A DNA stretch of 64,000 nucleotides, from contig VANK01000006.1 in the NCBI GenBank assembly GCA_008682415.1, positions 248,001 to 312,000 of the forward strand, written 5' to 3'. Below are positions 1 through 64,000 of this stretch, in pieces (the first letter of the stretch is position 1; each line of letters starts with the position of its first letter). Position numbers and translations under genes: made by a program. This DNA comes from Acidobacteria bacterium AB60 (lineage in GTDB: Bacteria > Acidobacteriota > Terriglobia > Terriglobales > Acidobacteriaceae). Under the pieces are notes generated by a model. The model did not search any database and was not told the DNA's origin. It saw only the letters and a list, made by a program, of their open reading frames with translations.

Positions 1-401
1 TCGAAGCTGTAGACGTTGCGGGCGTAGTCGCTGGCGCCGATGCAGGTGCGGCAGACGTTCATGGCCATCTCTTCGGGCGCGAAGATGTCGTGTAGGACGG
101 ACTGGCGCTCGGCGTCGGAGAGCTGGCTGAGGACGTAGCAGGAGGAGTCGGTCATGGCGGCGCCGAAGCCGAGGATCTCCTGGCGGGTGTCGGCGGGGTT
201 GAGCACGATGGCCTGGGCGGAGAGCTGGCCGGCGGGCTTCCAGGCGAGCGATGTTGCGGATTGGTGGCGGCGTTCGCGGAAGGTGCTCCAGACGCGGATG
301 GGGCCGGCGGCGTCGGCGTGCAGAGAGCGGGCAGGAAGTGCGAGGACCGCGGCGGTAGCAGAGGCGGATTTGAGAAAGCTGCGACGCGAACGCATAAACA
401 T
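1..401 (-). CDS. GH30 family glycoside hydrolase (glucosylceramidase-like), N-terminal part only
   Basis: The 3' end runs off the left edge of the window, so only about 133 N-terminal residues are visible. The protein starts with a twin-arginine signal (SRRSFLKS within the first 11 residues, then an Ala-rich hydrophobic stretch), so it is probably exported folded by the Tat system. The following part contains QEILGFGAAMTDSS, the start of the GH30 barrel in which the family begins with a conserved GFGAAxTDS segment, and later NVCRTCIGASDY. Family members hydrolyse beta-glucosides, beta-xylans or glucosylceramides; the substrate here cannot be told because both catalytic glutamates lie outside the window. 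Two in-frame ATGs, at 401 and 395, are possible starts. It lies downstream of murC on the same strand and is not obviously part of the cell-wall operon. Confidence 0.82.
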   Translation of the reverse strand, partial: MFMRSRRSFLKSASATAAVLALPARSLHADAAGPIRVWSTFRERRHQSATSLAWKPAGQLSAQAIVLNPADTRQEILGFGAAMTDSSCYVLSQLSDAERQSVLHDIFAPEEMAMNVCRTCIGASDYARNVYSF

Positions 402-570
402 GAGATAGGCTCCGTGCGGCGCGAGGCGATCCGCGCCGGACGCATGATAGCAGCGGAAATGTGCTGAAGTAAAACGTTTAGGCGGGAGGTGAAGCGAAGG
501 AGAGGGTGGGCGAGTTTGCAGGTCAGCAAGCCAGCGAGTCAGCCACGTACGCCTCTGCGGGGGGTTGGGC

Positions 571-1965
571 TCACGACTTGAGGGCGGCGACGATCTGGGG
601 GGCGAGGTGGCTGACGCTGCCCGCGCCGAGGGTGAGGATGAGGTCGCCTTCTTTGGCTTCCTTGAGGACGGCTTCGATGGCGGCGGCGAAGTCCTCAACG
701 AAGCGCGTGCGGGGGCCGGTGATGCGTTTGGCGAGCTTCTCAGCGGTGATGCCGGCGATGGGGGCCTCGCTGGCCGCGTAGATGGGCAGGACGAGCACGG
801 TGTTGGCGTCAGTGAAGGCGGTGGCGAACTCGTCCATGAGGTCGCGGGTGCGGGTGTAGCGGTGCGGCTGGAAGATGACGTGGATGCGCTTGTATCCGCA
901 TTCGCGGGCGGCGGCGAGGGTGGCGCGGATCTCGGTGGGATGGTGGCCGTAGTCGTCCACGACGGCGATGCCGCGGCCGGAGCCGCGCAGATGAAAGCGG
1001 CGATCGACGCCGCGGAAGTTCTGCAAGCCTTCGGCGATCTGTTCGGGGGCCACTTCAAGCTGATGCGCGATGGCGACGGCGGCGGTGGCGTTGAGCACGT
1101 TGTGGCGTCCGGGCACGTGGAGCACGAAGGGTCCGAGCGTGGCGGTGGCGGTGCGCACCTGGAAGCGGGAGAAGCCGGCGCGCTCGGCGGGCGCACGGCC
1201 CTTGGCGACGGGCTCTGGTTCGAGCGGCTCGAGGCGATAGTCCGCAGCAGGCGAGACGCCGTAGGTGAAGACGCGGCGGTGCGCCTGGGGCAGGATGGCG
1301 GCGAGCAGCGGGTTGTCGAGGCACGCGGTGACGGCGCCGTAGAAGGGCACCTTGTCCATGAAGGCGAGGTAGGCGCGCTCGACGTCGTGCATGTCGGTGT
1401 AGCAATCCATGTGCTCGCGGTCGAGGTTGGTGACGACGGCGAGGATCGGCGACAGCTTGAGGAAGGAGCGATCGCTCTCATCGGCTTCGGCGACGAGGTA
1501 TTGGGTGGTGCCGAGGCGGGCGTTGGAGCCCATGGCATCGACGCGTCCGCCGACGACGACGGTGGGATCGAGGCCGCCGGCGCTGAGCACGGAGGCCACC
1601 ATGGAGGTGGTGGTGGTTTTGCCGTGCATGCCGGCGATGGCGATGCCGTACTTGAGGCGCATGAGCTCCGCAAGCATCTCGGCGCGCTGAATGACGGGAA
1701 TCTTGCGGGCCCGTGCCTCGGCGACCTCAGGGTTTTCGGCGCTTACGGCAGAGCTGGTGACGACCACGGTGGCTCCGGCGACGTGGCCGGCCTCATGGCC
1801 TTCGTAGACGATCGCGCCAAGCTGCGCGAGCCGCTCGGTGACAGGCGTGCGGCGCAGGTCGGAGCCGGAGACCTTCATGTGCTGATTGAGCAGGATCTCG
1901 GCGATGCCGCTCATGCCGATTCCGCCGATGCCAATGAAGTGAGCGTGCTGCGAGGTGGCAAACAT
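571..1965 (-). CDS. murC: UDP-N-acetylmuramate--L-alanine ligase
   Basis: Cytoplasmic ATP-dependent ligase adding L-alanine to UDP-MurNAc, the first amino-acid step of peptidoglycan stem-peptide synthesis. At 464 residues it has family length. The N-terminal Rossmann-like domain starts HFIGIGGIGMSGIAE. The central Mur ligase ATP-binding loop is GMHGKTTTTSM (about residues 112-122). The C-terminal domain contains the FQPHRYTRT segment typical of MurC. In the usual dcw order murC follows murG directly. Here the two are on the same strand but 2.1 kb apart, with two plus-strand genes and a DUF3224 gene between them, so murC probably has its own promoter. ftsQ, ftsA and ftsZ do not follow it; the next gene is a GH30 hydrolase. 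Confidence 0.97.
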   Translation of the reverse strand: MFATSQHAHFIGIGGIGMSGIAEILLNQHMKVSGSDLRRTPVTERLAQLGAIVYEGHEAGHVAGATVVVTSSAVSAENPEVAEARARKIPVIQRAEMLAELMRLKYGIAIAGMHGKTTTTSMVASVLSAGGLDPTVVVGGRVDAMGSNARLGTTQYLVAEADESDRSFLKLSPILAVVTNLDREHMDCYTDMHDVERAYLAFMDKVPFYGAVTACLDNPLLAAILPQAHRRVFTYGVSPAADYRLEPLEPEPVAKGRAPAERAGFSRFQVRTATATLGPFVLHVPGRHNVLNATAAVAIAHQLEVAPEQIAEGLQNFRGVDRRFHLRGSGRGIAVVDDYGHHPTEIRATLAAARECGYKRIHVIFQPHRYTRTRDLMDEFATAFTDANTVLVLPIYAASEAPIAGITAEKLAKRITGPRTRFVEDFAAAIEAVLKEAKEGDLILTLGAGSVSHLAPQIVAALKS

Positions 1966-2046
1966 GGGGCGTAAAGGATCAGTTTAGCAATCGAGGACGA
2001 ATGGAGTGGGCGCGGAAGGTCTGTGCTGAGCGTTGTGCCCGCCCGC

Positions 2047-2074
2047 CCTAACAAGTTAGGACGGGGCACCCCGT
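2047..2074. repeat. Two adjacent small palindromes between murC and the DUF3224 gene
   Basis: CCTAAC-AA-GTTAGG is followed immediately by ACGGGG-CA-CCCCGT. Both are perfect short inverted repeats lying just 3' of the DUF3224 stop codon. There is no clear T-tract on either strand, so this is a hairpin pair or repeat fragment rather than a confident terminator. Confidence 0.45.
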
Positions 2075-2078
2075 CGTG

Positions 2079-2549
2079 TTAGTCGGGAAGGGTGTAGTCG
2101 AGGTCGTAGGAGTGCTGCCCTTTGTCGATCTTGATGGTGAAGGTGCCGGTGATGCCCTTGAGGTCGCCGGTGCCGGAGCCGGGCACGACGATGACGTTCA
2201 TCTTGGAGCCGGTTGCATCCATGGTGGCGAAGTGCTGCAGCGCGAAGCTGCCGTGCTTGCCGTTCAACGTGCCGGTGACTTTCTCGATGGCGACGTAGCC
2301 GGCCGCGCCCTGTTTGAAGTCGCCGCCGGTGAGCATCTCGCCCTGTGTGGTGGCTTCGAGATCCCCGTGCAGTTGCTTGTTGATGGTGAAGCGGGCGAGG
2401 CCTTCGGGCGGTGCAGGCTCGAGAGGATGAACGTCGACCGTGAAGGTGCCGTGCGCATGTTGCATAGGGTGCTCCTTGGGAACTGCGTTGGTTTGCGGCG
2501 CGAGGACGGCGAGGGCGAGACAGGACGCAATGAGAACGTGCATGCGCAA
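2079..2549 (-). CDS. DUF3224 domain-containing secreted protein
   Basis: A 156-residue protein with an N-terminal signal peptide (hydrophobic LIASCLALAVLA, then a likely cleavage after about residue 22). The mature part carries the DUF3224 pattern: an initial GTFTVDVHPLE strand, alternating beta segments, and a C-terminal GTGDLKGITGTFTIKID followed by YDLDYTLPD. DUF3224 proteins form small beta-barrel-like folds of unknown function. A second in-frame ATG lies two codons downstream at 2543. The gene sits upstream of murC on the same strand, 113 bases away, but is functionally unrelated to cell-wall synthesis as far as can be seen. Confidence 0.85.
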   Translation of the reverse strand: MRMHVLIASCLALAVLAPQTNAVPKEHPMQHAHGTFTVDVHPLEPAPPEGLARFTINKQLHGDLEATTQGEMLTGGDFKQGAAGYVAIEKVTGTLNGKHGSFALQHFATMDATGSKMNVIVVPGSGTGDLKGITGTFTIKIDKGQHSYDLDYTLPD

Positions 2550-2774
2550 CCAGAATAACGGTTCGCGCGCGCCGATGAAGCGCGTGGAGAACCCGCGCCG
2601 ACACGTATTTCCGCAAAAGTTGCGGGGATTTATTTCTTGGGGAGGGGCGCAACAATCGGGGAGCGCCCGCGTTTAGGAGGGACATGTACGGCAGCAGTGA
2701 GGCAGCAGCAACCAAGCCTCAGAGCAGCAGCCGGACGGGCCCAGTAGATCGGGCCGAGGAGCAACGGAGGATTT

Positions 2775-3185
2775 ATGAAGAACCTGGGCAAATGGGTGTT
2801 GAGCGCAGCAGTACTGGCAGGAGCTATGGGATTGAGCACGACCTCAGCCCACGCCGCACAGTTTGGAGTGTATGTGCAGAGCGGGCCGGCTGCGTATGTT
2901 CCTCCCTGCCCTGGACCGGGATATGTGTGGGCGGCCGGCTACTGGAATGACGGCTACTGGATTCCCGGGCGCTGGAACTTTGTGGGCGTGCGGCGCGACT
3001 TCGACCGCGATGACTACCCCCGGGTGTACTACCGCGACCACGACCGCGACTGGGACCGGCACCGTGATTGGGACCGCGACCGGGACTGGGACCGCCATCG
3101 CGACTGGGATCGGGACCGGGATCGGCGTTGGGACCGCGATGGGGACCGGCACTGGGATCGCGATCGGGATCATGACCGCAGGTAA
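2775..3185 (+). CDS. Secreted YXWGXW-type protein with an Asp/Arg/His/Trp low-complexity tail
   Basis: A 136-residue secreted protein. Residues 1-28 form a signal peptide ending SAHA. The next 45 residues carry PPCPGPGYVWAAGYW and GYWIPGRW, like the short YXWGXW motif found in small exported proteins. From about residue 86 to the end the chain is built almost only of Asp, Arg, His and Trp in a loose DRDWDRH rhythm. Such a chain is zwitterionic, probably disordered, and could bind metal or polyanions, but that is inference. The start has a purine-rich site (GGAGG, 2765-2769). It reads toward a strong hairpin terminator at 3226-3260. Function unknown. Confidence 0.8.
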   Translation: MKNLGKWVLSAAVLAGAMGLSTTSAHAAQFGVYVQSGPAAYVPPCPGPGYVWAAGYWNDGYWIPGRWNFVGVRRDFDRDDYPRVYYRDHDRDWDRHRDWDRDRDWDRHRDWDRDRDRRWDRDGDRHWDRDRDHDRR

Positions 3186-3225
3186 ATACATTTAGCTAAA
3201 ACAGTTCCCGTCCCTGCGCATGATG

Positions 3226-3260
3226 AAAACGGCCTCTCCTTCACGGGGGAGGCCGTTTTG
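3226..3260 (+). terminator. Rho-independent terminator
   Basis: An 11-pair stem starting AAAACGGCCTC is extended by a wobble pair and two further pairs, closes a short loop and ends in TTTTG. It follows the Asp/Arg/His-rich gene. A-runs at the left base give it terminator character on both strands. Confidence 0.85.
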
Positions 3261-3467
3261 ATTGGGGCAAACAAAGATGCGCGGAAGCGGAGCAGGAAGG
3301 CCGCGCAGGGACCGCAACTTTCTCGCTGGACTGTTGTTCTAATGATTGGAAGCCGGAGACAGGGCGAACCTGGCCCGGCGGTGCGGAAGGGGAGGCGGGC
3401 TCGCAGACGAGCGGTCTCCAGCCCGGATCGGGAAAGGCGGAGCCGGGCGGCACATGGGAGGAATATC

Positions 3468-3977
3468 ATGCGCAGTTTTCGCCTTGCGTTGTTGGCGGCT
3501 CTCCTGGTGATTCCCTTCACCATGAAGGCGAATGCTCAGGTTTCTGTCGGTGTTGGCGTGGGAATCGGTCCGGCAGTGGTGGCGGCTCCGGTGGAATACG
3601 GACCGCCGGTATGCGACTGGGGGTACTACCCCTACTATCCTTACGCGTGCGCGCCCTACGGGTACTACGGTCCTGACTGGTTTGTCGGGGGCGTGTTCGT
3701 GGGCGCGGGCCCCTGGTACCACTGGGGCTGGGGACGTCCGTGGGGTTATCGCGGCGGGTACTGGCACGGCGGGTACGGCTACCATGGCGGCTGGGGCGGC
3801 GTTCGTCCGGGCTACGGATTCCATGGAGGCTACATCGGGCACGGCGGCTATCCGGGAGCGCGCCCGGGGTATGGCGGCGGGTTCCACGGTGGTGAAGGAT
3901 TCCATGGTGGCGGCGGGTTCCATGGCGGCGGCGGTTTCCACGGAGGTGGTGGATCCCACGGCGGCGGACACCGCTAA
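3468..3977 (+). CDS. Secreted Gly/His/Tyr-rich protein
   Basis: A 169-residue secreted protein. The ATG at 3468 follows GGGAGGAAT and begins a clear signal peptide ending KANAQ. The mature part starts with VSVGVGVGIGP, then a Tyr/Pro/Trp segment (YYPYYPYACAPYGYYG) and a long Gly/His stretch that ends in repeated FHGGGG units. The reading frame stays open upstream to 3258, but that part has no signal peptide and is probably untranslated leader. Gly/His repeats may bind metal; no enzyme motif is visible. With the Asp/Arg/His-rich gene upstream it forms a two-gene plus-strand insert between murG and murC, each gene closed by its own hairpin terminator. Confidence 0.78.
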   Translation: MRSFRLALLAALLVIPFTMKANAQVSVGVGVGIGPAVVAAPVEYGPPVCDWGYYPYYPYACAPYGYYGPDWFVGGVFVGAGPWYHWGWGRPWGYRGGYWHGGYGYHGGWGGVRPGYGFHGGYIGHGGYPGARPGYGGGFHGGEGFHGGGGFHGGGGFHGGGGSHGGGHR

Positions 3978-4014
3978 GCGCACGCAACAGTTCGAACGAG
4001 GTTGATGAAAGAAG

Positions 4015-4044
4015 GCCCGGTCTGCTTCGGCAGCCGGGCTTTTT
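4015..4044 (+). terminator. Rho-independent terminator
   Basis: GCCCGG-T-CTGC pairs with GCAGCCGGGC around a TTCG tetraloop and is followed by five T residues. It ends the Gly/His-rich gene and lies 20 bases from the convergent 3' end of murG. Confidence 0.9.
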
Positions 4045-4064
4045 CGTGTCCGGAGAATCGGGGG

Positions 4065-5180
4065 TCAGAGGCTTCTGAGCTGGGAGGCGGCGCCGGATTT
4101 GCGGCCGGCGAGGGAGACCAGCCGTTGCGCGATGTGTTCGGCGGCGCCGGGATGAGCCTGGGTGCGGGCTGCGGTGCTCATGGCCTGCAGGCGCTCCGGG
4201 GAACGCAGGAGATCGGTGAGCGCGTTGAGCAGTTGAGTGGGCGAGTCGAGGTCCCACTCATTGAGCATGAGGGCGGCGCCGGCGCGGACCATCTCCTCGG
4301 CGTTGCGCTTCTGGTGGTCGTCGGCGGCGGCGGCGAAGGGGACGAGGAGGGCGGGCTTTCCGGCGGCGGCGAGCTCGGCCACGGTGGAGGCGCCGCTGCG
4401 GGCCATCACCAGGTTGGCGCGGGCGAAGCGGGCGGGCATGTCATCGAAGAAGGGCTTGACGGTCCAGCGGGCGGGATCTGCGCCGCTGGCGGCGTAGGCC
4501 TCTTCGGTGGGAATGGCGTGGCGGACGCCGCTTTGATGCAGGATGGTGAGGCCGGGAACGGCGGCCAGCAGGTCGCGCGCGATCTTGGGCAGCGTGTTGT
4601 TGAAGAGGCGCGCGCCCTGGGAACCGCCGAAGACGAGAAGATGCGGGGGCCCGGGCGGCGGTGCGGGAAGGCTGAAGAACTCGGGGCGGACGGGGATGCC
4701 GGTGACCTCGGCGTTGCGGAAGTAGGCGGTGGCGGCGGGGAAGTTGACCGCGGCGGCTTGCACGCGCTTGCCCACCAGGCGATTCGCCAGGCCGGGCATG
4801 GCATTGGGCTCGAAGGCCATGGTGGGCAGCTTGAGCTGCAGGGCGGCGGCCATGGCGGGACCGGAGGCGTAGCCACCCACGCCGAAGACGACGTCGGGCT
4901 GGTACTCGCGAATCATGCGGCGGCAGGCGGCGATGGATCGAGGGAGATTGATGAGGGTGCGGAGGCGGGTGACGAGCGAGACGTTCTTCAACTGGCCCAC
5001 TTCAATGAGGCGCAGGCGAAAGCCGGCTTCGGGAACGAGGCGGATCTCCATGCCGCGCTGGGTGCCGATGAAGAGCACGTCGGCGGCCTGGCTTTCGACC
5101 AGTTCGCGGGCTACGGCGAGGGCTGGAATGACGTGTCCGCCGGTGCCTCCGCCGGCGATCAGAACGCGCAGTTGTCCCAA
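4065..5180 (-). CDS. murG: UDP-N-acetylglucosamine--N-acetylmuramyl-(pentapeptide) pyrophosphoryl-undecaprenol N-acetylglucosamine transferase
   Basis: Membrane-associated GT28 glycosyltransferase converting lipid I to lipid II. The protein begins VLIAGGGTGGHVIPALAVA, the first glycine-rich loop of the family, and later carries GVGGYASGP, VFGGSQGARLFN and ARSGASTVAELAA, typical of MurG. The frame is open to an ATG at 5282, which would add 34 residues without family similarity. I chose the TTG at 5180, which gives 371 residues and has GAGGAAAGGG just upstream. It follows ftsW in the minus-strand dcw cluster with about 245 bases between them, a larger spacer than within the rest of the cluster, so a separate start of transcription is possible. 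Confidence 0.95.
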   Translation of the reverse strand: MGQLRVLIAGGGTGGHVIPALAVARELVESQAADVLFIGTQRGMEIRLVPEAGFRLRLIEVGQLKNVSLVTRLRTLINLPRSIAACRRMIREYQPDVVFGVGGYASGPAMAAALQLKLPTMAFEPNAMPGLANRLVGKRVQAAAVNFPAATAYFRNAEVTGIPVRPEFFSLPAPPPGPPHLLVFGGSQGARLFNNTLPKIARDLLAAVPGLTILHQSGVRHAIPTEEAYAASGADPARWTVKPFFDDMPARFARANLVMARSGASTVAELAAAGKPALLVPFAAAADDHQKRNAEEMVRAGAALMLNEWDLDSPTQLLNALTDLLRSPERLQAMSTAARTQAHPGAAEHIAQRLVSLAGRKSGAASQLRSL

Positions 5181-5425
5181 GTCTTTCCCTTTCCTCGATA
5201 GAACAACCGACGTTTGATAGCGGGAGGCTCGATCGTCGTGATCAGGCTTCTCGAGCGGCAGATTCGCGTGAGCCTCAGGCATTGTGACCAGAATTGCCCT
5301 GGCAGTCGGCAGGTTACGAGAAAGACGAGACGCGGGAATGGACTCCGTTGCCGGGCTGTTGATGATCTTAGCAAACCGGCGCGGGGATTGTTCCTTTCAG
5401 ATGAAAGTCTTGCGGCTTATTTGGC

Positions 5426-6520
5426 CTAGTCGACCTTTTGCGAAATATTCAGCAGGATGCCGATTCCTGAGAGGGTGAAGAAGAGGGAGGTGCCGCCGGA
5501 AGAGATGAGGGGGAGGGGGATGCCCTTGGTGGGAACCAGCGACAGGACGACGCTGATGTTGAAGAAGGCCTGGAGGAGCAGGGCGGTGGTGATGCCGAAG
5601 GCGGTGAGGCGGGCGAAGGGGTCCTCGGAGCGGAAGGCGACGCGCAGGCCGCGCACGGCGAAGACGATGAAGAGAACGAGGACGAACATGGCCCCGAGGA
5701 AGCCGAGTTCCTCGGCGATGTTGGCGAAGATGAAGTCGGTGGAGGCCTCGGGGAGATAGAAGAGCTTCTGCATGCCCTCCATGAAGCCGCGCCCGGAGAA
5801 CCCGCCGGCGCCCACGGCGATGAGGGACTGGTTGATGTGGAAGCCGGCGCCCTGCGGGTCGGAGTCGGGATGGAGGAAAACGAGCATGCGCTGGCGGCGC
5901 CATGAGACCCAGAAGAGCAGGGCGGCCAGCGGGGGCGCGGCGGCGGCAAAGCTGAGGGCCAGATACTTCCACTCCATACCGGCCAGGATCATCATCAGGG
6001 CGGTGACGCCGGCCAGAACCAGCGCGGTGCCGAGATCGGGCTGCTTGACGATGAGCAGGATGAAGAGGACGGGCATGACGGCCGCTTTGAGCAGGGTGTT
6101 GCGCCAGTCCTTCATCTGATCGAGGCGGGTGTGGAGAAACCAGGCCAGGAACAGGATGAGCACCGGCTTGGCGATCTCCGAGGGCTGGAAGGTGAAGAAG
6201 CCGCCGAAGCGAATCCAGCGATGGGTGTTGTGGGAGCTATGGAAGAAGTAGACGGAGACCAGCAGCAGCGTGGCGATGGAGATGGCGGGATAGACGAAGC
6301 GCGGGGAGTTGTAGCGCGTGTAGTCGACGCGCATCAGCACCACCATGGAGAAGACGCCGGCGAGGGCCCAGGCGGCCTGGCGCGCCACATCGATGTAGGG
6401 AGAGTGATAGCGCTCCTCGGAGACCACGGCGGAGGCGGAGAAGACCATGGCCAGCCCGACGGAGACGAGGAGCAGGGTGGTGAAGAAGATCCATTTATCG
6501 ACGCCTACGCGTTTTGCCAT
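5426..6520 (-). CDS. ftsW: Lipid II polymerase / division SEDS protein FtsW
   Basis: Integral membrane SEDS-family peptidoglycan glycosyltransferase of the divisome, working with FtsI. At 364 residues it has about ten hydrophobic segments. Diagnostic parts are FGGFFTFQPSEIAKP, KQPDLGTALVL, the loop HINQSLIAVGAGGFSGRG, TDFIFANIAEELGF and the C-terminal PLPLISSGGTSL. Its start overlaps the end of murD by 16 bases, pointing to translational coupling. The order murD-ftsW-murG is the usual one. RodA is the paralogue it could be confused with, but the dcw context supports FtsW. Confidence 0.95.
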   Translation of the reverse strand: MAKRVGVDKWIFFTTLLLVSVGLAMVFSASAVVSEERYHSPYIDVARQAAWALAGVFSMVVLMRVDYTRYNSPRFVYPAISIATLLLVSVYFFHSSHNTHRWIRFGGFFTFQPSEIAKPVLILFLAWFLHTRLDQMKDWRNTLLKAAVMPVLFILLIVKQPDLGTALVLAGVTALMMILAGMEWKYLALSFAAAAPPLAALLFWVSWRRQRMLVFLHPDSDPQGAGFHINQSLIAVGAGGFSGRGFMEGMQKLFYLPEASTDFIFANIAEELGFLGAMFVLVLFIVFAVRGLRVAFRSEDPFARLTAFGITTALLLQAFFNISVVLSLVPTKGIPLPLISSGGTSLFFTLSGIGILLNISQKVD

Positions 6521-7887
6521 ACCTTCCAGCCGCGTCCTTCATGGACGAGTTGTTTGAAGACGCGCCCGCGATGCTCGTAGTTTTCGAACTGGTCAAAGCT
6601 GGAGCAGGCGGGGGCGAGGAGAACGATGTCTCCGGGGTGGGCGGCAGCGCCGGCGGTGGCCACTGCCTTCTCGAGGGTCTCGCAGCTGTGAATCGGCACC
6701 ATGCCGCGCAGTTGCGATTCGATCTTGGGCGCGGCCGAGCCGATGGTGTAGACCGCCTTGACGCGTTGGCGCAGCAGGTCGGCGAGCAGCGTGTAGTCAG
6801 AGTTTTTATCCTTGCCGCCGAGGATGAGGTGGATGGCGCCCGGGAAGGCCTCAACCGCCTTGGCCGTGGCGTCGACGTTGGTGGCCTTGGAATCGTTGTA
6901 GAAGTCCACGCCGTTGACGGTGGCGACAAACTCCAGGCGGTGCTCCACGGCTTTGAACTTCTCAATGGAGTGGCGGACAGCGGGAGCCGGAGCGCCGGCC
7001 AGCCGGGTGGCGCAGACGGCGGCCAGGATGTTCTCCACGTTGTGGGCGCCCTTCAGCGGGATGGCGCTGACCGGCAGAACGGACTCGGGGGCGCTGTCTT
7101 TGGAGGCGCGGAACCAGACCTGCTCGTCCATGATCCAGGCGCCCTGGTCCACGGGATGCTCCATGGAGAACCAGTAGACCTGCGAGCGCGCGCGGGCTGC
7201 GGCCGCGGCGGTGCGCGGGTTATCGGCGTTGAGCACGACGAAATCGGCGGGAGTCTGGACCGCGAAGATGCGCTCTTTGGCCAGAGCGTAGTTCTCGAAG
7301 CTGCCGTGACGATCGAGGTGATCCGGGGTGATGTTGAGAATGACCGCGATGGCGGGATGAAACTCCTCGGTGCTCTCGAGTTGGAAGCTGGACACCTCGA
7401 GGACGGACCACGACTGTTCCGTACTCTGGTCAATCAAAGAGACCACGGGCACGCCGATATTGCCGCCGACCAGAGTGGGAAGTCCGGCTTCCTGCAGGAT
7501 CTCGCCGACCAGGGTGGTGGTGGTGGTCTTTCCGTTGGAGCCGGTGATGGCGAGGGTGCGGCCTTTGAGGAAGCGGGCCGCCAGTTCGAGCTCGCCGATG
7601 ATGGGCAGGCCGAAGCTGCGGGCCTGGGCGAGCTCCGGAGTATTCAGCGGAACGCCGGGGCTGACGACGATCAGGTCCTGGCGGCGGAAGGTGAGCAGGC
7701 CGTGGCCGCCGGCCTCGACGTTGATGCCCTCTTCAAGGAGCGCGGGAATATCGTTGGCCAGCGCCTCGGCGCTGCGCACGTCCGATACGGTGACCTGGGC
7801 GCCGCGCTTGCGCAGAAACAGCGCCGCGGCGAGGCCGGATTTCCCCAGTCCGACAACCAGAACCTTTTTGCCTTTGAGTTCCAACAT
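6505..7887 (-). CDS. murD: UDP-N-acetylmuramoyl-L-alanine--D-glutamate ligase
   Basis: Cytoplasmic Mur ligase adding D-glutamate to UDP-MurNAc-L-Ala. Its 460 residues match the family. The N-terminal domain starts KVLVVGLGKSGLAAALF. The ATP loop is TGSNGKTTTTTLVGE (about residues 115-129). Further Mur ligase signatures are ILNITPDHLDRHGSFENY, FYNDSKATNVDAT and ILGGKDKNSDY. It lies 177 bases downstream of mraY and overlaps ftsW by 16 bases. Confidence 0.97.
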   Translation of the reverse strand: MLELKGKKVLVVGLGKSGLAAALFLRKRGAQVTVSDVRSAEALANDIPALLEEGINVEAGGHGLLTFRRQDLIVVSPGVPLNTPELAQARSFGLPIIGELELAARFLKGRTLAITGSNGKTTTTTLVGEILQEAGLPTLVGGNIGVPVVSLIDQSTEQSWSVLEVSSFQLESTEEFHPAIAVILNITPDHLDRHGSFENYALAKERIFAVQTPADFVVLNADNPRTAAAAARARSQVYWFSMEHPVDQGAWIMDEQVWFRASKDSAPESVLPVSAIPLKGAHNVENILAAVCATRLAGAPAPAVRHSIEKFKAVEHRLEFVATVNGVDFYNDSKATNVDATAKAVEAFPGAIHLILGGKDKNSDYTLLADLLRQRVKAVYTIGSAAPKIESQLRGMVPIHSCETLEKAVATAGAAAHPGDIVLLAPACSSFDQFENYEHRGRVFKQLVHEGRGWKVWQNA

Positions 7888-8064
7888 GGCACTATCCTCA
7901 GAGCAGTTCCACGGTTTGTGTAGCGCTACCAGTATCTCCGAGAAGGCGTCTTCCTGAGGAAGGTTGGCCCGGGCAGATGCGAGATCGCGAAGGCGGCGAT
8001 TGTGGAACCGTTCCAGCAGCCGGCTCCTTCATTGTCTACCGAAGCGAGCCTGGCGGCGCCGGCT

Positions 8065-9198
8065 CTAGCGCAATTTGAGGGTGGTGAGTGCAAACAATGC
8101 AAACACCAGGGCGCCAATCCAGAAACGGGCGATGACCTTGGACTCGCTCCAGCCGAGCTGCTCGAAGTGGTGGTGCAGGGGCGCCATCTTGAAGATGCGC
8201 TTTTTGCGGAGCTTGTAGCTGCCTACCTGGAGCATGACGGAGACCGCCTCGAGGATGAAGATGCCGCCGATGAAGGGCAGCAGGAGCTCCTGGCGAATGA
8301 TGACGGCAACCGTGCCGATGGCGCCGCCGAGGGCGAGGGAGCCGACGTCGCCCATGAAGACTTCAGCGGGGTGGGCGTTGTACCAGAGGAAGCCGATGGA
8401 GGCGCCGACCATGGAGCCGCAGAAGACGGTGAGTTCGCCGACGTCGGGCATGTGCTGGAGCTCGAGGTAGTCGGCGAAGACTACGTGGCCGCTGAGATAA
8501 GTGAGGACGGCGAGGGCGCCGGAGGCGATGATGGTGCAGCCGATGGCCAGGCCATCGAGGCCGTCGGTGAGGTTGACGGCGTTGGAGGAGCCCATCAGGA
8601 CGAAGAGCACGAAGGCGATGAACGGGAGAAAGGCCAGGAACTCAAGGTGCGGAACGTGCTCCCAGAAGTGCCAGATGAGATCAGGCCGCCAGCTCTTCAC
8701 AAACGGGACGCTCAAGCGGGTGGAGAAGAGCTTGAATTGCTGCAGGATGGAGAGCGCGACGGCCACGATGATGGCGGCGAGGGCCTGCCCGGCGAGCTTC
8801 TGGCGGCTGGTGAGGCCGAGATTGCGGCGCTTGACCACCTTGATGTAGTCGTCGGCAAAACCCACGGCGCCAAAGGCGAGCGTCGAGAACACCGTGATCC
8901 AGACAAAGGGGTTGGCGGGGTTGGACCACAAAACCGTAGGCAGCAGGATGGCGATGCAGATGAGCACGCCGCCCATGGTGGGAGTGCCGGACTTCTTCTG
9001 ATGGGACTTCGGTCCGTCTTCGCGGATGTACTGGCCGATCTGGAACTCGCGCAGGGTCTTGATGACGTAAGGGCCGATGAAGAGGGCGATGAGGAGCGCG
9101 GTGAGCGAGGCGAAGGCGGTGCGAAATGTAAGGTAACGAAATATGCGGAACGGGTGGAAGAACGGATAGAGCTTTTGATAGAGCAGCCAGTAAAGCAA
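8065..9198 (-). CDS. mraY: Phospho-N-acetylmuramoyl-pentapeptide-transferase
   Basis: Inner-membrane enzyme that transfers phospho-MurNAc-pentapeptide to undecaprenyl phosphate, forming lipid I. At 377 residues it has about ten membrane segments. Family signatures are [16 protein letters not shown], the catalytic aspartate region [13 protein letters not shown], and [13 protein letters not shown] near the C-terminus. The start MLYWLLYQ fits the usual short periplasmic N-terminus. In most dcw clusters it follows murF directly. Here a beta-lactamase gene stands between them, ending 81 bases before the mraY start. Confidence 0.97.
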
Positions 9199-9279
9199 AG
9201 AGCCTCCAAAACGGGCCTTCGAGCGGGGATTTTTCTCGATTCTACTCGCGGTTGCGGCTGTACGGCTTGAAGATCCGGT

Positions 9280-10143
9280 TCACTTTCGAGATGCCTGCTG
9301 GCGCTTGAAGTTGGCCTCGAAGGCGGACTCGCGCTCCGCCACGTAGGCCTGGTAGTCGCGGTTCGAGGGGTAAGGATTCGGGTCGTGCTTCTGCAAGCGG
9401 TCGTAGAACGATTGCAGGTCGAAGGCGCTGCCGTGCGAAGAGAGGAAGATGTCGCAAGGGAGCGCCTTGAGGGTGGCGAACTCGGCGCGAAAGTCGTCGG
9501 CGATGTGCGGGTAGGTGGGGTTGTCCACGAGCTTGTAGCTGTCGAGGACGTTGGGGCTGCCGAGGATGAGGACGTGCAGGGTCTTGCCGGACTGCTTGAC
9601 GTCCATGGTCCAGGTGGTGGTGCCCTTGGTGTGGCCGGCGGTCTTGTGGGCGGTGAGCGTGGTGCCGCCAAGGCTGACGGTATCGCCGTCGTGGAGCTCG
9701 CGATCGACGTGGGCGGGTGGGAACCACATGGATTTGTCATGCGCGAACTGGAAGTCGGTTCGGCCGCCAGTTTCAACCACGGAGACGTCGCCGTCCATCA
9801 CTTCGTAGCGCGCGCCGGTGAGGCGCTTGATCTCGGCGCTGCCGCCGGCGTGGTCGTAGTGGCCGTGGCTGACGAGAAGAATCTTGGTGTCGCGGAGCTT
9901 GAATCCGAGCTTCTCGATGCTCTGCCGGATCTGCGCGGGCGAGGACACATAGTTGCTGTTGAGCAGGATGTTGCCTTGCGGCGTGACGATGAGATAGGCG
10001 GCGAGGTCCTGGCTGCCGACGTAGTAGAGGTTGCCGCCGATGCGAAACGGGGGGAAAGGATTGGTCCACTCGGCGGGGACCGCGCGGAGCGACGGGACGG
10101 CCAAGACGAGAAGAGATACGGCGAGGAATGCGAGACGCTTCAA
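9280..10143 (-). CDS. Subclass B3 metallo-beta-lactamase
   Basis: Secreted or periplasmic zinc hydrolase of the B3 class, expected to open beta-lactam rings. I start it at the TTG at 10143, preceded by GGAGG at the right spacing, giving 287 residues with a signal peptide (KRLAFLAVSLLVLAVP). All zinc ligands of B3 enzymes are visible: HGHYDH (H93, H95, D97, H98), H171 in AGHTKGTTTW and H237 in SSHGSA. The stretch NPTYPHIADDFRAEFATL followed by ALPCD matches the conserved B3 region. The start overlaps the murF stop in TTGA, so translation is likely coupled. It sits between murF and mraY, so it is probably made together with the enzymes that build the lactam target. Activity on antibiotics is inferred from residues only. 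Confidence 0.93.
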   Translation of the reverse strand: MKRLAFLAVSLLVLAVPSLRAVPAEWTNPFPPFRIGGNLYYVGSQDLAAYLIVTPQGNILLNSNYVSSPAQIRQSIEKLGFKLRDTKILLVSHGHYDHAGGSAEIKRLTGARYEVMDGDVSVVETGGRTDFQFAHDKSMWFPPAHVDRELHDGDTVSLGGTTLTAHKTAGHTKGTTTWTMDVKQSGKTLHVLILGSPNVLDSYKLVDNPTYPHIADDFRAEFATLKALPCDIFLSSHGSAFDLQSFYDRLQKHDPNPYPSNRDYQAYVAERESAFEANFKRQQASRK

Positions 10144-11546
10144 GGTGCCTCCGGGGAAGGAGCGGTGAGGATTTCGAGAGCCCGCTCGAGGCGCACGCCG
10201 CGGGAGCCTTTGAGGAGGACGACGTCGCCGGGCTGCAGATTGGCCTTCATCCAGTGGCCCGCGTCCTCCGCGGATTCGAGGAAGAGCGCGGCCACACCGG
10301 CGAGACACGCTGCGGCGGCCAGGTGCCGCGCGTTGCCGCGAACGCCTATAACGAGATCGAGTTTGGCTTCGGCGGCGGCCTTGCCGCACTCCGCGTGGAG
10401 AGCCTGGCCCTGTTCGCCGAGCTCGAGCATCTCGCCGGCGACGAGGATGCGGCGCTGCGCGGGGCGTGCGGCGAGGGTGCGGATCATGGACCGCAGCGCT
10501 TCGGGGTTAGAGTTGTAGCTGTCGTTGAGGATGGTGGCTCCCGCGATCTCCAGCACCTGCCCGCGCTTGTCTCCGGCGGTGAGCGACTCGAGCGCCGCGG
10601 CGGCGGCCTGGCGATCGACGCCCGCTTCGAGCGCGACAGCCAGACCCGCCATGGCATTCTGCGCGTTGTGCGCGCCGAGCAGGCGCAGGCGCAGCGAGCC
10701 TTCTTCGTCGCGCGCGCGATAGCGGATGTGGAGGCCTTCGAGGTCTTCGGTGACGGAGAGGATCTGCGGATCGGCGCAGGGACCGGCGCCGAAGTAAACG
10801 ACGCGGCCGGCGAAGTCGCGCCCGAACTGGGAGACGAAGGCGTCGTCGCAGTTGAGGAAGGCTACTCCGGTTGCCGGCAGGGACGCGACCAGCTCGAACT
10901 TCGCGCGGGCAATGCCGATCTGGCCGTCGGTGAAGTTCTCAATGTGCGCGGTGCCGACGTTGGTGACCACGCCCCAGTCGGGCTGCGCGATGCGGGCGAG
11001 GGCGGCGATCTCGCCGATGTGGTTCATGCCCATCTCCACCACCGCGATGTCGTGCTCGGGCTCGAGGCGCAGCAGCTGCATGGGCAGACCGAATTCGTTG
11101 TTCAGATTGCCTTTGGACTTGTGCACGTTGAGACCCGCGCCGAGAGCGGCGGCGATGGCCTCCTTGGTGGTGGTCTTTCCCGCCGAGCCGGTGACCGAGA
11201 CGAGGCGTTTTCCCCAGCGGCGGCGGACGTGGGACGCGAGTCCCTGCAGCGCAACCAGCGGCTCCTCCGCGATGAGCAGCGGCACCGCAAGCGCGCTCTC
11301 GGGAAGGCCCGCCACACGCGCGCGAGAGACCACCGCACCTACCGCGCCGCGTTCCACGGCGGCGGCGACGAAGTCGTGTCCATCGAAGCGTTCGCCGCGA
11401 ACCGCGAAGAACAGCTCGCCGGGCCCGAGGGTGCGGGAGTCGATGGAGTATCCCTGAATGGTGATGGCCCCGGCGTTCACGATGGTGGGCGGGGCTTCGA
11501 GCACCGCGCTCGCGCCGACAGCGGCTTCAGCAAGTGTGAGCTTCAT
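10140..11546 (-). CDS. murF: UDP-N-acetylmuramoyl-tripeptide--D-alanyl-D-alanine ligase
   Basis: Cytoplasmic Mur ligase adding D-Ala-D-Ala to the UDP-MurNAc tripeptide. At 468 residues it has family length. The N-terminal uridine-binding domain contains GYSIDSRTLGPGELFFA. The ATP loop is TGSAGKTTTKEAIAAALG. The central and C-terminal parts carry MGMNHIGEIA, NVGTAHIENF, LNDSYNSNPEA and KGSRGVRLE, all typical. Its start overlaps the murE stop by four bases (ATGA), and its stop overlaps the start of the downstream beta-lactamase (TTGA), so three genes in a row appear translationally coupled. Confidence 0.97.
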   Translation of the reverse strand: MKLTLAEAAVGASAVLEAPPTIVNAGAITIQGYSIDSRTLGPGELFFAVRGERFDGHDFVAAAVERGAVGAVVSRARVAGLPESALAVPLLIAEEPLVALQGLASHVRRRWGKRLVSVTGSAGKTTTKEAIAAALGAGLNVHKSKGNLNNEFGLPMQLLRLEPEHDIAVVEMGMNHIGEIAALARIAQPDWGVVTNVGTAHIENFTDGQIGIARAKFELVASLPATGVAFLNCDDAFVSQFGRDFAGRVVYFGAGPCADPQILSVTEDLEGLHIRYRARDEEGSLRLRLLGAHNAQNAMAGLAVALEAGVDRQAAAAALESLTAGDKRGQVLEIAGATILNDSYNSNPEALRSMIRTLAARPAQRRILVAGEMLELGEQGQALHAECGKAAAEAKLDLVIGVRGNARHLAAAACLAGVAALFLESAEDAGHWMKANLQPGDVVLLKGSRGVRLERALEILTAPSPEAP

Positions 11547-13054
11547 TGCTCTCCACCATATCCCATGGAGGCCAGCGCGGCCGTGGCCACCTGCGCATCG
11601 TCGAACGGGATGGTGCGGTCGGCGAGGATCTGTTCTTTCTCGTGCCCCTTGCCCGCAAGCAGAACGACGTCGCCGGACTTCGCCTCCGCAAGCGCGATGC
11701 GGATGGCTTCGGCACGATCGGGTTCGACGAGATAGCGCGTGCCCGTCGCCTTAAGCGCCGGTTCGATCTCGGCCAGAATCGCGCCCGGATCCTCGGAGCG
11801 GGGATTATCGCTGGTGGCAACGACGAAGTCGCTTCCCTGCCCCGCGGCCTGACCCATCTTGGGACGCTTGGTGCGGTCGCGATCGCCGCCGCAACCGAAG
11901 AGTGTGAGGACACGGCCGCCGGAGGAGGCGACGATCTGCCGCGCCAGCGCGGTGAGATTGCGCAGCGCATCGTCCGTGTGCGCGTAGTCGACGATGACCG
12001 AGAAGGGCTGGCCTGCGTCCACCGGTTGGAAACGGCCGGGGACCGGCTGCAGACGCGGAACAGACGTAACGAGCTGGTCGAAGGGAATGCCGCGCGCGTG
12101 CGCCGCGGTGAACGCCGCGAGAAGATTCAGAGTGTTGACCTCGCCGGCAAGACGCGACGTGATCTGCGCGGAGCCGGCAGGCGTTTCGAGATCGATCACC
12201 GCGCCGCCGGGAGTGAGCCGGTGATTGGCCGCACGCCACTCGCCGGCCTTGATGCCGTAGAGGCGCACCTCGGCTCCCGCACGGCGCGCCGCCGCGGCGA
12301 TCTGCTTGGCCCGCTCATCGTGCACGTTGATGACGGCCACGCGCGGCGCCGGATACTGCGTGCCGTCGAAGAGCAGGCGCTTGGCCAGGTAGTACTTCTC
12401 CATGGAGCCGTGGTAGTCGAGATGATCGCGCGTGAGATTGGTGAAGACCGCAACGTCAAAGGGAATCCCCGCGGCGCGTCCTTGATCAAGCGCGTGGCTG
12501 GAGACCTCTGTGACGAGTTCCGTGGCGCCGCGGCCCGCGCCCTCCGCCATCAGTTCGAAGAGATCGCGCGACTCCGGCGTGGTGTGCAGCGAGGGGCGCA
12601 CCTCGCCGGCCACGTGATACTCGATGGTGCCGACGAGGATCGTTTTGCGCGCCGCGAAGTTCAGAAGCGACTCGGTGAGAAAGGCCGTGGTGGTTTTGCC
12701 GTTGGTGCCGGTGATGCCGGTGGCCGCCAGCCTGCGCTCGGGATGCCCGAAGAAGGCGGCCGATGCCTGCGCCAGCGCGCGGCGGCCGTGTTCCACCTCG
12801 AGCACGGGCCGGCCCGCATGATAGACCAGCAGATGATCGAAGGTCTGGCCGGAGTCGGTAATGATGCCCAGCGCGCCGGCGTTGATGGCCTTCTCCACAT
12901 ATCGATTGCCATCCGTGGTGCCGCCCTTCATGGCCACGAAGATGGACCCTGGACGAACGCGGCGGGAGTCGTATTCAATGCCGGTGATGTCGGCGGCGGA
13001 GTCGCCGGTCGCGCCCACCGCGTCCACTTCGGCAATGAGGTCCTTCCAATTCAT
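11543..13054 (-). CDS. murE: UDP-N-acetylmuramoyl-L-alanyl-D-glutamate--2,6-diaminopimelate ligase
   Basis: Cytoplasmic Mur ligase adding the third stem-peptide residue. It has 503 residues. Signatures are YDSRRVRPGSIFVA near the N-terminus, the ATP loop TGTNGKTTTAFLTESL, and VTEVSSHALDQGR. The motif TSDNPRSEDP contains DNPR, which marks meso-diaminopimelate rather than lysine specificity, so the organism should have Gram-negative-type A1-gamma peptidoglycan. It follows ftsI by 38 bases and overlaps murF by four. Confidence 0.97.
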   Translation of the reverse strand: MNWKDLIAEVDAVGATGDSAADITGIEYDSRRVRPGSIFVAMKGGTTDGNRYVEKAINAGALGIITDSGQTFDHLLVYHAGRPVLEVEHGRRALAQASAAFFGHPERRLAATGITGTNGKTTTAFLTESLLNFAARKTILVGTIEYHVAGEVRPSLHTTPESRDLFELMAEGAGRGATELVTEVSSHALDQGRAAGIPFDVAVFTNLTRDHLDYHGSMEKYYLAKRLLFDGTQYPAPRVAVINVHDERAKQIAAAARRAGAEVRLYGIKAGEWRAANHRLTPGGAVIDLETPAGSAQITSRLAGEVNTLNLLAAFTAAHARGIPFDQLVTSVPRLQPVPGRFQPVDAGQPFSVIVDYAHTDDALRNLTALARQIVASSGGRVLTLFGCGGDRDRTKRPKMGQAAGQGSDFVVATSDNPRSEDPGAILAEIEPALKATGTRYLVEPDRAEAIRIALAEAKSGDVVLLAGKGHEKEQILADRTIPFDDAQVATAALASMGYGGEQ

Positions 13055-13092
13055 CTCGTGCTCGATTGTAGACGGGTGGGTAAGGGGGAGGG

Positions 13093-15351
13093 TCAGCGCG
13101 AACCGCGAACTACGATGTGCGTGCCGAGGTTCACGAGCGTGCCGGGTGCCGGAGCCTGTTCGCGCACGGTACCGCGCCCGGAGATCTCAACCGGCAGTCC
13201 GGCGTTCGCGGCAGTCTCAATCACCTTGCGCATGGGCAGTCCCACCAGCGACGGCACCTTGATCTGCTGCCCAGTGTTCATCACCACGGGCGCGGATGGC
13301 GCAGCGGGCTGCGCCGTGTCTGAAGACCCAACGCTGTGGGCATGCGGCTCGGTAGTTTTAACCGCGATCTGTGTGGGGGAATCCGCCTTCGGCGCGGTGC
13401 GCGGCTCCGGATCGGGGGAGGGCTCAGGAGCGGCGCGCAGCGGATCGTCTTTGGGCAGATCGTTCACCGCCGCGTAGAGCGCGTCCACATCGGCCTGGTT
13501 GTCGTCGTCATCTTCGCGCGCGGGCTTGTCGGGCTTGGCCTTGGTCTTGGGCGGCTGAATCTCTTCGTCGTGCGGCACGCCGAGATACTCCAGGATGGGC
13601 TGCGCCACCTCGGCGAAGACCGGCGCCGAGACAGCCGTGCCGTAGTAGGAGCCGACCTTGGGATCGTCCATGACCACGGCGATGGCGATGACCGGATTGT
13701 TGACCGGCGCGATGCCCGCGAACGACGCGATGTGCATAGTCTTGGAGTAGCGATGGGTGAGCGGATCGATCTTCTGCGCGGTGCCGGTTTTGCCGCCCGC
13801 CGAGTAGCCATTCAGCTGCGCCGGCTTGCCGGTGCCGAAGAGCACCACGCCCTCCATCATCTTGCGCATCTGCGCGGCGGCCATCTCGGAGATAACACGA
13901 TGCGCACCGTTGGGCAGCGGATTGGGCAGCTCTTCCCCGGCCTTGAACGGCGATGCGGTGGGCGCCTGCTTCTGCCCGTTGCTATCGACCTGGTCCGGCA
14001 TCAGCACGCGAGGAGGAAGATACGTTCCGCCGTTGGCGATCGTTGAGACCATCGATACAAGCTGCAGGGGCGTGACGCCGACCTCCTGGCCAATCGCAAG
14101 GGAGCCGATGGAGGAGCCGTTCCAGCGCGATGTGGGGCGCAGCAGGCCGCGAGTCTCGCCGGGCAGCTCCGCGCCGGTGCGCGCGCCAAAGCCGAAGTCG
14201 CGAATGTATTGATAGAAGCGGTCGTTGCCCAGCTTGAGTGCGAGCTTCACCGCGGCCACGTCGCTCGACTGCTCCAGCGCCTTGTGCACCGGCACTACGC
14301 CCATGTGCTCGCCCTGGTTGTCGTGGATAACGCGGCCGGCCAGCGTGATGGCGCCGCCCTGGCAGTCGATCAGGTCATCAGGCCGGGCCACCTGCGCGTC
14401 CATCGCCGCCGAGTAGGTCACCAGCTTGAAGGTCGATCCGGGCTCGTAGACATCGCTGACCGCGTGGTTCTTCAGCAGCTTCGGCGTGGTGTGGCGAAAC
14501 TGGTTGGGATTGAACGTGGGGCGGATGGCGAGCGCGAGGATCTGGCCGGTATGCACGTCCTGCACCACCACCGTGCCGTTGTCGGCGCGGGTGCGCTCCA
14601 TGGCGTGATCGAGAGCGCGCTCCGCCATGAACTGGATGTTGGCATCGATGGTGAGCACGAAGTTGCGCCCCGGCTCGGGCTCATGCTCGGTAGATCCCAG
14701 AACCTTGCGGCGTGCGTCCATGGCAGTGAACATGCGGCCGGGCACGCCGTGCAGCTGCGGCTCGAACTTCTGCTCCAGCCCGCCCAGGCCGTTGTCGTCA
14801 ATGCCGACGTAGCCGAGGACCTGCGCGGCGATCTGGTTATCGGGATAGAAGCGCTGGAACTCTTTCTGGAAGTAGATGCCCTTCAGGTTCACCGTCTTCA
14901 ACCGGGCGGAGACCTCGGGCGTAACCCGGCGCGCAATCCATGCGAAGCCGTTGTTCTTGGAGAGGCGGTTGGCGATCTGCTCTTCACTCGTCTGCGCGTC
15001 GGCAGGGTCGGTGTGCACGATGGCCGCGAGGGTGCGAGCCGCGGTCTTCTTGTCGTCAATCTCGGTGGGCACCGCGTAGACGGAGTCGGCCTGCACGGTC
15101 ATGGCCAGCTCATGCAGGTTGCGGTCGAAGAGCACGCCGCGGCGCGGCGCCACCTCAAAGGTGCGCTGCTGCTGCTTTTGGGCGCGCTCCACGTATTCAT
15201 GGTGGCGCATGATCTGCAGCCAGAAGAGACGGGTGCCGATGGCCAGCGCCCACACCGTGAAGAAGAGGCAGACAAGCCAGAAGCGCGCCACCCGGAGGGG
15301 AATGGCGCGCGGAGTCGTGTTGCGGGTCCGGTTGAGAACGGCGGTGTGCAT
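13093..15351 (-). CDS. ftsI: Division-specific transpeptidase FtsI (PBP3-type) with a C-terminal PASTA domain
   Basis: Septal D,D-transpeptidase, 752 residues, anchored by one N-terminal membrane helix (about residues 21-45). The dimerisation domain covers about 65-230 and the transpeptidase domain about 230-610. The catalytic serine is S306 in EPGSTFKL. The third motif is KTG (521-523) in GGKTGTAQK. The second motif, normally SxN, reads SSD (362-364). A long Pro/Asp/Glu/Lys-rich linker (about 610-695) leads to one PASTA domain (IKVPSLVGLPMRKVIE to the end). PASTA on FtsI is more common in Gram-positive bacteria but also occurs in Acidobacteria and delta-proteobacteria. It is the likely partner of FtsW and FtsL and the expected target of beta-lactams. 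Confidence 0.95.
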   Translation of the reverse strand: MHTAVLNRTRNTTPRAIPLRVARFWLVCLFFTVWALAIGTRLFWLQIMRHHEYVERAQKQQQRTFEVAPRRGVLFDRNLHELAMTVQADSVYAVPTEIDDKKTAARTLAAIVHTDPADAQTSEEQIANRLSKNNGFAWIARRVTPEVSARLKTVNLKGIYFQKEFQRFYPDNQIAAQVLGYVGIDDNGLGGLEQKFEPQLHGVPGRMFTAMDARRKVLGSTEHEPEPGRNFVLTIDANIQFMAERALDHAMERTRADNGTVVVQDVHTGQILALAIRPTFNPNQFRHTTPKLLKNHAVSDVYEPGSTFKLVTYSAAMDAQVARPDDLIDCQGGAITLAGRVIHDNQGEHMGVVPVHKALEQSSDVAAVKLALKLGNDRFYQYIRDFGFGARTGAELPGETRGLLRPTSRWNGSSIGSLAIGQEVGVTPLQLVSMVSTIANGGTYLPPRVLMPDQVDSNGQKQAPTASPFKAGEELPNPLPNGAHRVISEMAAAQMRKMMEGVVLFGTGKPAQLNGYSAGGKTGTAQKIDPLTHRYSKTMHIASFAGIAPVNNPVIAIAVVMDDPKVGSYYGTAVSAPVFAEVAQPILEYLGVPHDEEIQPPKTKAKPDKPAREDDDDNQADVDALYAAVNDLPKDDPLRAAPEPSPDPEPRTAPKADSPTQIAVKTTEPHAHSVGSSDTAQPAAPSAPVVMNTGQQIKVPSLVGLPMRKVIETAANAGLPVEISGRGTVREQAPAPGTLVNLGTHIVVRGSR

Positions 15352-15369
15352 CGGCAGTTCGACCCTTTG

Positions 15370-15879
15370 CTATTGCACCTGCTGGGAGACGGGGGCGGCG
15401 GCCATGGCCAGCGACGGAGCGCTCGCATCGGGATGAGCATTGGGATGGACCACCTGCCCGGGCTGCGGTTCGCCCAGTCCCAGCTGGCGAGCCATGCCGT
15501 CGATGCGGCCAGGCTGGGTGAGCTGCGCCTCGGAGAGGCGAAGCTGGCGATTCTGCTCGCGCAGTTGCTCCAGCGTCTGCTTCTGGCTCTCCACGTGGTA
15601 GGAGACCTCGATGGCGCTGAAGTGCTGCAGCCCGTAGACCATGATCAGCGTGAACAGCAGCGCGACCGCGGCGGCGAAGCTGCGCATCTCGCGGGCGCGC
15701 ACCGGGTCGGGAGCCTTGACCAGGCGCGTGTTGTCAAAGTGCTTGGCGAAGAAGAACTCAGGCGTGCGCGTGCCGCGGCGGCGCATGGCCTGGGCGGCCA
15801 TCAGCTCGGTGTTGCGCTCGGCGACGCGGGCATTCCAGCTGCGCCCGGTCTCAAAATAGGTCGTGGTTGCTGCCGCCAT
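15370..15879 (-). CDS. ftsL: Cell division protein FtsL
   Basis: A 169-residue bitopic membrane protein. A cytoplasmic N-terminus of about 68 residues is followed by one membrane helix (FAAAVALLFTLIMVYGL) and a periplasmic coiled-coil stretch (about residues 95-125, HVESQKQTLEQLREQN). It ends with the IDGMARQLGLGEP segment common in FtsL and a Pro/Ala-rich tail. FtsL forms the FtsQLB scaffold that activates FtsW-FtsI. Sequence conservation in the family is weak, so the call rests on topology and on position between rsmH and ftsI. It lies 18 bases upstream of ftsI. Confidence 0.88.
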   Translation of the reverse strand: MAAATTTYFETGRSWNARVAERNTELMAAQAMRRRGTRTPEFFFAKHFDNTRLVKAPDPVRAREMRSFAAAVALLFTLIMVYGLQHFSAIEVSYHVESQKQTLEQLREQNRQLRLSEAQLTQPGRIDGMARQLGLGEPQPGQVVHPNAHPDASAPSLAMAAAPVSQQVQ

Positions 15880-15889
15880 CTTCCCCCTC

Positions 15890-16013
15890 CAGTGATCAGT
15901 GAACCGTGGTCAGTGATCCGTTACCTTCAGTCGTTCCAATTTCATAAAACCGTGGGCTCATCTTGCGCCTTACGGCCGAGTTCTGATCACTGATCTCTGA
16001 CCACTGATCACTG
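15890..16013. repeat. Modular inverted-repeat hairpin (CAGTGATC family), copy 1
   Basis: The left arm (15890-15919) and right arm (15983-16013) are built from reiterations of CAGTGATCAGTG and GGTCAGTGATC and are reverse complements with small offsets, separated by about 60 bases. The right arm contains the stop codon of rsmH. A closely similar unit lies at 51791-51849 between rpsI and rpsB. Confidence 0.75.
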
Positions 16014-16907
16014 TCTTTCCGCTGCTCTCAACTTCGCACTGCGCGATCGCGGATTGCGATCGATCTCTTCTTCGCCCGCCGTGACCGGCTTCTTCGTCAG
16101 GATGTTCCAGGTCCCGTTCTGCGCGCCCGCGCGCAGGCTGTCTTTGACGATGCGATCTTCCAGGGAGTGAAAACTGATGACGGCCAGACGTCCGGAGGTC
16201 TTAAGCAACGTGGGTGCGGCCTCCAGCAGCGCCCGTATCTCGTCCAACTCGCGATTAACGTAAATCCTGATTCCCTGAAATGTTCGTGTTGCCGGGTGGA
16301 TCTTGTCCTGTTTCATTGCCGGGGCGGCTGCGGCGACGATTCGGGCCAGTTGCCCAGTTGTCGTTACCGGCCGCCCGCGCACAATGGCTCTGGCGATTCT
16401 CCGCGACCTCCTTTCCTCTCCGTATTCGTAGATAAGGTCCGCCAGCTCGCGCTCGCTCGCCTCATTTACCACTTGTGCGGCGGTCTCGCCCCGGCGCGTA
16501 TCCATGCGCATATCCAGGGGCCCATCCGCCATAAAACTAAAACCGCGCGATGCTTGGTCCAGCTGCAGGCTGCTGACGCCGAAGTCGGCCAGCACGGCAT
16601 CCACTGATCCGGGCGCCACGTGGAGCGGCGCGGAACTGAAGGCCTCGCCGATTAACGTCACCTCCGGCGCCTCCGTGCCAAGCTGCTCCCGCACTGCGTC
16701 GAGCCTTGCCTGGGCAAGCTCCATCGCCTGCGGGTCCCGGTCGAACGCGATCAACTTGCCCTTCGGTCCCAGCCGCCGGACGATCTCGGCGCTATGCCCC
16801 GCAAATCCGAGCGTGCAGTCCACCACGGTGCTTCCGGGCCGCACGGCCAGATACTGCATCGCTTCTGTCAATAAAACCGGCACATGGCGTTCGCGTTCGT
16901 TCGTCAT
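16008..16907 (-). CDS. rsmH: 16S rRNA (cytosine(1402)-N(4))-methyltransferase
   Basis: S-adenosylmethionine-dependent methyltransferase of 16S rRNA C1402, formerly MraW. Its 299 residues match the family. Signatures are RHVPVLLTEAMQYL at the start, DCTLGFAGHSAEIVRRL for SAM binding, DFGVSSLQLDQASRGFSF, DMRMDTRRGETAAQVVN, and the C-terminal VISFHSLEDRIVKD. It lies 22 bases downstream of mraZ. Its stop codon is embedded in a palindromic repeat arm. Confidence 0.96.
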   Translation of the reverse strand: MTNERERHVPVLLTEAMQYLAVRPGSTVVDCTLGFAGHSAEIVRRLGPKGKLIAFDRDPQAMELAQARLDAVREQLGTEAPEVTLIGEAFSSAPLHVAPGSVDAVLADFGVSSLQLDQASRGFSFMADGPLDMRMDTRRGETAAQVVNEASERELADLIYEYGEERRSRRIARAIVRGRPVTTTGQLARIVAAAAPAMKQDKIHPATRTFQGIRIYVNRELDEIRALLEAAPTLLKTSGRLAVISFHSLEDRIVKDSLRAGAQNGTWNILTKKPVTAGEEEIDRNPRSRSAKLRAAERQ

Positions 16908-16929
16908 GTGTCCCCCTGAGGGGCTCCCG

Positions 16930-17376
16930 CTACTGCTCGCTCAAGATGGCTGCCACGCGCTTGCGGCGTTCATCCGTCAAGCCGTCCGCCGGCAGTTGCT
17001 TCTCAAGCGTCTCGAGGTTGTACACCTCGATATGAAGGCCCTTCCCGAGAACCGCGACCTCCGCATCGAGCCTTGCCTTGCCCCGAAGAATGGGCGGCAA
17101 CAAAAGCCGGCCCTGGTTGTCCATCTCCACCTGCTGGCCGTAGAAGTTCACCAGGTTCTGGTACTCCTCGACGGCGTCATCCAGGGAACTTGCCCGTGCC
17201 AGCCGTTCTTCCACCTTTTCCCACTCCGGCAGCGGCCAGATCTCGGCGCGCTTGCCATTGGCGCTGGTGATAAAGAACTGGGTGACGTTCTGGGCATCCA
17301 CCAGCGCCTTGAAGGCAGCAGGCATCTTCAGCCTGCCCTTCTCATCGATCTTGGCGGGGTGGTTGCCGCGAAACAT
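16930..17376 (-). CDS. mraZ: Transcriptional regulator MraZ
   Basis: DNA-binding protein with two SpoVT/AbrB-like half-repeats, 148 residues, normal length. The first DNA-binding hairpin is KIDEKGRLKMPAAFK (about residues 9-23) and the second EMDNQGRLLLPPILR. In E. coli MraZ forms a ring and represses its own dcw operon by binding direct repeats upstream. Here a matching set of three repeats with 10-base spacing lies about 170-200 bases upstream (17547-17572), immediately downstream of a candidate promoter. It is the first gene of the minus-strand cluster. The ATG follows an AACGAGGAA ribosome-binding site. Confidence 0.95.
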   Translation of the reverse strand: MFRGNHPAKIDEKGRLKMPAAFKALVDAQNVTQFFITSANGKRAEIWPLPEWEKVEERLARASSLDDAVEEYQNLVNFYGQQVEMDNQGRLLLPPILRGKARLDAEVAVLGKGLHIEVYNLETLEKQLPADGLTDERRKRVAAILSEQ

Positions 17377-17546
17377 TGCATTTCCTCGTTCTCAGGAGGG
17401 CCCTGCGTGAATCTCTAGAACCGGTCTGGCCGTACGTTCCGGGTGGTCAGGCTGGTTCCCCAGGTTCTTGCTTCGTTCAAAAAGTGGAGCGAAGGGATGA
17501 ATCTCGAAGTATCCTTGCCTTTGGAGAGCATTTTGACTCTATCTTG

Positions 17547-17572
17547 GTCCCGTTTGCTCCCTTTCACTCCAC
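17547..17572 (-). promoter_or_regulatory. MraZ operator: three direct repeats at 10-base spacing
   Basis: Read on the minus strand, the boxes are GTGGAG, AGGGAG and CGGGAC, their first bases exactly 10 apart with 4-base A-rich spacers. MraZ operators described in other bacteria are three or four GGG-containing repeats with about one helical turn spacing. The array begins 10 bases downstream of the -10 of the candidate promoter, where bound MraZ would block transcription. Confidence 0.7.
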
Positions 17573-17582
17573 TTTAGACACG

Positions 17583-17612
17583 ATCTTACCCGTGTTGCTG
17601 GGCCGCGTCCAA
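17583..17612 (-). promoter_or_regulatory. Candidate sigma-70-type promoter of the dcw operon
   Basis: On the minus strand TTGGAC (17607-17612) and TAAGAT (17583-17588) are 18 bases apart. The predicted start would be near 17576, giving a leader of about 200 bases that includes the MraZ boxes. This is a match to consensus only. Confidence 0.55.
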
Positions 17613-17850
17613 CAGGAAATTCCGCCTGATCTTGCATTTAGGGCGATTCGTTAAAGTTGGATAAGCCAGTTGGGGTGCACACCCGCCCACACCACAACAT
17701 CTTGTGTTTACTGCTCTGGTTCTGCTGGACGATTGGGAACTTGGCAAATGCCGAGAAGGTCGTGTATGGCGAAATAAAAGCGAAAATGTACACCGCGTCG
17801 GCGCCGTTTCCGTTCCGTCGCGTCTCTGGTCAGGCCGCTAGAATCGACCC

Positions 17851-18447
17851 ATGCGGCCCGCAAACGAGATCGCGACCGACGATCCCCTGGCACTGTTCGA
17901 TGAATGGCTTCGCGAGGCGGAAGAGCGGGAGATCAACGATCCCACTGCCACGGCGCTGGCGACGGCGACCCCCGACGGCCGACCGAGCGTGCGCATGGTC
18001 CTGGCCAAGCGCGTAGGCCCGCACCGGTTTGCATTCTTCACCAACGCCGAGAGCCGCAAGGGGCAGGAACTCGCCGTCAACCCGCACGCTGCGCTGTGCT
18101 TCCACTGGAAGTCGCTGCGCCGGCAGGTGCGGGTGGAGGGCCGGGTGGTTCCGCTCGCCGACGCCGAGGTCGACCGCTATTTCCACAGCCGCTCCCGCGA
18201 CAGCCAGACGGGAGCCGCCGTCTCCCAGCAGAGCCGTCCGCTGGCCAGCCGCGAAGAACTGATCGCGCAAGTTGAGGAGTTCGCCGCCGCGAATCCGGGC
18301 GAAGTGCCCCGCCCCGGCTATTGGCGCGGGTTCTCCCTCGATCCAGTGCAGATCGAGTTCTGGATCGACGGCGCGCATCGGCTCCACGATCGTTTCCTGT
18401 TTACCCGGGAAGACAACGGCTGGCGCCGAAGCAGGCTTTACCCCTAA
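17851..18447 (+). CDS. pdxH: Pyridoxamine 5'-phosphate oxidase
   Basis: FMN-dependent oxidase making pyridoxal 5'-phosphate from pyridoxine or pyridoxamine phosphate, the last step of vitamin B6 synthesis. Its 198 residues are slightly shorter than the E. coli enzyme because the N-terminus is short. Family signatures are GRPSVRMVLAKRV and FFTNAESRKGQEL (FMN binding), FHWKSLRRQVRVEG, YFHSRSRDSQTGA, and the C-terminal HDRFLFTR with final RRSRLYP. It is divergent from mraZ and convergent with the DUF2127 gene, 17 bases from its stop. Confidence 0.95.
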   Translation: MRPANEIATDDPLALFDEWLREAEEREINDPTATALATATPDGRPSVRMVLAKRVGPHRFAFFTNAESRKGQELAVNPHAALCFHWKSLRRQVRVEGRVVPLADAEVDRYFHSRSRDSQTGAAVSQQSRPLASREELIAQVEEFAAANPGEVPRPGYWRGFSLDPVQIEFWIDGAHRLHDRFLFTREDNGWRRSRLYP

Positions 18448-18464
18448 GGAGTGCTGGGGAGCGC

Positions 18465-19112
18465 TTATTCCGCCGGGGCCGGCGTAGCAGCGCTCCGTCT
18501 GCGATAAGCGGCCCGCTCCCCCAGCATCCAGATCAGGTAAAAGAGCACCAGGATGTTGGCGACCAGCAGACCCACGCGCATCCAGCTGAGGCGGCGCATG
18601 ATCTCGTGCACTTCGAACGGCAGAAACGACGCGGTGATGATGAGCGTCAGGAATTCCGCCCAAGCCTTCTCGAGGTAGAGACCGATCGCCTCCAGGATGC
18701 CCAGGGCCGCGTAGCAGAAGGCGCCCAGCCCGATGCGCCGCAGCAGCGGATCATTAATCAGCTCGGCCTTGTCCAGCAGGAAGTTGACCAGGCGCGACTC
18801 GGGATTCATCTTGAAGTCGCTGATCATCCGCCACACGACGTCGTCGATGTCTTTGTGAAGAAGCCGCAGCGCTCCCACGCCCACGGCGATAAACAGCAGC
18901 GCTCCCAGCAGCTTATAGGCGGCAATCAGCACCAGCCCGGCGCGATGGCCCCGCACTTTTTGAGCGATAGGAGAAGGGGAACCCGTCATGGGTTGGGAAG
19001 CGGTCAATGGGAACGGCGAGCCTTTGAATAATTCTACGGTATTGCCAGTGCTAAGGTTCAACGAGGCGCCCGCAGGCGGGAGCCCCACTCCAATCTCTTC
19101 GATGCGCGCCAT
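18465..19112 (-). CDS. DUF2127 family membrane protein
   Basis: The C-terminal 175 residues match DUF2127: a first helix GLVLIAAYKLLGALLFIAVG, a central loop with LRRIGLGAFCYAALGILEAIGLYLEKAW, and a final helix VANILVLFYLIWML, so three or four membrane segments. Function is unknown. I chose the ATG at 19112 because GTGAGG precedes it at good spacing, giving 215 residues. The ATG at 18989, right before the conserved part, would give 174 and lacks a clear ribosome site. The frame is open farther upstream, but that region runs antisense through the SRPBCC gene and is not coding. Confidence 0.75.
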   Translation of the reverse strand: MARIEEIGVGLPPAGASLNLSTGNTVELFKGSPFPLTASQPMTGSPSPIAQKVRGHRAGLVLIAAYKLLGALLFIAVGVGALRLLHKDIDDVVWRMISDFKMNPESRLVNFLLDKAELINDPLLRRIGLGAFCYAALGILEAIGLYLEKAWAEFLTLIITASFLPFEVHEIMRRLSWMRVGLLVANILVLFYLIWMLGERAAYRRRSAATPAPAE

Positions 19113-19295
19113 GCGTGCCTCACTGCGCAGGATTGCTGCGCCCCCCAGGAAAGCGACGTGAAAGTGTGATTCAGCCTGCCCCGTCGATGGCTGCCTCGTC
19201 AATGCAACGGAAAGGTCATCCGCAGGTAACGTAGCCGGCCGAACGCCTTCCGCCCCGGCGCACAGGAAGCCATCAAGCGCATTAGGATCAGAGTC

Positions 19296-19847
19296 ATGGC
19301 GCATCACTTCGAAACCAGCGACTGGATTCCCTTCCCCGTCGAGCTGGTCTTCGCATTCTTCGCAAATCCCTCCAACCTGCCGCACCTTATGCCGGCGGAG
19401 CTGCAATGTCGGATAGAGGACGTACGGCTGCAGCCGCCTCCACCCCGCCCGGTGGCGGCCGATCCGGCACGGCGCTTTCGGAGCGTGGCCGCGGGGCCGG
19501 GCTCGGAGATCCTCATCAGCTTCTATCCCATCAAATGGCTGCCGCAGCGGGTGAGCTGGACCGCGCGGATCGTGGAGTTTGCCTGGAACAGCCATTTCAT
19601 CGATGAGCAGGTGCGGGGGCCGTTCGCAAAGTTCCGCCACCGCCATGGCATCGTGGCGGAGACGCGCGAGGGCGTGGAAGGAACCCGCGTGACGGACGCG
19701 ATCGACTGCGCGCTGCCCGGCGGAGTCCTGGGCGACTTCGCGGCAGGCGCGGTCCTGAAACAGTTGGCGAAGTCGTTCGAATATCGAAAGAAGAGGCTCC
19801 CGGAGATTCTGAGCGTAGCCGCGCGCCAGGCGGCGCAACGAGCGTAG
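19296..19847 (+). CDS. SRPBCC family (START-like) protein
   Basis: A 183-residue cytoplasmic protein of the polyketide-cyclase/START-like superfamily. It begins HHFETSDWIPFPVELVFAFFANPSNLPHLMP, the typical first strand and helix of a ligand-binding SRPBCC fold. The C-terminal helix region (GDFAAGAVLKQLAKSFEYR) closes the cavity. Related proteins are called cyclase/dehydrase or CDP-paratose epimerase-associated; no specific ligand can be given. AGGA precedes the ATG by 8 bases. It is divergent from the DUF2127 gene and convergent with the next amidohydrolase. Confidence 0.82.
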   Translation: MAHHFETSDWIPFPVELVFAFFANPSNLPHLMPAELQCRIEDVRLQPPPPRPVAADPARRFRSVAAGPGSEILISFYPIKWLPQRVSWTARIVEFAWNSHFIDEQVRGPFAKFRHRHGIVAETREGVEGTRVTDAIDCALPGGVLGDFAAGAVLKQLAKSFEYRKKRLPEILSVAARQAAQRA

Positions 19848-19872
19848 CGGCGCTCCTTCTGGCGTAGCCCGG

Positions 19873-21327
19873 CTACTTCTTCACATTCAGAAGCGCGTCG
19901 CGGTCGATCACGTTGCCCTCCAGAATGAGCGTCGAGATGCGGCGCACGTTCCAGGTGCTCACGGCCGGGTCGGCATCGACCACGAGGATATCGGCGCGCC
20001 GCCCGGGAGCGATCTGCCCCAGCTCGCTCCAGTTGAACTGCAGGGAGTAGTTATTGGTGGCCGCGGCCAGCGCCTCGCGGGGGGTCAGGCCGAGACGCAC
20101 CAGCATCTCCAGCTCCACATGCAGGGAGATGCCGGGAAACGATCCGCTCACCGGCGCTCCCGAGGCGGCGAGGTAGTGGGGATAGGCGTGGAAGAGGACC
20201 TGGTTGATGCGCCACAGGCGCGCGGCGGACTGGTCGGCCTTCTTGCGCTGATTCTCTTCCATGTATCTCTGCGCGCTGGCCGGCAGGCGTCGCGACCAGG
20301 AGGGCAGCGGGTAGACCATCTCGCCCGTCTTCCGGTCGGGCGGGTCGAACATGTGCATGGGATCGAGAAGTGCCGCCGCCGGCTCCAGCCACAAATTGCG
20401 ATGCCCGGGCAGGCGTTCGAAGTAGGTGGAGAACATCGGCATCAGCGCGGCGTGATTCTTGGCCAGAAACTCTCCGTAGGCGCGCACATGCGGATCGGTG
20501 GACGGCAGGCGTTCGGAGTAGTCATAGGCGGTGTTTGCCGCGCCGCCGTCCGGGTCGTTCGCCAGGGGACGCTGCAGCTCGTCCGGAGCCAGGCCAAGCT
20601 CGTAGCGCCCCATGTGCAGCAGCGCGTCCACTCCCGCCTCAACACCCACCCGGTACGGCGTGGCCACGAACTCGCCATAGGTGATCAGGCCCAGCTGGTG
20701 CGCATGGGCGATGATCCACTGCGAGTTGGCGGCGGTGACCTGGTGCCCGATCCACAACACCTTGGTGCCGAGCTTGGCCGTGTCGTTCAACTGCCGCAGC
20801 GTGTCTTCGGGGCTCAGTTCGGCGGGGCGGCCATTTTCCTTGAGCTTGCTGCTCCAGGCCGGCTGCCCTATCAGCAGGCTCCAGTCATCCGTGGTGCCGA
20901 TCGAGTCGAGGAGATAAATGTGGGGCGCAGGGCTGGCCGTGAAGTCGATGTGGCCGCGCCGGCTGTCGGCGCTGGCCACCACCGTGGTCACGCCCATAAA
21001 GAGATTGGCATTGGCCTCGGCCTGGCTGCTCATGCCCGCGAAGCCATCGATGAGCCCGGGAACAATGAACTTCCCCGTGCAGTCGATGACGCGCGCGCCT
21101 TTGGGAATCGCCAGCGTCGCGCGCGGGCCCACATCGGTGATGCGCCCATTCTGCACAATCACCACGGAATCGGGCTGATCCTTGGCGGAGTGCCCCCAGT
21201 CGCCGAGATCCACCACCGTGCCCCCCGACAGAACAAGGGGGACCGGCGGCGGGGCCTGCGCGCCAAGGCGCGTGATCGCCACAAACAGGCACAGGAATCC
21301 CAACGACAGCAATCGGTCAGTGCGCAT
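19873..21327 (-). CDS. Secreted amidohydrolase-family protein lacking the HxH metal motif
   Basis: About 484 residues from the ATG at 21327, which begins a signal peptide (MRTDRLLSLGFLCLFVAITRL is the N-terminal region). A longer frame starts at 21375. The body has the amidohydrolase plan: VVDLGDWG and VIVQNGRITDVGPRATL in the N-terminal beta-sandwich, FIVPGLIDGFAG where active family members have GLIDxHxH, and a C-terminal LTPREALAAATNNY and APGRRADILVVDADP. The HxH pair is absent (DGFAG), and the later His ligands are not clearly conserved (AHAHQLGLITYGE). It may be a non-catalytic relative, or an enzyme with a changed metal centre. Compare the second amidohydrolase at 35664, which keeps HDH. 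Confidence 0.82.
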   Translation of the reverse strand: MRTDRLLSLGFLCLFVAITRLGAQAPPPVPLVLSGGTVVDLGDWGHSAKDQPDSVVIVQNGRITDVGPRATLAIPKGARVIDCTGKFIVPGLIDGFAGMSSQAEANANLFMGVTTVVASADSRRGHIDFTASPAPHIYLLDSIGTTDDWSLLIGQPAWSSKLKENGRPAELSPEDTLRQLNDTAKLGTKVLWIGHQVTAANSQWIIAHAHQLGLITYGEFVATPYRVGVEAGVDALLHMGRYELGLAPDELQRPLANDPDGGAANTAYDYSERLPSTDPHVRAYGEFLAKNHAALMPMFSTYFERLPGHRNLWLEPAAALLDPMHMFDPPDRKTGEMVYPLPSWSRRLPASAQRYMEENQRKKADQSAARLWRINQVLFHAYPHYLAASGAPVSGSFPGISLHVELEMLVRLGLTPREALAAATNNYSLQFNWSELGQIAPGRRADILVVDADPAVSTWNVRRISTLILEGNVIDRDALLNVKK

Positions 21328-21462
21328 GCAAAGAATGATCTGTTCTGGATTGTCGCACGGCCGGTGCGAGGTCACGGTTGGAGGGGAGCGGGGGCGTCAA
21401 AGATTTACATTGCAACACGGTGTGCGCTTCGCCCCGGGTCATCACGGTTGTGTCTGCCAATG

Positions 21463-23352
21463 CTAGCTGGCTACCAGGGTGCGGTGTTTGCGCGTCGCCA
21501 GCAGGGGCAGAACCTGCGCGTGCGCGTCCTCGACGGTCAGTCCGTACTTCTGGCGCAGGGCATCCACCTTGCCGTGCTCGATGAACTGATCGGGCCAGCC
21601 GATGCGCACCACCGGCACGCTGCTCCCCATCTCTTCCAGCGCCTCCAGGACAGCGGAGCCGAAACCGCCCATCTTCACTCCATCTTCAAAGGTCACAAAC
21701 GCGGCCACGCGACTGGCATACGATGCCAGCAACTCGCGATCGAGCGGTTTGATAAAGCGCGGGTTGATCACAGCGGCCGAGTGGCCCTCCGCCTCCAGCC
21801 GGGCCGCGAGTTCCGCGGCCAGGGGAAGCATGCCGCCCAGCCCCAGCACGGCGACATCGGCGCCGTCGCTGATGACCTCCGCCTTGCCCACCGGCAGAAT
21901 CTGGGCCGACGGTTTGCGCGGCACCCCGGCCACCGCTCCCCGCGGGTACCGTACTGCGCTTGGCCCAGGGAGCGACAGGCCCGTCTTCATCATGTCCGCG
22001 AGTTCGTCCTCGTCCTTGGGCGCCATCAGCACCATCTCCGGAATCCCGCGCAGATAGGCGATGTCGAACAACCCATGATGGGTTGGTCCGTCGTCGCCGG
22101 AGAGGCCCGCGCGATCCATGCAGAAGAGCACGGGCAGCTTCTGCAGCGCCACATCGTGCACGATGGGATCGAAGGCGCGCTGCAAAAACGTGGAGTAGAT
22201 GGCGCACACCGGCCGGAATCCCCGGGTGGCCATGCCCGCCGCAAAGATCACGGCATGCTCCTCGGCAATGCCCACATCGAAGTACCGTTTGGGATGATGC
22301 GGCCGGAAGAGGTCGAGACCGGTGCCGTTGGGCATCGCCGCCGTGATGGCCACCACGCGGGAATCCTGGTTGGCGAGTTCCACCAGCGTGTTGGCGAAGG
22401 CCTCGGAGTAGGTCTGCTGCCCGGCAGGGCGCGTGTCGCCGGTCTCGGGATCGTAGGGGCCCAGGCCATGAAACTTCTTCTGCCCGTCGAGGGCGGGCTG
22501 GAAGCCGCGGCCCTTCTGCGTGATCACATGCAGCAGCACCGGCCGGTCGGCGGCCTTGAGGAACTTGAACGTCTCCACCAGCTGGGGAAGGTTATGGCCG
22601 TCGATGGGGCCGTAATAGTCCAGCCCGAACTCCTCAAACAGCATGGAGGGCCAGAGCATCCCCTTGGCGGCCTCTTCGGCGCGGCGCATGACGTTCACGG
22701 CCGTCTTTCCGCCGATCTTCTGGACGACCTTCTTGGCGGTATTGTGCAGCTGCTGGTAGTGCTCGTTGGTGACCACGCGGTGGAAGTAGCGCGCGATCGC
22801 GCCCACGTTCCGGTCGATGGACCACTCGTTGTCATTGAGCACGACAATCAGTCGACGGGTCTGCTCGCCGATGTTGTTCAGAGCTTCGAAGGAGATGCCG
22901 TTGGTGAAGGCGGCGTCGCCGGCCACGGCGACGACATGCTCGCTGCCCCCACCCATGTCGCGGGCCACGGCCATGCCCAGCGCCGCCGACAGCGCGGTGC
23001 CCGCATGACCGGCGCCGTAGCAGTCGTGTTCGCACTCGGTGCGCAGCATGAAGCCGTTCAGGCCGCCCGGCTGACGGATGGTATGGAAACGCTCCCGGCG
23101 TCCCGTGAGGATCTTGTGAGTGTAAACCTGGTGGCTGACATCGAAGAGAAACCGGTCCTGGGGCGAGTTGAAGACGTAGTGCATCGCCAGGGTCAGTTCC
23201 ACCACCCCCAGGTTGGGGCCGAGATGGCCACCCGTCTTCGACAGGGACTGGATCAGGAAAATCCGGATTTCCTCAGCCAGCTCCGCCAACTGGGCGTAAT
23301 TGAGACGCTTTACATCGGCGGGGGATTGGATCGATTCCAGTAGTGCTCCCAT
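21463..23352 (-). CDS. dxs: 1-deoxy-D-xylulose-5-phosphate synthase
   Basis: Thiamine-diphosphate enzyme condensing pyruvate and glyceraldehyde 3-phosphate, first step of the MEP isoprenoid pathway. That pathway also supplies undecaprenyl phosphate for the cell wall. I chose ATG 23352 (GAAGGAAG upstream), giving 629 residues. An ATG at 23382 adds ten. Signatures: SLSKTGGHLGPNLGVVELT at the N-terminus, the ThDP region GDAAFTNGISFEALNN with NDNEWSID, and DGPTHHGLFDIAYLR in the transketolase pyrimidine domain. The ThDP motif GDGA is GDAA here, a variant I believe occurs in some phyla. A terminator-like hairpin stands in the leader. Confidence 0.95.
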   Translation of the reverse strand: MGALLESIQSPADVKRLNYAQLAELAEEIRIFLIQSLSKTGGHLGPNLGVVELTLAMHYVFNSPQDRFLFDVSHQVYTHKILTGRRERFHTIRQPGGLNGFMLRTECEHDCYGAGHAGTALSAALGMAVARDMGGGSEHVVAVAGDAAFTNGISFEALNNIGEQTRRLIVVLNDNEWSIDRNVGAIARYFHRVVTNEHYQQLHNTAKKVVQKIGGKTAVNVMRRAEEAAKGMLWPSMLFEEFGLDYYGPIDGHNLPQLVETFKFLKAADRPVLLHVITQKGRGFQPALDGQKKFHGLGPYDPETGDTRPAGQQTYSEAFANTLVELANQDSRVVAITAAMPNGTGLDLFRPHHPKRYFDVGIAEEHAVIFAAGMATRGFRPVCAIYSTFLQRAFDPIVHDVALQKLPVLFCMDRAGLSGDDGPTHHGLFDIAYLRGIPEMVLMAPKDEDELADMMKTGLSLPGPSAVRYPRGAVAGVPRKPSAQILPVGKAEVISDGADVAVLGLGGMLPLAAELAARLEAEGHSAAVINPRFIKPLDRELLASYASRVAAFVTFEDGVKMGGFGSAVLEALEEMGSSVPVVRIGWPDQFIEHGKVDALRQKYGLTVEDAHAQVLPLLATRKHRTLVAS

Positions 23353-23390
23353 GAACTTCCTTCTCCCAGGCCCCATGGCCACAGCGGCAA

Positions 23391-23421
23391 GAAAAAAGCC
23401 CCGGAACGCCGGGGGGCTTTT
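23391..23421 (-). terminator. Terminator-like hairpin in the dxs leader (possible attenuator)
   Basis: AAAAGCCCC pairs with GGGGCTTTT, and on the minus strand the stem is followed by six T residues. It lies about 40 bases upstream of the dxs start and downstream of the candidate promoter. No minus-strand gene ends just upstream, so it may be a leader attenuator. Confidence 0.6.
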
Positions 23422-23443
23422 GTGCGCCAGTTTGCCAACTTCA

Positions 23444-23452
23444 AGTATATCA
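23444..23452 (-). promoter_or_regulatory. Candidate extended -10 promoter of dxs
   Basis: On the minus strand TGATATACT reads as an extended -10 (TGN plus TATACT). There is no good -35. Transcription would start near 23437, leaving a leader of about 85 bases that contains the hairpin. Confidence 0.4.
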
Positions 23453-23561
23453 ACGGACAGGCATTCTTCGCCTTCTGGGTTCGACGGCGCGCGGAGGCGA
23501 AAGTTGCGGTCGCCACACTACGGCTCGGCGCTGCGTGCCGGGAAACCGCGCCCGGTTTAGG

Positions 23562-24167
23562 ATGGAGTCTAAGCCAAACTGCGAGGCGCCGGCTGTGATA
23601 CGCATCTGCAAGCCCTTCCGATTCCTGCTGCTGTTGCTCGTCGCCGGAGGCTTTTTCGTCCTTTCGTGCGGTCGCGTTTTTGCCCAGATGCTGGAGCCGC
23701 CGGCCGCTGCCGCCACGCCCGATCCCATGGCGGATCCGACCATGAAGGCGGGCAAGGCGCTGCTTTTTCAACTGGAAGGAAAGTTTGCCGCGGATGTGGC
23801 GGCGCGCGGGGGCGCCGGATTCGCGGATTGGTTCGCCGAGGACGGCGTCGCCCTGGGCAACGGAGCCGCTCCCCTGGTCGGGAAGGTAGCCATTGCGCGC
23901 TCCGCCACCTGGTCGCCGCAGGGGTATCAGCTTACGTGGAAGCCCACCGACGGCCTGATGGGCCCCTCCGGGGACATGGGCTACACCTGGGGCCACTATG
24001 AGGGCCACAGCAAAGACGCGAACGGAAACCCGGTCACCACGTCAGGCCGCTACATGACCATCTGGCGGAAGCAGGCGGACGGCTCCTGGAAGGTGGTTCT
24101 CGACGCGGGCAGCACCGAACCGGCGGCCAGCGGGGACTGCTGCCGGCTTCCCACGGGCACGCAATAG
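23562..24167 (+). CDS. Secreted SnoaL/DUF4440-like (nuclear transport factor 2-fold) protein
   Basis: About 201 residues from ATG 23562 (the frame is open to 23535). An N-terminal hydrophobic segment (FRFLLLLLVAGGFFVLSCG, then RVFAQ) acts as a signal peptide; the Cys after LS could also be a lipobox-like site, though weak. The mature part has the pattern of DUF4440/YybH proteins: FADWFAEDGVALGNGAAPLVGK, then GDMGYTWGHYEG and RYMTIWRKQADGSWKVVLDAGS. The fold is a cone-shaped alpha+beta barrel; no function can be named. It is divergent from dxs. Confidence 0.8.
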   Translation: MESKPNCEAPAVIRICKPFRFLLLLLVAGGFFVLSCGRVFAQMLEPPAAAATPDPMADPTMKAGKALLFQLEGKFAADVAARGGAGFADWFAEDGVALGNGAAPLVGKVAIARSATWSPQGYQLTWKPTDGLMGPSGDMGYTWGHYEGHSKDANGNPVTTSGRYMTIWRKQADGSWKVVLDAGSTEPAASGDCCRLPTGTQ

Positions 24168-24314
24168 GGTAACTGGACTTAATCTGGTTCTAATCCCCTG
24201 AAAGCGGAAGGGATAACCCAAACTGATTACCAAGGTCGCACTTTTTGAAGCCGTTCACTCCCCGTTTGTGTAAGAGCCAATCTCCTTTGTTTCTCGCATA
24301 CTGGAAACGTACGG

Positions 24315-26708
24315 GTGTGTGAGGCAATGGGCGCGATACAGAGCTACCACCAGGCAGATCCTCCGAGGCTGGCATCACGGTCGGACTTTGACGTCTTCGA
24401 CCGTAGCCCGGACCCTGCCCTGGATGAGCTCACCGAGCTTGCGGCAGTGCTCAGCCTCGCCGACTACGCCTACATCGCGTGGCTCGATTTCAATCGCCTG
24501 TGGTTCAAATCCCGATTCGGTTTCACCGCCGCGGAACAGCCGCGCGTCACCAGCGCCTGCCAGTGGGTGGCTCTGACGGCGCAGGCCCTGATCGTTCAGG
24601 ACGCGGCCAAGGACCCCCGCTTTCCGCCGGAGGGCATCCTGGTTCCCGGAGGCAAGAACTGCCGGTCCTACGCCGGCACGCCGTTGTTTGCCGCCAACCA
24701 GCAACTAATCGGCACGCTCGCCGTTCTCTCGCGCAAGCCCGACCAGTTCAGCCAGGAACACCTGACGCTCCTCGATGTGCTGGGACGGCAGGTCATCACC
24801 CGTCTCGAGCTCTACCACCGCATCCGCGCCCAGGAGCAGGCACAGCGCGCGCGCCAGCGGACAGAACGTTCCCTGGCCATCGAACGCAGCTTCGTCGCCG
24901 CCACCCTGGATTCGATTCCCGCGCTGGTTGCGGTGCTCGACACCGCCGGCCGCGTGGTTCGCTTCAACCAGTCCTGCGCCCAGCTCACCGGCATCGTGAT
25001 CGCCGACGCGGCCGGACGGCCCTTCGTGGAAGAGCTGCTGGAAGAGAGCGACCGCGAGTGGGCCGCCGACAAGCTGCGCCACGCCGCCGCCGGACACACC
25101 TCGGGACCGCACGAGACCGCCTGGCGCATCGCCGGCGGCAAGCCGCGCCGCGTCAGCTGGACCATTCGCCCCCTGACCGGCCCCAGCGGCGAAGTGCAAT
25201 ACCTGATCGTCAGCGGCCAGGACGTGACCGACCAGCGCCAGGCCGAGCAGGCCCTGCTCTCCAGCGAGGCGCGCTATCGCCAGGTGGTCGAGAGCAGCCT
25301 GGGCTTCGTCTTCACCTGCACGATGGAAGGCCGCCTCACCTCGCTGAACTCCTTCACCGCCGAGACCCTCGGCTACCGCATCGACGACCTGACCGGCAAG
25401 CCCGTCAACGATCTGTTGAACGCCGCCGGGGTGGAGACCTTCAAGGACTGCCTGCGCACCCTCGAGACCAGGGACGAGTGGCAGGGCGCCATGCCGGTGC
25501 GCCGCAGCGACGGCGTCTACCGCCGCATCGCCTTCCGCAGCCGACGCATGGAGCTGCGCGGCGAACGGCCCTTCATCCTCAGCCATGGCGTCGACGTCAC
25601 CGAACAGCATGAAGCCGAGGAGGCCCTGCACCGCGCCACCCGGCAGCGCGAGCTGATCCTCGAGTCCGTCGGCGACGGCATCTGCGGCATCGATCTCAAC
25701 GGCCGCCTCACCTTCATCAACGAAGCCGGCGCCCAGGCCCTTGGCTACTCCGCCGACGCCCTCATCGGCCGCGACGTGCACGAGATCATCCATCACAGCC
25801 ACGTAGACGGCACGCCCTACTCCAAGGCCACCAGCCCCATCCTGCAGGGCATGCGCCGCCAGGAAACCGTCCGCATGCACGAAGAGGTCTTCTGGCGCGC
25901 CGACGGCTCCTCGTTCCCGGTGGAGTACACCGCCAGCCCCCTCATCGAAGACGGCCACATCGCCGGCATGGTCATCGCCTTCCAGGACATCTCCGAACGC
26001 CGCCGCCTGGAGAAGATGAAAGACGAGTTCATCTCCACGGTCAGCCACGAACTCCGCACCCCGCTGACCTCGCTGCGCGCCTCGCTCGGCCTCATCTCCA
26101 CCGGCGCCCTCGACAAGCGCCCGGAGAAGCAGCGCCAAATGGTCGAGATGGCCATCGGCAACTGCGACCGCCTCGTCCGCCTGGTCAACGACATCCTCGA
26201 CTTCGACAAGGTGGAGCGCGGCCGCCTGCCCTTGCGCCGCGTCCCCGTTGAAGCCATCGACCTGCTCCGCCGCGCCGCCGACGTCGCCGGCAACGCCGCC
26301 TCCCAGGTCAACATCAAGTTCCGTATCGACTCCCTGCAGGCCAGGATCTACGCCGACGAAGACCGCATCCTGCAGGTGCTGAATGAACTGGTGGCCAACG
26401 CCATCAAGTTCTCCCCGCCCGATACCGTCATCAGCCTCAGCACCCGGCCGGAAGGCGCCGGCAGCATCTGCTTCCTCGTCGAAGACCAGGGCCACGGCAT
26501 CGCTCCCGAAAAGCTCGAGCACATCTTCGACCGCTTCCAGCAGGGCGACTCCTCCGATTCGCGCGCCCTGGGCGGCACCGGCCTCGGCCTCGCCCTCTGC
26601 CGCAGCATCGTCGAGCAGCATGGCGGACGCATCTGGGCCGAGAGCGAGCCCGGCAAGGGCAGCCGCTTCCTCTTCACTCTTCCCGCAGCGCCGGCGGAAA
26701 AGCACTAG
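24315..26708 (+). CDS. GAF/PAS-domain sensor histidine kinase
   Basis: A 797-residue, apparently soluble sensor kinase. A GAF domain (about residues 20-180) is followed by three PAS domains (about 195-310, 320-440 and 445-565; for example ILESVGDGICGIDLNGRLTFIN in the last). Then come the HisKA domain with phospho-acceptor His578 in STVSHELRTPLTSLRASL and the ATPase domain with NELVANAIKFS (N box), EDQGHGIAPE (G1) and GGTGLGLALC (G2). No receiver domain is fused and no response regulator is adjacent, so it is an orphan kinase. The signal is unknown. Start: GTG 24315, or ATG 24327 four codons later. Confidence 0.92.
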   Translation: MCEAMGAIQSYHQADPPRLASRSDFDVFDRSPDPALDELTELAAVLSLADYAYIAWLDFNRLWFKSRFGFTAAEQPRVTSACQWVALTAQALIVQDAAKDPRFPPEGILVPGGKNCRSYAGTPLFAANQQLIGTLAVLSRKPDQFSQEHLTLLDVLGRQVITRLELYHRIRAQEQAQRARQRTERSLAIERSFVAATLDSIPALVAVLDTAGRVVRFNQSCAQLTGIVIADAAGRPFVEELLEESDREWAADKLRHAAAGHTSGPHETAWRIAGGKPRRVSWTIRPLTGPSGEVQYLIVSGQDVTDQRQAEQALLSSEARYRQVVESSLGFVFTCTMEGRLTSLNSFTAETLGYRIDDLTGKPVNDLLNAAGVETFKDCLRTLETRDEWQGAMPVRRSDGVYRRIAFRSRRMELRGERPFILSHGVDVTEQHEAEEALHRATRQRELILESVGDGICGIDLNGRLTFINEAGAQALGYSADALIGRDVHEIIHHSHVDGTPYSKATSPILQGMRRQETVRMHEEVFWRADGSSFPVEYTASPLIEDGHIAGMVIAFQDISERRRLEKMKDEFISTVSHELRTPLTSLRASLGLISTGALDKRPEKQRQMVEMAIGNCDRLVRLVNDILDFDKVERGRLPLRRVPVEAIDLLRRAADVAGNAASQVNIKFRIDSLQARIYADEDRILQVLNELVANAIKFSPPDTVISLSTRPEGAGSICFLVEDQGHGIAPEKLEHIFDRFQQGDSSDSRALGGTGLGLALCRSIVEQHGGRIWAESEPGKGSRFLFTLPAAPAEKH

Positions 26709-26826
26709 CGCACCGCTCGCGCCCGCCCCTGTTGATCTGCCTTTCATCCCGCCTGCCGGCATGCATGAGAGAATTCCTCGCAACGGCGCTCCCCTGCCCA
26801 TTCCCTCCCGGCACATCTAAGCTCCT

Positions 26827-28704
26827 ATGGCGCTTGCAGCAAAGATCGTGAACTTTCTGTTCGGCCGTCCCCTCGCCACCAGCGAGGAGCGCGCCGAGCA
26901 CATTGGCCCCCTCGCGGGCATTCCCATCTTCGGCCTCGACGCCTTGAGTTCCGCCGCGTACGGACCCGAAGCCGCGCTCACCCTGCTCATCCCGCTGGGC
27001 CTCGCCGGCGTGCACTACATCGTCCCCATCAGCAGCGCCATCATCATCCTGCTCTTCCTCGTCTACTTCAGCTACCGCCAGACCATCGAGGCCTATCCCA
27101 AGGGCGGCGGCTCCTACACCGTCGCCTCAGAAAACCTTGGCGCGAACGCCGGCCTGCTCGCGGCCGCGGCTCTGATGATCGACTACATCCTCACCGCGGC
27201 GGTCGGCATCTCCGCCGGCGTAGGCGCGCTCATCTCCGCTGTACCCGCACTGCAGCCCCACACCCTGGAGCTATGCCTGGGCGTGCTCCTCGTGCTCACC
27301 ATCGTCAATATGCGCGGCGTCCACGATACGGGCATCGTCTTCATGATTCCCACCTACCTGTTCACGGGAACCCTTCTCCTCGTCATCGCGGTAGGAGCGG
27401 TGCGCGCTCTGCATGCAGGCGGTCACCCGCAGCCAATCACCCCGCTGCCCCCCATCCCCCCAGCCATGTCCGCGGTGAGCTGGTGGCTCCTGCTCAAGGT
27501 CTTCTCCTCCGGCTGCACCGCCATGACCGGCGTGGAGGCCGTGAGCAACGGCGTCATGGCCTTTCGCGATGACACGCGCAAGAACGCCAAGATCGCGCTC
27601 ACCATCATCATCGTCCTGCTCGCCATCCTGCTCTCCGGCATCGCCGTCCTCTGCCGCGCCTACCATATCGCCGCCACCCAGCCTGACAGCCCGCACTACG
27701 AGAGCGTGCTCTCCATGCTCACCCGCGCCGTCATGGGCCACGGCTGGTTCTACTACCTCACCATCGGCTCCGTCCTGCTGGTGCTGGCCCTCTCCGCCAA
27801 CACCGCCTTTGCCGATTTCCCCCGCCTCACGCGGGCCATCGCGCTCAGCAACTACATGCCGCACATCTTTCTGCTGCGCGGCCGGCGCCTGCTCTACTCC
27901 TGGGGCATCTACGTCCTCGTCACCCTCACCGCGATCCTGCTCATCATCTTCCGCGGCGTCACCGATCGCCTCATTCCCCTCTACGCCATCGGCGCCTTCC
28001 TGGCCTTCACCCTCTCCCAGGCCGGCATGGTGGTGCATTGGAAGCGCCACAACGGCGGCGCGCTCCGCATGTTCGTCAACGGCCTCGGCGCCGTCGCCAC
28101 CGGCATCACCACTCTCGTGGTGCTGGTCACCAAGTTCATGGAAGGCGCCTGGATCACCGCCCTCCTGGTGGCGCTGATGATCACCCTGATGCGAGCCGTC
28201 CATAAGCACTACCGCCGCGTGGCCCGCGAGACCGACCTCGATCGCGCCATCTGCACCCCGGAATTGACCAAGCCCACCATGATCCTGCCCATCGATCGCT
28301 GGAGCCGGATCGCGGAGAAGGCCCTCTGCTTCGCGCTCTCCCTCTCTGACGACATTCGCTGCGTGCACGTGCAGCTCGCCGACCAGCCGGACAACTTCTG
28401 CGACGAGTGGGAGGAGAAGATCGCCAGGCCCCTGCGCGAGGCCGGGCATACCGTCCCCCAGCTCATCACCATCACCTCGCCCTATCGCTACGTGCTGCAG
28501 CCGGTCGTGGACTATGTGCTCAAAGTCGAGCGCCTCACCAACTACCAGAAGGTCTGCGTGCTCGTCCCCGAACTGGTCGTGCGCCACTGGTGGGACAACC
28601 TCCTCCACAACCGCCGCGCCGACCTGCTCAAAGTCATGCTCCTGCTCAAAGGCAACCGCCGCACCGTCGTCATCAACATCCCCTGGTATCTGGAAGAGGC
28701 CTGA
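26827..28704 (+). CDS. APC-superfamily permease of the KimA (YdaO) potassium-uptake type
   Basis: Integral membrane transporter, 625 residues: about 12 membrane helices, then a cytoplasmic C-terminal domain of about 160 residues. The order of conserved stretches follows Bacillus KimA as I recall it: DALSSAAYGPEAAL, SYRQTIEAYPKGGGSY, DYILTAAVGISAG, FSSGCTAMTGVEAVSNG, SANTAFADFPRL and LIPLYAIGAFLAFTLSQAG, with a C-terminal domain containing ITSPYRYVLQPVVDYV. KimA is a high-affinity K+/H+ symporter controlled by c-di-AMP in Firmicutes. Substrate is inferred by similarity; older annotation would say amino-acid permease. The 118-base spacer upstream shows no recognisable c-di-AMP riboswitch. Confidence 0.8.
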   Translation: MALAAKIVNFLFGRPLATSEERAEHIGPLAGIPIFGLDALSSAAYGPEAALTLLIPLGLAGVHYIVPISSAIIILLFLVYFSYRQTIEAYPKGGGSYTVASENLGANAGLLAAAALMIDYILTAAVGISAGVGALISAVPALQPHTLELCLGVLLVLTIVNMRGVHDTGIVFMIPTYLFTGTLLLVIAVGAVRALHAGGHPQPITPLPPIPPAMSAVSWWLLLKVFSSGCTAMTGVEAVSNGVMAFRDDTRKNAKIALTIIIVLLAILLSGIAVLCRAYHIAATQPDSPHYESVLSMLTRAVMGHGWFYYLTIGSVLLVLALSANTAFADFPRLTRAIALSNYMPHIFLLRGRRLLYSWGIYVLVTLTAILLIIFRGVTDRLIPLYAIGAFLAFTLSQAGMVVHWKRHNGGALRMFVNGLGAVATGITTLVVLVTKFMEGAWITALLVALMITLMRAVHKHYRRVARETDLDRAICTPELTKPTMILPIDRWSRIAEKALCFALSLSDDIRCVHVQLADQPDNFCDEWEEKIARPLREAGHTVPQLITITSPYRYVLQPVVDYVLKVERLTNYQKVCVLVPELVVRHWWDNLLHNRRADLLKVMLLLKGNRRTVVINIPWYLEEA

Positions 28705-28870
28705 TTCTCGCCAGGGCGTATTCCCTGCTCGCGGTATTCCCTTCTCCCGTGCCAGCCGTCAAAATGAAGACGTGGCCCGCAACCTCCGCATCCGGCACAA
28801 CGGAGATCACACCCCCTGCCAGGCAGCGTGCCGGGACGGGCGTCAGCCCTTGTGCCTGCGGCGCGCGCGC

Positions 28871-30640
28871 ATGCTGTTCCTCGTCGCGGCGATGGCCCTG
28901 GTCGCGGTCCTCGCCGGTGCGCAGAATCCCACCGAACCTGCTCCCGCTCCCGACGAGGCGCCCGCCGCGCCGCCCATGCCGGAGCAGTCGCGCCCCGCCG
29001 AGGGCGGAGCCATCCCCGTGCGCGGAGTTGTGCGCGACGCGCTGAGCGGCGAAGCCCTCCCCCGCGCCCTCGTACAGGTTGACGGAGAGACAGGCCCGGG
29101 TACGCTCACCGATCGTGACGGTCAATTCGAGCTGCTCACCTCCGGCGCCGGAGCCCACGTCTTTCAGCTCACCAAGCCGGGCTATCACGATCTGCCTCCC
29201 AGCCCCGCCGAAGACAGCGCCGTGCTCGAGTACTCCAACGGGATCACCCACAACATCCTCGTGGTCCGCGGCATGCCTGAGCTTTCCCTCTCCATGATGC
29301 CCACAAGCGCTATCCAGGGCCAGATCGATCTCTCCACCGGCGACAACGCGCAGGGCATCGGGGTGCTGCTGCTCCGCCGCGTCCTCGTAGGCGGACACGG
29401 AGCCTGGGTGGTCACCGGCAATCAGCGCACCAACACCGACGGCGCTTACCGCTTTCCGGGACTCGACCCGGGCGACTATGCGGTGGTCACCGAACCCGCG
29501 CGGGAGAGCGAGATCGATGGCATCTCTCTCGCGCCCGACGGCTCGGCCCCGGCCGGATACAACGGCTACGCGCCCACCTACTACCCCGATGCGCGCGACC
29601 TGGCCGGCGCCGCGAAGATCCGCGTGCGCGGCGGCGAGACCGTGCAGGCGAACATCAGCCTGCGGCTCGAAGCCTTCCAGCCCGTACAGGCAGCCGTGAC
29701 AACAGCCCGCCTCAACGGAAAGATCGCCGCCGAGTATAACGCCACCGTGGTCGATGCGCAGGGCCACACCCTGCCATACCCCGCTGTCTATGACCCCGAG
29801 ACGCGCACCGTCGTGACGGCTCTCCCCGATGGCACGTATGGGCTGCAGGTCGCCGCTGTTCCGCGCATTGAAGGCAAGGTAGCGGCGATTCGCGGCACGG
29901 CCCCGGGCGGCGGCGCGCTGCAGGGCTCGCTCGACATCACCGTAGCGGGACATCCGGTCACGGGAGTGCGCCTCCCGCTTGCGGAGCGCTCGCCAAGCAT
30001 CGTGAGTGTCAGCGTGAGCCACAATGCCGCCCTGCAGACATCCACATCCCGCGCGGCAGAGGCCGTCACCCTTGGCGCCACGCAGGCCGGGGATGCCCGC
30101 GTGGATGGCATGTGGCTGCAGTTCGCCCAGGGCGCCGTCCCCGGCGAATTGGAAGGCAGCGCGCTTCCGCCGGGCGCCTACTGGATGCACACCAACATCG
30201 CCCAGGCCGGCATCTGCGAGCAGTCATTCACCGCCGGCGGCGCCAGCCTCGCGCGCGAGCCCCTCGTGATCACGCCCGGCAATATGACGCCTCCGCTGAC
30301 CCTTTCTCTGCGCGACGACTGCGCCTCGCTCACGCTGACGTTGCCTCCGGACTCGCTCACCGCCGCCATGGGAGAGGAGAAGGCCTACACCGTCTACGTG
30401 GTTCCCGACTTCGATTCCACCGTCGACCTCACCGCCCAGACGCTTCGGCCCTCCTCCGGCGGATCGATCGTGGTGCACAACCTCACGCCCGGCAGCTACC
30501 ACGTCTACGCGTTCCAGGCCCCGGTCGAGTTGGAGTACCGGAATCCCGACGCCATGGCAAAGCTCCCCAACAGCGGCCAGTCCATTACGCTTCAACCCTC
30601 GTCGGACAACACCCTCACCCTGGAGGCGCCGTCCCGTTGA
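28871..30640 (+). CDS. Secreted carboxypeptidase-regulatory-like domain protein (first of a coupled pair)
   Basis: About 589 residues. The frame is open back to 28514, but that part is out-of-phase overlap with the permease; ATG 28871 begins a signal peptide (LFLVAAMALVAVLAGAQ). After a Pro/Ala/Glu-rich linker comes a carboxypeptidase-regulatory-like beta-sandwich (VRGVVRDALSGEALPRALVQV, then TLTDRDGQFEL, FQLTKPGYHD). Further beta-rich segments follow, including TDGAYRFPGLDPGDYAVV and LTPGSYHVYAFQAPVELEY. No peptidase residues are present. Such proteins are abundant in Acidobacteria; function unknown. Its stop overlaps the TTG start of the next gene. Confidence 0.82.
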   Translation: MLFLVAAMALVAVLAGAQNPTEPAPAPDEAPAAPPMPEQSRPAEGGAIPVRGVVRDALSGEALPRALVQVDGETGPGTLTDRDGQFELLTSGAGAHVFQLTKPGYHDLPPSPAEDSAVLEYSNGITHNILVVRGMPELSLSMMPTSAIQGQIDLSTGDNAQGIGVLLLRRVLVGGHGAWVVTGNQRTNTDGAYRFPGLDPGDYAVVTEPARESEIDGISLAPDGSAPAGYNGYAPTYYPDARDLAGAAKIRVRGGETVQANISLRLEAFQPVQAAVTTARLNGKIAAEYNATVVDAQGHTLPYPAVYDPETRTVVTALPDGTYGLQVAAVPRIEGKVAAIRGTAPGGGALQGSLDITVAGHPVTGVRLPLAERSPSIVSVSVSHNAALQTSTSRAAEAVTLGATQAGDARVDGMWLQFAQGAVPGELEGSALPPGAYWMHTNIAQAGICEQSFTAGGASLAREPLVITPGNMTPPLTLSLRDDCASLTLTLPPDSLTAAMGEEKAYTVYVVPDFDSTVDLTAQTLRPSSGGSIVVHNLTPGSYHVYAFQAPVELEYRNPDAMAKLPNSGQSITLQPSSDNTLTLEAPSR

Positions 30641-32295
30641 AGCACACACTCGGAATCTTCGCTCGTCGGGCCGCGCCAGCCCTCGCCCTGCTGTGGGCCC
30701 TCCATGCGACTGCGCAGAACGCAGCCCCGGTCGGCGGAGGATTCCGTATCGCCGGGCGCGTCGTGAACGCGGCCACCGGAGATCCCATTCCGCGCGTCAC
30801 CGTCGCGGCCCACTCCCAGCCCGACGGGCGCGTGCTTGCCACCGCGGTCTCCGACAGCGACGGGCACTTCTCCATCGAGAACCTGGCCGCCGCCAAGTAT
30901 CCGCTCTCGGCCTCCAAGCGCGGCTTCCGCACCGAGTTCTACGACGAGCACGAAGAATTCAACTCCGCCATCGTGACGGGCGAAGGACAGGACACCGAGC
31001 ACCTGCAGTTTTCTCTCGCGCCTCCGGCCAGTCTTCACGGCATCGTCACGGGAGATGGCGGCGATCCCGTGGAGGGCGCCAACGTCATGCTGTTCCGCAT
31101 GCCCGATGCCGCGCATCGGAGTGAGGGCATCGTCCACATGGATAACGCCATGACCGATGACACGGGCGCCTACCAGTTCAGCGATCTGCCCGCGGGCCGC
31201 TACTACCTCGCCGTCAAGGCCGATCCCTGGTATGCGCTGCACGGGCGCGCCAATCGCAACGTCGACGGCTCGCCCACCGGCCTGGACGTCGCCTATCCCG
31301 TGACCTTCTTCGATTCCTCGATCGACGAGTCCTCAGCCGTTCCCATCGCTTTGGCCGAAGGCAGCCGCGAAGAGGCCAACGTCAATCTGCACGCCGTGCC
31401 CGCCATTCACCTCAAGTTGCCGGAGACCGCGCGCTCCCGGGGCACGCCGTCGGTCGTGTTGCGGGAGACCGTCTTCGGCCAGGAGATGCAGGGCCGCGGC
31501 GGGCTGGTGGCCATTCAACCCGGCAATCTCGAGGCCATTGGCGTCGCACCCGGACACTACCAGATCACCCACGGCGAGCCGCCCCGCACCGTGGAGTTGA
31601 ATGCCACCTCCGATGTGGAGATCGAGCCGGATGCGGGAGTGGCGGCCGTGACCCTCAGTGGCACGCTGCACACCTCGGCCGGCCTGCCCATCGAAGAGGA
31701 CATCAACCTGCTCCTGGAGCCCGCGGAAGGCACCGGCAGGATGCGCATGCAGACCTTCGCGCAGAAAGGCCAGTTCACCTTCGAGGGCGTTCTGCCGGGG
31801 CGCTGGAATCTCACCGCCTATGCCGGTCCCGACGGGCTGGCTCTGCCCGTGGTCAGCATCGCCACCGGCCAGCACGCGGTGGCCGGGAACGAGATCGCGG
31901 TCGGCGATCACAGCGTCAGTGTCGCGGTTGCGGTCAGCCGCTCGCAGACGCGCATCGAGGGCCTCGCCCGCCTCGACGGAAAGCCCGCCTCGGGAGCCAT
32001 GATCGTCCTCGTCCCGCGGGCGCCAGGCGCTTACCTGTCGCTGCTGCGCCGGGATCAGTCCGACTCCGATGGAAGCTTCGCCCTGCACGATGTGGCTCCG
32101 GGACAATACACCGTGGTGGCCATTGTGGACGGATGGAAGCTGGACTGGCGCGACCGCGAAGCCATCGCGCCCTACCTTGCCGCGGGCACCGCCGTCACCA
32201 TCCGCGACCGCTCCGCCCCGGTGGTCCAGCTAACCAAACCCCTCACCGCGATCGCTCGCGGAACAGGCGCATCCGGCGGCGCCGACGGCAGGTGA
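30637..32295 (+). CDS. Secreted carboxypeptidase-regulatory-like domain protein (second of a coupled pair)
   Basis: About 552 residues from the TTG at 30637, preceded by GGAGG ten bases upstream and overlapping the previous stop as TTGA. A signal peptide (APALALLWALHATAQ) leads to a beta-sandwich domain FRIAGRVVNAATGDPIPRVTV with DGHFSIENLAAAKYPLSASK, then a second GIVTGDGGDPVEGANV with DDTGAYQFSDLPAGRYYLAV. A third follows near the end (GLARLDGKPASGAMIVL, DGSFALHDVAPGQYTVV). The domain plan parallels that of the upstream gene, suggesting an old duplication and a shared role in the envelope. The ligand is unknown. Confidence 0.83.
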   Translation: MKHTLGIFARRAAPALALLWALHATAQNAAPVGGGFRIAGRVVNAATGDPIPRVTVAAHSQPDGRVLATAVSDSDGHFSIENLAAAKYPLSASKRGFRTEFYDEHEEFNSAIVTGEGQDTEHLQFSLAPPASLHGIVTGDGGDPVEGANVMLFRMPDAAHRSEGIVHMDNAMTDDTGAYQFSDLPAGRYYLAVKADPWYALHGRANRNVDGSPTGLDVAYPVTFFDSSIDESSAVPIALAEGSREEANVNLHAVPAIHLKLPETARSRGTPSVVLRETVFGQEMQGRGGLVAIQPGNLEAIGVAPGHYQITHGEPPRTVELNATSDVEIEPDAGVAAVTLSGTLHTSAGLPIEEDINLLLEPAEGTGRMRMQTFAQKGQFTFEGVLPGRWNLTAYAGPDGLALPVVSIATGQHAVAGNEIAVGDHSVSVAVAVSRSQTRIEGLARLDGKPASGAMIVLVPRAPGAYLSLLRRDQSDSDGSFALHDVAPGQYTVVAIVDGWKLDWRDREAIAPYLAAGTAVTIRDRSAPVVQLTKPLTAIARGTGASGGADGR

Positions 32296-32405
32296 CACTT
32301 CGCCCACAGAGGGGTCAAAGGATAGTCTAGGTAGGTACCAGTCGACAGTTGGACATGCGGTCGCCGTGCGCGGCCCGAAGTTCGCCAGTTGAGGAGATTC
32401 GCCCA

Positions 32406-33008
32406 TTGATTCGTAAGTGGTTGGTTTCGATGTTCGCCCTGGTTTGCGGAGCCGCGCTGCCTGCCGCCGCTTTCAGCCAGGTCGCGCCCGATCGCCCGCA
32501 GCGCCAGGAGGCTGACCGGACCTACAAGTATCTGTTCTATGCGGGGGCGGCCTACACCAGCCTCAACCAGGTGAATCAGTCCCGGTATGGATTGGTGGGC
32601 GGCGATCTCCAGGTGAGCCGCGAGTTCGGCCGGTTCTTTGCCATCACCGCGGATGGAAGCTTCTACCAGACCTCAACCGGCACGGGGAATCCCGGCAATC
32701 CACAGGTCGACGCGGTCCTCTTTGGGCCGGAGCTGCACGGCCACGTCTTCGAGCATTGGAGCGTGTTTATCCGCGCTCTGCTGGGCGGCGAACACACCGG
32801 CGGCGAGGGCATGACCCCCAATATCTCCTTCGCCGGCGGCGCCGGCGGCGGCGTGGAGTACGACCTGAAGCCGCGCTGGGTCCTCCGTCTCTCCGGCGAC
32901 GAGATCGCGGCGTCGTTCTCGGTGAAGAACAACAACCCCGGACTGGCCTACTCGCCCCACACCACCCGGAATTCGCGAGCCAGCATCGGGATCGGCTACC
33001 GCTTCTAG
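32406..33008 (+). CDS. Outer-membrane beta-barrel protein
   Basis: About 200 residues from a TTG at 32406 with GAGGAG nine bases upstream; an in-frame start at 32349 is less likely. The signal peptide (SMFALVCGAALPAAAFSQ) is followed by short alternating strands such as YLFYAGAAYTSLNQV, FGRFFAITADGSFY, VSVFIRALLGGEH-like and GGGVEYDLKPRWVLRL, ending SIGIGYRF with a terminal Phe, as expected for BAM-inserted barrels. About eight strands are likely. No specific function can be given. Confidence 0.8.
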   Translation: MIRKWLVSMFALVCGAALPAAAFSQVAPDRPQRQEADRTYKYLFYAGAAYTSLNQVNQSRYGLVGGDLQVSREFGRFFAITADGSFYQTSTGTGNPGNPQVDAVLFGPELHGHVFEHWSVFIRALLGGEHTGGEGMTPNISFAGGAGGGVEYDLKPRWVLRLSGDEIAASFSVKNNNPGLAYSPHTTRNSRASIGIGYRF

Positions 33009-33031
33009 CCGGCCCGTCCGGTCGGGAACAC

Positions 33032-33059
33032 AAGGGGTGCGCGAGGCGCACCCCTTTTT
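33032..33059 (+). terminator. Rho-independent terminator
   Basis: AAGGGGTGCGC pairs with GCGCACCCCTT around a short GAG loop, followed by a T-tract. It closes the beta-barrel gene and sits between convergent genes, so it may serve both strands. Confidence 0.9.
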
Positions 33060-33066
33060 CTTTGCG

Positions 33067-33465
33067 CTACTTGTGCAGCTCGACGAGGAAGACCTGTCCG
33101 CTGACGGACTTGTCGGAGCTTTCGGCGTACTGGATGTCGGCCTTCATGCCCTCGAAGTCCTTGCAGGGGTTGAGGGGCCCGTCGGGATCGAAGTTGACGG
33201 CGCGGACGTCGATTCCGGCGAAGTTGTTGTTGTAGACCTTCAGGGGCCGGGCGGGGCCGACGAGTTTGAACTCAATGACGGAAGGGTAGCTGCAGGTGAC
33301 GCTGCGGATGGTGCCATAGGCGGCGTGGTGGGGGCCGTTGGCCTTGGCGGGGTGGCGCGGCTGGGTGGAGGGCGCGGTGACGTTGGCGTCGGTGGTGACC
33401 TGCTGTGCGACAGCGGGAGCGGCCATCAGCAGAAGGATGGGGAAAAGGGGGGAGCTTTTCAGCAT
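33067..33465 (-). CDS. Small secreted protein of unknown function
   Basis: A 132-residue protein with a signal peptide (FPILLLMAAPAVAQ). The mature region contains GTIRSVTCSYPSVIEFKLVG and LKVYNNNFAGIDVRAVNF, then DFEGMKADIQYAES, suggesting a small beta domain with two cysteines that may pair. I do not recognise a named family. It is convergent with the beta-barrel gene upstream on the other strand, sharing the terminator between them. Confidence 0.72.
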   Translation of the reverse strand: MLKSSPLFPILLLMAAPAVAQQVTTDANVTAPSTQPRHPAKANGPHHAAYGTIRSVTCSYPSVIEFKLVGPARPLKVYNNNFAGIDVRAVNFDPDGPLNPCKDFEGMKADIQYAESSDKSVSGQVFLVELHK

Positions 33466-33957
33466 CGTGGGATCAGTCTAGCAAGGTCCGGGATTGCGAA
33501 GGCGGATGGATATCCATAAAAAGCGAATTTCAGATGACATCGTGATTGTTAAGCGATTGCCTTTCAGATTGTTATTGGCCGAAGCGGGGCGAAGATCGGG
33601 ATATCCGTGGGGGGGGGGGAGGGGTACCTCTCCGCCTTTGCCGGAAGATCCGGACTGGCGGGGTACAGTTCTCCCCGGGACGGCGCGAATCCCGATGGTA
33701 GTTTGCCGCAGTCAGAGCGGGGCGGGCTGTGCGCAGGGTCACAAGTGGGCGTGACGTGCGGCAGCGCCTGGAACTCGACCTCAAGACACCAGAATGGATT
33801 CGCCTGATTTTCGTGGTTTTTTAGAACCACATTTGTAGTAATGAATAGCGAAGAAAAGGCGAATATCTACGGCCAATGGGGAGGAGCGCCGAGGGCTGGT
33901 GGACCGCGAGGCAACGGAGAGAGGCTCTACTGCAGTCCAAGGACGCGGAGGGGAGCC
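33466..33957. other. Intergenic region with an 11-G tract
   Basis: No gene is seen in this 492-base stretch. It holds a run of eleven G residues (33609-33619) followed by A and four more G. From 33866 on lies a GC-rich, purine-rich leader with several short self-complementary segments just before the VCBS-repeat gene. The open frame from ATG 33841 that covers the last part has no coding character before the GTG at 33958. Confidence 0.5.
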
Positions 33958-35481
33958 GTGTATCGCAAACTTATATTGGCCGCTGCTGCGGGCGCCGGGC
34001 TTTTTGTGCCGATCGCCTCAGCTCAAAACATTACCTTTAATCAGGCAGACCGTTTGAACCAGTACTATCCCTATGACATGACCGTCGCGGATCTGAACCA
34101 TGACGGTTATCCCGACCTGATGTTTTCCCTGCCTTCCTCATTCGACCTGTACACGCTGATGTCGAATGGCACGGGGCAGTACGTGGACTGGACGATTCCG
34201 ACGGTGTATTGCCCGTCGGCGCCGATCGGGGTGGGCGATTTCCAGCGCAACGGTAATCAGAGCATTCTGGTGGGTTTCCCGAGCATCTACGGGTTTGTTT
34301 GTGGGGGAACCACCTCGCCGGGCGTGACGTTCTCGGAGTACTCCAACAACGGATCGGGGATCTTCAGCGAGCATGGGCGCTACCCGGGGATGGCGGTGGC
34401 GGGCGTGGTTGCGGACTTCAATGGCGATCACAAGCTGGATTATGTCGGGCTTGGGAACGACAACTGGAGTCCCAGCGGGATCTTTGTGCAGCTTTACTAC
34501 GGCGATGGTTATGGGGGGTTCTCGAATCCCTACCGGATTGAAGCGCTTACCCCGGAGACGACACCGACCGGCTACGGGTTCAATATCACCGCGGGTGATT
34601 TTGATGGAAATGGCTGTCCGGATGTGGCGTGGGTGGAGCAATCGGGAGGGCCGGCGGCGCAGAAGCCGATTTTGAGTGTGTTGCGCGTGGCGTATGGGGA
34701 CTGCAAGGGCGACTTCAATGTCACAACGGCTTATTCCGGGAACATCTATCTGAATACGCTGCACACGACCGACCTGAACCGCGATGGGGTGAGCGACCTG
34801 GTGGCGACCTGGGCCGGGAACGGCACCCCGACGGGTGGAGTCCAGATCTTTTATGGACAGAAGGGCCGCACGTTCGCGCAAAAGACGATCACGGATAACG
34901 AGGCAAGCGATCCGCTGGTGGTAGCCGATCTGAATGGGAACGGTTATCCCGATATCGCCTACGTCGACTATGTGAATCCGCTGAACCCCACCTCGACGAC
35001 GCTGGTGATCCGGCAAGGGGATGCATCGCAGGCGTTCACTGCTGAGAGCACCTATCCGTTCTCGACGAACCAGGTAGACCAGATGCGGGCCGGCGACTTC
35101 AATCACGACGGGAAGACGGACCTGGCGGTGTTGTACAGCGGCCCTTCGGTGCCTTCGAATGAGAAGGGATTCTCGTTCCTGTACAACACGAGTTCGTATC
35201 CGGGCGGGGCATGCCCGGTGCCGGCGGGTCCGGGGATCAATGTATGCAGCCCGGGTGCGACCTCAGGAACTGCCGTGAACGTGCTGGCGGCGGGGAACGT
35301 GGATAATCCGGCGGTGTACCTGGAGCTGTGGGTAGACGGCGCGCGGGTGGCGGGCTACGGCAGTACGAATGAGCTGCGGACGACGATCACGTTGACGCCG
35401 GGGAGACATGCACTGGGGTTCGTGGCAATCGATGCGGCGGGGAACAAGGTGTCGAAGACGAATGTCGTCACCGTGCAATAG
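33958..35481 (+). CDS. Secreted VCBS/FG-GAP repeat protein
   Basis: About 507 residues from the GTG at 33958, preceded by GGAGGGGAG and starting a clear signal peptide (LILAAAAGAGLFVPIASAQ). The mature chain is a run of FG-GAP/VCBS blades with the calcium-binding pattern DxNxDG, e.g. VADLNHDGYPDLMF, VADFNGDHKLDYVGL, AGDFDGNGCPDVAWV, TTDLNRDGVSDLVATW, VADLNGNGYPDIAY and AGDFNHDGKTDLAVL, so about six or seven blades of an integrin-like propeller. The C-terminal 90 residues form a separate beta domain. Probably extracellular, perhaps adhesive; this is family-based inference. Confidence 0.88.
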   Translation: MYRKLILAAAAGAGLFVPIASAQNITFNQADRLNQYYPYDMTVADLNHDGYPDLMFSLPSSFDLYTLMSNGTGQYVDWTIPTVYCPSAPIGVGDFQRNGNQSILVGFPSIYGFVCGGTTSPGVTFSEYSNNGSGIFSEHGRYPGMAVAGVVADFNGDHKLDYVGLGNDNWSPSGIFVQLYYGDGYGGFSNPYRIEALTPETTPTGYGFNITAGDFDGNGCPDVAWVEQSGGPAAQKPILSVLRVAYGDCKGDFNVTTAYSGNIYLNTLHTTDLNRDGVSDLVATWAGNGTPTGGVQIFYGQKGRTFAQKTITDNEASDPLVVADLNGNGYPDIAYVDYVNPLNPTSTTLVIRQGDASQAFTAESTYPFSTNQVDQMRAGDFNHDGKTDLAVLYSGPSVPSNEKGFSFLYNTSSYPGGACPVPAGPGINVCSPGATSGTAVNVLAAGNVDNPAVYLELWVDGARVAGYGSTNELRTTITLTPGRHALGFVAIDAAGNKVSKTNVVTVQ

Positions 35482-35509
35482 GATCGTTTCTATCGCAAGA
35501 AACCGGCAT

Positions 35510-35533
35510 CCCGGTCTCACCCTCGAGACCGGG
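35510..35533 (+). terminator. Hairpin after the VCBS-repeat gene (weak terminator candidate)
   Basis: CCCGGTCTC pairs with GAGACCGGG around a six-base loop, 29 bases after the stop codon. There is no T-tract, so its role as a terminator is uncertain. Confidence 0.4.
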
Positions 35534-35663
35534 GTCGGGGCATGATTCTCGGGAGAGGGGACGCCAGCTTTCGTTGCTCCGCGCAGGATGGTTCTGGTAG
35601 GGTTACGATCCACTGCGATTCTCTGGCAGCGCCGGGCTCTCCGATCTTCCCCGAGGGAACACC

Positions 35664-37124
35664 ATGAAGACCCTGTTGCTGGTGGTTGGACTGCTCTCAT
35701 GCTGGGCGTTGAGCTCTTCGCAGGCGCAGAGGGCGCCTGATGTCGCACCGTTCATCTCTGTGAGCGCTCCGGTCGTGGCGATCGAGCATGTGCGGGTGAT
35801 CGACGGGACCGGAGCGCCGTCAAAAGACGATCAGACGATTGTTGTCTCGAATGGAAAGATTGCGGCGCTGGGACCGGCGGCATCGTTGTCCGTGCCGGCG
35901 GAGGCGCTGCGGATCGACGGGCATGGGGAGACGGTGCTTCCCGGGCTGGTGGGCATGCACGATCACCTGTACTACACCACGTCAGCGTCTGACCAGTTGG
36001 ACGCGAGCGGCCGGGTGGGCGAGCCCGGAATCGTGATCAACGAGATCCCGTTCACGGCGCCGAGGCTCTACCTGGCCGCAGGGGTCACCACGATGCGCAC
36101 GACAGGCAGCGTGGAGCCCTATGCCGATCTGCGGGTGAAACGGCTGATCGAGGAAGAGTTGATGGTAGGCCCGCATATCGATGCGTCCGCACCCTACCTT
36201 GAAGGCTGGCCAACGGCCTTTGCGCAGATGCACTCGCTCACCGGGCCAGACGATGCGGTGCGCCTTGTGGATTACTGGGCAGCGGAGGGAATGACGTCGT
36301 TCAAGGCGTACCAGAACATTACCCGCGCCGAACTCAGTGCAGCGATTGCGGAGGCGCACAAGAGGAGCGCGAAGATCACCGGCCATCTGTGTTCCGTGAC
36401 GTGGAAAGAAGCTGTGGAGATGGGCATTGATAATCTGGAGCACGGCCCTGTGTTTACCGACAGCGGACTTGTTGCGAACAAAAAGCCCGATGAGTGCCCC
36501 ACGCGTGCAGCGATGCGCGACTCGTGGAGCGGCGTTGATGTGGGGGGACCTGAGGCGCAGAGCCTGATTCACCTGCTGATCGAACACAAGGTGGCTGTGA
36601 CTTCGACGCTGCCTGTATTTGAGGCGAGCGTTCCGGGCAGGCCGCGGTTGCAGCAGCGCGTGCTCGACGCCATGTCGGCGGAGGCTCGGCAGAGCTATCT
36701 CACGTCGCGGGCGCGCGTGCCGCTGGACTCGCCGATGACTGCGGCGTTCCGCAAGGAACTTGAATTCGAGCGGGCCTTCGCCAAGGCGGGAGGGCTTCTG
36801 CTTGCGGGGCCGGATCCTACCGGAAACGGCGGCGTACTCCCGGGCTTTGGCGATCAGCGGGAGGTGGAGCTGCTGGTGGAAGCGGGCTTCACGCCTGTGG
36901 AAGCCATTCAGATTGCGACCGAGGACGGAGCGAAGTTCCTGGGCCGGGAGAGCAGCATTGGAACAATCGCGCCGGGGAAGCAGGCCGACCTGGTGCTGGT
37001 GAAGGGCGATCCGGCAACGACGATTGCGGATATCGAGAATGTGGAGACGGTGTTCAAGGATGGGGTGGGGTACGACTCAAAGAAGTTGATTGAGAGCGTC
37101 CGGGGACAGGTGGGAATTCGGTGA
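35664..37124 (+). CDS. Secreted amidohydrolase (imidazolonepropionase-like)
   Basis: A 486-residue exported metal-dependent hydrolase. GAGGG precedes the ATG; residues 1-22 form a signal peptide. The beta-sandwich contains IEHVRVIDGTGAPSKDDQTIVV; the first metal motif is HDH in GLVGMHDHLYY. ITGHLCSVTWKEA and NLEHGPVFTD hold further likely His ligands, and the aspartate is in AGPDPTGNGG. The C-terminus has TPVEAIQIATEDGAKFLG and APGKQADLVLVKGDP. Related proteins cleave dipeptides or cyclic imides; the substrate is unknown. Unlike the relative at 19873, all main ligands appear to be kept. Confidence 0.86.
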   Translation: MKTLLLVVGLLSCWALSSSQAQRAPDVAPFISVSAPVVAIEHVRVIDGTGAPSKDDQTIVVSNGKIAALGPAASLSVPAEALRIDGHGETVLPGLVGMHDHLYYTTSASDQLDASGRVGEPGIVINEIPFTAPRLYLAAGVTTMRTTGSVEPYADLRVKRLIEEELMVGPHIDASAPYLEGWPTAFAQMHSLTGPDDAVRLVDYWAAEGMTSFKAYQNITRAELSAAIAEAHKRSAKITGHLCSVTWKEAVEMGIDNLEHGPVFTDSGLVANKKPDECPTRAAMRDSWSGVDVGGPEAQSLIHLLIEHKVAVTSTLPVFEASVPGRPRLQQRVLDAMSAEARQSYLTSRARVPLDSPMTAAFRKELEFERAFAKAGGLLLAGPDPTGNGGVLPGFGDQREVELLVEAGFTPVEAIQIATEDGAKFLGRESSIGTIAPGKQADLVLVKGDPATTIADIENVETVFKDGVGYDSKKLIESVRGQVGIR

Positions 37125-37196
37125 TCTCTCGCTATCTCAGGTCTCCAAAACCAGGAGCCATGGGGCACCAGGTGTTGTGGCTGGGTGTGAAAAGAC

Positions 37197-37404
37197 AAAA
37201 GCAAGAACAACTGCGGATCCCTACGCTGCGCTACGGGATGACACCGCGGTGGTGAACGGCGAAATTCGCGGCAAAAGCAAGAACAACTGCGGATCCCTCC
37301 GCTGCGCTACGGGATGACACCTCTGTGGTGAACGGCGAAACTCGCGGCAAAAGCACGAACAACTGCGGATCCCTCCGCTGCGCTACGGGATGACACCGCG
37401 ATGG
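37197..37404. repeat. 76-base tandem repeat, about 2.7 copies
   Basis: Copies begin at about 37197, 37273 and 37349 with an exact 76-base period. Each contains CAACTGCGGATCCCT followed by CGCTGCGCTACGGGATGACA, then GTGGTGAACGGCGAAA. The last copy is truncated. They lie between the amidohydrolase and acs 3' ends and account for most of this otherwise gene-free 318-base stretch (37125-37442). Short open frames across the repeats are not convincing genes. Confidence 0.85.
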
Positions 37405-37442
37405 AAAAGCAAAGCAAAGGTTGACGGAAAACTGACCGTGGA

Positions 37443-39416
<1,974 letters not shown>

Positions 39417-39558
39417 GAGGGCAGTCCCTTCCAGGGGAGGAAAGCTTGGGAACACACGGCGGGTCGTGGAGCCGCCAGGCCGCTATGCAGCAACGGGCCA
39501 ATGGGACCAACTTTAATTAGCCGGGGGCCGTGCTAGCAAGTCAGCGAGTTGGATGCTC

Positions 39559-41037
39559 TCAGTCTTGCGCGGGGCTTTCGGCGGGACGCGCGATCTCCTG
39601 CCAGATGAGGGTGCCGTGAGTCTCTCGCAGAAAGACGGACCCGACGAGGAAGGTGAGAGCGCAGACGGCGATGGGGTAGTAGAGGCCGGCGTAGATGTTG
39701 CCGGTGCCGGCGCACAGCGAGAGGCCGATGAGCGGGAGGAGTCCGCCGAAGACGCCGTTGCCCACGTGATAGGGCAGGGAGACGGAGGTGTATCGAATTT
39801 TGGCGGGGAAGGCTTCGACCAGATACGCGGCGATGGGGCCGTAGATCATGCAGCCGAAGACCACCTGGACGAAGATCAGGGCTACCAGCAGCGGGTAGTT
39901 GGCGGTGGCTGCTTCTTTCGCGGGGACCAGCTTGCCGGTGGCGGCGTCGGAGGTGAGAGGGGTGAGCTTGATGGCTCCGGTGACTTTGTCTTTGACGGAG
40001 CTGACGCTGACGACGTTATTGCCGGCGGCCTGCTGCATGGCTTTGTAGATGGGGATGTAGGCGAGCAGGGAGATGAGCAGCGCGGCCATCATGAGCTTCT
40101 TGCGTCCGATGCGGTCAGAGAGGGCTCCGAAGACGGTGTAGAAGGGCATGGCGAAGACGAGCGCGACGGCCACGAGGATGTTGGCGGTGCGCGGATTCAC
40201 GCGCAGGATGGTCTGCAGGTAGAAGAGCGCGTAGAACTGGCCGGTGTACCAGACGACTCCCTGGCCGGCGGTTGCGCCGAAGAGGGAGATGAGCACCTGC
40301 TTGAGGTTGGCCCAGTGGGTGAAGGCATCGGTGAGGGGCTTGGCGGAGTGCATGCCGGCCGACTTGATCTGCTGGAAGATGGGCGACTCTTTCATGCGGA
40401 TGCGAATGAAGAGCGAGATGGTGACGAGCACGAGGGATAGCAGGAAGGGCAAACGCCATCCCCAGGCCTGGAAACTGGCGGGGCTCATGCTTTGCTGGGT
40501 CAGCACGATCACAAGGAGCGACATGAACAGGCCGAGAGACGCGGTGATCTGAATGAAGCTGGTGAAGAAGCCGCGCTTGCGGTCCTCGACATGTTCGGCC
40601 ACGTAGACGGCGGCGCCCCCGTATTCTCCGCCCAGGGCTAGGCCCTGCAGCATGCGGATGAGGATGAGGACGACGGGGGAGAACCAGCCTGCGGATTTGA
40701 ATGTGGGCAGAATGCCGATGGCGGCGGTGGATCCGCCCATGATGGTGAGGGTGATGATGAAGGCAATGCGGCGGCCGACGAGATCGCCGATGCGGCCGAA
40801 GAAGAGCGCGCCGAAGGGACGGACGAGGAAACCGACGGCGAAGGTGGCGAGGTAGGCGATGAGGGCGAAGGTATCGTTGCCGGGAGGATAGAACTTGGGG
40901 GCGAGGACGGCGGTGAGCGAGCCGAAGATGTAGAAGTCGTACCACTCGATGAGGGTGCCGGTGGCGGAGCCGAGGATGACCTGGCTGATGGGGTTGCGCT
41001 GCTCCGCCGCGGGGCTGGTGGGAATCTTGGCTGGCAT
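39559..41037 (-). CDS. MFS transporter, metabolite:H+ symporter (MHS) family
   Basis: A 492-residue inner-membrane transporter with 12 expected helices. The N-terminus has the MHS pattern VILGSATGTLIEWYDFYIFGSL and later FLVRPFGALFFGRIGDLVGRR (MFS motif A) and RMLQGLALGGEYGGAAVYV. The second half repeats FGALSDRIGRKKLM and contains a roughly 45-residue insertion (about 330-375, VKDKVTGAIKLTPLTSDAA) between helices, longer than in ProP or KgtP. Substrates of the family include alpha-ketoglutarate, shikimate, proline/betaine and other carboxylates. Neighbouring acs suggests a carboxylate; substrate not determinable. Confidence 0.88.
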   Translation of the reverse strand: MPAKIPTSPAAEQRNPISQVILGSATGTLIEWYDFYIFGSLTAVLAPKFYPPGNDTFALIAYLATFAVGFLVRPFGALFFGRIGDLVGRRIAFIITLTIMGGSTAAIGILPTFKSAGWFSPVVLILIRMLQGLALGGEYGGAAVYVAEHVEDRKRGFFTSFIQITASLGLFMSLLVIVLTQQSMSPASFQAWGWRLPFLLSLVLVTISLFIRIRMKESPIFQQIKSAGMHSAKPLTDAFTHWANLKQVLISLFGATAGQGVVWYTGQFYALFYLQTILRVNPRTANILVAVALVFAMPFYTVFGALSDRIGRKKLMMAALLISLLAYIPIYKAMQQAAGNNVVSVSSVKDKVTGAIKLTPLTSDAATGKLVPAKEAATANYPLLVALIFVQVVFGCMIYGPIAAYLVEAFPAKIRYTSVSLPYHVGNGVFGGLLPLIGLSLCAGTGNIYAGLYYPIAVCALTFLVGSVFLRETHGTLIWQEIARPAESPAQD

Positions 41038-41206
41038 CAGGGTACCTCGGAGTGAGTGGTCCCATCTGCCCGGCTCACAAGGGGATAGGCAATGGCGGGC
41101 GGCGGGAAACAGAGGTAACTGTGCTGGCGGGGTTGGGTAGGTGTCAAGTGAATTTATTCCCAGTGCGCAGATCGGGTAGAGAACCGACGGGTATGGACCA
41201 TCAGGA

Positions 41207-41228
41207 TTGACTCATCATGATGAGTCAA
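41207..41228. promoter_or_regulatory. Perfect 22-base palindrome upstream of vapB (probable operator)
   Basis: TTGACTCATCA is followed directly by its reverse complement, ending 13 bases before the vapB ATG. Its left end reads TTGACT and, 17 bases on, TAAGCT (41230-41235), so it overlaps a possible promoter. VapB-VapC complexes usually repress through palindromes at this position. Confidence 0.75.
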
Positions 41229-41241
41229 ATAAGCTCATGCC

Positions 41242-41499
41242 ATGGCTAAGCGTCTGCAGGTCATCGTTCAGGATCCGGAATATCGGGATATCCAGCGATC
41301 GGCGCGGCTGCGTCGCATGTCAATTGCCGAATGGGTGCGGCAGGCGCTGGTCCAGGCCCGCAGGAGCGAACCGAGCCGCGAAGTCGCGTCCAAGCTTGAG
41401 GCGATTCGGGCAGCCGCGCGCAACGACTTCCCCACCGCTGATATCGACCGCATGCTGGAAGATATTGAGCGGGGATACGGGTCGGGGATGCCGTCATGA
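41242..41499 (+). CDS. vapB: VapB-type ribbon-helix-helix antitoxin
   Basis: An 85-residue antitoxin. The N-terminal part is a ribbon-helix-helix DNA-binding unit ([19 protein letters not shown] as the strand and first helix, then [15 protein letters not shown] as the second helix). The C-terminal half ([15 protein letters not shown]) would bind and block the toxin. It begins 13 bases after a perfect palindrome that is its likely operator and overlaps vapC by four bases (ATGA), the usual arrangement for coupled antitoxin-toxin synthesis. Confidence 0.88.
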
Positions 41500-41891
41500 T
41501 CTTTATCGATTCGAATATCCCGATGTACCTGGTCGGTAGTGATCATCCACATAAGACCGATGCGAGGCGTTGGCTGGAAGAACTGGTGAGCAGGCACGAG
41601 CGGTTGGTGACGGACGCAGAGGTGCTCCAGGAGATTCTTCACCGCTATGTTTCCATTGCGCGGCCGAACGCGATCCAGGCGGCGTTCGATGCCTTGACAG
41701 GCGTTGTTGACGAGGTATTCCCAGTGGATCGAGCGGCAGTGGAACGGGCCAAGGGGGTTGTGCTGGGGCGAAGTGGGATATCGGTCCGCGACGCCATACA
41801 CATCGCAATCATGCAGATCCACGGGGTCAAAAAGATCCTGAGCTTCGATCGCGGATTCGACGCGGTTCCAGGTATTACCCGCTTGTCCTGA
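41496..41891 (+). CDS. vapC: VapC-type PIN-domain ribonuclease toxin
   Basis: A 131-residue PIN-domain endoribonuclease. Acidic active-site residues typical of the family are visible: D5 in [14 protein letters not shown] and D in [15 protein letters not shown] in [11 protein letters not shown] and D in SFDRGFDAV. VapC toxins cut tRNA or the 23S rRNA sarcin-ricin loop; the target here is unknown. It overlaps vapB by four bases and forms a complete type II module between the MHS transporter and galE regions. Confidence 0.92.
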
Positions 41892-41951
41892 TGGAGTCTC
41901 GCTCCGCGATTGTCGACTGAATCCATCCAGGTTTCGACATCGCCATCACCG

Positions 41952-42284
41952 CTACGACAGGTCAAGCGATTCGAGGACGCCGCCGAGAATCCGGATAATC
42001 AGAGGCTCATCATCATCGCAAATGCAGCAATCCAGTGGATCCTCAGGGTTGCAGAGAAGCCCGACTTCCGTATCTCTAGCCCACATATGCGGAGAGTCAA
42101 AGCTGCCGCAATAGTTTTTGCCGTTGATCGCGTAGGTGAACGCGACTCTGAAATAGCCAACGAACAGACTGCCTGGAAGACAGCGGGGCGGCGGATCTTC
42201 CCATACGCAGCCATTAATCGTCGCAGTTGTCACAGCCCAGTTTTCGTAGGCGACGTGTGCCGAATTCTGGTTTGAGGTGTTCAT
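41952..42284 (-). CDS. Hypothetical protein downstream of galE
   Basis: A 110-residue frame starting five bases after the galE stop. It contains YFRVAFTYAINGKNYCGSF and DTEVGLLCNPEDPLD, a pattern seen in small proteins (DUF3592-like) that hold a YxxxGxxYxG strand pair and a value-limiting PxDP. A hydrophobic membrane helix expected for DUF3592 is missing. The opposite strand is also open here (41910-42275), but the minus-strand product looks more protein-like and fits the operon direction. Weak ribosome site. Confidence 0.5.
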   Translation of the reverse strand: MNTSNQNSAHVAYENWAVTTATINGCVWEDPPPRCLPGSLFVGYFRVAFTYAINGKNYCGSFDSPHMWARDTEVGLLCNPEDPLDCCICDDDEPLIIRILGGVLESLDLS

Positions 42285-42289
42285 GGCAT

Positions 42290-43288
42290 TTACCGATAGC
42301 GCTTCTGGTGCCAGGTCCAGGCGGTGCGCATGATGTCGTCGAGCTGGGTGTAGCGGGGGGACCAGCCCATCTCGCGGATGGCTTTGTCGGAGCTGGCCAC
42401 GAGGACGGCGGGATCGCCGGGGCGGCGCGGGTGGACTTCGGCGGGAATGGGGTGGCCGGTGATGCGGCGTGCCGATTCGATGACCTCGCGCACGCTGAAG
42501 CCTTTACCGTTGCCGAGGTTATAGAGGACGCGATCGCTGGTCTCGAGAGCCTTCAAGGCGAGGAGGTGAGCGTCGGCGAGATCGGAGACATGAATATAGT
42601 CGCGGATGCAGGTGCCGTCGGGAGTGGGATAGTCTTCGCCGTAGATGCGAATGGATTGGCGGCGGCCGAGGGCGACGTCGAGGATGAGGGGGATGAGGTG
42701 CGATTCGGGCTGATGGGCCTCACCACGGGTGATGCCGTTGCGGCCTTCGGGCGCACCGGCGACGTTGAAGTAACGCAGCGAAGCGTAGCGCAGGCCGTGG
42801 ATCTGGTTGAACCAGCGGAGCATATGTTCGACGAGGAGCTTGGATTCGCCGTAGACGTTGGTGGGCTTGAGGCGGGCATCTTCGGGAATGGGCACGGCCT
42901 CGGGCTCGCCGTAGACGGCGGCGGTGGAGGAGAAGACGATCTTGCGGGGCCCTTCGGCGAACATGGCCTCAAGAAGGCTGAGGGTTGCAGCCGTGTTATT
43001 GCGAAAGAAGATCTCAGGGCGGATCATGGATTCGCCGGCCTCGATCAGGGCCGCGAAGTGGAGCACGGCGTCGAAAGGTTCCCCCTGCTTTTTGGCCTCG
43101 CGGAAGATTTTTTCGAGGAGGGCACGATCTTCCAATTCTCCCTGGATGAAAGGGATCTCCGGGGGTAGCAGATCGCGGCGGCCGTGGCTCAGGTTGTCGA
43201 AGACGACTGGTGAATATTTGCTTTCCGCCAACAGTACGGCGACGGTTCCGCCGATGTAACCCGCCCCACCGGTAATTAGAATCTTCAC
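42290..43288 (-). CDS. galE: UDP-glucose 4-epimerase
   Basis: NAD-dependent short-chain epimerase interconverting UDP-glucose and UDP-galactose, for galactose use and surface polysaccharide synthesis. Its 332 residues fit. The NAD-binding loop is ITGGAGYIGG at the start, followed by VVFDNLSHGRR, FSSTAAVYGEPE with the catalytic Ser/Thr region, YGESKLLVE for the Tyr-x-x-x-Lys pair, and LRYFNVAGA. TCIRDYIHVSDLADAH is the typical C-terminal substrate-binding part. A small hypothetical gene follows immediately. Confidence 0.95.
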   Translation of the reverse strand: MKILITGGAGYIGGTVAVLLAESKYSPVVFDNLSHGRRDLLPPEIPFIQGELEDRALLEKIFREAKKQGEPFDAVLHFAALIEAGESMIRPEIFFRNNTAATLSLLEAMFAEGPRKIVFSSTAAVYGEPEAVPIPEDARLKPTNVYGESKLLVEHMLRWFNQIHGLRYASLRYFNVAGAPEGRNGITRGEAHQPESHLIPLILDVALGRRQSIRIYGEDYPTPDGTCIRDYIHVSDLADAHLLALKALETSDRVLYNLGNGKGFSVREVIESARRITGHPIPAEVHPRRPGDPAVLVASSDKAIREMGWSPRYTQLDDIMRTAWTWHQKRYR

Positions 43289-43879
43289 AAAAATTCTTAC
43301 CTTTCGTGCCCAATTCTGGGTTACTCTTAGTCTATAAAATCAAAGGCAGACCCTGGGAAGGCTGTACGCTACTACCCGATTCGTCGTTTTCGGCGGTGAA
43401 TTGTGGGTTAAGCCTTATAGATTTGCTGTACGCCTTGCACGTCTTTGCTCCATTTTGCCCTGGATCGCCCCGGAGCGAATATGTCCTATCGAGAAAGAGA
43501 ATCGGCTTTGCCTATAGCGGAATCGATCCTCTGGCCCTACAACTATTTGACCAATTCGGTTTTTTGTGACGTAGCTTACTATAATGGCAACAGTTGCCGC
43601 CCTTCCCCCTTCCAATATTATCGGGGGTCCATTGCAGCTACAGGTTGGGAGTTCCGGCGCGTGTGCGTGCGGAGTGTTCCGGACCGGGCGATGCGCGGGG
43701 AAGACAAGTCTCAACGGCGGGGACTGAGGTCAAAGGGAAGAACGTCTCGGAATTCCCATCAGGATTGCGTCACATCAAGGGCTGTTGCGATCAGGAACAA
43801 GGCTCACGCGGGCGAACTCATCATTCCGGGCCACTAGACTCCTGTCGGGTATCGCAGCATCAGAACGAGGAATAGACTA
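43289..43879. other. Long AT-richer intergenic region between galE and tonB
   Basis: A 591-base stretch, less GC-rich than its surroundings. It holds a perfect TATAAT at 43580-43585 on the plus strand (no good -35 at 17 bases), about 295 bases upstream of the TonB gene. Short open frames at 43306-43569 and 43445-43837 have no recognisable domains or ribosome sites and are probably non-coding. No known RNA family was recognised. Confidence 0.5.
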
Positions 43880-44935
43880 ATGCCGGTGAATGAACTTCCA
43901 ATTCGGGCCAATTTTGGCTTGCTTCCTGAACCGCAGAGGAACGCTGCGTCACTGGTGACCAGCGCGGCAGTGAACCTGACCATTCTAGCGCTCATTCTGT
44001 ATATCGGAATGACGGCCAAGCGCGTGATTCAAGCGCACAAGTACGAGCACACGGAGTTGATCTTCCCCACGACGCCTCCGCCTCCTCCGTTGAAGATGAA
44101 GATGCCGACGCCGCCGAAGATCGCGCCGCCGAAGCCGATGGAGCAGGTAAAGCTGGAGGCTCCCAAGATCAATATTCCGAAGCCTGAGCCGAAGCCTGAG
44201 GTGAAGCCGATCCAGATGGAGGCCAAGCTGAATGTGCCGGTGATCAAGCAGGAGAAGCCGGCGATTGTTCTTGCGCCGCAGCCCAAGGCGGCGCTGGCCG
44301 CTGCGGCGGCACCGGCGCAGGTGACGCAGCCCAAGCCGTCGACGGCCGCAGTTCACCTGGGCGAGACGTTTGGGGTGACGCCGAACGCGATGGCGAGCAA
44401 GCCGGCAACCGTGGCGGCGATTGGCAATCCTTATGGCGGCATGAATGGGCCAGCCGCGGCTCCGCGGGGCGTAGTGGGATCGACGGGGCTTGGCAACGGG
44501 AGCAAGGCAGGATCGAATGCGGGCGTAGTTGGCAAAGTGGCGTCTGCCGGGATTCCCGGAGCGAGCGCCACGGGCAACAACTACAACGGCGGCAAGGTTG
44601 CGTCGGCGGGCATTCCGCAGATGCAGCAGGCGGCGGTGGCGACGCCGGCAGTGAACGCGGTGCCGAAGTCGACCAATCTCGAGGTGATCTCCAAGCCTCC
44701 GGTGCAGTACACCTCAGAAGCGCGGCAACTCAAGGTGCAGGGAGACGTGGTGTTGCGCGTGACCTTCACGGCGAGCGGACAGGTGCTGGTGCAAGGCGTG
44801 GTGCACGGACTGGGACACGGGCTGGACGAAGAGGCGCGCCGGGTGGCATCGCAGATTCGTTTTCGTCCCGCGACCCGCGACGGGCAGCCGGTGGACCTGA
44901 CGACCAACATCACGATTACATTTCAATTGGCATGA
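43880..44935 (+). CDS. tonB: TonB-family energy transducer
   Basis: A 351-residue inner-membrane-anchored periplasmic protein. One membrane helix (about residues 25-45, SAAVNLTILALILYIGMTA) follows a short cytoplasmic N-terminus. A Pro/Lys-rich span (about 60-130) can bridge the periplasm. A Gly/Ala/Asn-rich segment precedes the C-terminal TonB domain (about 270-351: PPVQYTSEARQLKVQGDVVLRVTF and VASQIRFRPATRDGQPV). TonB passes proton-motive energy to outer-membrane transporters. GAGGAAT precedes the ATG. ExbB/ExbD are not in the window. The next gene is a secreted protein with an M48-like region, 76 bases on. Confidence 0.9.
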   Translation: MPVNELPIRANFGLLPEPQRNAASLVTSAAVNLTILALILYIGMTAKRVIQAHKYEHTELIFPTTPPPPPLKMKMPTPPKIAPPKPMEQVKLEAPKINIPKPEPKPEVKPIQMEAKLNVPVIKQEKPAIVLAPQPKAALAAAAAPAQVTQPKPSTAAVHLGETFGVTPNAMASKPATVAAIGNPYGGMNGPAAAPRGVVGSTGLGNGSKAGSNAGVVGKVASAGIPGASATGNNYNGGKVASAGIPQMQQAAVATPAVNAVPKSTNLEVISKPPVQYTSEARQLKVQGDVVLRVTFTASGQVLVQGVVHGLGHGLDEEARRVASQIRFRPATRDGQPVDLTTNITITFQLA

Positions 44936-45011
44936 AGTGGGATTTAAACGCAGGGGATTTACAGCAGTAGGCAGTGGGTATTTTGCATAGATCAGATTGG
45001 CAGGAGTTGAA

Positions 45012-46862
45012 ATGAACGTTCGGAAGACGACCCCCATAACTTTCTTGATGGTTGCGCTGCTCTCGACGGCCGGGTTTGCAAAGAAGCAGCCGAAGTACGA
45101 GCCCGCCCACCAACTCACTGCCGAACAGGCAGCGCTGGTGCAGCGAGCGATTGCTCGGGAGAAGGTGCTCATCAAGAGCATCCAGCAGCGTACGCCGCTG
45201 GTAGAAACCTATATTCAAAACACCCGTCCGGACCTGAAGCTCTACCAGGTTCCGGTTTCGGATAATTACATGTTGAGCCGCGTGGATTTTGGCAAGGGTT
45301 TCTTTGACAAGTCCTACGAGCCGCGCGGGGCCGCCAAGCAGAAGGGCTTCTTCAAGAACTCGATGGCCTCGATCACGGGCCTGACCAAGGCGCTGGGCCT
45401 GGATACCAAGTACACGTACAATCCGCTGGGCTTCACGGAGATGATGTTCCTGGATCCGTCGGGCTTTGACCAGCAGCACTACCAGTTCAGCTATGTTCGC
45501 CGCGAGTTCCTGGGCACGGTACGCACGTGGGTGTTTGACGTGCATCCCAAGGTGACCGGTGCGGGACGTTTCTACGGACGCGTGTGGGTTGAGGATGAGG
45601 ACGGCAACATCGTTCGCTTCAACGGCACGTTCACGGGGCCGACCAACGAGGATTCGTCGAAGCATTATTTCCACTTCGACAGCTGGCGCATGAATGTACA
45701 GCCGAACATCTGGCTGCCGGTCGCGGTGTATGTGGAAGAGTCGGAGCGTACGGAGGGCGAGAAAGCAGTCGGCCTGAAGGCGCAGACGCACTTCTGGGGA
45801 TACAGCCTGAAGCTGCCGACGCGCGACAGCGAGAACGTCAGCATGAAGATTGACGACGCCGTGGACAAGAGCGACGAGTCCGGCGACGTGAGCCCGCTGG
45901 CGGCGCAGCGCGAGTGGGTGGCGCAGGCGGAGAACAACGTGATCGACCGCCTGGTGGAAGCGGGCCTGGTGGCTCCGCTGACGCCGAACGGTTATGAGCA
46001 GACGGTGCTCGAGCAGATTGTGACCAACCTGGCGGTACCGAACAACCTGGCGTTTTCAAGCCCGGTGCACTGCCGCGTGCTGCTGAGCGACACGGTGGAG
46101 ACCACCACGGTGGGCAACACCATCCTGGTGAGCAAGGGCCTGATCGACGCGATGCCGAACGAGCCGACGATCGCTTCGGTGATCGCGATGGAGCTGGCGC
46201 ACATCGCGCTGGGCCATCACATCGATACGCGTTACGCGTTCAACGACCGCCTGCTGTTCCCGGACGAGGCGACGTTCCAGCGCATCGACATGTATCACAC
46301 GGACCACGACAACGAAGAGGCGCAGAAGAAGGCGGGCGATTATCTGAATGCCTCGATGTACAAGGACCAGTTGCAGCAGGCGGGCCTGTTCTGGGAACAG
46401 CTTGCGGATCGCGGCAAGGTGCTGAAGGCGCTCAACACGCCGAAGCTGGGCGACAGCCTTCTGCGTGCGGATGGTACGCCGTGGCTGAGCGCGGTGGCGC
46501 ACGGCGCGCCGAAGCTGAACTGGGACGACCTGGCGCAGGTGCCGGCGCTGCCCCTGGGCAGCTGGCTGAAGACGGATCCGTGGGACGACCGGGTGCACAT
46601 GCTGAACGCGAAGCGGTATGCTCCCATGAATCCGCGGGACAAGATGCCTCTGGAAGTGACGCCGGTTTACTTCAAGCTGCAGCGCTACAACACGATGCCG
46701 GCGACGACCGGGGCGGCGGATCAGCCCAGCGGCGCGCAGGGCGACCAGAACAACAGCCAACCGGCTCCCAGCAACTCGGCGCCTCCGCCGACAAGCATGG
46801 CTCAGCCGGCTGGGGACGCCTCAGCGCAGCAGCAAACGCCGACGCCGCCACAACAGCAATAA
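45012..46862 (+). CDS. Secreted two-domain protein with a degenerate M48-like peptidase region
   Basis: About 616 residues from ATG 45012 (AGGAG upstream). A signal peptide ends near residue 23. The N-terminal part (about 130-270) looks like an outer-membrane-protein or LolA-like beta domain (YVRREFLGTVRTWVFDVHP, GRVWVEDEDGNIVRFNGTF). From about 330 to 410 the pattern is that of M48 metallopeptidases: NTILVSKGLIDAMPNEPTIASV, then MELAHIALGHH. The zinc motif HExxH is M-E-L-A-H here (393-397), so the first His is Met, and the expected downstream ExxxAD is altered to EEAQKKA. The C-terminus is Gln/Pro/Ala-rich. Probably not an active protease; it may bind peptides or act as a scaffold near TonB. 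Confidence 0.72.
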   Translation: MNVRKTTPITFLMVALLSTAGFAKKQPKYEPAHQLTAEQAALVQRAIAREKVLIKSIQQRTPLVETYIQNTRPDLKLYQVPVSDNYMLSRVDFGKGFFDKSYEPRGAAKQKGFFKNSMASITGLTKALGLDTKYTYNPLGFTEMMFLDPSGFDQQHYQFSYVRREFLGTVRTWVFDVHPKVTGAGRFYGRVWVEDEDGNIVRFNGTFTGPTNEDSSKHYFHFDSWRMNVQPNIWLPVAVYVEESERTEGEKAVGLKAQTHFWGYSLKLPTRDSENVSMKIDDAVDKSDESGDVSPLAAQREWVAQAENNVIDRLVEAGLVAPLTPNGYEQTVLEQIVTNLAVPNNLAFSSPVHCRVLLSDTVETTTVGNTILVSKGLIDAMPNEPTIASVIAMELAHIALGHHIDTRYAFNDRLLFPDEATFQRIDMYHTDHDNEEAQKKAGDYLNASMYKDQLQQAGLFWEQLADRGKVLKALNTPKLGDSLLRADGTPWLSAVAHGAPKLNWDDLAQVPALPLGSWLKTDPWDDRVHMLNAKRYAPMNPRDKMPLEVTPVYFKLQRYNTMPATTGAADQPSGAQGDQNNSQPAPSNSAPPPTSMAQPAGDASAQQQTPTPPQQQ

Positions 46863-46896
46863 ACTTCAAATTCTTGTTCGAGATAGCGAAGTACAA

Positions 46897-46931
46897 TGGC
46901 CGGGGGAACAATTCCCCGGCCATCTCGTTTT
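46897..46931 (+). terminator. Rho-independent terminator candidate
   Basis: A perfect 10-pair stem (ATGGCCGGGG with CCCCGGCCAT) with an eight-base loop, followed by CTCGTTTT. It ends the M48-like gene. Confidence 0.75.
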
Positions 46932-47016
46932 GGGGCAAAGGCCGTCCAAAGAGGTGGTGCGGTTTTTCTTTCAAATCTGCGTTATCAAATTTGCGTTCTT
47001 AGAGCAGGTTTTCCCC

Positions 47017-47556
47017 ATGAGACGAGTGTTTCTTGCATTGCTTATTGTTGTGTGCGCAAAGGCCACCGTGGGCCACGCGCAAGCAGTGGAGTCGGCGACC
47101 AGCCGACAACTCACGATCAACGCGGGCGGGATGGCGTCGTACTTCAATCCCGATGAGGGCGGAAACAATCTTGCGGGCATCGGGACGTACGCCGATATCC
47201 ATTTCACGCATTGGTTTCAACTGGAGGCGGAGGCCCGCTGGCTGCGCTGGAACCAGTATTACGGCGAGCACGAAGACAACTACCTGATCGGGCCGCGCGT
47301 GCCGATCCGGCAGTTTGGCGAGCATACCGTTCTTTACGGAAAGGCGATGATTGGATACGCGAAGATGACCTTTCCGTTCAAGTACGGGTACGGCTCCTTT
47401 ACGGACCTGGCGTTTGGGGCGACGGTGGATCATCGTCTCAGCCAGAAGATGACGGTCAAGGCGGATTTTGAATATCAGTACTGGCCGGTGTGGTTGAACA
47501 ACAGCTCGCTATCGCCGTACGGGGTGAGCTTGGGGGTGGGATACCGGGTGTTCTGA
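47017..47556 (+). CDS. Outer-membrane beta-barrel protein (OmpA/OmpW-like)
   Basis: About 179 residues from ATG 47017; the frame is open to 46930, but the signal peptide (RRVFLALLIVVCAKATVGHAQ) begins here. The mature part is a small eight-strand barrel pattern: LTINAGGMASYFNP, GIGTYADIHFTHWFQLEAEARWL, NYLIGPRVPIRQF, TVLYGKAMIGYAKMTF, TDLAFGATVDHRL, and a last strand GVSLGVGYRVF with terminal Phe. Role unknown; it follows the tonB and M48-like genes in the same direction. Confidence 0.83.
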   Translation: MRRVFLALLIVVCAKATVGHAQAVESATSRQLTINAGGMASYFNPDEGGNNLAGIGTYADIHFTHWFQLEAEARWLRWNQYYGEHEDNYLIGPRVPIRQFGEHTVLYGKAMIGYAKMTFPFKYGYGSFTDLAFGATVDHRLSQKMTVKADFEYQYWPVWLNNSSLSPYGVSLGVGYRVF

Positions 47557-47585
47557 GGGACTCGGGGCTCGCGGATGGGGGCGCG

Positions 47586-49868
47586 TCACTCCTGTTGGCG
47601 GGCAGCCCAGCGATCGAACATCGCGTCGAAGGCGTCTTCAAGGCCGCGCGCAAAGGGCTCCGCGTCACATAGCAGGCTCGAGGCCATGCGGGCGCGCTGT
47701 GTGGCCCGGATCTCTCGCCGATGCTCTCGATCGCGCGCCAGGCTGGTCACAATCGAGGTAAATTCTTCAGGGCTCCGCGCGATCCATTCCGGCCGTCCAA
47801 TCGCGTGGAGGACGAGGCTACCCATTTGTCCTCCGCCCCAATCGCCTTCTTTGGTGACGAAGGGGACACCCATCCACAGTGCATCGTAGGCGGTGGTTCC
47901 ACTGTTGAAGGGCAGAGTGTCGATGGCGATGTCGAGGCGATCGTAGAGCTGCATGTGGTTTCGCCACCCCGGATTGTGAGGCGAGAATTCCAAACGATCG
48001 CACGCAATTCCCTGCCTGGCAAACTCGACGATGATTCGGGGATGCAATTGCAAGTCGAAGGGCGTGCGGTCTTCGAAGAGGAGCTTCGCTTCTGGCAGGC
48101 GGTGGAGGCAATGTGCCCAAAGCGCGATGCTGGCTTCGCGGATCTTTGAATATTTATTGAAAGAACCAAGCCATACGGTTCCGTCGTCAGCAGGCCGCCA
48201 CTGGCTGGGGGGAAGCGTGGGGTCGCCGCGGTAGATGTTTGCCGGAAACGGGAGCCGCCACACGGTTTCGCGGAAGTGGGCGTCGAACGCCTGCGGCAGG
48301 GTGCTACCGGCGAGGACGTAATCCATCTCGGTGAGGCCGGTGCTCGCCCAGAAGCCGATCCAGGAGCACTGGACAGGCGCACATCTGCGGGCGAAGATTC
48401 CGAGCCTCCCGCGGTCCGTGTGGCCGCTGGTGTCGAGGAGGATGTCAATCTGGTCCGCGCGAATCTGCGCGGCTGCTTGTCCATCGGCGAGAGGAACCAG
48501 GGAGGTGTACTGGTCGGCGAGAGCCTTGAACTGCTCGGCACGGGGACCGCTTCTTTGGATGGTGGGATAGAGCGTGAGATGGAAGCGGGCGCGATCAAGC
48601 CGTTCGAGGACGGGTTGGAGAAACTCGGCGACGGCGTGGTCGCCGAGTTCGGCTGAGACGATTCCGAGGCGGAGTCGGCGATGATGGCGTGGCACCAGCG
48701 GGAATTGGCGCTCTCGTGCCTCTGCTCTTTGTTCCGGGGTGAGAGCGGCGCACTCCCATTTTGAGGCGATGCGCAGTTGCTCTTCGGGAGGAATGTCCCA
48801 TGCGAAGGCGTGGAGATAAATGAGATTGCTGAAGGCGCTGGCGTAATCAGGCTTGAGCGCGATGGCCTTCTCATAAGCTGCAGCCGCCTGGGGCATGCGT
48901 CCCTGCTCCTGCAGGGTGGTTCCGAGATTGCCGTAGGCTTCAGCGTAGCCGGGCCGCAACGCGATGGCTCTGCGGAATGCAGCCTCCGCCCCGTCCAGAT
49001 CTCCCAGAACATAAAGAGCGTTGCCGAGATTGAAGTGCAGCTCGGGAGAATCAGGCGCGACGAGCAAGCCGGCGCGGCAGGCCTGCGCCGCGTCTTCGCA
49101 GTGACGGCGCTCCTGGAGAGCGATGGCGAGGTTGAAGTACGGGTCGGGTCGATTGGGCCTGGCCTGCACGGCTTCTCGATAGCATTGGATTGCTTCTTCG
49201 AGACTCCCCTGAGATCTAAGGATGGTGCCCAGGTTGTTGAGGGCATCCGCATATCCGGGCCGGCAGCGAACGGCCTGGCGGTAGCTGGCAATTGCCTCGT
49301 CCAAGCGGTCTTGGGACTGGAGCAGATTTCCCAGGTCGAAGTGCGCCTCAGGAAGATCGGGCTGCAGGACGAGCGCGCGCTGGAGAGAGGCCATGGCCTC
49401 CGGGGTTTGTCCCGCGCGGGAAGAGGCGGCGCCCAGACCGAGAAGAGGAGCCGTAGCTTGCGGGTCGATTGCGATTGCACGCTGGTAGGTTTGGATCGAT
49501 TCCGAGAGCTGCCCTCGATTCTGGAGCACGAGCGCGAGATTGCAGAGGTAGCCAACATTGTGGGGCTGGAGTTCGGAGCTGCGCTGCATCAAGCGAAGGG
49601 CTAATTCAGGTTGGCCGGTCTGCGAGGCTACGACCCCAAGGTAGTGGAGAGCATCCGGATGATCGGGATTGCGCGCGAGAATGGCGCGATAGGAATCGGC
49701 TGCGTCTTTGAAATGTCCTGCCTGGTGATGGATCTGCCCCTGGCGGAGCAATAGATCCAGAGAGACGGGTTGAGGCTCTTCCGGCATGACCGCAGGGAAA
49801 CAGCACTGCTTGTACTTCTTCCCGCTTCCGCAGAAGCAGGGATCGTTGCGGCCTGGCATATTCGTCAC
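47586..49868 (-). CDS. SEC-C motif / TPR / O-GlcNAc-transferase-like (GT41) protein
   Basis: A 760-residue protein. Residues 6-27 are a SEC-C zinc motif (RNDPCFCGSGKKYKQCC). About residues 35-340 hold eight or nine TPR repeats (for example AHFDLGNLLQSQDRLDEAIA). The C-terminal half is a GT41 domain like O-GlcNAc transferase: LRLGIVSAELGDHAVAEFL, IDILLDTSGHTDRGRL, SWIGFWASTGLTEMDYVLA, WLGSFNKYSKI, and DTLPFNSGTTAYDALWMGVPFVTKEG, close to family motifs. The usual PGTTG loop reads ASTGL and the following ItD reads LAG, so substrate or activity may differ. Bacterial relatives glycosylate proteins; the target is unknown. Confidence 0.85.
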   Translation of the reverse strand: MTNMPGRNDPCFCGSGKKYKQCCFPAVMPEEPQPVSLDLLLRQGQIHHQAGHFKDAADSYRAILARNPDHPDALHYLGVVASQTGQPELALRLMQRSSELQPHNVGYLCNLALVLQNRGQLSESIQTYQRAIAIDPQATAPLLGLGAASSRAGQTPEAMASLQRALVLQPDLPEAHFDLGNLLQSQDRLDEAIASYRQAVRCRPGYADALNNLGTILRSQGSLEEAIQCYREAVQARPNRPDPYFNLAIALQERRHCEDAAQACRAGLLVAPDSPELHFNLGNALYVLGDLDGAEAAFRRAIALRPGYAEAYGNLGTTLQEQGRMPQAAAAYEKAIALKPDYASAFSNLIYLHAFAWDIPPEEQLRIASKWECAALTPEQRAEARERQFPLVPRHHRRLRLGIVSAELGDHAVAEFLQPVLERLDRARFHLTLYPTIQRSGPRAEQFKALADQYTSLVPLADGQAAAQIRADQIDILLDTSGHTDRGRLGIFARRCAPVQCSWIGFWASTGLTEMDYVLAGSTLPQAFDAHFRETVWRLPFPANIYRGDPTLPPSQWRPADDGTVWLGSFNKYSKIREASIALWAHCLHRLPEAKLLFEDRTPFDLQLHPRIIVEFARQGIACDRLEFSPHNPGWRNHMQLYDRLDIAIDTLPFNSGTTAYDALWMGVPFVTKEGDWGGGQMGSLVLHAIGRPEWIARSPEEFTSIVTSLARDREHRREIRATQRARMASSLLCDAEPFARGLEDAFDAMFDRWAARQQE

Positions 49869-50001
49869 TTGAAGAAGGTCCCGCCTTGAGACCTGGGATC
49901 GATTCCGCTATTTTGCACCAGCGAGGGCTGACGAGTCAGCTCTCCAAAGCTGCTTGGCGGGTGGATTTGGGACGTGAAGGAGGCCCGGACGGCCAGATGA
50001 G

Positions 50002-50031
50002 AAAGGCCCGGAGCGCGTGCTCCGGGCCTTT
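50002..50031 (-). terminator. Rho-independent terminator of the ribosomal operon
   Basis: AAAGGCCCGGAGC pairs perfectly with GCTCCGGGCCTTT around GCGT. On the minus strand it lies 21 bases after the tsf stop codon and ends the rplM-rpsI-rpsB-tsf transcript. Confidence 0.9.
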
Positions 50032-50051
50032 GATATGCGGGTTGCTGGGGA

Positions 50052-50705
50052 CTATTCGGCGGCGGTTTCGACGGGCTTGGTTTGAGCGACGGTCCAGTCG
50101 GGGGCGCCTACCTTGAAGCGGGCGAAGCGGCGGACGGTGATGTTTTCGCCGAGCTTGCCGACCTTCTGCGCGATCAACTCCTTGATGCTGACGGCCTGGT
50201 CCTTGATGAAGGGCTGCTCGAGAAGGCAGACCTCTTCATAGAATTTGGCCATCTTGCCGTCAACGATCTTCTCGATGACCGGGGCGGGCTTGCCAGTGGC
50301 GGCCGCCTGAGCGCGATAGATCTCCTTCTCGCGCTCCATGTCCGCGGCGGTCACGTCCTCGGGCTTGACGTAGCGGGGATCCGTTGCCGCAATGTGCATG
50401 GCGATGTCTTTCATCAGCTCCTGGAAGTCTTCCGTGCGGGCGACGAAGTCGCTCTCGCAGTTCACTTCGAGGAGGACGCCGATCTTGCCGCCGGCATGGA
50501 TGTAAGTGCCGATGGCGCCTTCATTGGTGGTGCGGGCGGCCTTCTTCTGGGCGGAGGCCATGCCCCGCTTGCGGAGCACGACGAAGGCCTCTTCGATGTC
50601 GCCCTTAGACTCCTGGAGAGCCTTGAGGCAGTCGCCCATGGGCGCGCCGGACTTGTCGCGAAGGTCCTTCACCAGTTTTGCATCAATCTTTTCACTCACC
50701 GTCAT
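50052..50705 (-). CDS. tsf: Translation elongation factor Ts
   Basis: Guanine-nucleotide exchange factor for EF-Tu. From ATG 50705 (GGAAGAGAG upstream) it has 217 residues; the open frame extends to 50840, but the extra part covers the intergenic hairpin. Signatures: KLVKDLRDKSGAPMGDCLKALQ (UBA-like N-terminal domain), RGMASAQKKAARTTNEG and VLLEVNCESDFVART in the core, then a single remaining core half with EKIVDGKMAKFYEEVCLLEQPF, so it is the short EF-Ts type. It follows rpsB across a spacer with a terminator-like hairpin. Confidence 0.96.
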   Translation of the reverse strand: MTVSEKIDAKLVKDLRDKSGAPMGDCLKALQESKGDIEEAFVVLRKRGMASAQKKAARTTNEGAIGTYIHAGGKIGVLLEVNCESDFVARTEDFQELMKDIAMHIAATDPRYVKPEDVTAADMEREKEIYRAQAAATGKPAPVIEKIVDGKMAKFYEEVCLLEQPFIKDQAVSIKELIAQKVGKLGENITVRRFARFKVGAPDWTVAQTKPVETAAE

Positions 50706-50785
50706 TTCTCTCTCTTCCTTGTTGCCACTTGCGATGGGGCTAACGGGCGCCTGGCGCCGCTTCACTGGAATGTGGTGCCTGAGGT

Positions 50786-50821
50786 AAAAAAAGCGTGGCA
50801 CATTGCTGGCGGCCACGCTTT
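50786..50821 (-). terminator. Terminator-like hairpin between rpsB and tsf
   Basis: On the minus strand AAAGCGTGGC pairs with GCCACGCTTT followed by a run of seven T. It stands in the 147-base spacer inside the operon, so it probably lets only part of transcription continue into tsf. Confidence 0.75.
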
Positions 50822-50852
50822 CGATACTGCGCATGCACATGCGCGAGAAAGA

Positions 50853-51713
50853 CTAATCTCCGCCTTCGGCGACCTCGGCCTCTTCGAGGAGGGCCGCAAC
50901 CGCAGCCGGAGCCTTGCGAACGCCGGCGCCCAGAGCGGCGTCGAAGTCAATGTCCTCAGCGGGGGCAGCATCGACCGCGGCTTCTTCCGCGGGCGCGGCC
51001 GGGAGCTCTTCGGCAAAGGCCTTGTCGCCCACCAGGTTGACTCCCTCGGCGGCTGAGTCGGCGATCTTCGACGTGAACAGGCGGATGGCGCGCAGAGCGT
51101 CGTCGTTGCCGGGAATCACGTAGTCCACTACTGTGGGATCGCAGTTGGTGTCGACAACGGCGACCACGGGAATGCCCAGCTTGCGGGCTTCCTTGACGGC
51201 GATGGCCTCATTATTGGAGTCGATCACGAAGAGCGCGTCGGGCAGGCGCTTCATGTTCTTGATGCCGGCCAGATTGGCCTGGAGGTGCTTGCGCTCGCGC
51301 TCCAGACGGATGACTTCCTTCTTGGTCAGCAGCTCGTAGCGGCCGTCGGTGGCCATATCATCCAATTCCTGAAGGCGCTTCACCGACTTCTGCACCGTTA
51401 CCCAGTTGGTGAGCAGCCCGCCCAGCCAACGCTGGTTGATGTAGGGCATGCTGGCGCGATTGGCCTCTTCGGCGACCGCGTCCTGGGCCTGGCGCTTGGT
51501 GCCGACGAAGAGGATCGTCTTGCCGCTGGCGCACAGATCGGTTACAAACTTGGACGCATCCTTGAACAGCTTGAGCGTCTTCTGCAGGTCGATGATGTAG
51601 ATCCCGTTGCGCTCGCCGAAGATGTATTCCTTCATCTTGGGGTTCCAGCGCTTGGTCTGATGCCCGAAGTGAACACCAGCTTCGAGCAGCTCCTTCATTG
51701 TGATCGTGGCCAT
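50853..51713 (-). CDS. rpsB: 30S ribosomal protein S2
   Basis: Small-subunit ribosomal protein, 286 residues. It starts [23 protein letters not shown] (from residue 5), has [23 protein letters not shown] and [12 protein letters not shown], and [18 protein letters not shown], all diagnostic. The last 55 residues form an Ala/Glu/Pro-rich acidic tail ([18 protein letters not shown] region) beyond the usual end near 230; such tails occur in several phyla. It follows rpsI across a spacer with a modular hairpin. Confidence 0.97.
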
Positions 51714-51790
51714 TGGCCTCCTTTTTGGAATTGCATCCGGGTGGTCGTCGCCGGCGCCCGGATTGAACCCGCTTGCGCGGGAGATTGAAA

Positions 51791-51849
51791 TCAGTGATCA
51801 GTGGTCAGTGATCAGTTCTGGCCCGAAGGCATCTGATCACTAGCCACTG
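51791..51849. repeat. Modular inverted-repeat hairpin (CAGTGATC family), copy 2
   Basis: The left arm TCAGTGATCAGTGGTCAGTG plus ATCAG (51791-51815) faces a right arm CTGATCACTAGCCACTG (51833-51849) across a 17-base loop. It lies between rpsI and rpsB. The modules match those at 15890-16013. Confidence 0.75.
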
Positions 51850-51872
51850 TTCCCGGACCACTCGCAAGTGCG

Positions 51873-52268
51873 TTAGCGCTTGCTGAACTGGAACCGCTTG
51901 CGGGCGCCCTTCTGGCCGTACTTCTTCCGCTCTTTGACGCGCGCATCGCGGGTGAGGAGGCCTTCGGCCTTGAGGGTCTTGCGCAGCTCGGCATTGAACT
52001 CGATGAGAGCGCGGGCGACGCCCATCTTGACCGCATCGGCCTGGGCGGCCACGCCGCCGCTCTTCACGGTGGTGACCACGTCAAAGCTGGAGGCCATGTC
52101 CGCGACGACGAGCGAACGCTTGGCGGCAACGCGCTGTTGCTCGGTGACGAAGTACTCGTCAAAGCCCTTGCCGTTAACTTTCCACTCGCCGGTGCCGGGG
52201 CGAAGGAAGACACGGGCGATCGCCGACTTGCGGCGCCCCGTTCCGTAATACTGAACCTGATCTGCCAT
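51873..52268 (-). CDS. rpsI: 30S ribosomal protein S9
   Basis: Small-subunit ribosomal protein, 131 residues. Signatures: [19 protein letters not shown] at the start, [20 protein letters not shown] in the middle, and the basic C-terminus [17 protein letters not shown] whose last residues reach the P-site tRNA. It follows rplM, the almost universal L13-S9 pairing, with an unusual hairpin-rich spacer of 138 bases. Confidence 0.98.
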
Positions 52269-52280
52269 TCAATTCCTCTG

Positions 52281-52404
52281 AGCTGTTAGCTATTAGCTTT
52301 TAGCTATTAGCTTCTTCAGCGTTGAATCTGACTCTGTTCTTCACCCGATCTGCTCAATCCCGCAACAATCAGGCTAAAAGCTAAGAGCGAACAGCTAATA
52401 GCTG
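52281..52404. repeat. Modular inverted-repeat hairpin (TTAGCTAT family)
   Basis: The left arm (52281-52313) is reiterated GCTATTAGCTTTTAGC. The right arm (52373-52404) is its approximate reverse complement (GCTAAAAGCTAAGAGC, then ACAGCTAATAGCTG). About 60 bases lie between the arms. It fills the rplM-rpsI spacer. The architecture resembles the CAGTGATC units, but with different modules. Confidence 0.75.
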
Positions 52405-52406
52405 CC

Positions 52407-52838
52407 TTACGCCACTTCCAGGGCCACGGGCGACTGCGCCTGATGGGGGTGCTTGTCGCCGCGATACACCTTCAGCTTGGTCGCCATCTGGCGGCCGATC
52501 TTCGACTTGGGAAGCATGCCCTTGATGGCCTCTTCCAGAACCTTTTCCGGCCGGCGATTGATCAGGCGGGTGAAGGACTCCTCGCGCAGGCCGCCGGGGA
52601 AGCCGGTGTAGCGACGATAGACCTTCTTCTGGCTCTTGAGGCCCGTCAGCCGAACCTTTTCGGCGTTGATCACAATCACGTGATCGCCCATGTCGATGTA
52701 GGGGACGTATCGGGGGTTCAGCTTGCCGCTCAGCACACTGGCAGCCTTGGTGGCCAGCCGGCCGAGGGTCTGGCCGCTGGCATCCACCACAAACCATTTG
52801 CGGTCAATATTCTTGCCGCTGGGAACGAAGGTCGACAT
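52407..52838 (-). CDS. rplM: 50S ribosomal protein L13
   Basis: Large-subunit ribosomal protein, 143 residues. It begins [20 protein letters not shown] (from residue 2), with [37 protein letters not shown], the loop [17 protein letters not shown], and [19 protein letters not shown]. It is the first gene of the minus-strand ribosomal operon, about 330 bases downstream of a clear promoter. Confidence 0.98.
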
Positions 52839-53223
52839 CTCTCTCCTGCCTCTTGCTCGAAACTCATCGGCTCTGTGCGTACGATCCGGCCGCGCAAAGC
52901 GTGTTTGCCCGCGCGATCAAAGCACGGGCCAAAATTCCACCCACTTCCAAACAATCCTGTTCGGGTGAGGACTGCGGGGTTCGCCCTCTTTCGGGCTCTT
53001 GACTCCAGCCGGACAACCACTGGCTCCAGCAGAAGGTGGCCTGTTTCCGGCGGTACCCAATCAGGGACCGACATCCGAGTCCGGACCGCTTTCAGTTCCC
53101 TGCCGACGCTAAGTCTGTCGTCAGGAGCCCTTTGTCACAGACCCCAGGCGCAACACCGCACAAGGACTCCAGAATACGCGATTTAGGGGGCGGAGTCAAC
53201 GACGGGCGAAGTGAAGATCGGGG
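52839..53223. other. Long leader and promoter region of the ribosomal operon
   Basis: A 385-base non-coding stretch between rplM and the TolB-like gene. It contains the promoter at 53171-53199 and about 325 bases of transcribed leader. The leader holds a small hairpin near 52983-52998 (GCCCTC with GGGCTC-type pairing) and other short self-complementary parts. No known ribosomal-leader family was recognised. Confidence 0.6.
53171..53199 (-). promoter_or_regulatory. Promoter of the rplM-rpsI-rpsB-tsf operon
   Basis: On the minus strand TTGACT (53194-53199) and TATTCT (53171-53176) are separated by exactly 17 bases, a good sigma-70 match. The start would be near 53164. Confidence 0.75.
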
Positions 53224-54204
53224 CTATTGCGCCTGGGCCTGAACTCCGGCATCCCGCCAAAATACGCTTGCCTGGCTCCCGGAAGCAAGAACCATGGCGC
53301 GGTGCGAAACCAGATCGATGGCCATGACCTGGGTCTTCTGCACTGCCGCCCCGGGCAGCGTCGCCGTATCCACCACAAGAACCTTGCGGTCAGGGGAGAG
53401 GGACGGGTGGAGAAGATGCAAGGCGCGATCGAAGCCGAGTTTGTGCACGTTCTTCCCGTCGAGGCTCACCTGGAATATGGACGCGACCACACCATCGCGC
53501 AAGGAAGCAAAGACGACTCCGTCGCCCGATGGGAGCCACGCGGACTCGAGTACGCCTGAAGTATCCTCGAGCACCTCTTTCTCCCCGGTGCCGTCGGCGT
53601 TCACGACCCAAAGAGAGCCTCCGGATTTCAAGCGGCCGAGGGCGCGCTCCACTAACAACTGTTTACCGTCCGGGGACCAGTGAGCGAGGCCCCCGTTGCC
53701 GAGTTGACGCAAGTTACTCCCGTCCTGGCCGATAACGGCAATGCGGTCGTTGGACGAAGTGAAGGCGATCTCTTTTCCGTTCGGGGACCACTCGGGGTAA
53801 CAGGCACCGCCATCACCGCGGGAGAGGCGTCGGTCACCCTTGCCATCGGAGTTCACGATCCGAATCTGGCCGAAGTCTCCCGGCCCGGTGCGTGCGCAAT
53901 AGGCGAGTCGGAGGCCGTCTGGGGACCACGTCGGATGCTCGCCTTCGGCGACCCAGCGCGGCTTGGCATCGATCGGGTCGCGCACATAAATATTCGGTTG
54001 ATTGGCCCGCACCAGTAACTGAGAGGAGCGCTCCGCGGCAGAAGAAGCACCGGAAAAACCGGGGCCGGATCCCAGCGGCACTTCATAGGCAATCTTGCCG
54101 ATTCCAAATTGCGAAGCGCCTGCTGTTGCCTGAGTTTGGGCAGCGGCCGAAACCGCAATCAAGAGCGCCGCCGCGAATGCGGTACAAAAGCCTGCTTTGG
54201 ACAT
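53224..54204 (-). CDS. TolB-like (PD40/WD40-like) beta-propeller protein, secreted
   Basis: About 326 residues from ATG 54204, where a signal peptide (GFCTAFAAALLIAVSAAAQ) begins; the frame is open to 54264. The mature chain repeats the PD40 motif: HPTWSPDGLRLAYCA, YPEWSPNGKEIAFTS, LAHWSPDGKQLLVE, ESAWLPSGDGVVFAS and HPSLSPDRKVLVVD, so five or six blades. TolB itself also has an N-terminal domain, absent here, and no pal, tolA or tolQR genes are near. It is probably a periplasmic binding propeller of unknown partner. Confidence 0.84.
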   Translation of the reverse strand: MSKAGFCTAFAAALLIAVSAAAQTQATAGASQFGIGKIAYEVPLGSGPGFSGASSAAERSSQLLVRANQPNIYVRDPIDAKPRWVAEGEHPTWSPDGLRLAYCARTGPGDFGQIRIVNSDGKGDRRLSRGDGGACYPEWSPNGKEIAFTSSNDRIAVIGQDGSNLRQLGNGGLAHWSPDGKQLLVERALGRLKSGGSLWVVNADGTGEKEVLEDTSGVLESAWLPSGDGVVFASLRDGVVASIFQVSLDGKNVHKLGFDRALHLLHPSLSPDRKVLVVDTATLPGAAVQKTQVMAIDLVSHRAMVLASGSQASVFWRDAGVQAQAQ

Positions 54205-54457
54205 GTTTCCAAGATTGTGGCAGGGGCAGATATTCCGCGCAAGCCGTTTTTTTGCGGGAAGCACTCTTCGGTTATTTGCACGTTCTGCACGGGCTGGGAT
54301 GGTTTTCCCATCGGGGCGACACAGTTTATGCCGGCGGCCGGCGTCGTCATTATGACGCGCGCCGGCTGGTTGCGCCCGGTTTGGTTCTTCCTGATGCGCG
54401 GAGGCTCTTTCTGCTGATGCGGGATCGAAGCGGCCCGCATTCCCCGATCAGGCCGTA

Positions 54458-55588
54458 TCAGGTTGTGGGCACAGCACTGCGAACCCGGAAGCGCTTCATC
54501 TGGACCGACAGGGCGCGCTCGATCTTCTTGAGCTCTTTCTGCTCGGCGGGGACAGCGAAGGTGCTGGCGATGCCGCGGCGGGAGGCCCGGCCGGTGCGTC
54601 CGATGCGGTGGACGAAGTCTTCGGCCTGCTTGGGCATGTCGAAGTTGACGACGTGGCCGACGTGGGGAACGTCAATACCGCGGGCCGCGACGTCTGTGGC
54701 GACGAGGACGCGATGGCGGCCTTCGGTGAAGCCGCGAAGGGCGGAGTTGCGCTGTGCCTGGGTGCGATCGCCGTGAATCTGGGCGGTGGCGTGTCCGGAC
54801 CGGGAGAGGCGCCGGGCGAGGCGGTCGGCTCCGTGCTTGGTGCGAACGAAGACGAGGAAGCTTCCGTTTTCCTGCTGAAGAAGGTGCTCGAGCAGCTCCT
54901 GCTTCTTCTCCTTATCCACCTCGAACGTGCGGAGCTCGACGTTCTCAGCGGGCCGGGAGACGGCGCCGATTTCGATGCGGACGGGGTTCACGAGATAGCG
55001 GTTTGCGATCTCGCGCACCGCGCCCTCGAGGGTGGCGGAGTAGCAGAGCGTCTGGCGCTGCGACGGCAGTTCAGCGACGATACGCGCTATGGCGGGCTGG
55101 AAGCCCATGTCGAGCATGCGGTCGACTTCGTCGAAGACGAGAATCTCGACCTGGTCGAGGCGCACGAGACGGCGCTTGATGTAGTCCTCAAGGCGGCCGG
55201 GGGTGGCGACGATAAGGCGAGCGCCGCGGCGGATGGTGTCGAGCTGGGGCCCTTCGGCCATGCCGCCGACGACGAGGGCGACCATGCTGGCCTGGTTGGG
55301 ACGAATGGCGCGGTAGACCTTCTCCACCTGCATGGCCAGCTCGCGCGTGGGCAGAAGCACCAGCGCTGTGGCGCCGCGGGCCTTGGACTTCTCAATCCGC
55401 TCAATGATGGGAATGAGAAAGCTGAGGGTCTTGCCGGTGCCGGTCTGGGCCGTGGCGAGGACGTCACGGGCCTCAAGAGCGGGCGGAATGGCGCCGGCCT
55501 GCACCGGAGTGGGAGTTGTGAATTTATTGGCATTCAGCCGCGCCAGAAGGGCGGGCGAGATGGGAAGCTGCGAAAACTGTGTGATCAA
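54458..55588 (-). CDS. DEAD-box-family RNA helicase (RhlE-like) with DEVD in motif II
   Basis: ATP-dependent RNA helicase core of 376 residues, without a long C-terminal extension. The start is a TTG (55588); no good ATG is nearby. Motifs: Q motif FTTPTPVQAGAIP, I AQTGTGKT, Ia PTRELA, Ib TPGRLEDY, II DEVD (instead of DEAD), III SAT, IV FLVFVRTK, V ATDVAARGIDVP, VI HRIGRTGRA. DEVD is uncommon but keeps the essential D-E-x-D. The substrate is unknown; cold-shock and ribosome-assembly roles are usual for the family. Confidence 0.92.
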   Translation of the reverse strand: MITQFSQLPISPALLARLNANKFTTPTPVQAGAIPPALEARDVLATAQTGTGKTLSFLIPIIERIEKSKARGATALVLLPTRELAMQVEKVYRAIRPNQASMVALVVGGMAEGPQLDTIRRGARLIVATPGRLEDYIKRRLVRLDQVEILVFDEVDRMLDMGFQPAIARIVAELPSQRQTLCYSATLEGAVREIANRYLVNPVRIEIGAVSRPAENVELRTFEVDKEKKQELLEHLLQQENGSFLVFVRTKHGADRLARRLSRSGHATAQIHGDRTQAQRNSALRGFTEGRHRVLVATDVAARGIDVPHVGHVVNFDMPKQAEDFVHRIGRTGRASRRGIASTFAVPAEQKELKKIERALSVQMKRFRVRSAVPTT

Positions 55589-55985
55589 AATTCTTTCTTT
55601 TCAGGATTCCGGCGGCTCTTTTCCCGGGAGCCGATCAAACGGAACCGATGTTGCGGCGCAGCGCGGAGGCGCGCCTGCATAGAGTATGCGTAAATCTCGG
55701 ACTTAAGAGCAGCACGGTGTGCTGCGGAGCCGGCCCACGCTGGTATCAGCCGGAGGCAAAGCCGTTCCGGCTACCCCGGACCACGCCGGACTGCCGCATG
55801 CGGCAGGTCTCGACCAATGGCGGCGTCGACGTTCGAGCGCCTCGGGGTTACGCTGTAGGGGCTTGGGGGAAAACTGTGCGGGGCAAACTGAGCCACTCAC
55901 GACCAAATCACTGAGCGCAAATACAGTTTAGCACGAGTGGAGTTGCGCCCGGTCCTTTCCGGTATCGACCGGGCGCGTAATGGAA
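55589..55985. other. Intergenic region between the helicase and the GH3 gene
   Basis: A 397-base stretch, GC-rich, without a convincing gene. It contains a hairpin at 55945-55976 near the GH3 gene's 3' end and several imperfect inverted repeats (for example around 55790-55806, with CCGCATGCGG). I looked for riboswitch and tRNA hallmarks and found none I could support. Confidence 0.5.
55945..55976 (-). terminator. Hairpin at the 3' side of the GH3 gene
   Basis: GCGCCCGGTC pairs perfectly with GACCGGGCGC across a 12-base loop, 9 bases past the stop codon on the minus strand. There is no T-tract, so it is a weak terminator or a transcript-stabilising hairpin. Confidence 0.5.
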
Positions 55986-58292
55986 TTACCTGGTAACGGT
56001 GAGTTCCGCATGGAGCGGAGCGGTCGAGTCTTCTCCGGCCCATACATCGAACGTGGACGGCTCCACGGCCCAGACCTTGGTTTGCGGGCTCCAGAACTGG
56101 AGTTCGTTCTTGCCCAGCGGGAACGTCAGTGTCTGGGTCTCGCCGGGTTTGAGGGCAACGCGGCGGAAGCCTTCCAGCTGGCGCACGGGGCGGGATGCGG
56201 AGCCGTAGCGCTGGTGAATGTAGACCTGGGCGACGGCATCCCCTGCCACCGAGCCTGTGTTGGTGACGTCGACGGTGGCCTCGGTCGCTTCCCCGGCTTT
56301 GATGCTCGTCTTGGAGAGCTTCAGGTTGTCGAACTTGAAGGTGGTGTAGCTGAGACCGTAGCCGAAGGGATACTGCGGCTTGCTGCTGATATCCCAGTAG
56401 CGCGAGGTGAAGTTGGGCCGGTCTTCCGGCTCGTGGGTCAAGTTGTGGTTGTAATAGAGGGGCTCCTGGCCTGACGAGCGCGGCCAGCTCACCGGCAGGT
56501 GACCACCGGGGTTGATATCGCCGAAGAGCACGTCGGCCGTGGCGCTGCCGCCCTCGGTGCCGGGGAACCAGGTTTCCAGAATAGCGGGCACGTGTTCTGC
56601 AGCCCAATGGATGTCGAGGGGGCGTCCGTTCTCAAGGACCAGCACTACTGGTTTGCCGCTCGCCACGGCAGTCTCGAGCATCTGCTCCTGGATACCGGGC
56701 AGGTCGAGCCGCGCCCGCGAGGATGCTTCGCTGCTCATACCCGAGGTTTCGCCCATCACGGCGATCACCACATCGGCGGCTTCCGCGGCTTCCCTTGTCT
56801 TCTTCAGCCAGTCGGCGGTCTCTTCGGGAGTTGGAGGCGGCAAAACCTTCTTGCCTGAGAACTGATCGAGCAGACCGAGAAAGGACTTCGACGGCTCGGG
56901 GCCTGCAACGGTGGTGATCTGGGCGTCGGGTTCGAGGGCGGCCTTGATGCCGGCCAGCACGGTGACGGGATGGCTCTTGCTGCCGGACCCGAACAGTCCC
57001 TCAACTGTCCATCCGCCTTCGATGTCGTGGACAGAATCTGCCAGCGGGCCGATGACGGCCACCTTCTTCAGGTTCTTTGCCAGCGGAAGCGTGTGGTTCT
57101 CATTTTTGAGGAGCACCATGGAGCGCGCGGCCAGTTTGCGCTCCAGGGCCAGACCTTCGGGACGGCTAAGCGTCTGGTCCACCTTCGACTCATCGACGTA
57201 GGGGTTGTCAAAGAGTCCCAGCTGGTACTTGAGGGCAAGGATGGGCAGGACGGCCGCGTCGATCGTGGCCATGGGCACCTTGCCGTCGCTCACCAGCTTG
57301 GCGAGGTTGTTCATGTAGGTGCCGCTGGCCATGTCCATATCCAGCCCGGCGGTGATGGCCTTGTAGGCGGCGTCCGACGGATCCGCGGCATAGCCGTGGG
57401 TGACAAGGCTGCCCACGGCGAAGGCATCGGAGAGAACAAATCCCTTGAAGCCAACCTCTCCGCGAAGAACGTCGGTGAGGAGCCAGTGATTGCCGCTGGC
57501 GGGAACATCGTTCAAGTCCATGTAAGCGGACATGAAGCTGCCGGCGCCCTCATCGGCGGCGGCGCGAAAAGGCGGCAGGTAGACGTTGCGGAAGAGCTCT
57601 TCTGGAATGTACGAGGCGTCGTAGTCGCGTCCGCCTTCGGCCGCGCCATAGCCCCCGTAGTGCTTGACGCAGACGGAGACGCTGTTGGGGCCGAGCTTGT
57701 CGCCCTGGAATCCGCGCACCTGGGCGCGAGCCATGGCGGCCCCCAGGTACGGATCTTCGCCGGCTCCCTCTACGATGCGACCCCAGCGCTTGTCGCGGGC
57801 GATGTCGACCATGGGGGTGAAGGTGAGCTGAATGCCGGCGGCGCGCGCATCTTCTCCGGCCAGCTTTTGCGCCTGCTCCTCGACGGATGGGTCCCAGGAG
57901 GATGCCATGCCCAGCGGGACGGGAAAGACGGTGCGATACCCGTGAATGACATCGAAGCCGAAGAGGATGGGGATGTGGAGGCGGGACTTCTCGACGGCGA
58001 TGTGCTGAAGACGATTGATCTCTTTCACATCGATGAGCCAGAGGACGGAGCCAACCTTGCCCTGGGCGATGGCGTTGTCGGGTTTTTCCGTGGCGAGCCC
58101 GGGCATGACAATGCCCGCCGCTTCGGTGAGCTGTCCCACTTTTTCATCGAGGTTCATCTGCTTGAGAAGAGCGCGGGCGCGTTGCTCCGAATCGGAGCTG
58201 AATGGCGAGTGTTGAGCAAGGGCGGCGGTTGATGGCACCAGGAGTGTCAGGAGCATCAGCGCGCCGGAGAGGGCCGTTTTTTTTTCGTACAT
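55986..58292 (-). CDS. bglX: GH3 beta-glucosidase (BglX type), exported
   Basis: Periplasmic glycoside hydrolase of 768 residues from ATG 58292 (GAGG at eight bases); the longer frame to 58628 overlaps the aldolase gene and is not used. Signal peptide ends near STAALAQ. The GH3 N-terminal barrel has VKEINRLQHIAVEKSRL, PILFGFDVIHGYRTVFP, WGRIVEGAGEDPYL, CVKHYGGYGAAEGG and VLSDAFAVGSL, with the nucleophile Asp in SDA (SDW in many relatives). The GH3 C-terminal domain and a fibronectin-III-like domain (YPFGYGLSYTTFKF onward) follow. It should release glucose from beta-linked oligosaccharides. Neighbours: aldolase, sugar porter, regulator. Confidence 0.93.
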   Translation of the reverse strand: MYEKKTALSGALMLLTLLVPSTAALAQHSPFSSDSEQRARALLKQMNLDEKVGQLTEAAGIVMPGLATEKPDNAIAQGKVGSVLWLIDVKEINRLQHIAVEKSRLHIPILFGFDVIHGYRTVFPVPLGMASSWDPSVEEQAQKLAGEDARAAGIQLTFTPMVDIARDKRWGRIVEGAGEDPYLGAAMARAQVRGFQGDKLGPNSVSVCVKHYGGYGAAEGGRDYDASYIPEELFRNVYLPPFRAAADEGAGSFMSAYMDLNDVPASGNHWLLTDVLRGEVGFKGFVLSDAFAVGSLVTHGYAADPSDAAYKAITAGLDMDMASGTYMNNLAKLVSDGKVPMATIDAAVLPILALKYQLGLFDNPYVDESKVDQTLSRPEGLALERKLAARSMVLLKNENHTLPLAKNLKKVAVIGPLADSVHDIEGGWTVEGLFGSGSKSHPVTVLAGIKAALEPDAQITTVAGPEPSKSFLGLLDQFSGKKVLPPPTPEETADWLKKTREAAEAADVVIAVMGETSGMSSEASSRARLDLPGIQEQMLETAVASGKPVVLVLENGRPLDIHWAAEHVPAILETWFPGTEGGSATADVLFGDINPGGHLPVSWPRSSGQEPLYYNHNLTHEPEDRPNFTSRYWDISSKPQYPFGYGLSYTTFKFDNLKLSKTSIKAGEATEATVDVTNTGSVAGDAVAQVYIHQRYGSASRPVRQLEGFRRVALKPGETQTLTFPLGKNELQFWSPQTKVWAVEPSTFDVWAGEDSTAPLHAELTVTR

Positions 58293-58444
58293 GTTTTTGC
58301 CTCGCAAGAAGAACCAGCGAGGATAGCCTTCCAGGCGGCGGATTGTCAGCATGTGTCTTTGAATCACGGTGATCGGAAAAGCGAAAAGAGCGAAGAGGTC
58401 TTCCGGTATACCGGGCGCGGTCGGGGCGCAGGAGGATCGCGACT

Positions 58445-59248
58445 TTAGAGCCGGGCGGGTGCGGTCCGAGCTGGCAGGCTGGCAAGCCGGAGATCGGGCA
58501 AGCCCGCCTCGCGCTTGCGGAGAAGGATCTCCTCGATCTTCTCCTCGGGAATGGGCCGCAGTGCGCGGCCGAGCTGGCGCGCGATGGTCAACGTCCGGCA
58601 ATAGGTATCGAGTGTTTCGACCAGCCACTCGGCATGGGTCACGGTGTCAGACCAGCAGACGACGCCGTGATTGGCCAGCAGGATGGTGTTGTGGTGGCGG
58701 GCGTAGGGGATCACGGTATCGGCGAATGCCTGCGTGCCGGGTGTCTCATAGGGCGCCAGGGCGGCCACGCCCACGAAGTACTCGTACTCCGCGACCAGGC
58801 CGTTGGGCGGTGCTTCGCCGGTGATGGCGAAGGCCGTGGCATGCGGCGGATGACAATGCACCACCGCGCGCGCTTGAGGATTTGCCTTGTAGATCGCCAG
58901 GTGAAGCAGAATCTCGCTGGTGCGCGCGCGACTGCCGGCCAGGATGTTCCCTTCGAGATCGGAGAGGCAGATGTCGTCCAGTTCCAGATCCGCCTTGCAC
59001 ATCATGGTGGGAGTACAGAGGACATAACGAGAACCAATGCGCGCGCTGACATTACCACCATTGCCGTCCACGTATTGGCGGTCCCAGAGCTTGCCGCCGA
59101 TCTTGAGGATTTCGGCGCGCAGGGCGAGGGCCTCTGGCGTTCGCGCCGCCACCGTGGGAGTGAGCTCGAAGGGCAGAGATCCCGTTGCTACCGGCGGGGG
59201 CGCCACCGGAGCTGCGCTGGCCGGTTCCATCAAACATTTGTCGGCCAT
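58445..59248 (-). CDS. Class II aldolase/adducin family protein
   Basis: A 267-residue zinc-dependent aldolase-like protein. About 35 N-terminal residues (Ala/Pro-rich) precede the core. Visible motifs: GNVSARIGSRYVLCTPT, the catalytic Glu region TSEILLHLAIY, the zinc ligands HCHPPHATAF, and a third His in LLANHGVVCW. Families include L-fuculose-phosphate aldolase, ribulose-5-phosphate epimerase and methylthioribulose dehydratase; the exact substrate is not clear. It lies between the GH3 glucosidase and a sugar porter on the same strand, so a sugar-phosphate role is reasonable. Confidence 0.87.
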   Translation of the reverse strand: MADKCLMEPASAAPVAPPPVATGSLPFELTPTVAARTPEALALRAEILKIGGKLWDRQYVDGNGGNVSARIGSRYVLCTPTMMCKADLELDDICLSDLEGNILAGSRARTSEILLHLAIYKANPQARAVVHCHPPHATAFAITGEAPPNGLVAEYEYFVGVAALAPYETPGTQAFADTVIPYARHHNTILLANHGVVCWSDTVTHAEWLVETLDTYCRTLTIARQLGRALRPIPEEKIEEILLRKREAGLPDLRLASLPARTAPARL

Positions 59249-59364
59249 TCTCCCGCGCCCTCCGCGCGAATGAAGCGAGATGCTGCTCTATCTATATGAC
59301 AGAGGCGCTCCTGGTGCTGGTGACTTTGATCACCGCGCTGCGTGAAGGGGAAGTGCGAATCGGC

Positions 59365-60699
59365 TCAGTTCTCGGCCGGAACCAGCCTCCTCTGGAGTTC
59401 CTCGAGTGTTTGACCCTTGGTTTCCGGATAGAAGAACAAGACGACGATGAACTGCACGACGGTCATCACCGAAAAGAAGACGAACGGAGCACCCCCCGTG
59501 CGCGCGGCCAGAATGGGAAAGATCTGGGCAATCAGGGCGTTCATGATCCAGTGAGAGCTGTTGCCGACGCCCTGGCCTTTGGACCGTACCGCATTGGGAA
59601 ATACCTCCCCGATGTAGACCCAGATGACCGCCCCCTGGGACAACGCGAAGAAGGCGATGTAGACGACGAGCAGCCAGAGCAGGGCGCCCTGGTGCGAATT
59701 GGTGTTGAACACCCAGGCGACCCCGGCGAGGCAGGCGGCGGTCCCGGCCGCGCCGGTCAAAAGCAGAGTCTTGCGGCCTAGTTTGTCGATGGCAGCCATG
59801 CCCACCATCGTGAAGACGAGGTTGGTGGCGCCGATGACCACGCCCTGGAGATCGCCCGAGACCTGGCTGAAGCCGGCGCGCGCGAAGATGCTGTTCAGGT
59901 AATAGAGGATGGCATTGATGCCGGCGAGCTGATTGAAGGCTCCGATGGTGATGGCGAGGAAGAGCGGGTAACGATACTTCCAGCGGAAGACGGGGACGTG
60001 CGCCGAGGCGTGTTCCTGCTGGAGGGCGGCGCGGATATCGGCAAGTTCGGCTTCGGGGTTCGGCTCGCCCATGAGCTTCAGCACGGCCAAGGCTTCGTCG
60101 ATGCGATTCTGCGAAGCGGACCAGCGTGGACTGCGGGGGATGCCGAAGAGCAACACGAGGAAGCCGAGGGCGGGAAGAGCCGCGACGCCAAGCTGCCAGC
60201 GCCACTCGGAGGCGCCGAAGTGCATTTCGCGGACGGCGAAGTTGGAGGCATAGGCGAGCAGGATGCCGGTGACCACGTTGAACTGGAAGACGCCCACCAG
60301 GCGGCCACGCCACTTGGCGGGTGCGAGTTCCGCGATGTACACGGGGCCGAGTACGGAGGAGGCGCCGATGCCGAGGCCGCCGAGGAAGCGGAAGACCATC
60401 AACGACGGCCAATCCCAGGCGAAGGCGCATCCCAACGCGGAGATCAGGTAAAGCACCGCGGTGATGCGCAGTGTTTCGCGGCTACCGAGCCGCTGACCCG
60501 CAGGGCCTGCTACCAGGCAGCCGATCACGGTTCCCGCCAGAGCGATGGAGACGGTGAATCCTTCGGCACTGGCATTGAGGTGATAGAGGTCTGTGATGGC
60601 GCGGATGGCTCCGGAGATAACCGCGGTGTCGAATCCGAAGAGTAATCCGCCGAGCGCACCTGTGAGGGTGGCCTTGATCAGGTTTACGTTGGGTCGCAT
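59365..60699 (-). CDS. Sugar porter family MFS transporter
   Basis: A 444-residue transporter with 12 expected helices. ATG 60699 has AAGGA at good spacing; the longer frame to 60966 overlaps the regulator and is not used. Sugar-porter signatures: GGLLFGFDTAVISGAI in helix 1, RFLGGLGIGASSVLGPVYIAELAPAKWRG (R-x-G-R-R-type and PESPR-like loops), QLAGINAILYYLNSIF, DKLGRKTLL, and the C-terminal PETKGQTLEEL. The PESPR motif after helix 6 reads IPRSPRW. Probable sugar:H+ symporter for products of the adjacent glucosidase. Confidence 0.92.
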   Translation of the reverse strand: MRPNVNLIKATLTGALGGLLFGFDTAVISGAIRAITDLYHLNASAEGFTVSIALAGTVIGCLVAGPAGQRLGSRETLRITAVLYLISALGCAFAWDWPSLMVFRFLGGLGIGASSVLGPVYIAELAPAKWRGRLVGVFQFNVVTGILLAYASNFAVREMHFGASEWRWQLGVAALPALGFLVLLFGIPRSPRWSASQNRIDEALAVLKLMGEPNPEAELADIRAALQQEHASAHVPVFRWKYRYPLFLAITIGAFNQLAGINAILYYLNSIFARAGFSQVSGDLQGVVIGATNLVFTMVGMAAIDKLGRKTLLLTGAAGTAACLAGVAWVFNTNSHQGALLWLLVVYIAFFALSQGAVIWVYIGEVFPNAVRSKGQGVGNSSHWIMNALIAQIFPILAARTGGAPFVFFSVMTVVQFIVVLFFYPETKGQTLEELQRRLVPAEN

Positions 60700-60776
60700 G
60701 GTGGTCCTTGATAGAACACACCATCCTACAGAGCCGGAACAGGGGGCGTACAGGCGGCCCGGGTGCTGCGGATAAT

Positions 60777-61376
60777 CTACTGGGTTCCCTGGCCTCCGCC
60801 CGGGGCCGGCATTACCAACAGGATCCGGCAGCGCTGGTTGCCCTGGGCGTTCAGCGATGTGGGCATGCGCGTTTCGAGGTAGGCGCAATCGCCGGTTTCC
60901 AGTATCTGACTCATGCCATCGCTGCCGATCTGGACCGCGCCTTCGAGCACATGAAGAAAGGCGCAAACTTCAGCGTTGGCCGGTGAGAACGGGAACGGAG
61001 CGTTTGTCAGTTCGATCATCTCCGCGACCATGCGGGGCTTCTCCGAAGGAGAGTTGAGAGGAACCGACCCTGCAGGTTCTCCGATCTTGCCGCTGGACTC
61101 GAGATAAGCCTTGCGGGTAACCGAAAGACTGTGCCTGGTGGGTTCGCAGAAGAAGTGCCCCATGCCCACTCCGTAGATCCGGCAGATGGTTGCCAAGGTG
61201 GGGAGGGTCGGGATCATGCGTTCGGTCTCCAGCTTGGACAGAAGGGCGGTGGAGAGCCCCGTCTCTGAGGCAAGGCGAGAGAGGGTAAGATGTTTCCGCA
61301 TCCGAAGAGCCCGCAGTTTCATGCCGATGCAATACGGCTCAAGAGACCATTGCGCGTAAGAAAGCGACTTTGCCAT
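60777..61376 (-). CDS. XRE-family regulator with C-terminal cupin domain
   Basis: A 199-residue transcription factor. The helix-turn-helix covers about residues 19-75 (MKLRALRMRKHLTLSRLASE, then GLSTALLSKLETERMIPTL). The cupin sensor domain covers about 110-190 (VCAFLHVLEGAVQIGSDG, ETGDCAYLETRMPTSLNAQG). Regulators with this plan often sense a small metabolite and control neighbouring transport or catabolic genes. It lies upstream of the sugar porter on the same strand, 77 bases away, and probably controls the locus. ATG start with a weak ribosome site. Confidence 0.9.
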   Translation of the reverse strand: MAKSLSYAQWSLEPYCIGMKLRALRMRKHLTLSRLASETGLSTALLSKLETERMIPTLPTLATICRIYGVGMGHFFCEPTRHSLSVTRKAYLESSGKIGEPAGSVPLNSPSEKPRMVAEMIELTNAPFPFSPANAEVCAFLHVLEGAVQIGSDGMSQILETGDCAYLETRMPTSLNAQGNQRCRILLVMPAPGGGQGTQ

Positions 61377-61622
61377 GGGAAAACTCCACTCTCAGAGTGC
61401 GCCGATGGTGATTGGCAAACAGGAGAAATTTTGGAAATTTTGGATTGGTCCGCGCGATAGGATAAGAGTGGCCGTGGTATTCCCATTTTGAATCGTTAAC
61501 CGCGGTTCCGGTGACGTTTCTTGTTCTCGAGTTCGCTCCCCAACAATCGGTGGTGGCGACAAAAAAATGGATTCTGAGCGCACTCTAAATGCGCAATCAT
61601 TTCATTCCCTGAGGCAATTATT

Positions 61623-62807
61623 GTGATCATCTCTCCCTCGAAGGACTTCCTTTCTCTGGTACGCCTCACTCTCCTTGCGCTCCTGGCAGGGGGGATAGGC
61701 TGGCAGTGCACCGCACAGCAGGCAGCCGACGTACTGGTGCTCAGCAACGGCGACACACTCCACGGCAAGCTGGTGAATGAGGTCGCCGGCAAGGTCACAT
61801 TCCACACGGAGTCTCTTGGCGATGTAGCACTGAGCTGGGACAAGATCAAGGAATTGCACGCGGGCGGTAACTTCGCGGTCCTGGACAAAACCGTGAAACA
61901 GGGCCGCAAGAAGCACGAGGACCACATCCCCACTGGCACGCTGGACGTGCAAGAGGGCGCGGTGACGGTCCGGGGGAAAGATGCGCCGGCTCCCATTCCC
62001 GTGAAGAACGCCGAGTATATCGTCGACGCGGTAGTTTTGGACAAGCAGTTGAATCACGAACCCAACATCGTGACGGGATGGAATGGGGCCGCAACCGCAG
62101 GCGCAACGCTGGTGCAGGCAACGCAAAATCAATACACCGTGTCGGGAGCGCTGGGGTTGGTGCGGGTGGTGCCCACGGTGAGCTGGCTCGATCCGCGGAA
62201 CCGGACAGCCCTTGACTTCAGCGGGTCGTACGGGAAGATCACTCAGCCTGCCTATACGGTCGGCGGAGTTACCGTAGCGGCGACGACCACCAAATCGGCG
62301 ATCTATCACGCCGACGCGGAGCGGGACCAATATCTCTCGCGGCGATTCTTCGCGCTGGCGCAGACGGCTTTCGATCATAACTTCTCGCAGGATCTGGAAC
62401 TGCAACAAATCTACGGAGGCGGAATGGGGTGGACGATCTTCTCCACGCCGCGCCATGAAGCAGATCTCAAGGCGACCGTTCAGTATGAGAAGCAGCAGTT
62501 CATCAGCGGAGGCGCGGGCACGAACCAGAACCTGGTTGGCTCCACCTTTTCGGCGAGCTACATGGCGAAGATGAAGCTTCTGACGTATGCTCAAAACCTG
62601 CAATTCATTCCCTCGTACAACACGCCACGGGCGTATTCAGCGAGCGAGACGAATACGGTCACGTTCCCGGCGTACAAGAGCCTCGGATTTTCGGTGGGAA
62701 CCATCGACTCATACCTGAACGATCCCCCTGCCTCCGAGCCTCCCACCAAGCGCAATTCCTTTCAGTTCACGATGGGCCTCACGTACGGGATCAAATCAAA
62801 GTACTGA
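61623..62807 (+). CDS. DUF481 family outer-membrane protein
   Basis: A 394-residue secreted protein. The signal peptide (LVRLTLLALLAGGIGWQC region) is followed by a small SH3-like beta segment (DVLVLSNGDTLHGKLVNEVAGKVTF, VALSWDKIKELHAG), often present before DUF481. The C-terminal two thirds form the DUF481 barrel (YTVSGALGLVRVVP, RTALDFSGSYGKIT, AIYHADAERDQYLSRRFFALAQTAFDHNFSQDLELQQIYGGGMG in sequence, shown here only by pieces such as IYGGGMGWTIF, and a last strand FTMGLTYGIKSKY). The DUF481 relatives are salt- or acid-induced porin-like proteins. Divergent from the XRE-cupin gene. Confidence 0.85.
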   Translation: MIISPSKDFLSLVRLTLLALLAGGIGWQCTAQQAADVLVLSNGDTLHGKLVNEVAGKVTFHTESLGDVALSWDKIKELHAGGNFAVLDKTVKQGRKKHEDHIPTGTLDVQEGAVTVRGKDAPAPIPVKNAEYIVDAVVLDKQLNHEPNIVTGWNGAATAGATLVQATQNQYTVSGALGLVRVVPTVSWLDPRNRTALDFSGSYGKITQPAYTVGGVTVAATTTKSAIYHADAERDQYLSRRFFALAQTAFDHNFSQDLELQQIYGGGMGWTIFSTPRHEADLKATVQYEKQQFISGGAGTNQNLVGSTFSASYMAKMKLLTYAQNLQFIPSYNTPRAYSASETNTVTFPAYKSLGFSVGTIDSYLNDPPASEPPTKRNSFQFTMGLTYGIKSKY

Positions 62808-63127
62808 GAAGGCGCCGCGCCGGGCGATGCGAGTATCAAGGCGAGGCAGACGTCACGTGCTTTGAGTATGTGAGATGGAGCACATCCACCGGTCACAGGT
62901 AACCGCTGTACCCATTTCGATTACTGGTGACACCAGCTCCGTCTGGAGACACGAGCCGCGAAGGTGCATAATCTCTTGTATTGGTCGCTTCAGGCATGGC
63001 TTAGCCGAGGTTGAAGCGGCCGGTGGTTTCCCCGAGGTCATAGCGCAGGAGGATGCCGCCACACGCGCGGATCCTGGCCTGTGGCCATGCACCAGGCAGG
63101 CCATCCGGCGGGCGGGCTTCCTTGAGA
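62808..63127. other. Intergenic region before the winged-helix regulator
   Basis: A 320-base stretch. Around 62898-62945 it contains partly complementary segments (GGTCACAGGTAACC and GGTGACACC). The open frame at 62875-63441 overlaps the regulator in another phase and has no recognisable domain. Nothing else can be supported. Confidence 0.45.
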
Positions 63128-64000
63128 ATGGTCGTCGGGATGGACCGTACTTTGCCGCAAGCAGATTCGGATTTTGTGTTTGGCAGCCTGCGCCTTCAGA
63201 CAGATGGCACGCTGTTTCGCGGCGAGGAAGCCATTCACCTGACTCCCAAGGAACTGGCGGCTCTGCGGCTGCTGCTGGCGCACCCCGGGCGGGTGGTTAC
63301 GCCAGCCGAGCTGAAGGAGGCGCTGTGGCCGGACGTGCACGTGACCGCGGACAGCATTCCGCGCTGCATTTCGTCGCTTCGCGCGCGGCTGGGCTCCGAC
63401 GTGCTGATACGGACAATCTACAAACGCGGGTATCGGCTTGAATCTTCAGTGCAGCGGGTAGAGGCGATGGAGAGCGAGCTCAAGCCTCGCCTGGCGATTC
63501 TTCCGTTCGCGACGGAGATGTTTGTTCCCGAATACCTGGGGGCCGCAATCGCAGAGGATGCGGGGACACACCTCCTCGTCTTCCATCCGTCGCTGATCCA
63601 TCTCTTGCCGCGCGATTCAGTGTGCGCGCTGGCGGAGACCGGGCTCAGTGCCCGGGAGGTGGGCCAACAACTGGCGGCGGATTACGTGCTTTCGGGCAGG
63701 ATCCAGGCTTCCACGTTGTTCCTGCGCATACGCGGGCAGATGATTCGCGTGTCAGATGGGGCGCAGATCTGGGCTGAGGAAGTGATGGGGCCACGAGACC
63801 GGTACGGAGTCATCGAGCAGCAACTTCTGGAGCGCCTGACGACGCGGCTCTCGGGCAAGGGCGAGGCACCGGTTGCGATGGTCTCGCGTGATGCCCAGGA
63901 TGGTCCTGATCAGCAGCGAGAGGAGGCTTTTCTTCTTGGCCGCTTCGATGCTCGAAGCCGAGACCCCCATCGCCTCGGCAGCGCGGTGGAGATGCTCTTC
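63128..64000 (+). CDS. Winged-helix (OmpR/CadC-type) transcriptional regulator, C-terminus cut off by the window edge
   Basis: The 3' end lies outside the window; about 291 residues are visible. The N-terminus is a Trans_reg_C winged helix: FGSLRLQTDGTLFRG, HLTPKELAALRLLLAHPGRVV, ELKEALWPDVHVTADSIPRC, LRARLGSDVLIRTIYKRGYRL. It then carries PRLAILPF, the start of a TolB-like domain common in CadC/adenylate-cyclase-type regulators, and a part with DYVLSGRIQASTLFLRIRGQMIRVSDGAQIW, typical of that domain. A TPR region would be expected next. ATG 63128 or, four codons on, 63140. No membrane helix is seen so far, unlike CadC. Confidence 0.85.
   Translation, partial: MVVGMDRTLPQADSDFVFGSLRLQTDGTLFRGEEAIHLTPKELAALRLLLAHPGRVVTPAELKEALWPDVHVTADSIPRCISSLRARLGSDVLIRTIYKRGYRLESSVQRVEAMESELKPRLAILPFATEMFVPEYLGAAIAEDAGTHLLVFHPSLIHLLPRDSVCALAETGLSAREVGQQLAADYVLSGRIQASTLFLRIRGQMIRVSDGAQIWAEEVMGPRDRYGVIEQQLLERLTTRLSGKGEAPVAMVSRDAQDGPDQQREEAFLLGRFDARSRDPHRLGSAVEMLF

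Follow-up and report, generated by a model that had tools for sequence, protein, structure and literature searches.

Why does a gene that reads as a subclass B3 metallo-beta-lactamase (here bla) stand in the middle of the dcw cell-wall cluster of Acidobacteria bacterium AB60, and what might its position there mean? The window, by which is meant the whole 64,000-nucleotide stretch of DNA that was analysed, carries these members of the cluster:

16930..17376, minus strand: mraZ, the opening gene of the cluster (Pfam MraZ)
15370..15879, minus strand: ftsL-like gene (TIGR02209, E 1.8e-6, under the curated cut-off)
13093..15351, minus strand: PBP, an FtsI-type transpeptidase with a PASTA domain (Pfam)
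11543..13054, minus strand: murE, with a 4-nt ATGA overlap with murF (Pfam)
10140..11546, minus strand: murF, the upstream, overlapping neighbour of bla (Pfam Mur_ligase domains)
9280..10143, minus strand: bla, subclass B3 metallo-beta-lactamase gene, complete, 287 aa, TTG start at 10143, TGA stop at 9280, predicted signal peptide at about residues 1-21
8065..9198, minus strand: mraY, starting 81 nt past the bla stop (Pfam Glycos_transf_4 and MraY_sig1)

The order and strand are those of the canonical cluster (mraZ-rsmH-ftsL-ftsI-murE-murF-mraY-murD-ftsW-murG-murC), but the window has an extra gene between murF and mraY, as well as non-dcw ORFs between murG and murC. The latter occupy positions 1966-4064; among them are short ORFs that are rich in repeats and read in the opposite direction (2775-3185 and 3258-3977). 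The initial annotation had stated that the murF-mraY junction usually has no extra gene, and this was borne out by seven bla-less relatives in which mraY follows murF after some 85-365 nt. bla nevertheless has the marks of a dcw-operon gene, as it lies on the same strand, with a 4-nt overlap on one side and an 81-nt gap on the other, in an order that is kept in relatives. Antisense ORFs over this region (e.g., 8002-9270, plus strand) were set aside as high-GC shadow frames. The PBP at 13093..15351 is likely a beta-lactam target encoded within the same cluster.

In a profile search, the bla product scored 320.1 bits against the NCBIfam model NF033105 (bla_subclass_B3), above the cut-off of 240. 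All six zinc ligands are present, namely H93, H95, D97, H98, H171 and H237 (H116, H118, D120, H121, H196 and H263 in BBL numbering), which completes both the Zn1 set of H93, H95 and H171 (H/Q116, H118, H196) and the Zn2 set of D97, H98 and H237 (D120, H121, H263); the B3 identity and the ligands first proposed for this gene are thus upheld. Among 44 aligned dcw rows, in which the window copy was entered twice, five of the six ligands are invariant and H116 is replaced by Q in a single row, as against Q116 in 28 of 98 non-dcw B3 rows. The nearest solved relative is FEZ-1 of Legionella (Fluoribacter) gormanii (E 8.8e-89), which has the same zinc ligands and 52% identity, and to which an AlphaFold2 model of the product (mean pLDDT 91.5, low confidence confined to the N-terminus) superposes at 0.8 A over 257 columns. 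FEZ-1, BJP-1, LRA-12 and GOB-18 were the top PDB matches to this model, which has the alpha-beta/beta-alpha fold of B3 enzymes. The blaFEZ exception model NF000216 gave 307 bits where its cut-off is 600, and by these scores the product is FEZ-like and outside the FEZ alleles in the naming sense.

A protein with the same MBL fold and another activity, of the HARLDQ type or some other hydrolase, was also considered, since the HARLDQ not-B3 model aligns too. Its 203 bits, however, fall far under the cut-off of 350, whereas the B3 equivalog model is passed, and the product has no HARLDQ motif but HGHYDH in its place, with the HxHxDH pattern intact; this candidate was rejected as extremely improbable. 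Profile, ligands and predicted fold all point to a true subclass B3 enzyme, very probably one that destroys penicillin-type antibiotics. Its N-terminus has a KR n-region, a hydrophobic core and a cleavage site near the boundary of LRA and VPAEW, judged by eye and hydropathy alone, and from this signal-peptide-like character a periplasmic location is predicted. A second B3 gene is present on another contig of the same genome (L002, G000:C11:788339-789112), with 40% identity to the dcw copy and a long tree branch.

The distribution of the gene was followed in 80 species genomes of the genus, with matches called at E <= 1e-30 and neighbours called from murF and mraY coordinates. bla was present in 55 congeners and absent from 25; among high-quality genomes, 31 of 42 had it. 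In 52 of the 55 gene-bearing congeners murF stands immediately upstream. This adjacency is beyond chance, as the three exceptions are a contig that starts just before the match (G220), a fragmented assembly (G029) and a single relocated copy (G345), and the integration of the lactamase into the dcw cluster, as initially annotated, stands. The relocated copy (L281) is a B3 gene of about 60% identity, found away from murF and beside a GntR/FadR-type regulator-like ORF. A highly diverged dcw copy in G247 (L200; 47% identity, end branch 1.8) has its catalytic residues intact. The order murF-bla-mraY also occurs in a second genus, g30, where G117, G154 and G180 have it, and locus L125 (Terracidiphilus sp.; Occallatibacter per NCBI) has the same murF-bla order. 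A recent insertion confined to one genome, one of the outcomes that would have undone the original proposal, is excluded by this genus-wide conservation and by the GC3 of bla, which at 0.878 is inside the range of its neighbours.

Downstream of bla the order is looser. In 28 congeners the same contig carries mraY after bla, and in many others mraY-murD-ftsW-murG is found elsewhere, with several cases on long contigs, which marks a real split. The cluster splits just after murF-bla (L086, L087, L198-L201, L216 and L217 versus L238-L247), and bla keeps adjoining murF in the split genomes. The murF-mraY junction looks like a cargo slot. In the bla-less genome G026 a RES/Xre (ParS-type) antitoxin gene lies between murF and mraY (L269:1969-2412), and a similar protein is encoded upstream of mraY in G030 (L107:3217-3660). 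A 285-aa ORF separates bla from mraY in G001, and G009 has an unexplained gap of 1.3 kb at the junction. Such cargo, together with the splitting of clusters at this very point and repeated loss of bla (see below), is what would be expected if the gene were a bystander in a permissive slot, that is, a working resistance gene for which coupling to murF is a mere convenience of expression and for which there is no selection to match wall synthesis. Simple tolerance does not predict that bla should still adjoin murF after the cluster has split, and the conserved geometry of the start and stop, described next, also speaks against the bystander reading, which we consider unlikely.

Two features define the junction in the window:

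10140..10143, minus strand: TTGA, the 4-nt overlap of the bla start with the murF stop, read directly (murF TGA at 10142-10140)
10148..10152, minus strand: GGAGG ribosome-binding site of bla, seen in the sequence within the 3' end of murF

The overlap behind GGAGG had been described in the initial annotation, along with the ATGA overlap of murF and murE, and both were read again here. Across species, the exact 4-nt overlap recurs at 28 of 43 distinct murF-bla junctions, although the start codons differ (ATG in 15, GTG in 8 and TTG in 5), and GGAG, GAGG or AGGA is found at 22 of the 28. The first candidate bla start falls within -4 to +11 nt of the murF stop at 38 of the 43 junctions; in the other five it lies beyond this range, at a distance of 39 nt in G137. 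Translation from the coupled start gives a signal-peptide-like N-terminus, by hydropathy only, at 42 of 43 junctions, and the start assignments are therefore independently supported. At two loci (L021 and L199, in G028 and G179) the N-termini, MNRRDFL.. and MNRRHFL.., are twin-arginine-like, those of the other dcw copies being Sec-like. Translational coupling as first suggested is thus conserved as geometry, and the translation of bla is apparently tied to that of murF.

The history of the dcw copies was examined in two trees. In the tree of 142 rows, dcw placement needs one change (SH-aLRT 88). In the 64-row tree, the genus copies and that of G154 are grouped with support of 96 and those of G117 and G180 fall outside; a single clade of all dcw copies was not rejected by the test on this tree (p-AU 0.65), and the position of G117 and G180 shifts between trees. 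These results are compatible with one origin for the dcw copies. The possibility that the dcw copies of g30 arose separately, from non-dcw B3 genes of g30 itself, was tried and rejected, with a p-AU of 4e-30 for the one-clade tree, a value easily reached because the tested group mixes distant B3 lineages. Distances between bla sequences correlate with those of murF (r 0.61) and mraY (r 0.44), and none of 5000 permutations was as high, but nearest neighbours by bla and by murF distance agree in only 13 of 32 cases, so that some exchange of bla within the genus is possible. Close pairs have dN/dS values of 0.055-0.20, which indicates purifying selection on the dcw copies. The bla-less genomes are dispersed across the mraY tree, with 8 changes, which argues for repeated loss, and the bla of G337 has an in-frame stop. 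Purifying selection combined with repeated loss describes a gene that is useful yet dispensable, and the losses argue against an essential wall function.

This bears on the suggestion, also made in the initial annotation, that the enzyme has a role on a cell-wall intermediate, with the B3 fold acting on peptidoglycan or a muropeptide and beta-lactam hydrolysis being a side activity. The conserved place among precursor genes would suit such an enzyme, and another B3 gene lies next to murC and murB on a Caulobacteraceae contig. The suggestion is disfavoured, and now appears decidedly improbable, as bla is missing from those 25 scattered congeners, its catalytic residues match those of FEZ-1, a proven lactamase, and its product is predicted to leave the cytoplasm, where most precursor enzymes work. 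Family relatives elsewhere also have unrelated gene contexts. The order was covered by 298 genomes, 140 of which contain a match to the bla product at E <= 1e-30. Other genera of the Acidobacteriaceae have chromosomal B3 enzymes of the same family, at about 45-60% identity, and in those examined the genes lie outside dcw, with the three g30 genomes as the only exception. In Legionella, related loci (L137 of L. tucsonensis and L162 of L. anisa) are free of dcw genes for about 10 kb in both directions and show no coupling to murF.

The Caulobacteraceae contig (L182:205-4620, from a MAG) has a PenR-like LysR gene on the minus strand, divergent to a B3 lactamase gene on the plus strand that is followed by murC and murB; ddl- and ftsZ-like ORFs were read by eye after murB. 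The adjacent PenR-like beta-lactamase regulator indicates a resistance role for this B3, which also counts against a physiological substrate. The enzyme is closest to the CAU/MBL1b models and therefore represents an event separate from murF-bla; the arrangement, known from a single contig of a single MAG, seems to be an independent parallel. Where a chromosomal lactamase is inducible through a LysR regulator of the AmpR/PenR type, its supply is linked to the status of the wall. The arrangement proposed for the window would resemble these systems in that respect, but bla has no adjacent regulator gene, and the link would run via the operon and not via a muropeptide signal.

Expression under MraZ depends on the start of the cluster, where a further feature is found:

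17546..17573, minus strand: MraZ-box-like GG-repeats upstream of mraZ, three 10-nt units, AGTGGAGTGA AAGGGAGCAA ACGGGACC

A -10-like TAAGAT lies just ahead of them, at 17588-17583. A comparable block precedes mraZ in seven related loci when these are lined up by eye (L118, L119, L121, L122, L125, L126 and L082), and a repeat-run statistic exceeds shuffles in 5 of 8 loci. The repeats resemble the MraZ boxes of Mollicutes, which are direct repeats of AAAGTG[T/G]; MraZ is a repressor of dcw genes (PMC8475190). MraZ control of bla is plausible, and would hold only if the transcript from mraZ extends to bla. A search of the coding strand from 8000 to 17800 found no terminator-like site, and a transcript shared by murF and bla is inferred. 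A sigma-70 promoter scan of the region found nothing; an internal promoter in murF may still exist, since that consensus may not fit acidobacteria.

The probable explanation is that a FEZ-1-like B3 lactamase entered the dcw cluster behind murF before the sampled congeners diverged and has been inherited since, providing what we infer to be intrinsic resistance coupled to precursor synthesis. The dcw transcript would begin upstream of mraZ, and ribosomes finishing murF would re-initiate at the overlapping bla start with the help of GGAGG. The signal peptide would export the pre-protein, and the periplasmic enzyme would bind zinc and hydrolyse beta-lactams on their way to the PBPs, including the one from the same cluster. 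With bla apparently translated together with murF, lactamase would be made whenever wall building blocks are made, in a dose proportional to precursor synthesis, and resistance would be built in and non-inducible. Hydrolysis, a common transcript, re-initiation, regulation by MraZ and the selective value of the placement are the presumed parts of this scheme. Of the interpretation given initially, the enzyme class, its dcw integration and the coupling geometry stand, and the role on a wall intermediate is disfavoured. A broader version, in which a dcw-resident lactamase dosed through precursor coupling under MraZ has, in addition to external beta-lactams, a substrate that derives from the wall or is made by the cell itself, and in which the Caulobacteraceae arrangement was reached independently, seems improbable.

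The kind of enzyme is already known, and the conserved operon placement and coupling appear to be the new part: a keyword search of open papers on murF, mraY and metallo-beta-lactamases brought up no description of such a placement, and a literature search on the beta-lactam susceptibility of Occallatibacter or Terracidiphilus gave nothing useful. The finding bears on the reasons for which metallo-beta-lactamases are retained by environmental bacteria, and on their expression where there is no inducible regulator. A genus-wide lactamase with its start bound to murF offers a natural case, open to direct testing, in which resistance is linked to the pathway that it protects, and illustrates how, with no mobile elements involved, resident carbapenemase-like genes are able to last in soil.
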